The translations under genes and the position numbers were made by a program. Shown here in pieces: positions 1-36,458 of a DNA stretch of 36,458 bases. The notes under the pieces were generated by a model, which was not told where the DNA came from, did not search any database, and worked only from the letters and a program-made list of their open reading frames with translations. The stretch is from an uncultured Clostridia bacterium (GTDB taxonomy: Bacteria; Bacillota; Clostridia; Lachnospirales; Lachnospiraceae): the NCBI GenBank assembly GCA_946629525.1, contig CAMOXU010000016.1, positions 1 to 36,458 of the forward strand, in the 5' to 3' direction. Within the stretch, counting starts at the first letter, position 1. The number at the start of each line of letters is the position of its first letter.

Positions 1-23
1 CCGTTTGAATGTTCACACAATTT

Positions 24-60
24 CCATGGAGCACAACGTTTCGCAATCGCCTGTTCAAAG
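24..60 (+). repeat. GTTTCGCAA-type intergenic element, copy 1
   Basis: The stretch beginning CCATGGAGCACAACG and continuing through GTTTCGCAA (38-46) to CGCCTG closely matches the element found twice upstream of hypC (6019-6100) and, more loosely, one upstream of the sirtuin gene (14941-15000). Here only the half nearest the gene is visible, because the window edge is close and no TTGCGAAAC partner is seen. It lies just upstream of the first nitrogenase-like gene, so it could be a leader element or operator. Its function is unknown. Confidence 0.5.
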
Positions 61-83
61 TTTAGTTTGAGAGGAGAAGTTCC

Positions 84-1379
84 ATGGAACCTTTTTATCT
101 GACAGCGGAGGAATTCGCCCGCCGCGGGATCTCGGATTTCCCGAAGGAAGAGCTGCCGTCCTCCGCACTCATATACAGCTCGCCGGCGACCCTCTCCTAT
201 AATTCGCCCGGAGCCAACGGCTACGGAGTAAAGAGGGCCGGACTGGCCATTCCGGAGTCGGTCATGCTGCTCATCGCCCCCGGATGCTGCGGGAGGAACA
301 GTACGATCCTTTCCCGGGTCAGCGGGTACAGTGAAAGAATGTTCTATCTTCTGATGGATGAGACGGATCTTGTGACGGGCAGACACCTGACCAAAATTCC
401 GCAGGCGGTCCGGGAGATCGTCGAGGTGCCGGAAGTGAGGCCGAAAGTCGTCGTGCTCTGCATTACCTGTGTGGATGCACTGCTCGGTACGGATCTTGTC
501 CGGGTCGCAAAGAAGGCGGAGCGGGAGACCGGCGTGCGCGTTGTCGCAAGCTATATGTACGCGCTCATGAGGGAGGGGACGAAGCCTCCGATGACGGCGA
601 TCCGACAGAGCGTCTACTCGCTTCTTGAAAAGCGTAAGAAGGATCCGCACGCGGTCAATCTGCTCGGGCAGTTCGCCCCTTACGACGATGACTGCGAGCT
701 CTATCCGCTCTTTCGGAAAGCGGGGCTCACGAAGATCCGGGAGATCGGCCGGATGAAGACGCTCGACGAATATATGGAGATGGGCGAGGCCAATTTCAAC
801 CTGGTGCTGAATCCCGAAGCCCGCTATGCCGCGGAGGATCTTATGGAGCGTCTCGGGATGCCCTATATAGAGATGGGGCGTTTCTACGATCCCGACCGGA
901 TCGCCCGGCAGTACAGCCTCCTCGGAGGGGCACTGGGAGTCCGCTTCCAGGATGCTTCGTACAGGGAAGAGGCCGTGCGCGCGCTCCTTGCGTTCGCGGA
1001 ACACCATCCGGGCCTTACTTTTGCCGTCGGGCAGAGCATCAATGCGAATCCGTTCGAGCTTTCCGAGATGCTGCTGAAATACGGATTTAAAGTGAAGAGA
1101 ATATTCGCAAATGCGGCGGAGTCCGATCTGCCTTTCATTTCCCGGATCGCGGAAAAGAGCCCGGAGACGAGGCTCTATACCAGCATCTCGCCGACGATGC
1201 TGAATTACCGGATGGAGGGGGGCGTGGATGTCGCGCTCGGAAAGGATGCCGCCTGGTATTATCCGGATGCGTGCGCGGTGCCGTTCATGTCGGATGTGCA
1301 GCCGTTCGGTTACACAGGACTTATGCGGCTTCTGCGCGAGATCGACAGAGAAATCACTGCGAAGGAGAAAAATTCGTGA
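84..1379 (+). CDS. Nitrogenase component 1-type protein, subunit A (NifD/NifK superfamily)
   Basis: This 431-residue protein appears to belong to the nitrogenase component 1 superfamily (NifD/K/E/N, BchN/B, CfbD and relatives), whose members hold metal clusters between paired subunits. Visible signs are APGCCGRNS (Cys68/Cys69), the pattern MDETDLVTGRHLTKI (about 91-105), which resembles the T-D-x-x-x-G-G-x-x-K-L stretch after the first cluster cysteine in NifD-like proteins, and VVLCITCVDALLGTDL (Cys126, Cys129), which matches the second cysteine loop before the 'IGDD' turn. It is shorter than NifD (about 480 residues). An AGGAG site lies 7 bases before the ATG. The stop codon overlaps the GTG start of subunit B, so the two are translationally coupled and probably form a complex. 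The substrate is unknown. It is not a bona fide nitrogenase: no NifH, NifE/N or NifB is present here. Superfamily call is moderately sure; function is not assigned. Confidence 0.75.
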   Translation: MEPFYLTAEEFARRGISDFPKEELPSSALIYSSPATLSYNSPGANGYGVKRAGLAIPESVMLLIAPGCCGRNSTILSRVSGYSERMFYLLMDETDLVTGRHLTKIPQAVREIVEVPEVRPKVVVLCITCVDALLGTDLVRVAKKAERETGVRVVASYMYALMREGTKPPMTAIRQSVYSLLEKRKKDPHAVNLLGQFAPYDDDCELYPLFRKAGLTKIREIGRMKTLDEYMEMGEANFNLVLNPEARYAAEDLMERLGMPYIEMGRFYDPDRIARQYSLLGGALGVRFQDASYREEAVRALLAFAEHHPGLTFAVGQSINANPFELSEMLLKYGFKVKRIFANAAESDLPFISRIAEKSPETRLYTSISPTMLNYRMEGGVDVALGKDAAWYYPDACAVPFMSDVQPFGYTGLMRLLREIDREITAKEKNS

Positions 1380-2452
1380 AGGGACTGATGAAATATCTGT
1401 CACCTTTCGCGCCCGATATATCGGGCGCCTGTGAGGTGCTTTTTAAGATGGGCGGGCTCATTGTGATCATAGACGCGGGCGGCTGCACCGGAAATGTCTG
1501 CGGGTTCGACGAACCCCGCTGGAGCAGTGAGCGGAGCGCGATCTTCTCGGCAGGACTGCGCGATCTGGATGCGATCCTCGGCCGCGACGAACAGATGATG
1601 AAGAAGATCGGGGATGTGCTCCGCGTCATGCGCGGCGAGGAGGGCGGGGGAGCGAATTTTCTGGCTCTCGTGGGAACGCCGGTCCCTTCCGTCATCGCTA
1701 CAGACTACAGAGCGCTCCGCCGGATGGGGATGAACCGGTTCGGGATTCCGACCGTGACGGTGGAGACGACCGGGATGGACCTGTACGACAGGGGGCAGGA
1801 GAAGGCATATCTTGCACTGCTCAACGAATATATGGAAGAAGTTCAGGGCTCGGGCAGAGACAAGGCTGCCGGGAACACGGACAACGGGTTCCTGGGCATC
1901 CTCGGAGCGACTCCGATGGACCTTCTGTCCTCGGACTCCGTCGCTTCCGTGGGAGAGCGCGCAGGCCGCTGCGGGGGTCCTTCCGTGCGGATCTTCGGCG
2001 AGAGGGTCGAAGACTTCCGCGATGCCGCGTCTTTCCATGAAAATATTGTCGTATCCCCGTCGGGAATTGCCGCCGCCGAGAGAATCCGGGAGACGGCAGG
2101 GGTACCCTATCGGGTCTTCTACCCGCTTCCGGCCGGATTTTCGTCGATGCTTACGGGAGACCTGTCCGGAAAGAAGGTGCTGATCGTACACCAGGCAGTT
2201 CTTGCGCTGACGCTTCGGGAGGAGCTCATTTCAGCGTATCCCGATGCCGTGCTCGATACGGCGACATTCTTCATGCCGTACGGAGACTGCAGACATCTCT
2301 CCGAGGAGGATGACTTTATTGAACTGGTACGTGAAGGAAGCTACGATCTCATCATAGCGGATCCTCTTCTCCGGCGGGCGTGCCGGGGATATGCGGGAGA
2401 ATTTATTGAGCTGCCGCATTTTGCCGTCTCGGGAAATGCGTCGGCGGGGTGA
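1376..2452 (+). CDS. Nitrogenase component 1-type protein, subunit B
   Basis: The start is taken as the GTG at 1376, which overlaps the previous stop (GTGA) and has AAGGAG 8 bases upstream. This gives 358 residues. The N-terminal DAGGCTGNVCGFDEPRW (Cys37, Cys42), followed by IFSAGLRDLDAILGRDEQMM, resembles the first cysteine loop and the following 'S-x-x-x-x-E-x-D-x-x-x-G' stretch of component 1 proteins. Unlike subunit A, the second loop (LALVGTPVPSVIATD, about 106-120) has no cysteine, so the two subunits would bind a cluster asymmetrically. The C-terminal half has Rossmann-like strands (for example KKVLIVHQAVLA and YDLIIADPLLRRAC). A cofactor scaffold or reductase role together with subunit A is an inference from the fold, the coupling and the hyp neighbours. 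It could also be a maturase like NifE/N. Confidence 0.7.
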   Translation: MKGLMKYLSPFAPDISGACEVLFKMGGLIVIIDAGGCTGNVCGFDEPRWSSERSAIFSAGLRDLDAILGRDEQMMKKIGDVLRVMRGEEGGGANFLALVGTPVPSVIATDYRALRRMGMNRFGIPTVTVETTGMDLYDRGQEKAYLALLNEYMEEVQGSGRDKAAGNTDNGFLGILGATPMDLLSSDSVASVGERAGRCGGPSVRIFGERVEDFRDAASFHENIVVSPSGIAAAERIRETAGVPYRVFYPLPAGFSSMLTGDLSGKKVLIVHQAVLALTLREELISAYPDAVLDTATFFMPYGDCRHLSEEDDFIELVREGSYDLIIADPLLRRACRGYAGEFIELPHFAVSGNASAG

Positions 2453-2483
2453 GGTTTACAAAAATATGAAAGGGGCAGCAACT

Positions 2484-4952
2484 ATGGAAAGAAAGACAAA
2501 AGCCCCGGGAGAAAGCATGACAGGACCGGATCAGAGAATACGGCTCAGAATAAGGGTGTACGGGATCGTTCAGGGGATCGGCTTCAGGCCGTTCGTGGCC
2601 AGGCTCGCGGATGCGTATAAGATCAGCGGGAGCGTCTGCAACAAGGGATCCTTCGTGGAAATATTTGCGGAGGGCAGCCGGGAATCGGTGTTTTCATTTT
2701 ACAAAGCGCTGCCTGAACGCGCACCGGCGGTCTCGGCGATCGTCCGGATCGATCAGAAGGAGCTTCCCCCCGAGGGGGCGGAGCGGTTCCTGATCATAAA
2801 GAGCAGCAGGGAGGCGGGGGAGATCTTCGTCTCACCGGATCTTGCGATCTGCCCGGCATGCCGGGAGGAGCTCTTTGACCCTTCGAATAAGAGGTACCTT
2901 CACCCGTTCATAAACTGTACGGACTGCGGTCCGCGGCTCACGATCCTGGACTCGATGCCCTATGACCGCGTGCGGACGTCGATGGGCGTCTTTCCCATGT
3001 GTCCGGACTGTGAGAGGGAATACACGGATCCCGGGACCCGCCGGTTCCACGCACAGCCGGTCTGCTGCAATGACTGCGGGCCGAGGGTCTATATACCCGG
3101 AAGGGAGGAGAGCGGTCCTGACGCAATCCGCCTGGTGCGGAAGGTGATCCGGGAGGGAGGGATCGCCGCGATCAAGGGAATCGGCGGCTTTCACCTTTGC
3201 TGTGACGCGGCGTCCGACAGGGCGGTCGCCCGGCTGCGCGCTCTCAAGAACCGGCCTGCAAAGCCTTTCGCGGTCATGATGCGGGATATCGGGACAGTGG
3301 AGCGGGAGTGCGAGATCCCGGACGGCTTCAGAGGATTTCTTGAAGGCGTCCAGAAGCCGATCCTTATACTGAATCGGAAGGAGGGCGGACACATAAGTCC
3401 TCTGGTCGCGCCGGATAATCCTACGGTCGGCGTCATGCTCCCGTATGCTCCCATCCAGATGCTTCTTTTCTCGTATCCGGAGGAGGATTCCGCCGGTCGG
3501 GAAGCAGGAGATCCGGGTGCGGAGCGGCCGGAGATGACGGACGTCTTTGTCATGACGAGCGGCAATCCTTCCGGAGCGCCTATCTGTAAAGACGACGACG
3601 AGGCGGTCCGTTATCTTTCGCCGATGTGCGACGTGATCCTCTCGAACGACCGGACGATCCGCCTGCGTGCGGATGATTCGGTCATGCAGGCCGTCCGGGG
3701 AAAGCCCTATATGATCCGCAGATCCCGAGGCTATGCGCCGCTTCCGGTGGTCCTTCCGGAGGGCACGAAGGGAGAACTCCTGGCTGTCGGTGGAGAACTG
3801 AAGAACACTTTTGCTCTCGCAAAGGACGAGCTTGTATACCCGTCCGCCTATATCGGCGATCTGGCGGATCTGAGGTCCGTCAATGCACTGTCCGCGGCGG
3901 TGGAACGGATGGAGGAGCTTCTTGAGACGAGGCCGAATGCGGTCGTCTGCGACCTGCACCCGCGCTACAACTCGAGCGCGTTCGCGGAGGAACTTTCCCT
4001 GCCGGTGATCCGGGTCCAGCATCATTACGCGCACATCCTGTCCTGCATGGCGGAGAACCGGTGGACCGAGCCGTGCATCGGGATCTCATTTGACGGGACA
4101 GGCTACGGCACGGACGGGACGGTCTGGGGCGGAGAATTTCTGATCGCGTGGCCGGATCATTTTATCCGCGCGGGATCTCTCGCTCCTTTTCTGCAGTCGG
4201 GAGGAGATCTGGCCTCAAAGGAGGGGTGGCGGATCGCCGTTTCGCTCCTTGCGGACGCGGCGGAGTCGGAGGAGGCTTTTGCGTCAGCGGTCAAGTCTCT
4301 CGGACTGTGCTCGGAGCAGGAGTTGAAAATGCAGACCTTCATGAGGCGGAACGGGGTCAACACCGTGCGGTCCACCTCCGCGGGGAGGCTTTTCGACGCG
4401 GTATCGGCGATGCTGGGGATCCGAAGGGCTTCGACCTTTGAGGGGGAAGCCTCGATGGCCCTGGAATTTGCCGCAGAAAAGTGGCTGGCACAGCATGAAG
4501 GGAAGGATCTCGGGATCTTCGGAATTCCGGACCCGGTGCTCAGGATCGTTGATACGGAAGAAGAGATTCCTTCTGAGACCGGCGGCCAGACCGGATGGTC
4601 GAAACCGCGCTTTGCGGCGGAGATCGCCCCGATCATAAAGTACATCTTAAGGGAACTCGAAGGAGAGGGGGATAAGACAGAGACTGCCGGCAGATGCGCG
4701 TATGTGTTCCACGAGTTTCTCGCGCAGGGAATTCTCATGGGAGCAAACTATATCCGGGAGCAGACCGGGATCAGCACGGCGGCGCTCTCGGGCGGGTGTT
4801 TTCAGAACCTGCTCCTTCTTGAGCGGACGAGAGATCTTCTCGAGGAGGCGGGATTTACGGTGCTCGTGCATTCACTGATTCCCGCAAATGACGGCGGCAT
4901 CGCTCTCGGACAGGCTTACTACGGGATGAGCGTGCTGCAGCGCAGAAATTGA
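2484..4952 (+). CDS. hypF: Carbamoyltransferase HypF
   Basis: HypF uses carbamoyl phosphate and ATP to carbamoylate the C-terminal cysteine of HypE, the first step in making the cyanide ligands of the [NiFe]-hydrogenase Fe(CN)2CO unit. All expected domains are present in the 822-residue product. They are an acylphosphatase-like domain (VYGIVQGIGFRPFV, about 25-38), two zinc-finger-like units (Cys123/126, 145/148, 173/176, 195/198, with INCTDCGPR and CCNDCGPR), a YrdC-like domain (AIKGIGGFHLCCDA) and a Kae1/carbamoyltransferase domain (HHYAHILSCMAEN and, near the end, SGGCFQNLLL). The chosen ATG has AGGGG 8 bases upstream; an in-frame ATG at 2466 is a possible alternative. It follows the nitrogenase-like pair by about 30 bases and precedes a membrane protein gene. 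Length is close to the usual 750-800, and no key residue seems missing. Confidence 0.95.
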   Translation: MERKTKAPGESMTGPDQRIRLRIRVYGIVQGIGFRPFVARLADAYKISGSVCNKGSFVEIFAEGSRESVFSFYKALPERAPAVSAIVRIDQKELPPEGAERFLIIKSSREAGEIFVSPDLAICPACREELFDPSNKRYLHPFINCTDCGPRLTILDSMPYDRVRTSMGVFPMCPDCEREYTDPGTRRFHAQPVCCNDCGPRVYIPGREESGPDAIRLVRKVIREGGIAAIKGIGGFHLCCDAASDRAVARLRALKNRPAKPFAVMMRDIGTVERECEIPDGFRGFLEGVQKPILILNRKEGGHISPLVAPDNPTVGVMLPYAPIQMLLFSYPEEDSAGREAGDPGAERPEMTDVFVMTSGNPSGAPICKDDDEAVRYLSPMCDVILSNDRTIRLRADDSVMQAVRGKPYMIRRSRGYAPLPVVLPEGTKGELLAVGGELKNTFALAKDELVYPSAYIGDLADLRSVNALSAAVERMEELLETRPNAVVCDLHPRYNSSAFAEELSLPVIRVQHHYAHILSCMAENRWTEPCIGISFDGTGYGTDGTVWGGEFLIAWPDHFIRAGSLAPFLQSGGDLASKEGWRIAVSLLADAAESEEAFASAVKSLGLCSEQELKMQTFMRRNGVNTVRSTSAGRLFDAVSAMLGIRRASTFEGEASMALEFAAEKWLAQHEGKDLGIFGIPDPVLRIVDTEEEIPSETGGQTGWSKPRFAAEIAPIIKYILRELEGEGDKTETAGRCAYVFHEFLAQGILMGANYIREQTGISTAALSGGCFQNLLLLERTRDLLEEAGFTVLVHSLIPANDGGIALGQAYYGMSVLQRRN

Positions 4953-5010
4953 ACCGATGAAGGCAGCAGGACGGATCGGGATGACCCGCCCTGACGGAGA
5001 GAAGAGATTT

Positions 5011-6000
5011 ATGACAGTCGGAGAGAAGAGAAAGAAATTCTGGGATGATGTGAATCTGGAGATGAGGAGACACAGGGGAACATTTATCGTCTTCTTTATC
5101 CTGAGAATTCTGGTCGTGGTCTCCATGATCCGCCAGTTCATGCTCGGAAACTATGAGAGTGTGATGCTCTGCATCCTTACGCTGCTCCTCTTTATCGTAC
5201 CGATGATTGTGCAGGTGAGACTGAACGTCGATTTCCCGCAGGTGCTCGAGGTGATCATCCTGCTCTTCATCTATGCGGCGGAGATCCTGGGGGAGGTCAA
5301 CAGCTACTACACGGCGATCCCCTACTGGGATCTTATGCTGCATACCCTGAACGGGTTCCTGTGCGGGGCGATCGGCTTTTCGCTTGCCCTCTGTCTGGAC
5401 AAGGACGAGAACGTCTTCTTCCGGATGTCTCCCCTCCTGATCGTGATCGTGTCCTTCTGCTTTTCGATGACAATCGGCGTTCTGTGGGAATTCTTTGAGT
5501 ATACGATGGATCGCGTATTTCTCATGGATATGCAGAAGGACACCGTCGTACACACCGTGAGCAGCGTGGTCCTCAATCCGATGAAGGTCCAGAGGCCCTG
5601 GATCATACGGAATATCAGCGAGATGTCGATCAACGGAACGGAGATGGGCGTCGGCGGGTACGTGGATCTCGGCCTCATCGACACGATGGAGGATTTGTTC
5701 GTCAATTTTATCGGAGCCCTCACGTTCTCGGTCATCGGCTGGCTGGCGCTGCACGGGAAAAAGAGGGAGAGGATGATTGCGATGGGGCTGGTCGTTGTTC
5801 CCAAAATGCCGGAGCAGGAGCTTTTGGCCTATCGAAAGAGGCTTGCAGACACGGAGATGCTGAGGATGCCGGATCGCTCCGGAGGGTCCGGGAGAACAGG
5901 GACGGATGCATCGGGGGAGAATGAGTCTCCTGCGGAGACAGAGAAGAGAAAGGAAGGTGCTCCCGGGAGCGCCTGCGGCACGGAGGAAAAGAAATCCTGA
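5011..6000 (+). CDS. Multi-pass membrane protein, YjdF/DUF2238-like
   Basis: This 329-residue protein has roughly six hydrophobic segments (about 24-42, 49-68, 77-95, 108-128, 139-158 and one near 245-265) and a hydrophilic, Gly/Ser/Glu-rich C-terminal tail of about 60 residues. The stretches YWDLMLHTLNGFLCGAIGF and IGVLWEFFEYTMD resemble the conserved D-x-x-x-H and W-E-x-x-E motifs of the YjdF/DUF2238 inner-membrane family, whose function is not established. The acidic and histidine residues within the membrane (Asp107, His111, Glu160, Glu163) could bind metal or protons, but this is speculation. The start at 5011 has GGAGAG upstream; in-frame ATGs at 4957 and 4981 are alternatives, the first only 4 bases after hypF. 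Its place between hypF and hypC suggests co-expression with hydrogenase maturation proteins, which is unusual for this family. Confidence 0.75.
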   Translation: MTVGEKRKKFWDDVNLEMRRHRGTFIVFFILRILVVVSMIRQFMLGNYESVMLCILTLLLFIVPMIVQVRLNVDFPQVLEVIILLFIYAAEILGEVNSYYTAIPYWDLMLHTLNGFLCGAIGFSLALCLDKDENVFFRMSPLLIVIVSFCFSMTIGVLWEFFEYTMDRVFLMDMQKDTVVHTVSSVVLNPMKVQRPWIIRNISEMSINGTEMGVGGYVDLGLIDTMEDLFVNFIGALTFSVIGWLALHGKKRERMIAMGLVVVPKMPEQELLAYRKRLADTEMLRMPDRSGGSGRTGTDASGENESPAETEKRKEGAPGSACGTEEKKS

Positions 6001-6018
6001 GGAGACCGCAAAGGAGAA

Positions 6019-6110
6019 TTGCAGTACGGCGTTTCGCAAACGCCTGAAAAATAACAATAAGTAATTGCGAAACCATGGAGTACAGCGTTTCGCAAATACC
6101 TGTGAAATAT
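6019..6110 (+). repeat. Double copy of GTTTCGCAA element with alternative hairpins before hypC
   Basis: Two direct copies of GTTTCGCAA (6031-6039 and 6087-6095) flank one inverted copy TTGCGAAAC (6065-6073). The middle arm can pair perfectly with either side (9 base pairs; loops of 25 or 13 bases), so two hairpins would exclude each other. The second copy's flanks (CCATGGAGTACAG before, ACCTG after) match the element at 24-60. It fills most of the 132-base gap between the membrane-protein gene and hypC. The arrangement is plainly visible; a role as switch, operator or dispersed repeat is inference. Confidence 0.6.
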
Positions 6111-6132
6111 CAAAGAGAAAAGGAGAAAGACC

Positions 6133-6345
6133 ATGTGTGTTGGATTACCTGCTAAAATCGTGAAAATGAAGAACGGCACCGCCGTCGTCGACGCTACGGG
6201 GGCCCGCCGGGAGATCTCAACGGAGCTTCTCTCGGATCTCGAGCCGGGAGACTATGTGATGGTACACGCCGGGATCGCCATCGCGAAGATCACGGCGGAC
6301 GATGAGACCGAATCGGAAGAGCTTCTGGATATGCTTGAGGGGTGA
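6133..6345 (+). CDS. hypC: Hydrogenase maturation chaperone HypC
   Basis: HypC/HupF-family chaperones form a complex with HypD on which the Fe(CN)2CO group is built, then carry it to the hydrogenase large-subunit precursor. The 70-residue product begins MCVGLPAKIV, giving the essential Cys2 and the short beta-barrel pattern, and continues with VVDATGARREIS and GDYVMVHAGIAIAKI, where the conserved G-D-Y-V-x-V-H-x-G motif is intact. AGGAG lies 8 bases before the ATG. The stop codon sits inside the GAGGGGTGA ribosome binding site for hypD, 3 bases before its ATG, so the two are tightly coupled. The residues after Cys2 (VGLPAKI) differ slightly from the commoner LAIPGKI, which may reflect an unusual client. 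Confidence 0.95.
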   Translation: MCVGLPAKIVKMKNGTAVVDATGARREISTELLSDLEPGDYVMVHAGIAIAKITADDETESEELLDMLEG

Positions 6346-6348
6346 AAC

Positions 6349-7413
6349 ATGAATCAGAATACGGAAAAAAAAGCGCGCCGGAGCGCTCTTGACATTGTGC
6401 GCGGATACGACGGACCGCCGATCCGCATCATGGAGGTGTGCGGGACGCATACCCATGCGATCTTCGAGCAGGGGATTCGCGGGATCCTTCCTGAGAACAT
6501 TCGCCTGATTTCAGGTCCCGGGTGTCCGGTCTGTGTGACGGAGACGGGCTTCATCGACGAGGCCGTCCTGCTGGCACTCGAAAAAAATGCCGTGATTGCG
6601 ACCTTCGGAGACCTTGTGCGGGTCCCGGGAACGGAGATGAATCTAGCCGATGTAAGGGCGAAGGGAGGCTCTGTGAAGATCGTCTACTCTCCCCTTGACG
6701 CGGTCGAACTCGCGAAGGAGAACCCGGACAGGCAGATCGTCTTCCTGTCCGTCGGCTTTGAGACGACGGTACCGGCGTCCTGTCTGGCTGTGAAGAAGGC
6801 CGGAGAGATGGGCCTTACGAACTTTACCCTGCTGACGGCAAACAAGACCATGGACGAAGCCTACCGTGCGCTCAGGGGGAGTGCGGACGCATTTCTCTAC
6901 CCGGGTCACGTGAGCGCGATCACGGGGATGAATGTTTACCGAAAGCTCCGGGAGGAGGGGATTTCGGGTGTCGTCTGCGGATTTACGGCTTCTGAGATCC
7001 TGTCTGCGATTGCAATCATCATCCTTCGCCTTGAAAAGGGCGCTGCATTTGCGGAAAATGCCTACCCGAGAGTCGTCGCGGAAGAGGGGACCCCGATCGG
7101 AAGAGAACTCATCTCGGAGGTCATGGAACCCTGCGACGCCGTCTGGCGCGGAATCGGAACGATCCCCGGCTCGGGACTTCGTCTCCGTCAGCCGGAATAC
7201 GCGGAGTTCGATGCAAGGCTCAAATTCGGCATTCCGGAAATGCACGGAAGACCCAACCCGGCCTGCCGGTGCGGGGACGTCCTCATGGGCAGGATCAGGC
7301 CGAAGGAATGTCCGATCTTCGGGAAGGTCTGTACACCGGAGCATCCGGTCGGTGCCTGCATGGTGTCCTCCGAAGGGACATGCTCGGCTTACTATAAATA
7401 CGAAATGATTTGA
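6349..7413 (+). CDS. hypD: Hydrogenase maturation factor HypD
   Basis: HypD is the iron-sulfur protein that, with HypC, receives cyanide from HypE and assembles the Fe(CN)2CO moiety in the cytoplasm. The 354-residue length is typical. The family motifs are all present: IMEVCGTHTH (Cys31 and the following histidines), ISGPGCPVCVT (Cys59, Cys62), FGDLVRVPG, VGFETT, YPGHVSAITG, and the C-terminal [4Fe-4S] region from NPACRCGDVLMG to CTPEHPVGACMVSSEGTC. A GAGGGGTGA ribosome binding site overlaps the end of hypC. The intact cysteines imply a working enzyme. The next gene, hypE, starts 128 bases later, after a repeat. Confidence 0.97.
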   Translation: MNQNTEKKARRSALDIVRGYDGPPIRIMEVCGTHTHAIFEQGIRGILPENIRLISGPGCPVCVTETGFIDEAVLLALEKNAVIATFGDLVRVPGTEMNLADVRAKGGSVKIVYSPLDAVELAKENPDRQIVFLSVGFETTVPASCLAVKKAGEMGLTNFTLLTANKTMDEAYRALRGSADAFLYPGHVSAITGMNVYRKLREEGISGVVCGFTASEILSAIAIIILRLEKGAAFAENAYPRVVAEEGTPIGRELISEVMEPCDAVWRGIGTIPGSGLRLRQPEYAEFDARLKFGIPEMHGRPNPACRCGDVLMGRIRPKECPIFGKVCTPEHPVGACMVSSEGTCSAYYKYEMI

Positions 7414-7415
7414 TC

Positions 7416-7476
7416 GCAGCCGCATAGTTTGGAAGATGCTTCGCACTCTTCGCGGCGCGGCAGGAACGCCGATACG
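7416..7476 (+). repeat. 61-bp intergenic repeat, copy 1 (hypD-hypE gap)
   Basis: By hand alignment without gaps, this 61-base stretch matches the stretch at 8611-8671 at about 45 of 61 positions. The best-kept blocks are GCAGCCG, TGCTTCG and GGCAGGAACG. It lies immediately after hypD and before the hypE ribosome binding site. The second copy lies just after hypE, so the pair flanks that gene. Function is unknown; a dispersed extragenic repeat family is the simplest reading. Confidence 0.45.
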
Positions 7477-7541
7477 TTCCTGATCTTCTGTCACAGCAAA
7501 TTTTTTGTGAGCTGCCCGAAGGCGGCTCCGGAAAGGAAACC

Positions 7542-8546
7542 ATGGATAATATGATCACACTGGCCCACGGCTCGGGAGGAAAGAAGACCTCCGAGCTCAT
7601 CGGCGGGCTCTTCAAAAAGTACTTTGACAACGAATATCTGACGGCGGATGACGCGGCAGTTCTTCCGGCCCCGCAGGGCAGGATCGCCATGTCCACAGAC
7701 GGATTCATCGTCTCGCCCTATGAATTCCCGGGCGGGAATGTGGGCAAGCTCAGCATCTGCGGAACCGTCAATGACCTTGCCTGCATGGGAGCCAGACCGC
7801 TTTACCTCACATGCGCTTTTGTCGTGGAAGAAGGCTTCCCGGTCGCAAAGCTCGAGAAGCTGGCCGCTTCCATGGCGGAGACCGCGAAGGAGGCGGGCGT
7901 CAGGATCGTCGCGGGAGATACCAAGGTCGCGGGAAAAGGACAGGTCGACGGTGTCTTCATCACGACGACGGCGGTCGGGGAGATCCTTCCGGGAGCGGAG
8001 CTCTCCGGGGCATATGCGAAGCCGGGTGACAAGATCCTCGTGACGGGCGACGTGGGCCGCCACGGCGCGGCGATCCTGCTGGCGAGAGATGCGTTCGGCA
8101 TAGAAGCTGATGTGACCTCAGACTGCGCTCCTCTCTGGGGGACGGTCCGCTCGATGCTTGCGGAGACGACGGATATCCATGTGATCCGCGATGCGACGAG
8201 AGGCGGCGTGGGGACGGTACTCTATGAGATCGCCTCCGAGAGCAATGTCGGGATCCGGCTTGACCGTTCCGAGGTCCCGGTGGATCCCGCGGTGTCCGGT
8301 GTCTGCGGAATGCTGGGACTTGAGCCGCTCTATCTGGCCTGCGAGGGCCGGATGGTCGTCTTTGCACCGGCGGATCAGGCGGAAGCCCTCCTTGAAGTTC
8401 TGAGAAAAGGAAAGTATTCGGAGAATGCCGCCATTATCGGCGAGGTCACCGAGACCATGCCCGGCCGGGTGGTCGTGAGGACGCCGATCGGTGCGGAGAC
8501 GCTGCTCCCGCCTCCGGGAGGAGAGCTCCTGCCGAGGATCTGCTGA
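7542..8546 (+). CDS. hypE: Carbamoyl-dehydratase HypE
   Basis: HypE belongs to the PurM/AIR-synthase-like ATPases. Its C-terminal cysteine is carbamoylated by HypF and then dehydrated with ATP to a thiocyanate, the cyanide donor for HypC-HypD. The 334-residue protein starts with ITLAHGSGGKKTSELI, a typical HypE N-terminus with the glycine-rich segment, and contains DDAAVL, ATRGGVGTVLYEI and the exact C-terminal signature PRIC, with Cys334 as the last residue. Start is supported by GGAAAGGA 8 bases upstream. It is the last gene of the hyp group. No hydrogenase structural gene follows within the window, since the next gene is galactokinase. A weak hairpin (CGGATCC/GGATCCG, 8566-8589) without a T-run lies just downstream. 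Confidence 0.97.
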   Translation: MDNMITLAHGSGGKKTSELIGGLFKKYFDNEYLTADDAAVLPAPQGRIAMSTDGFIVSPYEFPGGNVGKLSICGTVNDLACMGARPLYLTCAFVVEEGFPVAKLEKLAASMAETAKEAGVRIVAGDTKVAGKGQVDGVFITTTAVGEILPGAELSGAYAKPGDKILVTGDVGRHGAAILLARDAFGIEADVTSDCAPLWGTVRSMLAETTDIHVIRDATRGGVGTVLYEIASESNVGIRLDRSEVPVDPAVSGVCGMLGLEPLYLACEGRMVVFAPADQAEALLEVLRKGKYSENAAIIGEVTETMPGRVVVRTPIGAETLLPPPGGELLPRIC

Positions 8547-8952
8547 GGCATCCGGAGCCTTTCCGCGGATCCTTTCGTAATGGGATCCGTGTGCGGGACA
8601 GGGTGGAAACGCAGCCGTGCAAAAGGGAAGGTGCTTCGTACCCTGCGCTGCGAGGCAGGAACGTCGGTGCGCTCTTTACGGAACGCGTCGGCGGGATGTT
8701 CAATTTACTCATCCATATGGAAGAATGTTGCCAGTTTCGCTTTTTGATTAAATTGAACTGGAAAATGAAAAACATATGTGAGACACTGATTTCAGTAAGA
8801 ATTCCGGGCGGAGTCACGCGGAGAAATGCAGCTTCCGAAGGGACCGCAGCCTGGTCAGGAACGTTATGAATATCGGCAGCTGCGGAGCTCTGCGCGGATT
8901 ATAAGTACAGGCTTTCGTATGCGCCCTGTTATGGACAGGAGGAGAGGAACTC
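8547..8952. other. Intergenic region between hypE and galK, no convincing gene
   Basis: This gap of about 400 bases holds a hairpin without a T-tract (8566-8589), the second 61-bp repeat, and an AT-richer middle part (about 8697-8800) with CCAGTT and AACTGG as inverted arms. An open frame of 92 codons at 8591 has no ribosome binding site, runs through the repeat and has no recognisable motif, so I do not call it a gene. The galK promoter should lie in the second half. A TATAAG at 8901-8906 is a possible -10 box, but I see no good -35 partner. Confidence 0.6.
8611..8671 (+). repeat. 61-bp intergenic repeat, copy 2 (after hypE)
   Basis: This is the partner of the repeat at 7416-7476, of the same length and aligned without gaps. 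Within this copy CCTGC and GCAGG can form a short stem. The stretch at about 11769-11815, after the aminotransferase gene, shows a weaker resemblance (GCAGCTGCG then GGCAGATGCT) and may be a decayed relative. Confidence 0.45.
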
Positions 8953-10248
8953 ATGCTCACACTGAATGCTCTTAAGGAGAAACTTGTAAACGGTGCTTAT
9001 GATGCGGAACTCATGCATCTTTACTGCCGTACGGCCGAAGAGATCGCTCCCTACAGGGACAGGATCGCGCACGTTGCGGACGGCTTTGCTGAGATTTTCG
9101 GAAAAGGCGGCGAATCGGATGTCGCAATCTTTTCGGCGCCCGGCCGCACAGAGATCGGCGGCAACCATACCGATCATCAGCGCGGCAAGGTCCTGACAGG
9201 ATCCGTCGATCTGGACGCGCTCTGCGCGGCAGCTCCGAACGGGACGGACAAGGTCAACATTTTCTCGGAAGGATACGGCATGACTACGATCGACATCGCA
9301 GATCTCTCCCCCGTCGCCGCCGAGCAGAATACGACCGCATCCCTGATCCGCGGGATCCTTGCAAGGGTGGCGGAGCTTGGCTTTAAGCCGGAGGGATTTG
9401 ACGCATATGTGATCTCCAGTGTTCCCGGAGGTTCCGGCCTGTCCTCCTCAGCCTGTTTTGAGATCCTGATTGGTGTTGCGGTGGACGGTCTCTTCTGTGA
9501 GAAGAAGCTTCCGATGACGGAGATCGCAAAAATCGGCCAGTATGCTGAGAATGTATACTTCGGAAAGCCGTCAGGTCTTCTGGACCAGATGGGCTGCGGA
9601 CTCGGCGGGATCGTTACGATCGACTTTAAGGATAAGGAAAATCCGGTCTGCCATCCGGTCGAGTGTGATTTCGGCGAGGCGGGCTATGCGCTCTGCATCA
9701 CGGATACGGGGGCGGACCATGCGGATCTTACAGATGACTATGCTGCGGTACCGGCAGAGATGAAAGCTGTCGCGGCAGCACTCGGGAAGGAAGTCCTCTC
9801 GGAGGTCGAAGAGAGCGATTTCTATGCGGCTATTCCGAAGATCCGGACAGCAGTCGGAGACCGTGCGATCCTCCGCGCTGTGCATTACTATAATGACTGC
9901 GCGCGCGTTGAAAAGCAGGTCAAAGCGCTTGAAAGCGGAGATTTCGATGCGTTCCTGAAGCTCGTGACGGAGTCCGGAAAGTCCTCCTTCAATTATCTTC
10001 AGAATATCTGCACCTACAGGGATCCTGCGGATCAGCCGGTCGGTGTCGCTCTTGCGGTCGCAGAGCATCTGCTCGACGGAGCCGGCGCGTTCCGTGTTCA
10101 CGGCGGCGGATTTGCGGGTACGATCCAGGCTTTTGTGCCGCTTGATCGGGTCGCTTCCTTCAAGGCCGGAATGGACGCCCTTCTCGGAGAGGGTGCCTGC
10201 CAGGTCCTCTTCATCCGTCCGGTCGGCGGCTGCGTGATTGCAGACTGA
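8953..10248 (+). CDS. galK: Galactokinase
   Basis: This enzyme phosphorylates galactose to galactose-1-phosphate in the Leloir pathway. The 431-residue protein has the GHMP-kinase layout: the substrate signature SAPGRTEIGGNHTDHQRG (61-78), a divergent form common in Clostridia; the ATP-binding loop VPGGSGLSSSA (157-167); the catalytic region SGLLDQMGCGLGG with Asp211; and the C-terminal motif HGGGFAGTIQAFVP. AGGAGG lies about 10 bases before the ATG. No galT or galE is adjacent, so this is a stand-alone unit closed by a strong terminator at 10281. Related sugar kinases of the same family (such as N-acetylgalactosamine kinase) cannot be fully excluded. Confidence 0.92.
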   Translation: MLTLNALKEKLVNGAYDAELMHLYCRTAEEIAPYRDRIAHVADGFAEIFGKGGESDVAIFSAPGRTEIGGNHTDHQRGKVLTGSVDLDALCAAAPNGTDKVNIFSEGYGMTTIDIADLSPVAAEQNTTASLIRGILARVAELGFKPEGFDAYVISSVPGGSGLSSSACFEILIGVAVDGLFCEKKLPMTEIAKIGQYAENVYFGKPSGLLDQMGCGLGGIVTIDFKDKENPVCHPVECDFGEAGYALCITDTGADHADLTDDYAAVPAEMKAVAAALGKEVLSEVEESDFYAAIPKIRTAVGDRAILRAVHYYNDCARVEKQVKALESGDFDAFLKLVTESGKSSFNYLQNICTYRDPADQPVGVALAVAEHLLDGAGAFRVHGGGFAGTIQAFVPLDRVASFKAGMDALLGEGACQVLFIRPVGGCVIAD

Positions 10249-10280
10249 CGTAGGATATAATAATCAGACAGACAGTGCAT

Positions 10281-10327
10281 ACCGCGCTTCAGGGAGTTTC
10301 AGGGACTCCTTAAGGCGCGGTCTTTTT
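10281..10327 (+). terminator. Rho-independent terminator after galK
   Basis: ACCGCGC pairs with GCGCGGT, and the inner GGAGT pairs with ACTCC, forming an interrupted stem that ends in CTTTTT. It lies 32 bases after the galK stop and before the next promoter. Confidence 0.85.
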
Positions 10328-10355
10328 CGCTGCGTTTTGGCCGGGAACAGTGCAG

Positions 10356-10384
10356 TTGACACGAAAAGTGAGTTGACGTAAAAT
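10356..10384 (+). promoter_or_regulatory. Sigma-A-type promoter of the aminotransferase gene
   Basis: TTGACA (10356-10361) and TAAAAT (10379-10384) are separated by exactly 17 bases, which is close to consensus. Transcription would start near 10391. This rules out an ATG at 10383 inside the -10 box and supports the start at 10443. Confidence 0.85.
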
Positions 10385-10442
10385 GAACTCACCGTGGGAA
10401 GTGCTTCATTTTTTGGAACACCGCGGGAGGAGGAGAATTACT

Positions 10443-11750
10443 ATGAAAGCTTATAAGGATATGACACGTGAGGAACTGCTGACTGAGAAGGCTGTGCTGG
10501 AGAAACAGTTCGCGGACATTAAGGCCAGGAGACTCAAGCTCGACATGTCCCGCGGAAAACCGTCGAAAGAGCAGCTTGAGCTGTCCCATGGCATGATGGA
10601 CGTGCTGCACTCGGACTGCTATTTCAATGATGAGACCGGTACGGACTGCAGAAATTACGGCATCCTCACGGGTATTCCGGAGGCAAAACGCCTGATGGGA
10701 GAGATGTCAGAGGTCAGTCCTGAGGATATGATCATTTATGGAAACTCGTCGTTAAATGTTATGTTCGACTGTATCTCACGCTCATTTACGCACGGCGTCT
10801 GCGGCGAGACTCCGTGGGCAAAGCTCGACAGAGTGAAGTGGCTGTGTCCGGCGCCCGGGTACGATCGTCATTTCCGCATCACGGAGTTTTTCGGATGTGA
10901 AATGATCACGATCCCGATGCACGAGGACGGCCCGGACATGGATATGGTCGAGGAGTATGTCAACAACGATCCGGAAGTCAAGGGAATCTGGTGCGTACCG
11001 AAATATTCGAACCCGCTTGGCGTGTCTTACTCGGATGAGGTGGTCCGCAGATTTGCGAACCTTACGCCCGCTGCACCCGATTTCCGCCTGTACTGGGACA
11101 ACGCATATTCCATCCATCACCTCTATGACGAGGAGGAGGAACAGGATATCGTTCTTGAGATCCTTGAGGAGTGCAGGAATGCCGGACATCCGGATATCGT
11201 ATACAAGTTCATCTCCACTTCGAAGGTGACGTTTCCGGGATCGGGGATTGCCGCTCTCGCGACATCCCGCAAGAACCTCAGCGATATCAAGAAGTATATG
11301 ACCGTCCAGACGATCGGACACGATAAGCTGAACCAGCTGAGACACGTGCGCTTCTTCGGAAACATCGCAAATATGCGGGAGCACATGAAGATGCACGCAG
11401 CGATCCTGAGACCGAAGTTCGAGCTGGTCGAGGCCACGCTTGACCGGGAAATCGGCGAACTTGAGATCGGCACGTGGACGAAGCCGAGGGGAGGATATTT
11501 CATTTCCTTCGATTCGCTCGACGGCTGTGCAAAGAAGATCGTCGCGAAGGCTGCGGAAGCCGGTGTGCGCATGACGGACGCGGGCGCGACCTTCCCGTAC
11601 GGGATCGATCCGCGCGACCGCAATATCCGGATCGCGCCGTCCTATCCGACCATGAAGGAGCTTCGCAAGGCAACGGAAGTGTTCGTCGTCAGTGTGAAGC
11701 TCGTCAGCGTGAAGAAATATCTGAAGGAAATGGACGCTGCGGCGAAGTAA
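10443..11750 (+). CDS. PLP-dependent aspartate-type aminotransferase (Asp_aminotransf family, class I)
   Basis: This 435-residue fold-type I aminotransferase resembles the MocR-like/'subgroup Ic' aspartate aminotransferases (PF12897 type), which exchange amino groups between aspartate or a similar amino acid and 2-oxoglutarate. Visible features are RGKPSKEQLELS at the N-terminus, YGNSSLNVMFDC, PAPGYDRHF, the PLP-binding region VPKYSNPLG and YWDNAY (Asp219), and the Schiff-base lysine in ISTSKVTFPGSG (Lys261), followed by the phosphate-binding pattern. The ATG at 10443 has GGGAGGAGGAG upstream and lies downstream of a consensus promoter. It is monocistronic by position, and the next gene begins 256 bases later. 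Substrate range cannot be read from sequence. Confidence 0.9.
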   Translation: MKAYKDMTREELLTEKAVLEKQFADIKARRLKLDMSRGKPSKEQLELSHGMMDVLHSDCYFNDETGTDCRNYGILTGIPEAKRLMGEMSEVSPEDMIIYGNSSLNVMFDCISRSFTHGVCGETPWAKLDRVKWLCPAPGYDRHFRITEFFGCEMITIPMHEDGPDMDMVEEYVNNDPEVKGIWCVPKYSNPLGVSYSDEVVRRFANLTPAAPDFRLYWDNAYSIHHLYDEEEEQDIVLEILEECRNAGHPDIVYKFISTSKVTFPGSGIAALATSRKNLSDIKKYMTVQTIGHDKLNQLRHVRFFGNIANMREHMKMHAAILRPKFELVEATLDREIGELEIGTWTKPRGGYFISFDSLDGCAKKIVAKAAEAGVRMTDAGATFPYGIDPRDRNIRIAPSYPTMKELRKATEVFVVSVKLVSVKKYLKEMDAAAK

Positions 11751-12006
11751 GACCCTTCGGCGGGAAAGCAGCTGCGCGTAACAGGCAGATGCTCTGCGTC
11801 ATGCGCAGGACATCGGGGAGTTTCGGGACAGCGAAACCTGGTCAACGGAAACTGCAGGGACTTTTTGGGGAGAGGGTTCCTGTGCGTTAAGTGAGCGTTG
11901 TGCACAGTGCAGCGTTATGGAATAAGATCTGTTAAGAGAGTGCATTTGCGCGGCAGCCGGATTCGAAGGGAAGAAAAACGGCTGCGGGCTAAGGGGTACG
12001 TTATAT

Positions 12007-13989
12007 ATGGAAGAAAAGAACAGAAATCACGGACCGACTGAGGAAGAACTCAGCGACAGTGTGAAGGATGCCTATACGTCCGTCTATGTGCTTGACCCCA
12101 TGGCGGAGGAATTTGACGATGAGGACGATCTCACGGTGGAGATCGTCGGCGCACCGTCTTCCGCGGAGGCGGACGGAGAGACTGCAGCGGACAGTACCGT
12201 GTCTTCCGCAGAGGCGGGCACGGATACGGTGCCCGGGGAAGCGGCTCCGGAAGGATCCGGAGAAGCACAGGGGGCCGATGTATCCGGGACGGTGGAAGCT
12301 GCAGTGACTTCGAATGAGACGTCGGAAGTTAAAGAACCTGCGAATACGACACCGGCAGCAGCGGAACCTTCTGCGGAGCCTGTGCCTGAGACACAAGACC
12401 CTGAGGAAACTGCAGCGGAGCCTGTGCCTGAGACACAGGATCCTGAGGAAACTGCTGCAGAGCCGGCGGCCGGGGCACAGGATGCTGCGGAATCCGCTCT
12501 TCAGGCCGGAACAGCAGCCGCTCCGGTCATGGCAGGGACTGCTTCCCGGGAGGAAGATGCGTCAGACTCCGTCGAGGAGGAGCCGCCGAAGAAAAAGAAA
12601 GGGAAGGCCGGACTGATCGTCGGTCTTGTGCTCTTCCTTGCAGCTGCTGCGGCGGGCACGGCTGCATATATTCATTTTAAGAATCACTTTACGGATCATT
12701 TTTATCCCGGAACGGTGATCAACGGGATCGATCTCTCCGAGATGACCATCGAAGATGCGAAGAATTCCATGCAGGGAATGGTCGACACCTATACGCTGAC
12801 GATCAGCGAGAAGGATGACAAGGAAGAGACGATCGACGCGAAGTCGATCGCGCTCCAGTATGTCGATGACGGGAAGATCGATGACATCCTGGAGAAGCAG
12901 GAACCGAAGATGTGGTTCCTCTTCCCGTTCAAGAAGCATATCTATACATTGAAGGCCGCTACCAGATACAATAAGGAAAAGCTTACGGCGGAGATCGACG
13001 GTCTGTCCTGTCTCGACGAGTCGACCGTGACGATGCCGCAGGATGCGCAGCTTGTCGTAGAAGGAAGCACCTGCACGATCCAGCCGGAGGTCGAGGGAAC
13101 ACAGATCGACAAGGACAAGCTTGTGAAGGCTGTCACGACTGCTGTGGACACCAACGAGACGGAGATCGATATCGTGAAGGATGACTGCTATACACATCCG
13201 ACGATCTACCGGGACGATGAGAACCTCAAATCCCGTATGGACCAGTGGAATGTCCTTCTGTCCTGCAATATCAATTACTGGTTCGGCGAAAATGTCGAAG
13301 TGATCAACGCAGATTCTCTGAGAGACAATATCGTGGATGACGGAACGACCGTCACCGTTCCCTATGAATATATTCGGAAGCTTGTCTACGGCTGGGGACA
13401 GAAGTATGACAGTTTCGGTCTGGACCGCCAGTTCACGACCCATTCGGGGGAGACGATCACGATCGTCAACGATGGAGAGGGTGACTACGGATGGTGTTCG
13501 GACAAGGATAAGACGATCGCCGATGTCACGGAGGCCATCACGTCCGGATTCCAGGGAGACCGCAACGTCGTCTGGCTCTACGAGGCGATGGGATGGGACA
13601 ACGGAGATCTGACCGGCACTTACGTTGAGGTCAGCCTGAGCGAACAGAAGCTCTGGTGCTATCAGGACTATAATCTCGTGATGGAGACGGATGTCGTGAC
13701 AGGCATGAGTACTCCGGAGAGAGAGACGAAGAGAGGGTGCTATGCGATCGACGCGAAGAAAGAGCATGCGGTCCTTGGCACGCTCGATGTGCAGGGATAT
13801 GCCTCCCCTGTCGATTACTGGGCTCCGTTCAACGGAGGGCAGGGCCTGCACGATGCGCCGTGGAGATCAAGCTTCGGAGGCTCGATCTATCAGTACAACG
13901 GATCCCACGGATGCGTCAATATCCCGCCTGAAAACATGAAAACGATCTTTGATACAGTGTCCATCGGGACAGCTGTCATTGTGTACTGA
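12007..13989 (+). CDS. Membrane-anchored L,D-transpeptidase with peptidoglycan-binding domain
   Basis: This 660-residue protein probably makes 3-3 cross-links in peptidoglycan. Residues 1-190 are acidic and Ala/Glu/Thr/Pro-rich, with a 14-residue unit EPVPETQDPEETAA occurring twice in tandem (124-151). A lysine-rich stretch (195-200) precedes a single membrane helix (about 202-224), so the N-terminal part should be cytoplasmic and the rest outside. YPGTVINGIDLSEMTIEDA begins a PG_binding_4-like (YoaR/VanW-associated) region. The YkuD catalytic domain fills the C-terminus: VEVSLSEQKLWCY near the start and GSHGCVNIPPENM with His634 and catalytic Cys636. The sortase gene starts 2 bases after its stop, so both are envelope enzymes of one operon. 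AAGGGG upstream supports the start. Confidence 0.93.
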   Translation: MEEKNRNHGPTEEELSDSVKDAYTSVYVLDPMAEEFDDEDDLTVEIVGAPSSAEADGETAADSTVSSAEAGTDTVPGEAAPEGSGEAQGADVSGTVEAAVTSNETSEVKEPANTTPAAAEPSAEPVPETQDPEETAAEPVPETQDPEETAAEPAAGAQDAAESALQAGTAAAPVMAGTASREEDASDSVEEEPPKKKKGKAGLIVGLVLFLAAAAAGTAAYIHFKNHFTDHFYPGTVINGIDLSEMTIEDAKNSMQGMVDTYTLTISEKDDKEETIDAKSIALQYVDDGKIDDILEKQEPKMWFLFPFKKHIYTLKAATRYNKEKLTAEIDGLSCLDESTVTMPQDAQLVVEGSTCTIQPEVEGTQIDKDKLVKAVTTAVDTNETEIDIVKDDCYTHPTIYRDDENLKSRMDQWNVLLSCNINYWFGENVEVINADSLRDNIVDDGTTVTVPYEYIRKLVYGWGQKYDSFGLDRQFTTHSGETITIVNDGEGDYGWCSDKDKTIADVTEAITSGFQGDRNVVWLYEAMGWDNGDLTGTYVEVSLSEQKLWCYQDYNLVMETDVVTGMSTPERETKRGCYAIDAKKEHAVLGTLDVQGYASPVDYWAPFNGGQGLHDAPWRSSFGGSIYQYNGSHGCVNIPPENMKTIFDTVSIGTAVIVY

Positions 13990-13991
13990 CC

Positions 13992-14927
13992 ATGGAAAAA
14001 AAGAAACAGAAAAGAAAACTGTCCGCAGGCTCGATCCTGCGGACAATTATATTGATTGCAGCGGTCTGTGTCTTTGTGTACTCAGCCTGGAACCTGTATA
14101 AGATCTGGCACGGATACCACGCGGCCAGCGAGGAATACTCGGATCTCGCGGATTCCTTCACGACACGGCCGGAAGAAGAGGTAAAGGAGGATCCGGGTGA
14201 GAGCGTACCCGCGGTGGAACCGCAGGGAGAAGTCCGTAAGGAGCCGGACGGTGTCCTCATAGAGGACGCGGAGCCGCCGGTCTCCGTCAACTGGGAGGAG
14301 CTCAAGGCGATCAACCCGGAGATCGTGGGCTGGATCTATGTCGATGCGGAGCCCGGGATCAACTATCCCATCTGTCAGACGAAGGATAATGACTTCTATC
14401 TGCACCGGACATTTCGCGGAGAATATCTTTTCGCGGGATCGATCTTCGAGGAGTGCATGAATGCCTCGGATTTTTCCGACGTCAACACGATCGTCTACGG
14501 GCATAATATGAAGAACGGAAGCATGTTCGGCATGCTGAAGCAGCTCAAGAATCAGAGTGTGTATGATGCGAACCCCTACTTCTGGATCCTCACGCCGAAG
14601 GGTAACTACCGATATCATATTTTCGCCGCGTTCGACACGGGCGCCGAGTCCGACGTCTATACGCTGATCAGCGCCGGCGGTCCGGAGGCGCTAGCGTGGG
14701 CACAGAAAATGCAGAGCCGGTCGGAAGTGAATAATTCCGTCCCGCTTGCTGAAAATGATCACTGCGTGATCCTGTCGACCTGCACGTCGGACAGCTCCAT
14801 GCGGTGCGTTATTATCGGAAAATGCGTCTCCTCCGCAAAGCCGGAGAAGACGGCCGGGTCAGCTGCTCCGGGACGCACGCCGGCGGAGCCCGGTACGGAG
14901 ACAGCAGCGGAATCCGCTGCTGAATAA
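13992..14927 (+). CDS. srtB: Class B sortase
   Basis: Sortases are membrane transpeptidases that cleave a sorting signal and attach surface proteins to the wall or to each other. The 311-residue product has a basic N-terminus, one membrane helix (about 15-33), a charged linker, then the catalytic domain: INPEIVGWIYVD, INYPICQTKDNDFYLH, TIVYGHNMKNGSMFG with His171, and ILSTCTSDSSMR with Cys264 and Arg271. The TLxTC-like motif and the YPI.Q...N.FYL pattern are typical of class B. The start lies 2 bases after the L,D-transpeptidase stop, with no clear ribosome binding site of its own, implying translational coupling. The C-terminal 35 residues are Ala/Glu/Pro-rich and of no known role. No LPxTG-like substrate was recognised in the window. 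Confidence 0.93.
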   Translation: MEKKKQKRKLSAGSILRTIILIAAVCVFVYSAWNLYKIWHGYHAASEEYSDLADSFTTRPEEEVKEDPGESVPAVEPQGEVRKEPDGVLIEDAEPPVSVNWEELKAINPEIVGWIYVDAEPGINYPICQTKDNDFYLHRTFRGEYLFAGSIFEECMNASDFSDVNTIVYGHNMKNGSMFGMLKQLKNQSVYDANPYFWILTPKGNYRYHIFAAFDTGAESDVYTLISAGGPEALAWAQKMQSRSEVNNSVPLAENDHCVILSTCTSDSSMRCVIIGKCVSSAKPEKTAGSAAPGRTPAEPGTETAAESAAE

Positions 14928-14940
14928 TTTTGTGCATTGT

Positions 14941-15000
14941 TCAGGTGCCTGCAAACTCTGCATGCGATTCCGATGAAGGACAGTGTTTCGCAGGTGCCCG
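14941..15000 (+). repeat. Diverged GTTTCGCA element before the sirtuin gene
   Basis: GTTTCGCAGGTGCC (14984-14997), preceded by a GGACAGT similar to the GTACAGC flank elsewhere, resembles the elements at 24-60 and 6019-6110. An upstream GGTGCCTGCAAAC (14944-14956) is a near-complementary arm, giving a stem with one bulge. It sits in the sortase-sirtuin gap. The match is looser than among the hyp-region copies. Confidence 0.35.
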
Positions 15001-15025
15001 GTAATTTCATACAGGAGGTGGAACC

Positions 15026-15751
15026 ATGATCCGTGAAATCGAGGAGCTTCAGGAAATTATTGACACGCATAACAAGATCGTGTTTTTTGGAGGCGCAGGC
15101 GTCTCGACAGAGAGCGGGATCCCCGACTTTCGCTCACAGGACGGTCTCTATAACCTGAAATATAAGTACCCGCCCGAACAGATCATCAGTCACACATTTT
15201 TCGTGAACAGACCGGACGAATTCTATCGATTCTATAAAGATAAGATGCTGATCCTCGACGCGCAGCCGAATGCAGCCCACGAAAAGCTGGCTGAACTCGA
15301 GAAGGCCGGAAAGCTGCTCGCCGTCGTGACGCAGAATATTGACGGACTGCACCAGAAAGCCGGCAGCAAGACAGTCTATGAGCTGCACGGATCCGTTCTC
15401 CGCAACTACTGCATGCGCTGCAGGAAGTTCTTTGACGGACAGTACGTCTATGATTCCGAGGGGATCCCGAAGTGCGACAAGTGCGGAGGAACGGTCAAAC
15501 CGGATGTCGTCCTCTATGAGGAGGGACTCGACAATGATGTCATACATGGTGCGGTGCGCTCGATCTCGGAGGCGGACTGCCTGATCATCGGCGGAACATC
15601 CCTCGTCGTATACCCGGCGGCCGGGCTGATCGACTATTTCCGCGGCGATAAGCTTGTGCTGATCAACAAGTCGGCGACGGGAAGAGATACTATGGCGGAT
15701 CTCATCATCAGGGAGCCGATCGGCGAGGTGTTCTCACAGATCAGAGTTTGA
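15026..15751 (+). CDS. cobB: NAD-dependent protein deacylase, SIR2 family
   Basis: Sirtuins remove acetyl or other acyl groups from lysines using NAD+. The 241-residue protein has all core motifs: FFGGAGVSTESGIPDFRS (20-37) for NAD binding, TQNIDGLHQKAG (102-113), the catalytic histidine in YELHGSV (His121), a four-cysteine zinc site (Cys129, 132, 150, 153) and IIGGTSLVVYPAAGL. ACAGGAGGTGG lies 7-13 bases upstream of the ATG. It stands alone between the sortase and a terminator at 15816. Length is typical for bacterial class U or III members. Confidence 0.95.
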   Translation: MIREIEELQEIIDTHNKIVFFGGAGVSTESGIPDFRSQDGLYNLKYKYPPEQIISHTFFVNRPDEFYRFYKDKMLILDAQPNAAHEKLAELEKAGKLLAVVTQNIDGLHQKAGSKTVYELHGSVLRNYCMRCRKFFDGQYVYDSEGIPKCDKCGGTVKPDVVLYEEGLDNDVIHGAVRSISEADCLIIGGTSLVVYPAAGLIDYFRGDKLVLINKSATGRDTMADLIIREPIGEVFSQIRV

Positions 15752-15815
15752 TCTCTGGCGCAGAATCCGCATGTTTTCTAAAATGAGGACCGCTTAGCGA
15801 ACCCGATAATAATTC

Positions 15816-15836
15816 GGCTTGCTTTGCAAGCCTTTT
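15816..15836 (+). terminator. Rho-independent terminator after the sirtuin gene
   Basis: GGCTTGC, loop TTT, GCAAGCC, then TTTT: a perfect 7-bp stem with a T-run. It overlaps an in-frame ATG at 15819, which argues against that start for the following protease gene. Confidence 0.85.
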
Positions 15837-15911
15837 GATAAGATCTGTCGTGAGATGAATGCGCAGAATTGCCGTGACTTTTCACACCCTGCACTGCATG
15901 GAGGTCAATGT

Positions 15912-18900
15912 ATGTTAAAAAGAATTTCCGCGGCTCTGCTGGCTGCTCTTCTCGGGCTTTCTCTTCCGGCTGCCGTATATGCGACTGCCGAAGACGCCGG
16001 TTTTGAAGACGCCGAAGAAGAGTACGAATACTATATGGAGGAGACAGGTGAGGATACCGAGATCATCCCGGTCAGAGGCTTTGAGGCCTGGAGCGAGGAG
16101 GAGGCGGACGAAATCACCGAGGGCCTTGTCGGCAGCGGGGAGCCTCTTCCGGAATCCTACAGAGCGCCTGCGATCTCGGGAATCGGGAATCAGGGGTCGA
16201 CCGGCGTGTGCTGGGCATTTTCAAGTCTCTCCTGCGCGGAGAATAATCTTATGCTCCGGGGCCTTACGGACGCAGTGAACTTCTCGGAGACGCAGCTCGT
16301 ATACGGCGTGTTCCACGGAGATGAGGATACCTATACCAGAGGAAGCGACAACAATAACTGGCATGTGTCCAAGGGAAATTACATGATGGCTGCCGCCGCG
16401 CTGGCGAACGGGTACGGAGCTGCCGATGAAGATACGTATCCCTTTGAGAACCATGATCTGGGAAATGAAGCCCGGTCAGACGACATCGCCCACATCGACC
16501 GCGTTCTCTTCCTGACAGACTGGCCGTCAGACTATTCTCTCTGGAAGACGGAGACCTGGAACTCCGTCACAGACCAGATCAAGAGCGCGGTATACACGTA
16601 CGGAAGCGTCATGGCGACCTACTATTCGGGCTCGAGGACCTATAATCAGGATCTGAATTCGAATTACAGCGGCTGGGAGGAGGGCGCTTCGAAGCCGACA
16701 GCCGATCACGCGATCACGATCGTCGGCTGGGACGATACGAAGGAGACGCAGGATTCGGAGAACCCCGGAGCATACCTCGTCATGAACAGCTGGGGAGCGG
16801 ACTGGGGCGATGCGGGCCTCTTCTGGATCGCGTACAATGACGCGTCGCTCTTAAATCCCGCTGTCTTCATTATGGAAGAAAATGCACCGGGAACCCTTCG
16901 GGATACGGATGTGTTCAGCCACACGGAGACCGGCTGGACCGGAATGTCCCTTAAGAGTGCGAAGACAGCCATTCATTCGATGAATGTCTTTCATACGGAA
17001 CATGCCGAACTGATCGACAGGATCGGCTTTTATACCAATGAGCCTGCGACGTACACGGCGGAGCTTGTCGTCGGCATGACCGAAAGTGAGCAAGGGCCGG
17101 ACCCGGAATCCGGAACGGTCGCGGCGACTGCCACGGGCTATGTTGACTGCGGCGGTTTCTACAAGGCGGACCTGTCCGAGGCGGTGACGATCGGCTCCGG
17201 ACAGATCTTTGGTGTGCGCGTGATCATCGATACAGCCAACGGTCATAAGGTGTTTTTCGAAGGACCGGACAAAAATCTGACGGGGATCTATCGAACAACG
17301 ACCGTGAGTCTGGGCGAATCCTTCTACTGGTCGGGCTCGAAATATACAGACTGCGGAATAGATGAAGATCCTTATACGAGACGAAAAAATGCATGCATCT
17401 ATGCCTACGGGAATCCGACCGACGAGCCGGAGCCCACGCCAGAACCGACGGAGGAACCGACTCCTGAACCGACAGAGGAACCGACTCCGGAACCTACACA
17501 GGAACCAACGCCCGAACCCACACAGGAGCCGACGCCTGAACCCACACAGGAGCCGACACCCGAACCCACGCCGGAGCCGGTGGGGGACATGACCGGTGTC
17601 TATACTCTTCGGGTCAGGATCGGCGGACAGAACAGAGTGCTCGATATTTCGGGCGGTTCGACGGCGAGCGGAGCCAACGCCCAGATCTACACATCGAACG
17701 GATCTGCCGCCCAGCGCTTCCTTCTGGATTATGCGGGCGACGGATATTACCGGATCGTGAATCTGCAGTCGGGCAAGGTGCTCGATGTGGCAGGCGGAAG
17801 CAAGGCGAACGGAACCAACATCTGGCAGTATGTCTGGAACGGGTCGGACGCCCAGCTCTGGTCCCTCGAGCCGAACGGGGACGGCTATTCGATCGTATCG
17901 AAGGCGTCCGGGAAGGTGCTCGATGTGGCAGGCGGATCGAACAGGGCGGGGACGAATGTCCAGCTCTATGAATCCAACAGGACGGCTGCCCAGACCTGGT
18001 ACTTCGACGCTGCGGCGGAGGATCGGCTGATCACCCGTCTTTCTGACTGTGCGTCCGCCATCGAATCCGGTAAAACCTATGTGCTGGTACCGAAGCAGAA
18101 TCCGCTCGTTGCGGTCGATGTCTACAACGGCAATATGGTCGACTGGACGCCGCTCTGGCTGTACCGCCAGAACGGGACGGAAGCCCAGAAGTTCACGCTC
18201 ACCCAGAATGACGACGGAAGCTATACATTCGTCAATCAGAAGTGTGAGCTCTCGATCGACGTGTACAACAACTCTACGGCGAACGGCGCGCAGGTCCAGC
18301 TCTATACCTGGAACGGCACGACAGCCCAGAAATGGCTCTTCAACGAGAACAGCGACGGCACTTACACGATCGTGAACAAAAACTCCGGCAAGGTCATCAC
18401 CTGCCCGAACTCTCCGGCTGAGCCGATGAACTATATCAAAATGTACGCAGGAACCAGTTCCGATACCCAGAAATTCTATCTGGTGGAGACGACAACCGAG
18501 GAGCGCCTGTACCCCGGGACCTATTATCTGGCTGCGTCCGGGAATCCGGACTACTGCATCGACATTTACAATGCGGGCAAGGCGGACGGAACCAATGCAT
18601 GGCTCTACCGCGGGAACCAGACAGCGGCCCAGCAGTTCCGTTTCGTGTACAGCGGCGACGGCTCCTACAGGATCGTGAACGTGAATTCCGGCAAAGTGCT
18701 CACCATCGCGGGAAATTCCTCCGCGGTCGGGCGGAATGTGCAGCTTGAGACCTGGAAAGGCGAGTTCGGCCAGCGCTGGAAGATCCGGCAGAATGACGGA
18801 ACAATCACGCTCGTGAGCATGCATGGCACTGTCATGGACATCTACGGCGGCAGCGTGAAGAACACGACCAACATCTGGACGTATTCGTCGAACGGGACGG

Positions 18901-18935
18901 CTGCCCAGAAGTGGATCCCGATCGAGGCCGGCTGA
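15912..18935 (+). CDS. Secreted papain-like (C1A) cysteine protease with ricin-type lectin repeats
   Basis: This 1007-residue extracellular protein begins with a clear signal peptide (MLKRISAALLAALLGLSLPA, cleavage near AYA-like VYA, 21-25). GGAGGT lies 6 bases before the chosen ATG. The peptidase domain contains NQGSTGVCWAFSS with catalytic Cys100, ADHAITIVGWDD with His266, and MNSWGADWG with Asn292. A domain of about 150 residues (roughly 330-490) follows; it resembles the beta-sandwich 'lectin-like' domain often attached to bacterial C1 proteases. A linker of PTPEPTEE/PTPEPTQE repeats (about 503-556) leads to three beta-trefoil ricin B-like domains (about 560-1005). Each trefoil has three lobes marked by variants of KVLDVAGG, IDVYNN or VMDIYGG and by QxW-like 'AAQKW'. 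It is probably a secreted protease that binds glycans. No LPxTG-type anchor is present, and no pro-region is clear beyond the acidic segment 26-80. Confidence 0.92.
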   Translation: MLKRISAALLAALLGLSLPAAVYATAEDAGFEDAEEEYEYYMEETGEDTEIIPVRGFEAWSEEEADEITEGLVGSGEPLPESYRAPAISGIGNQGSTGVCWAFSSLSCAENNLMLRGLTDAVNFSETQLVYGVFHGDEDTYTRGSDNNNWHVSKGNYMMAAAALANGYGAADEDTYPFENHDLGNEARSDDIAHIDRVLFLTDWPSDYSLWKTETWNSVTDQIKSAVYTYGSVMATYYSGSRTYNQDLNSNYSGWEEGASKPTADHAITIVGWDDTKETQDSENPGAYLVMNSWGADWGDAGLFWIAYNDASLLNPAVFIMEENAPGTLRDTDVFSHTETGWTGMSLKSAKTAIHSMNVFHTEHAELIDRIGFYTNEPATYTAELVVGMTESEQGPDPESGTVAATATGYVDCGGFYKADLSEAVTIGSGQIFGVRVIIDTANGHKVFFEGPDKNLTGIYRTTTVSLGESFYWSGSKYTDCGIDEDPYTRRKNACIYAYGNPTDEPEPTPEPTEEPTPEPTEEPTPEPTQEPTPEPTQEPTPEPTQEPTPEPTPEPVGDMTGVYTLRVRIGGQNRVLDISGGSTASGANAQIYTSNGSAAQRFLLDYAGDGYYRIVNLQSGKVLDVAGGSKANGTNIWQYVWNGSDAQLWSLEPNGDGYSIVSKASGKVLDVAGGSNRAGTNVQLYESNRTAAQTWYFDAAAEDRLITRLSDCASAIESGKTYVLVPKQNPLVAVDVYNGNMVDWTPLWLYRQNGTEAQKFTLTQNDDGSYTFVNQKCELSIDVYNNSTANGAQVQLYTWNGTTAQKWLFNENSDGTYTIVNKNSGKVITCPNSPAEPMNYIKMYAGTSSDTQKFYLVETTTEERLYPGTYYLAASGNPDYCIDIYNAGKADGTNAWLYRGNQTAAQQFRFVYSGDGSYRIVNVNSGKVLTIAGNSSAVGRNVQLETWKGEFGQRWKIRQNDGTITLVSMHGTVMDIYGGSVKNTTNIWTYSSNGTAAQKWIPIEAG

Positions 18936-18943
18936 CAGAGAAC

Positions 18944-19290
18944 GGACAGTGCGGGCTGAGGGCTCGTGCTCAGACAGGCGGCTGAGGGCATCCTGTTCTC
19001 GAGAAAACATTCGCAGTGCGGGCCGATGGCTCGTGCTCAGACAGGCGGCGGGGGCATCCTGTTCTCGAGAAAACATTCGCAGTGCGGGCCGATGGTTCGT
19101 GCTCAGACAGGCGGCGGGGGCATCCTGTTCTTGAGAAAAACATTCGCAGTGCGGGCCGATGGTTCGTGCTCAGACAGGCGGCTGAGGGCATCCTGTTCTC
19201 GAGAAAAACATTCGCAGTGCGGGTCGATGGCTCGTGCTCAGACAGGCGGCGGAAGGGTATCCTCTTCATGAGAAAAACATTCGCAGTCCG
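18944..19290 (+). repeat. Tandem array of about five ~67-bp units
   Basis: The marker G[C/T]TCGTGCTCAGACAGG recurs at 18962, 19029, 19095, 19162 and 19230, with spacings of 67, 66, 67 and 68 bases. Each unit continues with a GGCATCCTGTTCTCGAG-like block and CATTCGCAGTGCGGG. Copies differ by a few substitutions and single-base indels. Frames run through the array in all phases only because the unit lacks stops; no protein motif appears. There are no unique spacers, so it is not CRISPR. It starts just after the protease gene. Confidence 0.9.
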
Positions 19291-19434
19291 ATTGAGAAAT
19301 CGAAAAATGCTGCGCTTTTTGTGACCAGAAGTATGCGAAGAGCGACTGACGGGAACAAAAAGCGCAGATGCATTTTTTGATTTCGCAGGGGAGGACAAGT
19401 GTTTTTCGAAGAAGAGGATGCCCTCCGCCGCCCA
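19246..19434. repeat. Long imperfect inverted repeat at the end of the tandem array
   Basis: The last array unit and the sequence after it (19246-19322) are inverted and repeated at 19355-19434. The inner arms GAAATC...TGCGCTTTTTGT (19296-19322) and ACAAAAAGCGCA...GATTTC (19355-19384) differ by one substitution and a 3-base insertion. The outer arms (GGCGGCGGA-AGGGTATCCTCTTC against its inverted partner at about 19412-19434) match less well. The loop is about 32 bases. A transcript would form a long hairpin; no T-run follows. Confidence 0.75.
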
Positions 19435-19510
19435 CTTAGTCCCTGTACCCTACCCATTCCACCGCCCACTTAGTTCCTGTACCCTACCCATTCCGCTGCC
19501 CACTGAGTTT
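19428..19510. repeat. 34-bp direct repeat, about 2.4 copies, C-rich on plus strand
   Basis: Units start at 19428, 19462 and 19496 (partial), a period of exactly 34 bases. The first unit carries CCC runs spaced 7, 4 and 2 bases apart (19431-19455), so the minus strand fits the simple G3-N1-7 quadruplex pattern. The second copy has one run broken (TTCC). Confidence 0.8.
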
Positions 19511-19570
19511 TCATCCCCCCTGCCACTGCCGCACAGCGGAAAATAAAAACGCAAAAAACAAGGATTTCCC

Positions 19571-19671
19571 TTGCGGACAGCCCGCGAATATGATAATGTA
19601 ACTCTTTGTGAGAGTTTCACAGTATGATCCTTGTCTCCTGCAGCGACAGGAGGCCAAAGGCCAAAAGGAGG
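19571..19671 (+). promoter_or_regulatory. Promoter and leader of the rpsF-ssb-rpsR operon
   Basis: TTGCGG (19571-19576) and TAATGT (19594-19599), 17 bases apart, form a plausible but imperfect promoter. The leader then offers three small hairpins: ACTCT/AGAGT (19601-19615), CTCCTG/CAGGAG (19635-19652) and GGCC-AAA-GGCC (19652-19662). They end at the AAGGAGG ribosome binding site. In many bacteria this operon's leader is bound by the S6:S18 pair as feedback control; whether these hairpins are that element is inference. Confidence 0.45.
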
Positions 19672-19681
19672 AAAATAAGGC

Positions 19682-20098
19682 ATGAACAAGTACGAATTAG
19701 CAGTTGTCATCTCTGCAAAGATCGATGACGAAGCCCGTGCGGAAGTACTCGAGAGAGCAAAATCTCTGATCACCCGTTTCGGCGGCCAGATCGGCGAAAT
19801 CGAGGAGTGGGGCAAGAGAAAGCTCGCTTACGAGATCCAGAAGCAGACAGAGGCTTATTACTACTTCATCAATTTCGAAGCCGAGTCCCACACACCGGCA
19901 GAGGTTGAAGGAAGAATGAGAATCATGGATAACGTTCTTCGTTATCTCGTTGTCCGCAAGGATGAGAACGACACATTCGTGGTCACTCCCGAAAAAGCTC
20001 CGGCAGCGGCTGAGGAAGTCGCAGCAGAGGAAGCTCCGGCAGAAGACGAGACTGCAGTCGAGGAAGCTCCGGCAGCTGAAGAGGAGCCGGCAGAATAA
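19682..20098 (+). CDS. rpsF: 30S ribosomal protein S6
   Basis: S6 binds the 30S platform together with S18. The first 95 residues are a standard S6 fold (MNKYELAVVISAKIDDEAR, GGQIGEIEEWGKRKLAYEIQ, EGRMRIMDNVLRYLVVR). The last 40 residues form an Ala/Glu/Pro-rich acidic tail, making 138 residues in place of about 95. Acidic S6 tails are known in several lineages. AAGGAGG is 10 bases upstream. It is the first gene of the conserved rpsF-ssb-rpsR operon. Confidence 0.98.
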   Translation: MNKYELAVVISAKIDDEARAEVLERAKSLITRFGGQIGEIEEWGKRKLAYEIQKQTEAYYYFINFEAESHTPAEVEGRMRIMDNVLRYLVVRKDENDTFVVTPEKAPAAAEEVAAEEAPAEDETAVEEAPAAEEEPAE

Positions 20099-20149
20099 AT
20101 TGTCCCTTTTACTGATCAGTTAACGGTTCAGAAAAATGAGGTGACGAAA

Positions 20150-20635
20150 ATGAATGTAGCAATCTTAATGGGTCGTCTTACGAGAGACCCGGAAGTTCGT
20201 TATTCCACTAACGCAAGCGGGACAGCAGTTGCCAGATACAGCATCGCAGTAGACCGCAGATTCAAGCGTGACGGCCAGCCGGAGGCAGACTTCTTTGACT
20301 GCGTATCCTTCGGCAAGCAGGCTGAGTTCGTGGAGAAGTATCTGAGAAAAGGTACCAAGATCGTCGTTCAGGGACAGATTCAGAATAACAATTATCAGAA
20401 TCGTGACGGACAGACGGTCTACAGAACGCAGATCGTAGTGGATAACGTTGAGTTCGCTGAGAGCAAGGCAGCAAGCCAGCAGAATGCAGGCGCTTATACG
20501 AATTCCTATCAGGGCGCTTCGTCTGCGAGAGCGCAGGGCCCCGCGCAGCGGCAGGAAACTCCGGCAAATGATTTCATGGGCGATGGATTCATGAACATCC
20601 CGGACGGAATCGATGAGGAGCTTCCGTTTAACTAA
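20150..20635 (+). CDS. ssb: Single-stranded DNA-binding protein
   Basis: SSB coats single-stranded DNA and recruits repair and replication proteins through its C-terminal tip. The 161-residue protein starts MNVAILMGRLTRDPEVRY, has the OB-fold (ARYSIAVDRRF, DFFDCVSFGKQAEFVEKYL, GTKIVVQGQIQNNNY), a Gln/Ala-rich disordered linker, and the acidic tip DEELPFN. The ATG at 20150 has GAGGTGA 5 bases upstream; the in-frame GTG at 20141 lies inside that ribosome binding site and is less likely. It sits between the genes for S6 and S18, as is usual in Firmicutes. Confidence 0.98.
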   Translation: MNVAILMGRLTRDPEVRYSTNASGTAVARYSIAVDRRFKRDGQPEADFFDCVSFGKQAEFVEKYLRKGTKIVVQGQIQNNNYQNRDGQTVYRTQIVVDNVEFAESKAASQQNAGAYTNSYQGASSARAQGPAQRQETPANDFMGDGFMNIPDGIDEELPFN

Positions 20636-20685
20636 TTAGATGATATGTTTCCCGCCAGGCGGGGTGAATAGAAGGGAGAGCTCAA

Positions 20686-20946
20686 ATGGCTTATCAGAGA
20701 AACGGAGAAGGCGGATACAGAAGAAAACCGAGCGGATTCCGCAGAAGAAAGAAAGTCTGCGTATTCTGCGGCAAAGAAGGCGAGATCAGCTACAAGGACG
20801 TAAACAAGCTGAAGAGATACATCTCTGAGCGCGGCAAGATTCTTCCGAGAAGAATCACAGGAAACTGCGCTAAACATCAGCGCGCGCTCACACTCGCTGT
20901 CAAGAGAGCACGCCATCTCGCTATCCTTCCGTATGTTCAGGATTGA
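20686..20946 (+). CDS. rpsR: 30S ribosomal protein S18
   Basis: S18 partners with S6 on the 30S platform. The 86-residue product has a basic arginine-rich N-terminus, then [22 protein letters not shown] and the signature [16 protein letters not shown]. The Cys-x2-Cys pair with the later Cys-x2-His-type residues suggests a zinc-binding version. It is the last gene of the operon, with a terminator 42 bases after the stop. Confidence 0.98.
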
Positions 20947-20987
20947 TCTGCGGAAAGTTGCAAAGGGTCTTTAAGTAAGTTATAATT

Positions 20988-21024
20988 AAAGCCGTCATTA
21001 CGCATGTAATGACGGCTTTATTCT
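20988..21024 (+). terminator. Rho-independent terminator after rpsR
   Basis: AAAGCCGTCATTAC, loop GCAT, GTAATGACGGCTTT: a perfect 14-bp stem followed by ATTCTTC. It closes the rpsF operon before gdpP. Confidence 0.95.
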
Positions 21025-21096
21025 TCAATGCGAAGTTCCCGTGACGCAAGTTCCGGGATATGTGCGGCTCTGCCGGTGTTCCCTGAAGAGAGACAT

Positions 21097-21139
21097 ATTT
21101 TGCCCGTGAATGCCTGTCGGGCACGTGCGGGTGCAAAAT
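21097..21139 (+). promoter_or_regulatory. Possible stem-loop in the gdpP leader
   Basis: ATTTTGC (21097-21103) pairs with GCAAAAT (21133-21139), and an inner GCCCG pairs with CGGGC or GTGCGGG, giving a 43-base hairpin about 60 bases before the gdpP start. There is no T-run, so it is not a simple terminator. It may be regulatory or a chance structure. Confidence 0.3.
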
Positions 21140-21199
21140 AGTCATCCGAGGTATTTTGTCAGTATACGGTACTTTGTTTCGGTAGGAGGAGCATACAGT

Positions 21200-23242
21200 A
21201 TGGATGACTTTGAAATTGGCCGGGGTGTGAAGAAACATATACAGTGGCCCCTCTTTCTCTCTGCCTGCTGGATCCCGGTAATCTTACTGCTCAACACCTT
21301 CTCGGGAAGGAAAGCAGCCGGAATCGCTGTTCTGGGCTTTATTGTGTACAGTGCTCTGGCAGTGGTCGTTTATATTCTGGAGAAGCGGAGACTGGTCAAG
21401 GAGCTGTTCTCATTTGCCACACAGTACGGACAGGTTCAGCACAGGCTGCTTCGTGAATTCGTACTTCCGTACGCACTTCTTGATATGCACGGGAATATCA
21501 TGTGGATGAATGACTCGTTTTCCGAGATCTCGGGGAAGGATAAGCTGTTCCACAAGAACATCGTGTCCGCATTTCCGGAGATCACCAATGCGAAGCTTCC
21601 CGGCCGCACAGACAAGACAGAGGTGACCGTCCGGAAGGGCGAGAACACTTACCGTGCCGCAATGCAGCAGATCGTGATGCGGGAGCTGATCGACCTGCAG
21701 GACGGCGAGCATGATCCGGAGAAAAATTCCGCGATCGCGGTCTACCTGTTCGATATCACGGAGCTGTCCGGGCTCGTCGCTGAGCGGGACAAGAACAGGA
21801 TCGTATTCGGGCAGCTCTCCCTTGACAACTACGAAGAAGCTCTGGAGAGTGTGGATGAGCTTCGGAGATCCCTGCTCCTGGCGCTTGTCGAGAGAAAGAT
21901 CAATAAGTACTTTTCTGATGTGGACGGTATCTGCAAGAAGACTGAGAAGGACAAGTACTTCTTCATGATGAAGAAGAGCGCGCTGGATGAGCTCGAGGCC
22001 AAGAAGTTCGAGCTCCTGGAAGATGTCAAGACGGTCAACGTCGGAAATGAGATCGCGATGACGATCTCGGTAGGCATCGGGTACGGATCCAATTATCTGA
22101 TGCAGAATGCGGAGTTCGCCCGCAGCGCGATCGAGCTGGCCCTCGGCCGCGGCGGCGATCAGGTCGTGATCAAGGAAGGATATAATACCCGCTACTTCGG
22201 AGGAAAGACCGAGAGCGTGGAGAAGTACACCCGCGTCAAGGCCCGTGTCAAGGCGCACGCCATGAAGGAGATCATGACCAGCAAGTCAGAGGTCTTCATC
22301 ATGGGACACAAGATCCCGGATGTGGACGCGCTCGGAGCGGCCGTCGGCATCTATCGATGTGCGAAATCAATCGAAAAACCGGCCCACATCGTTATGGACA
22401 ATCCTCCGGACGCGATCCGGCCGATGATCGATATGTTCAGGAACAGTCCGGAATACGGCGATACCATGTTCGTCACGCAGAAGGAGGCAATCGAGGCGAC
22501 CAATTCGAGCACGGTCGTCGTCGTGGTCGACACCAACAAGCCGAATTATACGGAGTGCGAGGAGCTTCTGCGAAGGACCAATATGATCGTCGTTCTGGAT
22601 CACCACCGCCAGGGAAAGGATATCATACAGAACGCCGTACTGAGCTATATCGAGCCCTATGCGTCGAGTGCCTGCGAGATGGTCGCGGAAGTCGTCCAGT
22701 ATTTTGATGACAAGCTGAAGATCCGTCCGCTGGAAGCGGACGCGATGTACGCCGGAATCATGGTGGATACCAGCAATTTCCTGACCAGAACAGGCGTCAG
22801 GACCTTCGAGGCGGCTGCTTACCTGCGCAGGAACGGAGCCGATGTCACCCGGATCCGCAAAATGTTCCGGGACAGCATGGAAGACGTCCAGGCGAAATCC
22901 CAGGCCATTGCCACTGCTGAAGTATTTGAGAACTGCTTCGCGATCTCCGAGTGCAGGAGCGAGGGGCTGAAGTCACCGACGGTCATCGCCGCGCAGGCTG
23001 CGAATGAGCTCCTGTCGGTCGTCGGCGTCAAGGCTTCCTTTGTCATGACGAACTATAACAATATGGTTTATATCAGCGCCCGCGCGATCGATGAAATCAA
23101 TGTTCAGCTGATCATGGAGAGGCTGGGCGGCGGCGGACACCTGAATATAGCGGGAGCACAGCTTCCGGACTATACCGTTCCGGATGCGATCGACCTGCTG
23201 AAGAAGACGATCGTACAGATGAAAGAAGAAGGAGATATATGA
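21200..23242 (+). CDS. gdpP: Cyclic-di-AMP phosphodiesterase GdpP
   Basis: GdpP is a membrane enzyme that hydrolyses c-di-AMP, setting its level for osmotic and wall homeostasis. The 680-residue protein has two membrane helices (about 16-32 and 38-60), a degenerate PAS domain (about 85-190), a GGDEF-like domain lacking the normal motif (about 200-330), a DHH domain (GHKIPDVDALGAAVG at 369-383, VVVVDTNK, LDHHRQG) and a DHHA1 domain ending GGGGHLNIAGAQL. The ATG at 21200 with AGGAGG 10 bases upstream is preferred over the in-frame ATG at 21110, which lies in the leader hairpin region. The stop codon overlaps the rplI start, the usual gdpP-rplI-dnaB arrangement of Firmicutes. Confidence 0.96.
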   Translation: MDDFEIGRGVKKHIQWPLFLSACWIPVILLLNTFSGRKAAGIAVLGFIVYSALAVVVYILEKRRLVKELFSFATQYGQVQHRLLREFVLPYALLDMHGNIMWMNDSFSEISGKDKLFHKNIVSAFPEITNAKLPGRTDKTEVTVRKGENTYRAAMQQIVMRELIDLQDGEHDPEKNSAIAVYLFDITELSGLVAERDKNRIVFGQLSLDNYEEALESVDELRRSLLLALVERKINKYFSDVDGICKKTEKDKYFFMMKKSALDELEAKKFELLEDVKTVNVGNEIAMTISVGIGYGSNYLMQNAEFARSAIELALGRGGDQVVIKEGYNTRYFGGKTESVEKYTRVKARVKAHAMKEIMTSKSEVFIMGHKIPDVDALGAAVGIYRCAKSIEKPAHIVMDNPPDAIRPMIDMFRNSPEYGDTMFVTQKEAIEATNSSTVVVVVDTNKPNYTECEELLRRTNMIVVLDHHRQGKDIIQNAVLSYIEPYASSACEMVAEVVQYFDDKLKIRPLEADAMYAGIMVDTSNFLTRTGVRTFEAAAYLRRNGADVTRIRKMFRDSMEDVQAKSQAIATAEVFENCFAISECRSEGLKSPTVIAAQAANELLSVVGVKASFVMTNYNNMVYISARAIDEINVQLIMERLGGGGHLNIAGAQLPDYTVPDAIDLLKKTIVQMKEEGDI

Positions 23243-23688
23243 TGAAAGTATTGTTGCTTGCAGATGTAAAGAATGTTGGAAAAAGAGATGATGTCGTCAA
23301 CGTATCCGACGGATACGCCCGCAATATGCTCTTCCCGAAGAAGCTTGCCGTCGTGGCGACACCGAAGAATATCAAGGATATCGAACAGAAGAAGAAGAGC
23401 GAGGCGAGAATTGCCGCGGAGCAGCTGAAAGAAGCGCAGGCTTTTGCCGCGGATCTTGAGAAAAAGTCCGTCACGGTCTCGATCAAAGTCGGTGCCGGCG
23501 GAAAGACCTTCGGCTCTGTCTCGACAAAGGAGATCGCGGATGCTGCAAAGCAGCAGCTCGGTGTTGAGCTCGACCGGAAGAAGATGCTCCTTGATTCTCC
23601 GCTGAGAGAGATCGGCGAGACGACCGTTCCGGTCCGGATCCATCCGCAGGTCACTGCTAATCTGAAAGTCATTGTCAAAGAGGCGTAA
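23242..23688 (+). CDS. rplI: 50S ribosomal protein L9
   Basis: L9 is the elongated protein at the base of the L1 stalk. The 148-residue protein matches throughout: KVLLLADVKNVGKRDDVVNVSDGYARNML has the standard N-terminal domain, followed by the long lysine-rich central helix and the C-terminal domain (FGSVSTKEIADAAKQQ, and PLREIGETTVPVRIHPQV). Two ATGs stand in tandem (23239, 23242); the second fits the usual start and has GGAG at 7 bases. It overlaps the gdpP stop by one base, so translation is coupled. Confidence 0.98.
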   Translation: MKVLLLADVKNVGKRDDVVNVSDGYARNMLFPKKLAVVATPKNIKDIEQKKKSEARIAAEQLKEAQAFAADLEKKSVTVSIKVGAGGKTFGSVSTKEIADAAKQQLGVELDRKKMLLDSPLREIGETTVPVRIHPQVTANLKVIVKEA

Positions 23689-23728
23689 GACAAAAGACCT
23701 CCGGACCAGGTGTTTCTAAGAGGATAGA

Positions 23729-25078
23729 ATGGAAGAAGCTGTAATCAAAAGAATACCGCCTCACTCGCTTGAGGCGGAAAAATCAGTCATCGGCTCTATG
23801 CTGATGTCCGGGGATGCCGTCACGACAGCCGTTGAGATCCTCACGAAGGAGGATTTCTACGAGCAGCAGTACGGCGTCCTTTTTGAGGCGATGAAGGAGC
23901 TTTACGATGAGGACCGCCCGGTGGATGTGATCACCCTGGCGGACCGGCTGAAGATGAAGGACGTTCCGCCCGAGCTTACGGATATGGCGTTCGTCACGGA
24001 TATCATTGCGGCGGTCCCGACCTCCGCCAATATCCGCCATTATGCCAATATCGTCGCTGAGAAGGCTACGCTCCGCCGGCTGATCAAAGTCCTGTCCGGG
24101 ATCGAGAACGACTGCTATCTCGGCCGGGACGAAGTGCAGACGATCCTCGACCGGACCGAGAAGGAAGTCTTTGCTGTGCTTCAGCAGAGGACCGGAGGTG
24201 AATATACGCCGATCCGCGATATCGTTCTCCAGACACTGACCAGGATTGAAAATGCAGCGAAGGCCAAGAGCGCAGTCACGGGCCTTGCGACCGGATTTAT
24301 TGACCTCGACTACAAGACGTCGGGATTTCAGAATTCGGACTTCATCCTTGTCGCTGCGAGACCTTCCATGGGAAAGACGGCCTTTGTCCTGAACATCTGC
24401 CAGTATATGGCATTCCGCGAAAATATACCCTGTGCCCTGTTCTCCCTGGAGATGTCAAAGGACCAGCTCATGAACCGTCTCTTTGCGCTGGAGTCCTTCG
24501 TCAATGCCCAGTCTCTCCGGACCGGCAAGCTGAAGGACGAGGAGTGGGCGAAGCTCGTCGAGGGCGCGGGAACGATCAGCAACTCAAAGCTGATTATAGA
24601 CGATACGCCCGGCATCAATCTTCAGGAATTCCGCTCCAAAGCCAGGAAATACAAGCTGGACGCGGATATACAGATCATTTTCATCGACTACCTGCAGCTC
24701 ATGGCCGGGAACGGCGGCCGGTCGGAGAACCGGCAGCAGGAGATCTCTGACATTTCCCGCGCGCTGAAATCGCTCGCACGTGAGCTGAATATCCCGATCG
24801 TTGCTCTCTCCCAGCTGAACCGCGGCGTTGAGCAGAGAGAGGACCATCGTCCGATGCTGTCTGACCTGCGTGAGTCAGGGGCGATCGAGCAGGACGCGGA
24901 CGTCGTAATGTTCATTTACAGAGACGAATACTACAATAAAGATTCCTCCGAGAATAAAGGAATCGCGGAGATCATCGTCGCAAAACAGAGAAATGGCCCG
25001 ATCGGGACGGTGAAGCTCGCGTGGATCCCGGAGTACACAAAGTTCGCAAATGCGGAGAGGGGCGGACGCAGGGAGTAA
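23729..25078 (+). CDS. dnaB: Replicative DNA helicase DnaB
   Basis: DnaB is the hexameric helicase that unwinds DNA at the fork. The 449-residue protein has the N-terminal domain (PHSLEAEKSVIGSML) and the RecA-like domain with Walker A ARPSMGKTA (210-218), Walker B-type IIFIDYLQLM, and SQLNRGVEQREDHRPMLSDL, followed by the arginine-finger region. No intein is present at the usual insertion sites. It follows rplI by 40 bases with AGAGGAT as ribosome binding site. Confidence 0.98.
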   Translation: MEEAVIKRIPPHSLEAEKSVIGSMLMSGDAVTTAVEILTKEDFYEQQYGVLFEAMKELYDEDRPVDVITLADRLKMKDVPPELTDMAFVTDIIAAVPTSANIRHYANIVAEKATLRRLIKVLSGIENDCYLGRDEVQTILDRTEKEVFAVLQQRTGGEYTPIRDIVLQTLTRIENAAKAKSAVTGLATGFIDLDYKTSGFQNSDFILVAARPSMGKTAFVLNICQYMAFRENIPCALFSLEMSKDQLMNRLFALESFVNAQSLRTGKLKDEEWAKLVEGAGTISNSKLIIDDTPGINLQEFRSKARKYKLDADIQIIFIDYLQLMAGNGGRSENRQQEISDISRALKSLARELNIPIVALSQLNRGVEQREDHRPMLSDLRESGAIEQDADVVMFIYRDEYYNKDSSENKGIAEIIVAKQRNGPIGTVKLAWIPEYTKFANAERGGRRE

Positions 25079-25087
25079 AAAAACTTC

Positions 25088-25117
25088 TTGCAAAAATGTT
25101 CGGAATGTGCATATATA
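25088..25117 (+). promoter_or_regulatory. Probable promoter of glyA
   Basis: TTGCAA (25088-25093) and TATATA (25112-25117) are 18 bases apart in an AT-rich stretch after dnaB, about 55 bases before the glyA start. Confidence 0.55.
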
Positions 25118-25171
25118 AGAAAGGTGCATTTCGCCGATTTAATTCGCTGATATACGTACAGGAGGAATAAG

Positions 25172-26407
25172 ATGTACAGTTGGGAAGATATCAACAGGGT
25201 CGATCCGGTAGTTGCCGAGCTTATCCAGAAGGAGTTTGAGCGTCAGAACTCACACATTGAGCTGATCGCATCCGAGAACTGGACAAGTCCTGCAGTTACC
25301 TCAGCACTGGGCACATGCCTTACGAACAAGTATGCGGAAGGATATCCGGGACGCCGTTACTATGGCGGCTGCGAGATCGTCGACCAGATTGAGACTATCG
25401 CGATTGAACGAGCTAAAAAGCTCTTCGGCTGCACCTATGCCAATGTACAGCCCCATTCCGGAGCGCAGGCAAATTTCGCCGTATTCTATGCACTGCTTCA
25501 GCCGGGCGATACTTTTATGGGTATGAGCCTCGACGAGGGCGGACATCTTACACACGGTTCACCCGCCAATGTATCCGGTAATTACTTCAAGGCTGTTCCC
25601 TACGGAGTAGATGCGAACGGATTTATCGATTACGACGCATGCGAGCGGATCGCGAAGGAGTGCAGACCGAAGCTCATCGTTGCAGGGGCTTCCGCTTACT
25701 GCAGAACGATCGATTTCAAGAGACTCCGCCAGATCGCGGACTCTGTCGGTGCATACCTTATGGTCGATATGGCGCATATCGCCGGCCTTGTCGCTACCGG
25801 TTATCATCCGAGCCCGATCCCGTACGCGGACGTGGTGACGACCACCACGCACAAGACGCTGCGCGGCCCGAGAGGCGGTATGATCCTCTCCAGCGAGGAG
25901 TTTGCGAAGGCACATTTCCTCAACAAGGCGATCTTCCCGGGAACACAGGGAGGTCCGCAGATGCATTCCATCGCGGCAAAAGCGGTCATGCTCTGGGAAG
26001 ACCTTCAGCCTGAATACGTCGATTACGCCCGCAGAGTCGTGGAGAACGCGCAGGCGCTCGCAGGCGGACTCATGAAGCGCGGCGTGAAGATCGTCAGCGG
26101 CGGGACCGACAACCACCTGATGCTGATCGACCTCAAGGATACCGAGCTGACAGGCAAGGAACTTGAGAAGAGACTGGACAGCGCACATATCACGGCCAAC
26201 AAGAATACCGTTCCCGGGGAACCGAGATCACCGTTCGTTACGAGCGGCGTCCGCCTCGGAACACCGGCTGCAACGACGAGAGGCCTCGGCACGGAGGATA
26301 TGGACCGCATCGCAGATGCCATCGCCATGGTCATCGAGAGCGAGGACAATATTCCGGCTGCAAGGGAGATCGTCCGCGAGCTCACAGAAAAGTATCCGCT
26401 GGAGTAA
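25172..26407 (+). CDS. glyA: Serine hydroxymethyltransferase
   Basis: This PLP enzyme converts serine and tetrahydrofolate to glycine and methylene-tetrahydrofolate, the main one-carbon source. The 411-residue protein shows [35 protein letters not shown], the PLP pocket [10 protein letters not shown] (Asp199, His202) and the Schiff-base lysine in [14 protein letters not shown] (Lys228). AGGAGGA precedes the ATG by 7 bases. Its last codons supply the GGAG for a small membrane peptide gene. Confidence 0.98.
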
Positions 26408-26413
26408 ACACTT

Positions 26414-26512
26414 ATGATGAACAGAAACACGCAGAGAATTGTGATTGCAGTCATCGCGCTTGTTTTGGTGGCGGTGATGGTGCTCGGCACCGTTCTGCCG
26501 GCGCTGGTCTGA
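26414..26512 (+). CDS. 32-residue single-pass membrane peptide, Prli42-like in layout
   Basis: The frame encodes MMNRNTQRIVIAVIALVLVA and ends VMVLGTVLPALV. A short polar, basic N-terminus with an Arg-Ile-Val turn leads into one membrane helix that fills the rest. GGAG at 26401-26404 lies 9 bases before the ATG, overlapping the end of glyA. The layout recalls tiny Firmicutes membrane proteins such as Prli42 of Listeria, an anchor for the stressosome, but the sequence match is only general. The stop is one base before the next ATG. It is too short for coding statistics; the evidence is the ribosome binding site, membrane helix and tight packing between genes. Confidence 0.5.
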   Translation: MMNRNTQRIVIAVIALVLVAVMVLGTVLPALV

Positions 26513-26513
26513 T

Positions 26514-27107
26514 ATGAAATCCTGTATTATTGTTATAAATACGATCGCCCTTCCGGCGGCGAAGTATATATACAATGAAAAAAAGAGAGAACTTTGCGAG
26601 AAGTTCTCTCTTTCTTTCATGCGCCATGCGGCGAAATTATGTGAGGACGAAGAGCGGAAAGACACCTCTCTGTCCGGAAGGATGTGTGCTTCCGGTCTGC
26701 CTGCCGCATTGGCGGAAGGCGGAGAGGATTCTCAGTCCTATATCCGGGAAATCGGGGACGGAGGGATCCTGAACGCGCTCTGGTACATGAATGAGGAGCT
26801 GGGTTCCGGCATGGAGATCGATCTCCGGAAGATCCCGATCCGTCAGGAGACCGTGGAGATCCTCGAGCTCTTCAATGTGAATCCCTATTATGCAAAATCG
26901 GACGGAGCATGGCTTCTGGTCACGCAGGATCCCGTCTCTCTTGCGGAAGCCTGCGAAAAGGCCGGTCTTCCCTGTGCCCTGATCGGTCATCTGACGCCGG
27001 GACCTGCCAGGATCATAAAGAACGGGGACAGTGTCCGGTATCTTGACAGACCGCAGGAGGATGCGCTCTCAGTGTTCCGCATGCAGGAGGCAGGGCACTT
27101 CAACTGA
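26514..27107 (+). CDS. Stand-alone AIR-synthase C-terminal-like protein
   Basis: This 197-residue protein resembles the C-terminal (AIRS_C) half of the PurM/HypE/SelD/ThiL superfamily. It has GDGGILNALWYMNEELG (about 82-98), like the 'T-E-G-G-I-x-G-A-L' stretch of HypE-like proteins, then IDLRKIPIRQETVEILELFNVNPY and SDGAWLLVTQDP, matching the 'P-x-x-L-x-S-x-G-x-L-L-I' part. The N-terminal ATP-binding half, with its glycine-rich and DD motifs, is absent, so normal catalysis is unlikely. Function is unknown; a regulatory or scaffold role is possible. The ATG follows the small membrane gene directly, without a clear ribosome binding site. A strong terminator-like hairpin lies inside the frame (26582-26613), so a later start such as the ATG at 26619 must be considered. 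Confidence 0.65.
   Translation: MKSCIIVINTIALPAAKYIYNEKKRELCEKFSLSFMRHAAKLCEDEERKDTSLSGRMCASGLPAALAEGGEDSQSYIREIGDGGILNALWYMNEELGSGMEIDLRKIPIRQETVEILELFNVNPYYAKSDGAWLLVTQDPVSLAEACEKAGLPCALIGHLTPGPARIIKNGDSVRYLDRPQEDALSVFRMQEAGHFN
26582..26617 (+). terminator. Terminator-like hairpin inside the AIR-synthase-like frame
   Basis: AAAGAGAGAACTT, loop TGCGAG, AAGTTCTCTCTTT: a perfect 13-bp stem followed by a T-rich CTTT. It would end the glyA-small peptide transcript, yet it also codes for residues RELCEKFSL of the downstream frame. Confidence 0.75.
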
Positions 27108-27319
27108 CCGGAAAAACGAACGTGATTCGCTTATACGGTTCATAGGCGGCAGAAATCATTCTTTTGCAGGAGACTGCGGTGGAAAGACGAAGCTGACCTG
27201 TCTGTGCTGATATTCCAGAGATAAAACATAGTTGCTTCGGCCTGGCGAAGAGGCGGGCAGTAAAAAGCAGGCAGGTCCGTTCATACGGAATATGATGCGT
27301 GAATACGAAGACATTCCGT

Positions 27320-28729
27320 TTACACGACCGCCTCGAGAGAAAAGACGAATTCGGTCCCTACATTTTCCGTACTGACCACCGAGATCGTCTGACCGTGGGC
27401 TGTGATGATCTCCTTCACGATCGAGAGGCCGAGCCCCGTACCGGTCCGGTCGCGGCCGCGGGAAGAGTCGCTCTTGTAGAAGCGGTCCCAGATCTTCGGA
27501 AGATTCTCCCGGGAGATCCCGCACCCCTCGTCCTTGATGGAGACGTAGCACTTTTTCTGACGGAGCGTCGTCTCGATGTGAATAAAGGAGTTCCTTTCAC
27601 TGAATTTGATCGCATTGTCGAGCAGGTTATAGATGACCTGCTCGATTTTTTCTTTGTCGCCGTGGACGGTAAGATTCGTACCGGTCAGCACGAGGTCGAG
27701 CGTGATCTTCTTCTTCCGGCAGGTCCCTTCAAAGAACGCCGCCGTCTTCTTCAGCATGCCGTTGATGTCGAAATCCGAGTAATTGAGCGCGAGCTTCCCG
27801 GCGTCCATCGTGTTGAGCTCCAGGATCGACTTCGTGAGCTTTTCCAGACGCTCCGTCTCGTTGGCGATGATCCCGAGGTAGCGGTCATGCATTTCCACAG
27901 GGATCGTTCCGTCCATCATGGCTTCCGTATACCCCTTGATGGAGGTGAGCGGCGAGCGGAAATCGTGGCTTACATTGGAAATGAAATTCTTCTGATAGTC
28001 GGTATTCTTCTTGAGCTCCCCGGCCATATAATTCATCGTGTCGGCCAGATATCCCATCTCGTCCCGGCTCTTTACGTTGATCTTGTGGGACATATTTCCG
28101 GTGGAGAAAGCCCGGGCTCCCTCGGTAATACGTATAAGCGGACGATATACTACATATCCGAAGAAGAGGAGAATGCCCAGAGAGAGGAGAAAATGCGCGA
28201 GAGTGAGGATCTCGGAAAGCCTGGTCATGGATCTGGTCCCCTCATCCAGCGTTCTGACGGGAACGCTGATCGCGACGTAGCCCCGTGTCCGCATGTTGGC
28301 GGTCACCGGGTACATGACTGTCAGCTGGTCCTCGCGGAACTGGCCGAAGAAGGAACTGATCTCATAATATTTGGGACCGAAGGAAGCGTAATCGAAGTTC
28401 TCGATGACATCCGGCTCAGCCTTCCTGAGAGCCGTCGACGTGTTGACGAGCACGGTCCCGGACGTGTCGATGACGCGGATCACCGCCTTGTTCGACGCTG
28501 CGACTGTGAGCATGTTCTCATAAAGATCTTCAATGGTCGTCGTCCGCTGAAAATAGCGGGATGCCCTGCTTCCCGCGATGACGGAGGCCTCCGCGTACAG
28601 TTTCTCCGCACAGTCGGAGACGAGCCGGTCGTAGAAAATCTGCCGCCCCAGTGTGGTCGTGACCAGGAACATGAGAAGGGCCAGGATCACGTAGGCGGCA
28701 GTAAATTTCAGGAATAGTGTTTTTTTCAT
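27320..28729 (-). CDS. Two-component sensor histidine kinase
   Basis: This 469-residue membrane kinase has two helices (about 9-28 and 174-195) enclosing an extracellular sensor of about 145 residues with no motif I recognise. It continues with a HAMP domain (YRPLIRITEGARAFSTGN), HisKA with the phosphorylated histidine in SNVSHDFRSPLTSIKGYTE (His255), and the HATPase domain: N box YNLLDNAIKFS (Asn372), G1 DEGCGIS and G2 TGTGLGLSIVKE. Its ATG is 6 bases after the response-regulator stop on the minus strand, so the pair is co-translated. The layout is like PhoR/WalK-type kinases with an extracellular domain. The signal is unknown. Confidence 0.96.
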   Translation of the reverse strand: MKKTLFLKFTAAYVILALLMFLVTTTLGRQIFYDRLVSDCAEKLYAEASVIAGSRASRYFQRTTTIEDLYENMLTVAASNKAVIRVIDTSGTVLVNTSTALRKAEPDVIENFDYASFGPKYYEISSFFGQFREDQLTVMYPVTANMRTRGYVAISVPVRTLDEGTRSMTRLSEILTLAHFLLSLGILLFFGYVVYRPLIRITEGARAFSTGNMSHKINVKSRDEMGYLADTMNYMAGELKKNTDYQKNFISNVSHDFRSPLTSIKGYTEAMMDGTIPVEMHDRYLGIIANETERLEKLTKSILELNTMDAGKLALNYSDFDINGMLKKTAAFFEGTCRKKKITLDLVLTGTNLTVHGDKEKIEQVIYNLLDNAIKFSERNSFIHIETTLRQKKCYVSIKDEGCGISRENLPKIWDRFYKSDSSRGRDRTGTGLGLSIVKEIITAHGQTISVVSTENVGTEFVFSLEAVV

Positions 28730-28735
28730 CGTGCG

Positions 28736-29446
28736 TCAGCCCCGTTTGACCTCGAACTTATATCCGATCCCCCAGACCGTGCGGATCGCCCATGTCTCGT
28801 GGTCCTTGATCTTCTCACGAAGGCGCTTGATGTGAACATCCACGGTCCTCGTGTCGCCGATGTACTCATACCCCCAGATATGGTCGAGCAGCTGCTCGCG
28901 CGTGAATACCTGGTTGGGCTGGGAGGCGAGAAAGTAGAGAAGCTCCAGCTCCTTCGGCGGCATGACGAGATCGTTTCCGTTGTAAATGACAGAATAATTG
29001 GTCTGATTTACGATCAGACTCGGATACTCGACGATCTTCGCCCCCGCAGCGACCGGGATCTGCGGAGCCGGGGCTGCATGATAGCGGCGGAGGACCGCCT
29101 TTACACGGGCGACGAGTTCCTTGGAATCAAAAGGCTTGATGACATAGTCATCCGCGCCGAGTTCGAGTCCCAGGACCTTGTCGAACGTCTCTCCCTTGGC
29201 GGAAAGCATGATGATCGGCGTGTCCCGCTTCGCGCGGATCTCACGGCAGACATCGTAGCCGTCCCGGCCGGGGAGCATGAGATCGAGGAGGACCAGGTCG
29301 GGCTGAAAGCGCTCGAAGTACTCGAGAGCCTCGTCGCCGTCCTCCGCGATCTTCGTTTCGAACATTTCCTTCTCCAGATAGAGAGAGATCAGTTCTGCGA
29401 TATGGTTGTCGTCGTCGACAATGAGAATTTTCTGTTTGGAAGCCAT
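28736..29446 (-). CDS. OmpR/PhoB-family response regulator
   Basis: The 236-residue regulator has a receiver domain (KILIVDDDNH; phospho-acceptor Asp55 in LVLLDLMLPGRDG; Thr/Ser region IIMLSAKG; Lys104 in YVIKPFDSKEL) and a winged-helix DNA-binding domain (LVMPPKELELLYFLASQPNQVFTR, GDTRTVDVHIKRLREKI, RTVWGIGYKFE). It partners the kinase encoded immediately downstream. It starts 13 bases after the mutS2 stop, so it probably shares the mutS2 transcript. Targets are unknown. Confidence 0.97.
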   Translation of the reverse strand: MASKQKILIVDDDNHIAELISLYLEKEMFETKIAEDGDEALEYFERFQPDLVLLDLMLPGRDGYDVCREIRAKRDTPIIMLSAKGETFDKVLGLELGADDYVIKPFDSKELVARVKAVLRRYHAAPAPQIPVAAGAKIVEYPSLIVNQTNYSVIYNGNDLVMPPKELELLYFLASQPNQVFTREQLLDHIWGYEYIGDTRTVDVHIKRLREKIKDHETWAIRTVWGIGYKFEVKRG

Positions 29447-29459
29447 GATGCCCTTTCCC

Positions 29460-31835
29460 TTAACGGATCTCCGCGATCGTCACGCCCGCATCCCCCTCGC
29501 CGTACTCTCCGAGACGGAAGGATTTGATATGCTTATTGCGCCTGAGATACTGCTGCACGCCTTTTCTCAGCGCACCGGTACCCTTTCCGTGAACGATCCG
29601 GATGCTGGGAAGATGCGCGAGCGCAGCGTTGTCAATAAATTTATCGAGTTCCATGCAGGCCTCGTCCACCGTCATGCCGAGCAGGTTGATCTCGGTGGTC
29701 GCCGCCTTTGATTTTTCCATCCGCAGCTTTCCTGTGGAAGCCTTCTTGACACCCGGCGCAATGATTTCCGCCTCGTCGATCTTCTCAAGATCGGAGAGCT
29801 TTACCTTTGTGCGCATGATGCCGAGTGTGACGAACAGATAGCCCTTCGAATCGGGAAGCGTGCTGACAGTGCCCTTCAGATTCAGGCTGATGACCCTGAC
29901 CGCGTCCCCGACCTTGAGGTCCTTCGCGGTGAGAGAACCGGTCCGGGAAGGATCCTTCCCGATGTCCCCGATCTCGCCGTCCAGATCCTTTATGCGGGTG
30001 CGGAGATTCTGCCTCTCCTTCTCAAGCTCCTTGCCGGAAGCGATCCCGCCGTGCTTTGCAAAATAGCTGATGCTCTTGTCCGCGTAGTCTTTCGCGTCCT
30101 GGAGGATCTTCCTGGCTTCCACCTGGGACTGGGCGATCAGCTTTTTCTTCTGTTCTTCCAGATGGCTCTTCTGGTATTCGAGATCCTTCTTCAGCTTTTC
30201 GATCTCACGGGTCGCCCGCTCCGCATCCTCCTTCTCCTTCTCGAGGCTTCTGCGCTTGGTCTCGAGATCGGAGATGACATCCTCAAAGGTCTCCTGCTGA
30301 TCCGTCAGCAGGGACTTCGCATCCTCGATGATGCTCTCGGAGAGCCCGAGCTTTCTGGAAATGGCGAATGCGTTGCTCTTTCCCGGAACACCGATCAGAA
30401 GCCGGTAGGTCGGGGAGAGCGTAGCGACGTCGAACTCGCAGGAGGCATTTTCCACGCCCTGCGTATTCAGCGCGTAGATCTTGATCTCGCTGTAATGCGT
30501 TGTGGCCAGCGTCCGGACACCCTTTGCGTGCAGGCTGTCGAGGATCGCGACGGCCAGAGCGGCTCCTTCCGTCGGATCCGTTCCGGCTCCCAGCTCGTCG
30601 AAGAGGACCAGAGAATCCGTGTCCGCCTTGTCGAGGAAGTCTACGATATTGGTCATATGGGACGAGAAGGTCGAGAGACTCTGCTCGATGCTCTGCTCGT
30701 CGCCGATATCCGCGTACACTTCCTTAAAAAGCGCGATCCGGCTCCTGTCAGCTGCCGGAATGTGCAGACCGGAAAGTCCCATGAGCACGAGAAGTCCGGT
30801 CGTCTTCAGTGTGACCGTCTTTCCGCCCGTGTTCGGGCCGGTGATGACCAGAAGGTCGAAGGTCTCGCCGAGCCGGATGTCGGTAGGAACGACTTTCTTT
30901 TTGTCGATCAGCGGGTGCCGGGCTTTCCGAAGGTCGATGATGCCCTCGTCATTGACGAGCGGCCGGCTTGCGTTCATGGAGATCGCGAGCGAAGCCCGCG
31001 CGAAAATGAAATCCAGCCGTCTCATCAGCATGTAATCGTTCCGGATCAGGCCGACGTAAGCGGAGAGCATTTCCGACAAATTGGCCAGAATGACCTCGAT
31101 CTCTTTCTGCTCCTCGATCTCGAGCTCGCGGATCTCATTGTTCAGCCGGACAACGGAGGACGGCTCGATGAAGAGCGTGGATCCCGAGGAACTCATGTCG
31201 TGCACGATGCCGGAAACGGCGTTCTTGTACTCGCTCTTTACGGGAATACAGTATCTCCCGTCCCGGGTCGTCACGAGGGAGTCCTGAAGATAGTCCTTCG
31301 CGTGCGTTGAAATGATTTTGCCCAGCTCCGTATGGATACGCTCGCCGGCGGATTTGATGTTTTTCCGGATCTGTCTGAGCTTCGCGGAGGCGTTGTCGCT
31401 GATCTCGTCTTCCGAGAGGATGCAGCGGCGGATCTCCGCCGTCGCCTGCGGAAGCGGCTCGAGCGCGTTGAAGGAGGGCGTCAGAATATCGTCCGGAGCA
31501 TCCTCGCGCTCCTTGCGCCCGTAGGCCCGCACGAGCCCTGCATTTTCGAGAAGCTTTGCGATCATGAGAAGCTCGTGGATCCCGAGTGCGGATCCGAGCT
31601 CAAGCCTGAGCATGGAAGCGCTGACGTCGAACGTATTGCCGAAGGATACGCTGCCCTTTGCGAAAATGCGTCCGACGGCACACGCTGTCTCCTCCTGCAA
31701 CGTGTTGATTTCCAAAAGATCTGTCAGGGGCGCAAGTTCACGACATAAAGCCTTCCCGGGCGCGGACGTCGCACGCGCTTCAAGAAGGCTTACAATCTTA
31801 TCATATTCAAGTGTATGGAGTGCCTTTTCATTCAT
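29460..31835 (-). CDS. mutS2: Endonuclease MutS2
   Basis: MutS2 is a MutS-family ATPase with a C-terminal nuclease; it suppresses recombination and in Bacillus also acts on collided ribosomes. The 791-residue protein has the core and clamp regions, Walker A VITGPNTGGKTVTLKT, the STFSSHMTNIV and DELGAGTDPTEGAAL motifs, a long charged coiled coil (about 520-620), a KOW-like stretch (LKVGDAVRVISLNLKG) and a complete C-terminal Smr domain (EINLLGMTVDEACMELD, IVHGKGTGALRKGV). It is the first gene of a minus-strand cluster with the two-component pair. The upstream terminator at 31892-31924 separates it from the HtrA-like gene. Confidence 0.97.
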   Translation of the reverse strand: MNEKALHTLEYDKIVSLLEARATSAPGKALCRELAPLTDLLEINTLQEETACAVGRIFAKGSVSFGNTFDVSASMLRLELGSALGIHELLMIAKLLENAGLVRAYGRKEREDAPDDILTPSFNALEPLPQATAEIRRCILSEDEISDNASAKLRQIRKNIKSAGERIHTELGKIISTHAKDYLQDSLVTTRDGRYCIPVKSEYKNAVSGIVHDMSSSGSTLFIEPSSVVRLNNEIRELEIEEQKEIEVILANLSEMLSAYVGLIRNDYMLMRRLDFIFARASLAISMNASRPLVNDEGIIDLRKARHPLIDKKKVVPTDIRLGETFDLLVITGPNTGGKTVTLKTTGLLVLMGLSGLHIPAADRSRIALFKEVYADIGDEQSIEQSLSTFSSHMTNIVDFLDKADTDSLVLFDELGAGTDPTEGAALAVAILDSLHAKGVRTLATTHYSEIKIYALNTQGVENASCEFDVATLSPTYRLLIGVPGKSNAFAISRKLGLSESIIEDAKSLLTDQQETFEDVISDLETKRRSLEKEKEDAERATREIEKLKKDLEYQKSHLEEQKKKLIAQSQVEARKILQDAKDYADKSISYFAKHGGIASGKELEKERQNLRTRIKDLDGEIGDIGKDPSRTGSLTAKDLKVGDAVRVISLNLKGTVSTLPDSKGYLFVTLGIMRTKVKLSDLEKIDEAEIIAPGVKKASTGKLRMEKSKAATTEINLLGMTVDEACMELDKFIDNAALAHLPSIRIVHGKGTGALRKGVQQYLRRNKHIKSFRLGEYGEGDAGVTIAEIR

Positions 31836-31891
31836 ATGCTTATTTTAACCTAAAGAGGCAGTTCCGAAAAGGTCTTTGCCGGAAAATGAAA

Positions 31892-31924
31892 AAACTTCCG
31901 CGTCTTTTAAAGACACGGAAGTTT
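31892..31924 (-). terminator. Terminator of the HtrA-like gene
   Basis: AAACTTCCG-C-GTCTTT and AAAGAC-A-CGGAAGTTT form a stem of about 15 pairs with one mismatch. Read on the minus strand it is followed by TTTTTCATTTT. It lies between the HtrA-like gene and mutS2. Confidence 0.85.
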
Positions 31925-31987
31925 GTCAATTCTCAGGCAGAGGTACGCAGACACTTTCCGGCAGGCGGTCTTTGACGTGTATTCCTG

Positions 31988-33514
31988 TCATCGGTCTGCT
32001 TTCTTGTCGGCAGGTGCAGACTCGGCAGGAGCGGATTCTGCAGGTGCAGACCCGGTGGAGGCGGACTCGGCAGATTCAGAAGACCCGGAATCGCCGGATT
32101 CTGATTTTGTCTGTCCGGATCCGGTCTCAGAAGACTCGGCGGGCGTTGACCCGGAGGGCTGCGATTCTGTGCTTTTAGATGTCGCAATTGCCTCCCCTAC
32201 GCTCAGGGTGAAGGTGAAGTCCACATACCCGCCCGCTCCGAGACGCTGAATGCCGATCTTCATCGTATCGCCCGGAGCCTTGTTCATCAGCCGGTCGTGC
32301 AGCAGCCGGAGCGAGATCGTCTTCGAATCATCGACTGACACGATAATATCTCCCGGCATGAGCCCGGTGGCGAGAGCCGGAGAGTCCGCTGCCACGGAAG
32401 TTACATAGATGCCTTCCGGGATATCGGTCTCCTGTGATACGGCGTGTGAGACGTTCTGACCTTCGATTCCTATGTAAGGAAGCGGTTTATTGTTTGAAAG
32501 CAGCTCGATCAGGGATTTCAGCGGGGAGATCGGGAGTGCAGTGATCGAACCCGAATCGTTCGGAGCAAATTCCTGCAGAATGAAGCCGACGACCTGACCG
32601 TCAAGGTTGATCAGGATACCGCTTCCGTTCGAGCTGCCGTTGATATCCGTCGCAAAAAGATTATATTCCCCGTCGGTCACGGTCCTGATCCCTGAGGTGG
32701 AGAGGATCATTCCGAAGGCAAAGGAATCAGGCTCTCCGATCGGCGCGCCGACCGCGATCACGGGTGAACCGTGGGAGACACCGTAGGAATTGCCGAGATT
32801 GGCAGTCGTGACGCGGCTCCGATCCTTTGCCGGGATCTCGGACAGGGGTACCCGTATGATCGTGAGCTCCGTCACCGGATCGTGCTTCAGGTAGGAAGCG
32901 TCCGCGATCGTCCCTCCGGGGAGCGTTACGGCGATCCGGTCCGCACCGTCGACGACCCTGTGGTCTGTCAGGATGAGCAGACTCTGGCCGTTCTCGGCAA
33001 TCACGAGTCCGCTGGCACTGCGGCTGTCGGTGTCCGTGATGTGGAACCAGTCCTCGGAGGAAGTGATTCCGGATACCGTCACAAGAGAGGACTGGGCTGT
33101 CTCCGCGATTTCCCGTATCTTCTCATAGGCCAGCTTATAATGGTCCAGAGCTTCTTCCGCAGGATCAACGGGCGGGACGGATTCGGTATCCGCGGACTCG
33201 TCCGAATCCGTGAATCCGGCAGAGCTTTCCGAAGATTCCGTCTGCGATTCCGCACTCTCCGAAGTGGATTCCGACACAGTGTCTTCAGGGATTCGGACAG
33301 GACTCTGCTCGCCGATCCCGGAAGTGAATCTGAAGATGAGACCCGCAGCCAGGCCGAAGACCGCGCCCGCGCCGATAAGCTTCAGAATCCTGTTCCGAAG
33401 CTTCGTGACATCAGGAGGCGGCGGCTTGACTGTCTCATTCATAAAGGAGTAGCCGTCTTCGCTCTCTTCAATTTTCTTTTCGGGTTTGGGGTCTTGTTCA
33501 TTCATAAAGTTCAT
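31988..33514 (-). CDS. HtrA-like membrane protein with PDZ domain, apparently without a catalytic triad
   Basis: The 508-residue protein has a short cytoplasmic N-terminus, one membrane helix (about 44-62), a Ser/Glu-rich linker (75-120), a trypsin-like HtrA/DegP domain (about 140-340), a PDZ domain (IYVTSVAADSPALATGLMPGDIIVSV, about 369-394) and a Ser/Glu/Ala-rich tail of about 65 residues. Aligning it by eye to HtrA motifs, T-N-N-H-V-V becomes TDHRVV (Arg186 at the histidine position), D-P-x-T-D-L becomes DPVTEL (Glu216 at the aspartate) and G-N-S-G-G becomes SNGSG (Gly297 at the serine). So the three triad positions all seem changed, and the protein is probably a sensor or binding protein and not a protease. 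Neighbouring His185 and Ser298 leave a small chance of shifted activity. It is monocistronic, read away from yhaM. Confidence 0.88.
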   Translation of the reverse strand: MNFMNEQDPKPEKKIEESEDGYSFMNETVKPPPPDVTKLRNRILKLIGAGAVFGLAAGLIFRFTSGIGEQSPVRIPEDTVSESTSESAESQTESSESSAGFTDSDESADTESVPPVDPAEEALDHYKLAYEKIREIAETAQSSLVTVSGITSSEDWFHITDTDSRSASGLVIAENGQSLLILTDHRVVDGADRIAVTLPGGTIADASYLKHDPVTELTIIRVPLSEIPAKDRSRVTTANLGNSYGVSHGSPVIAVGAPIGEPDSFAFGMILSTSGIRTVTDGEYNLFATDINGSSNGSGILINLDGQVVGFILQEFAPNDSGSITALPISPLKSLIELLSNNKPLPYIGIEGQNVSHAVSQETDIPEGIYVTSVAADSPALATGLMPGDIIVSVDDSKTISLRLLHDRLMNKAPGDTMKIGIQRLGAGGYVDFTFTLSVGEAIATSKSTESQPSGSTPAESSETGSGQTKSESGDSGSSESAESASTGSAPAESAPAESAPADKKADR

Positions 33515-33892
33515 TTTAACAGTGCTTTATGAACAGATTATGAATTCTTTCTGAATGTGTCATTACAGAGAGGAACTATGGATAAATGTTTATGCAGCCT
33601 GCGTGCGCATGGGTGGCTCAATGCCTGACAGCGTAACCCGATACATCGACAGTTGTTTACGCGGCCCGCGTGCGCATGGGTGGCTCAATGCCTGACAGCG
33701 TAATCCGATACATCGACAGTTGTTTACGCGGCCCGTGTGCGCATGGGTCATCGGGGCAGGAGCGTTGTTCATACGGAGGATACCGGGCCTGCCACGTTCC
33801 ACTTGACAGGATGATTATTTTTGAGATACTTAGAAGTGCGGTAATTATGAGCGGACAGTGAAGAGTCCGGTACAGACAGAAACGGAGAATAT
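33515..33892. other. Divergent intergenic region with tandem repeat
   Basis: This 378-base gap separates the minus-strand HtrA-like gene from the plus-strand yhaM, so it should hold both promoters. I see no confident -10/-35 pair. The middle is occupied by the 67-bp tandem repeat; frames crossing it have no motif and are not called as genes. Confidence 0.6.
33598..33750 (+). repeat. Tandem 67-bp repeat, two full and one partial copy
   Basis: Units starting at 33598, 33665 and 33732 (exact 67-base steps) share GTGCGCATGGGTGGCTCAAT, then CCTGACAGCGTAA, CCGATACATCGACAG and TTGTTTACGCGGCC. The first two copies differ at only a few bases. The third breaks off after GCATGGGT. There are no spacers, so this is not CRISPR. 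Confidence 0.9.
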
Positions 33893-34837
33893 ATGAGATA
33901 TATCAGTGAGCTGAGAGAGGGCGGGCGCATTCAGGACGTCTACCTCTGCAAGCACAAGCAGTCTGCAGTGACCAAGAACGGAAAAAACTACGAGAATGTT
34001 ATCCTGCAGGATCGGACAGGCGTCCTTGACGCGAAGATCTGGGACCCAAATTCCGATGCGATCCATGAATTTGAAGCGCTCGACTACATATACGTCGCCG
34101 GAAGCGTCAGCAACTTCAACGGCTCTCTTCAGGCGTCCCTGAAGCAGGTCCGCAAAGCCGACCCGGGCGAGTATATTCCGGCCGACTATCTCCCGGTCAC
34201 GAAGAAGAACCGGAAGGTCATGTACAGCGAGCTCATGGGATATGTCCAGTCGGTGAAGAATCCCTTCCTCAGCCAGCTGCTGAAGAGCTTTTTCGTCGAT
34301 GACCGCGCGTTCCTGAATGTCTTCGCCGGGCATTCGGCGGCCAAGACGGTCCACCACAGCTTCGTGGGAGGCCTGCTGGAACACACTCTGTCCGTCACGA
34401 AGATCTGTGACTATCAGGCCAGGAACTATCCCGCGATCAACCGGGATCTGCTGATCACGGTCGCGATGCTGCACGATATCGGCAAGACAGAGGAACTTTC
34501 AGATTTTCCGGTAAATGAATACACGGACGAAGGCCAGCTTCTCGGCCATATCCTGATCGGTGCGGAGATGGTACATGACCATATCACAAAGATCCCGGAT
34601 TTTCCGGCAAAGCTGGAGACCGAGATCAAGCACTGCATTCTGGCCCATCACGGAGAGTATGAGTACGGATCGCCGAAAAAACCCGCGATCATAGAGGCGC
34701 TTGCCCTCAACCTCGCGGACAACATGGATGCGAAGCTGGAGACCATGACGGAGATACTGGAGTCTGGCCCGGCGGGCGAGGAGTGGCTCGGCTTCAACCG
34801 GTTCTTTGATTCCAATATCAGAAGGACGGGGGAATGA
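33893..34837 (+). CDS. yhaM: 3'-5' exoribonuclease YhaM family (OB fold plus HD domain)
   Basis: YhaM-type enzymes trim single-stranded RNA 3' ends in Firmicutes. The 314-residue protein has an N-terminal OB-fold nucleic-acid-binding domain (VILQDRTGVLDAKIWD, VAGSVSNFNGSLQASLKQV) and a C-terminal HD phosphohydrolase domain (HHSFVGGLLEHTLSV with His164, AMLHDIGK with the His194-Asp195 pair, LGHILIGAEMV, ILAHHGE, ALNLADNMDAKL). Length and order match the family. GGAGA lies 5 bases before the ATG. Its last eight codons and stop form the first copy of a 40-bp tandem triplication. Confidence 0.94.
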   Translation: MRYISELREGGRIQDVYLCKHKQSAVTKNGKNYENVILQDRTGVLDAKIWDPNSDAIHEFEALDYIYVAGSVSNFNGSLQASLKQVRKADPGEYIPADYLPVTKKNRKVMYSELMGYVQSVKNPFLSQLLKSFFVDDRAFLNVFAGHSAAKTVHHSFVGGLLEHTLSVTKICDYQARNYPAINRDLLITVAMLHDIGKTEELSDFPVNEYTDEGQLLGHILIGAEMVHDHITKIPDFPAKLETEIKHCILAHHGEYEYGSPKKPAIIEALALNLADNMDAKLETMTEILESGPAGEEWLGFNRFFDSNIRRTGE

Positions 34838-34930
34838 ACTGACGGTCGTATCCAACATCAGCAGGACGGGGAAATGACCTGACGGTCGTATCCAGCATCA
34901 GCAGGACGGGGAAATGAACTGACGGTCGTA
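34811..34930 (+). repeat. 40-bp tandem repeat, three copies, starting in the yhaM 3' end
   Basis: Units at 34811-34850, 34851-34890 and 34891-34930 differ by only a few bases. The first unit includes the last codons and TGA of yhaM; the next two lie outside the gene and keep the TGA. Since 40 is not a multiple of 3, the copies are in different frames. It looks like a recent duplication of the gene end plus its first downstream bases. Confidence 0.92.
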
Positions 34931-34998
34931 TTCCCGATGAAATCAGGAGAAAGAGGCATATCGTACTTAAGATACCTGCACAATAAAGAATGATATTA

Positions 34999-35014
34999 CC
35001 CCGGAGATCCGGGG
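34999..35014 (+). promoter_or_regulatory. Short perfect hairpin upstream of the methyltransferase gene
   Basis: CCCCGG, loop AGAT, CCGGGG: a 6-bp GC stem with no T-run, followed by GAGAGAGGAAA and a four-codon frame (ATG at 35033, stop at 35045). A leader role is possible but unproven. Confidence 0.3.
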
Positions 35015-35072
35015 AGAGAGGAAATCCCGGTCATGATCGCATTTTGAGCGGGTAATGCGGGATAAGATATTT

Positions 35073-36458
35073 ATGAGAGATCATCTGTACAAAAAGAATG
35101 AGATTGTACGGGTCTCGATCGAAGATATGACAGGTGACGGAGAGGGTATAGGCCATGTCGATGGCTATACCCTCTTTGTGAAAGATGCCGTCATCGGAGA
35201 TGAGATCCGTGCCAGGATCACGAAAGCGAAAAAGAACTACGGGTATGCCAGGATCGAGGAGATCCTGGCTCCTTCCGGTGCGCGCGTCCCGGCGAGATGT
35301 CCGAAGGCCAGGAGCTGCGGCGGCTGCCGCCTTCAGGAGCTTGCCTATGCGGAGCAGCTGAAATTCAAGGAATCCCTTGTCAGAAGAAATCTCGAAAGGA
35401 TCGGCGGCTTTACAGACATTCCGATGGAGCCGATCATCGGGATGGAGGAGCCCTGGCGCTATCGCAACAAAGCCCAGTATCCGACAGGATTTTCAAAAAA
35501 AGAGGGGAAGATCGTCGCGGGTTATTATGCGGGAAGGACGCACAGCATCATCGATATCCGGGACTGTGTGCTCTCCCCTGCGCAAAATGCAGACATTCTG
35601 GACACCGTCGTCCGATTTGCGGGCGAGTTCGGCATACCGGCCTACGATGAGGAGACGGGGCAGGGAATCATCCGGCATGTGCTTGTGCGGGAGGGTTTCA
35701 TTTCCGGAGAGATCCTTGTGTGCCTCGTGATCAATGCGGACATGCTGCCGCATGCGGAGGTCCTCGTGGACCGGCTGCTTGCGCTGCCGATGGAAGGAAA
35801 ATGCATAAAGAGCGTCTGTCTGAATATCAACCGGAAGAAGACCAATGTCATTTTAGGGGACCGCACAGTCCGGGTCTTCGGGGATCCCTGGATCACGGAT
35901 TATCTGGGGCGGTTCTCATTCCGCATTTCGCCGCAGTCCTTCTATCAGGTGAACCCGGTACAGACCGTAAAGCTGTATGAGACGGCGGTCTCCTATGCAG
36001 GGCTTGCGGGCAGCGAGACAGTATTTGATCTCTTCTGCGGAATCGGAACGATCTCGCATTTTCTTGCTGAGAAAGCCAGAGAAGTCTACGGGGTGGAGAT
36101 CGTCCCGCAGGCAATTGAGGACGCGAAGGCTAATGCAGTAAGAAACGGCCTCGGCAATGTGAAGTTTTTCGCGGCCGCTGCGGAGGATGTGGCGGGGCGC
36201 GGGTATTTTGACAGGGAAAATCCGCTCGTCATGCCGGATGTGATCGTGCTTGATCCGCCCCGGAAGGGCTGCGAGGAGAGTCTGCTTCGAACGATCAGAA
36301 AGCTGGGGCCTGACCGGGTGGTCTACGTGAGCTGTGACAGCGCGACGCTTGCAAGGGACCTGAAGATCCTGTGTGAGCCGCCTCGGGAGGGGGCAGAGGA
36401 GGCTTCTTATGAGATCAGGCGGGTGAGACCGTGCGATATGTTTCCGCATACCACACAC
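35073..36458 (+). CDS. RNA uracil-5-methyltransferase, RlmD/TrmA family (3' end outside window)
   Basis: This SAM-dependent enzyme methylates C5 of a uridine, probably in 23S rRNA. The 462 codons seen are open to the window edge. They show a TRAM domain (about 8-65), an iron-sulfur motif RCPKARSCGGCRLQ (with a later cysteine in IRDCVLS), a central domain with YRNKAQYPTGFS, the motif FRISPQSFYQVNPVQ, SAM-binding VFDLFCGIGTISHFLA, LDPPRKGC and the nucleophile region YVSCDSATLARDL. The last residues, CDMFPHTTH, fit the family's C-terminal V-D-M-F-P-x-T-x-H-V-E motif, so only about 15-25 residues should be missing. The start at 35073 is chosen; an in-frame ATG at 35055 is an alternative, and neither has a strong ribosome binding site. 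Firmicutes carry several paralogues, so the exact target is open. Confidence 0.94.
   Translation, partial: MRDHLYKKNEIVRVSIEDMTGDGEGIGHVDGYTLFVKDAVIGDEIRARITKAKKNYGYARIEEILAPSGARVPARCPKARSCGGCRLQELAYAEQLKFKESLVRRNLERIGGFTDIPMEPIIGMEEPWRYRNKAQYPTGFSKKEGKIVAGYYAGRTHSIIDIRDCVLSPAQNADILDTVVRFAGEFGIPAYDEETGQGIIRHVLVREGFISGEILVCLVINADMLPHAEVLVDRLLALPMEGKCIKSVCLNINRKKTNVILGDRTVRVFGDPWITDYLGRFSFRISPQSFYQVNPVQTVKLYETAVSYAGLAGSETVFDLFCGIGTISHFLAEKAREVYGVEIVPQAIEDAKANAVRNGLGNVKFFAAAAEDVAGRGYFDRENPLVMPDVIVLDPPRKGCEESLLRTIRKLGPDRVVYVSCDSATLARDLKILCEPPREGAEEASYEIRRVRPCDMFPHTTH

Follow-up and report, generated by a model that had tools for sequence, protein, structure and literature searches.

The CO and CN of [FeFe]-hydrogenases are attributed to HydG. 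The part of PMC9431212 considered here reports on eight acetogens: five combine HydE and HydF with no standard HydG, and five have HypCDEF while lacking HypA/B. Several species, C. ljungdahlii and C. ragsdalei among them, have HydE, HydF and HypCDEF with neither a standard HydG nor HypA/HypB, and C. carboxidivorans, also without a standard HydG, has two sets of HypC/D/E. Both gaps are left unexplained in that part of the paper, which links them neither to each other nor to nitrogenase-like genes. C. ljungdahlii, C. ragsdalei and C. carboxidivorans all carry the gene cluster described below, which probably provides an alternative to HydG in the maturation of the [FeFe]-hydrogenase H-cluster. 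No description of such a nitrogenase-like/Hyp pathway was found in the literature searched.

Gene content of the window

The window, the whole stretch of 36,458 nt analysed here, starts at the end of contig CAMOXU010000016.1 (assembly GCA_946629525.1, a genome 82% complete). Two nitrogenase-like genes, A and B, are followed by hypF, hypC, hypD and hypE, with an unassigned ORF between hypF and hypC:

84..1379, + strand: A, alpha-type nitrogenase-like component-1 subunit, 431 aa (PF00148, E 8.7e-36)
1376..2452, + strand: B, beta-type nitrogenase-like component-1 subunit (PF00148, 6.9e-8; AlphaFold model)
2484..4952, + strand: hypF, carbamoyltransferase (cyanide precursor) (TIGR00143, 732 bits, cut-off 466)
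4957..6000, + strand: ORF, 347 aa, hydrophobic by eye, no family
6133..6345, + strand: hypC (PF01455, 2e-23)
6349..7413, + strand: hypD, cluster-specific clade (TIGR00075, 383 bits)
7542..8546, + strand: hypE with C-terminal Cys (TIGR02124, 419 bits)

A and B are members of the nitrogenase component 1 superfamily, as originally predicted. Against PF00148 (gathering score 28.6), A reaches 124 bits and B a weak 32 bits, and the AlphaFold model of B (pLDDT 84.7, pTM 0.88) resembles chains of NifEN, DPOR and nitrogenase (Foldseek probability 1.00). The likely start of B is GTG 1376, which overlaps the stop codon of A, because orthologues begin MKGLRKYL; an ATG is also present at 1388. By profile, the best PDB relative of A is NifE (5.4e-16), and the same is true of B. 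Residues C69, C126 and C129 of A (window numbering) are invariant in 36 rows, and C33 and C38 of B (numbered from ATG 1388) in 67 rows. Eight A or B rows (L095, L130, L131, L146, L158, L159, L162 and L163) were left out because of stops or length. A scores 64 bits against the NCBIfam nifE model (cut-off 505), no NCBIfam model matched B, and both form clades separate from the NifD, NifK and NifE of three genomes. A true nitrogenase, or NifD, NifK, NifE or NifN proper, was rejected on these grounds. A search of a plasmid collection gave eight records, the best from Treponema (30%) and the rest mostly NifE.

A and B lie in one open frame in 6 of 80 collection loci. A model of the A-B fusion was of modest confidence (pLDDT 75, pTM 0.72); its alignment to the NifEN fusion chain 9i0g covers 898 columns, and its domain arrangement does not superpose on NifEN (rmsd 27). 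We therefore claim no geometry for the complex. When A, B and fusion rows were aligned together, the B rows fell on the A half, and this alignment was discarded.

By profile, HypC, HypD, HypE and HypF belong to their families, and their catalytic residues are intact. HypF, HypD and HypE each score over their NCBIfam cut-offs. Among relatives, most finger cysteines of HypF are kept in 94/94 rows (C198 in 90/94), Cys2 and His45 of HypC in 96/96, nine cysteines of HypD in 92/92 and the C-terminal cysteine of HypE in 89/90. The ORF at 4957-6000 matched no Pfam or NCBIfam family and, among 80 collection loci, gave tblastn matches only in two close relatives (L086 and L087). For this reason it was rejected as a component of the system, and it is probably a passenger.

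Conserved linkage and mutual exclusion with HydG

The neighbourhood was examined in the best 80 of 544 A relatives from a collection scan and in 397 genomes of the window's own family, 31 of which have A orthologues (A+ genomes). The two sets overlap, some loci coming from the same genome, and contain identical HypD rows (e.g. L038/L092, L041/L124). Where at least 7.5 kb follow A, all 60 collection loci (from the best 80 of 544) and 24 of 25 same-family loci contain genes for B, HypF, HypC, HypD and HypE irrespective of their order, L065 being without HypE. The neighbourhood is thus not unique to this genome, and the joining of a nitrogenase-like pair to hypF-hypC-hypD-hypE, as first noted, is borne out by the profiles, the fold of B and this widely conserved linkage.

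Of the loci that extend far enough, 73 of 74 in the collection (best 80 of 544) and 29 of 29 in the family have a NifH-like gene directly upstream of A. The NifH-like reductase that the original prediction suggested looking for upstream was found at the end of C14, a second contig of the same genome that abuts the window's contig, and is continuous with it, in close relatives. This contig carries hydE (554 bits, cut-off 255), a second nitrogenase-like pair, D1-K1 (52 and 102 bits to PF00148, cut-off 28.6), and the NifH-like gene, H. With 287 bits to PF00142, H belongs to the NifH/Fer4_NifH reductases; its P-loop lysines K9 and K14 are conserved in 115/116 rows and the two [4Fe-4S] cysteines, C94 and C130, in 116/116. 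It is not NifH proper (299 bits, cut-off 394), and reaches 297 bits to CfbC (cut-off 402).

Some relatives have HydF in the cluster as well. HydE or HydF occurs at 35 of 80 collection loci (best 80 of 544) and at 14 of 30 family A loci; for HydF alone the counts are 21 of 80 (best 80 of 544) and 10 of 30, with profile confirmation in three (492-548 bits). Cluster loci with HydF/HydE are titled Bacillota and Actinomycetota. At L041 (G203; rows identical to L124, Acetitomaculum ruminis), hydC- and hydB-like genes come downstream of hypE in the same orientation, and a PF02906 gene comes after them on the contig.

HypD, HydE and an [FeFe]-hydrogenase domain (PF02906) are present in all 31 A+ genomes, whereas HydG exceeded its cut-off in none of the 31, so that the known HydEFG set is not found here; 28 of these genomes have a completeness of 90% or more and a contamination of 5% or less. 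HydG is present in 76 of 80 HydE-positive, A-negative genomes of the family, taken in handle order from those at least 96% complete among 190 of this kind (Fisher p 1.7e-23, a value that ignores shared ancestry). The same exclusion is seen within single genus codes: in g59, G368 has A and no HydG and G058 has HydG and no A, and in g104 the same is true of G395 and G103, respectively.

The PF02906 match lies below 1e-80 in 25 of the 31 A+ genomes. The other six, including the window's own (one match, 1.9e-52), have only lower-scoring matches (1e-52 to 1e-65), and this type may differ from ordinary catalytic hydrogenases. The [FeFe] domain also occurs in 31 of 39 genomes negative for both HydE and A, a non-random choice, and its E value is below 1e-80 in 20 of them; a simple rule therefore does not cover the variety of maturation gene sets in this family. 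Four HydE-positive, A-negative genomes are without HydG. Two of them have D1-K1 and HydF (one also HydE) and no Hyp; the other two are G086, whose HydE has no recognised partner within 15.7 kb, and G181. In G117 and G134, D1-K1-H is found with HydF (in G117 also HydE) and a FecBCD-type importer, without Hyp.

In the HydE tree, whose bootstrap has not settled, A+ and HydG genomes are intermingled, with 12 label changes of which at least 4 are forced, which fits a single HydE working with either source; the labels are nevertheless more clustered than when shuffled (12 vs 17 changes).

A candidate route to the H-cluster and its alternatives

HydE, the second nitrogenase-like pair, the NifH-like protein, HydF in some relatives, the absence of HydG and the [FeFe] domains point to the H-cluster as the destination of this pathway. 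We consider it probable that the cluster replaces HydG in H-cluster synthesis, an assignment that is well supported by comparative genomics. HypF and HypE would convert carbamoyl phosphate to cyanide, and HypC-HypD would assemble an Fe(CN)2(CO)-type unit, as for [NiFe]-hydrogenase. The A-B heterodimer, driven by the NifH-like ATPase, may then, with D1-K1, receive the Hyp-made unit and remodel it reductively, bringing its ratio of CN to CO closer to that of the Fe(CO)2(CN) synthon which HydG would produce. A-B and D1-K1 may divide scaffold and reductase roles in the manner of NifEN and NifDK. HydE and HydF would subsequently build the diiron cluster, which HydF would pass to the hydrogenase. 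To this specific scheme, in which nitrogenase-like complexes convert HypCDEF-made Fe(CN)2CO into the H-cluster synthon and a single pathway joins the nitrogenase, [NiFe]- and [FeFe]-cofactor systems, we give an even chance. A variant is possible in G117 and G134, where D1-K1-H, HydF (in G117 also HydE) and the importer may together bring in or recover the precursor in place of Hyp synthesis. The earlier idea of a nitrogenase-like scaffold acting on Hyp-derived iron is in keeping with the widely conserved linkage; what it missed is the likely destination, the H-cluster.

The same genomic evidence would also fit a cluster that replaces HydG as supplier of free ligands, the nitrogenase-like complexes generating CO by reduction of CO2 or a different carbon source, HypF/HypE giving cyanide and HydE/HydF carrying out assembly, with no remodelling of HypCD-bound Fe(CN)2CO. 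Nitrogenases and their Fe proteins are indeed known to reduce CO2 to CO. In addition, the part of PMC9431212 considered here cites a weak activation by HydE/HydF without HydG that is doubled by free CO or CN. However, all 60 collection loci that extend far enough (from the best 80 of 544) retain HypC and HypD, whose catalytic residues are conserved. This suggests that an Fe unit is assembled beforehand and that the ligands are not supplied free, and we hold this alternative to be unlikely. H-D-K clusters also occur on their own, with an ABC importer and without Hyp, so the superfamily has other jobs, and the nitrogenase-like and Hyp genes could make the cofactor of another enzyme, the exclusion of HydG and the linkage to HydE/HydF being incidental. 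The HydG counts (0/31 vs 76/80), the repeated switches on the HydE tree and the occurrence of HydF/HydE in cluster loci titled both Bacillota and Actinomycetota make this improbable.

A divergent, unrecognised HydG, the first scenario in the part of PMC9431212 considered here, would leave the cluster some other function. That part reports atypical candidates, radical SAM proteins of about 450 aa, in all its acetogens except C. autoethanogenum, and names motif-based ones in C. scatologenes, C. autoethanogenum and the cluster-bearing C. drakei (L120); both reports count against a replacement of HydG. In our A+ genomes, however, the best HydG-profile matches reach only about 200 bits, and 11 of 31 have none better than 1e-27. 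Six of six checked were ThiH by NCBIfam (490-531 bits, cut-off 380), on which basis a divergent HydG among them was rejected; similar matches also occur beside true HydG in A-negative genomes. We regard this scenario as very unlikely. The least credible reading is that the hyp genes serve a [NiFe]-hydrogenase, for which HypCDEF are normally maturases, and have their nitrogenase-like neighbours by chance. The large subunit (PF00374) was not detected in the window's genome and is missing from 25 of the 31 A+ genomes. All 25 of these have HypD, vs 1 of 316 A-negative genomes without PF00374, the sole exception being G051, whose HypD falls in the [NiFe] clade. Cluster HypDs form one clade (support 100/99), apart from the HypDs of [NiFe] genomes, in a tree of 80 of 113 sequences with collection rows thinned by half; '[NiFe]' here denotes HypDs of genomes with PF00374, that of G383 being on another contig than PF00374. 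The six A+ genomes with a [NiFe]-hydrogenase have two HypDs each. HypA exceeds its cut-off in 8 of 31 A+ genomes, including G000 and G243, the two among the 25 without a [NiFe]-hydrogenase, which counts against our interpretation. Given the missing large subunit and the separate HypD clade, a [NiFe]-hydrogenase was rejected as client.

Comparison with known systems

If the replacement of HydG by this cluster is correct, [FeFe]-hydrogenases have a second, widespread maturation route, which would explain active hydrogenases in acetogens reported without HydG and in many gut and rumen bacteria. HypCDEF would gain a client besides [NiFe]-hydrogenase, nitrogenase-like proteins would acquire a novel kind of chemistry, and new parts would become available for hydrogenase production in other hosts.

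With HydE-HydF-HydG maturation the cluster shares HydE, which is retained and falls in one mixed tree, HydF at many loci and the [FeFe] domain in 31/31 genomes; it differs in that HydG is missing from all 31 and Hyp and nitrogenase-like proteins are found instead. From HypABCDEF maturation it differs in its own HypD clade, in the scarcity of HypA (8/31) and in the 25 of 31 genomes without a [NiFe]-hydrogenase. The FeMo-cofactor scaffold NifEN with NifH resembles it in the best profile matches of A and B, in the alignment of the A-B fusion along 9i0g and in the upstream NifH-like partner. In contrast, A falls far short of NifE (64 vs 505 bits), B matches no NCBIfam model, their clades are separate from Nif, and A aligned to NifE has no cysteine at the position that we take to be the cofactor ligand. 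DPOR, CfbCD and methylthio-alkane reductase have the same fold and reductase plan, but the cluster proteins score below the listed NCBIfam cut-offs, and none of these three enzymes is known to work with Hyp, HydE or HydF.

Organisation and spread of the gene cluster

Pfam and profile searches recovered every gene of the originally predicted arrangement, in which a nitrogenase-like pair runs into hypF, hypC, hypD and hypE. The alpha-type (A) and beta-type (B) subunits both fall, as had been proposed, inside the nitrogenase component 1 superfamily.

84–1379: A, PF00148
1376–2452: B, PF00148 (weak sequence match; predicted model with component 1 fold)
2484–4952: hypF
4957–6000: ORF X, 347 aa, between hypF and hypC, no family
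6133–6345: hypC
6349–7413: hypD
7542–8546: hypE

Further along the window, positions 15819–18935 encode a protein of 1038 aa, to which Pfam assigns a papain-family protease domain, a lectin-like domain and several ricin-type beta-trefoil lectin repeats.

Scanning GTDB contigs for A gave 544 encoding stretches, the best 80 of which were taken as collection loci. By record titles these best 80, many of them MAGs, come from Lachnospiraceae, Clostridium ljungdahlii, C. carboxidivorans, C. ragsdalei, C. drakei, Mogibacterium and Megasphaera, and also span Treponema, Atopobiaceae, Coriobacteriaceae and a Synergistaceae bin. Among 397 same-family genomes, an even draw from a larger group, 71 had an A match at E 1e-5. 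Orthologues were found in 31 (A+ genomes): the source genome and 30 others at 46–63% identity, the remaining matches being at most 33% identical; this count includes G313, whose A is partial and lies at a contig end. The neighbourhood is not unique to one genome, the linkage to the hyp genes being kept across relatives: B, hypF, hypC, hypD and hypE were all present in 60/60 collection and 24/25 family loci with at least 7.5 kb after A, two sets that overlap in some genomes. An exception to the gene order is a short contig, L160, where A is followed directly by a second NifH-like gene and D1, and where B, the hyp genes and the NifH-like gene (H) just upstream are absent. ORF X occurs only in the two closest of the 80 collection loci (L086 and L087). 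A single open frame spans A and B in 6/80 loci, which supports an A-B heterodimer.

The source genome is 82% complete in 163 contigs, and the window is its contig C16, read from base 1. The NifH-like reductase sought upstream does exist: it sits at the end of contig C14, together with HydE (TIGR03956, 554 bits) and a second nitrogenase-like pair, D1 and K1 (both PF00148). In L086 and L087, whose A proteins are 94% and 93% identical to that of the window, the genes of both contigs run uninterrupted, and on alignment the end of C14 and the start of the window map to abutting positions (5413/5408 in L086, 9993/9988 in L087). The local set is therefore hydE-D1-K1-H-A-B-hypF-X-hypC-hypD-hypE. Short repeats with a gcgaaac...gtttcgc core, which probably broke the assembly, lie at the ends of both contigs and in the gap between ORF X and hypC (window 1–60 and 6020–6110; locus L004 1–180); kindred 40–64 bp stretches recur in intergenic DNA of L086 and L087.

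Association with HypD, HydE and HydG

HypD exceeded the cut-off in 79/397 genomes and the [NiFe]-hydrogenase large subunit (PF00374) was present in 56/397. HypD is present in each of the 31 A+ genomes. Where PF00374 is missing, it was found in 25/25 A+ genomes versus 1/316 genomes without A (A-), the sole case (G051) having a HypD of the [NiFe] type. The six A+ genomes that also have a [NiFe]-hydrogenase carry two HypD genes each. In the HypD tree, 60 cluster rows are cleanly separated from 19 rows of [NiFe] genomes (support 100/99), two of the latter (G067 and G298) branching away from the others. HypA exceeded the cut-off in 8/31 A+ genomes, six of which are the [NiFe]-bearing ones. This co-occurrence, the separate HypD groups and the HypA counts tie the Hyp proteins to A rather than to a nickel hydrogenase.

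Linkage to H-cluster genes was also seen, with HydE or HydF within the locus in 35/80 collection and 14/30 family A loci. In L060, L063 and L064 a HydF gene (492–548 bits, cut-off 326) occupies the space separating K1 from HydE. At L041 (G203; matching Acetitomaculum ruminis L124), NuoE-like and Nuo51-like genes follow hypE on the same strand, and after them the contig carries a [FeFe]-hydrogenase domain (PF02906) gene, also on that strand. In G091, about 5.5 kb separates the D1-K1 operon from hydC-hydB-hydA-like genes upstream of it.

HydE was present in 31/31 A+ genomes versus 190/366 others. Profile searches found HydG, the usual CO/CN source for the H-cluster, over the cut-off in 0/31 A+ genomes and in 76/80 HydE-bearing A- genomes (best matches 658–962 bits; Fisher p 1.7e-23, ancestry ignored), and in none of the A loci examined. 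Matches of about 200 bits to the HydG profile in A+ genomes were ThiH in 6/6 cases checked. Each of two genera (g59 and g104) includes one A+ genome that lacks HydG and one A- genome that has it. In a HydE tree of 44 A+ and 20 HydG rows both kinds are intermixed, with 12 label changes versus 17 in shuffles; at least four are forced by well supported branches, the bootstrap not having settled.

The [FeFe]-hydrogenase domain was found in 31/31 A+ genomes, at E < 1e-80 in 25; the other six (G000, G382, G383, G303, G083 and G312) have only matches of a lower-scoring type (1e-52 to 1e-65). By itself the domain is non-discriminating, because control genomes have it too: 6/6 HydG-bearing genomes, 4/4 HydE-bearing genomes lacking both A and HydG, and 31/39 of a picked set of HydE-negative A- genomes. 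In that last set (no HydE at E 1e-60; for example G003, G008 and G017), 20/39 have the domain at E < 1e-80.

The four HydE-bearing genomes lacking both A and HydG are G117, G134, G086 and G181. G117 has the order HydE-H-D1-K1-FecBCD-type importer-HydF (L223), and G134 groups importer genes, H, D1, K1 and HydF (L224); both operons lack A-B, and HypD is absent from both genomes. Their D1 and K1 fall inside the cluster clades (support 100/100 and 89/88). Since these cluster-clade proteins occur there without Hyp, D1-K1 may be a constant core, with Hyp and A-B as one supply branch, and the two operons a possible second HydG-less variant. Standalone nitrogenase-like H-D-K genes followed by a substrate-binding protein, a FecCD permease and an ABC ATPase (L073–L077) form separate clades.

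Proposed chemistry and known systems

Hyp proteins build an Fe(CN)2CO-type unit, and such a unit is expected here because catalytic residues are conserved in HypC, HypD, HypE and HypF; those of the NifH-like protein are conserved as well. Judging from conserved cysteines (69, 126 and 129 in A; 33 and 38 in B), A and B would have sufficient ligands for an interface Fe-S cluster. Alignment to NifE revealed no cysteine in A at the position that we take to be the cofactor ligand. The diiron site of the H-cluster carries two CN and three CO. Two Hyp units would supply four CN and two CO, and therefore the CN:CO balance must change. An ATP-driven, low-potential nitrogenase-like reductase could plausibly bring this about, by cyanide removal, by CO production or by iron reduction permitting exchange. 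We give this remodelling hypothesis about even chances.

That the cluster replaces HydG is strongly supported by comparative genomics, and we consider it likely on these genomic grounds. In the passages considered from one study of acetogens (PMC9431212), a HydG gap and a HypA/B gap are reported and left without explanation, two sets of HypC/D/E are noted in C. carboxidivorans, and a divergent HydG or the use of free CO/CN is proposed for the HydG gap. For C. drakei, C. scatologenes and C. autoethanogenum the study puts forward HydG candidates, and this speaks against a universal rule of HydG exclusion beyond the tested family. The literature searched (titles and abstract starts, mostly from outside subscription journals) gave no description of the cluster or of a HydG-replacing pathway. 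The component proteins all belong to known families; the pathway itself, as far as this search reached, appears to be new.
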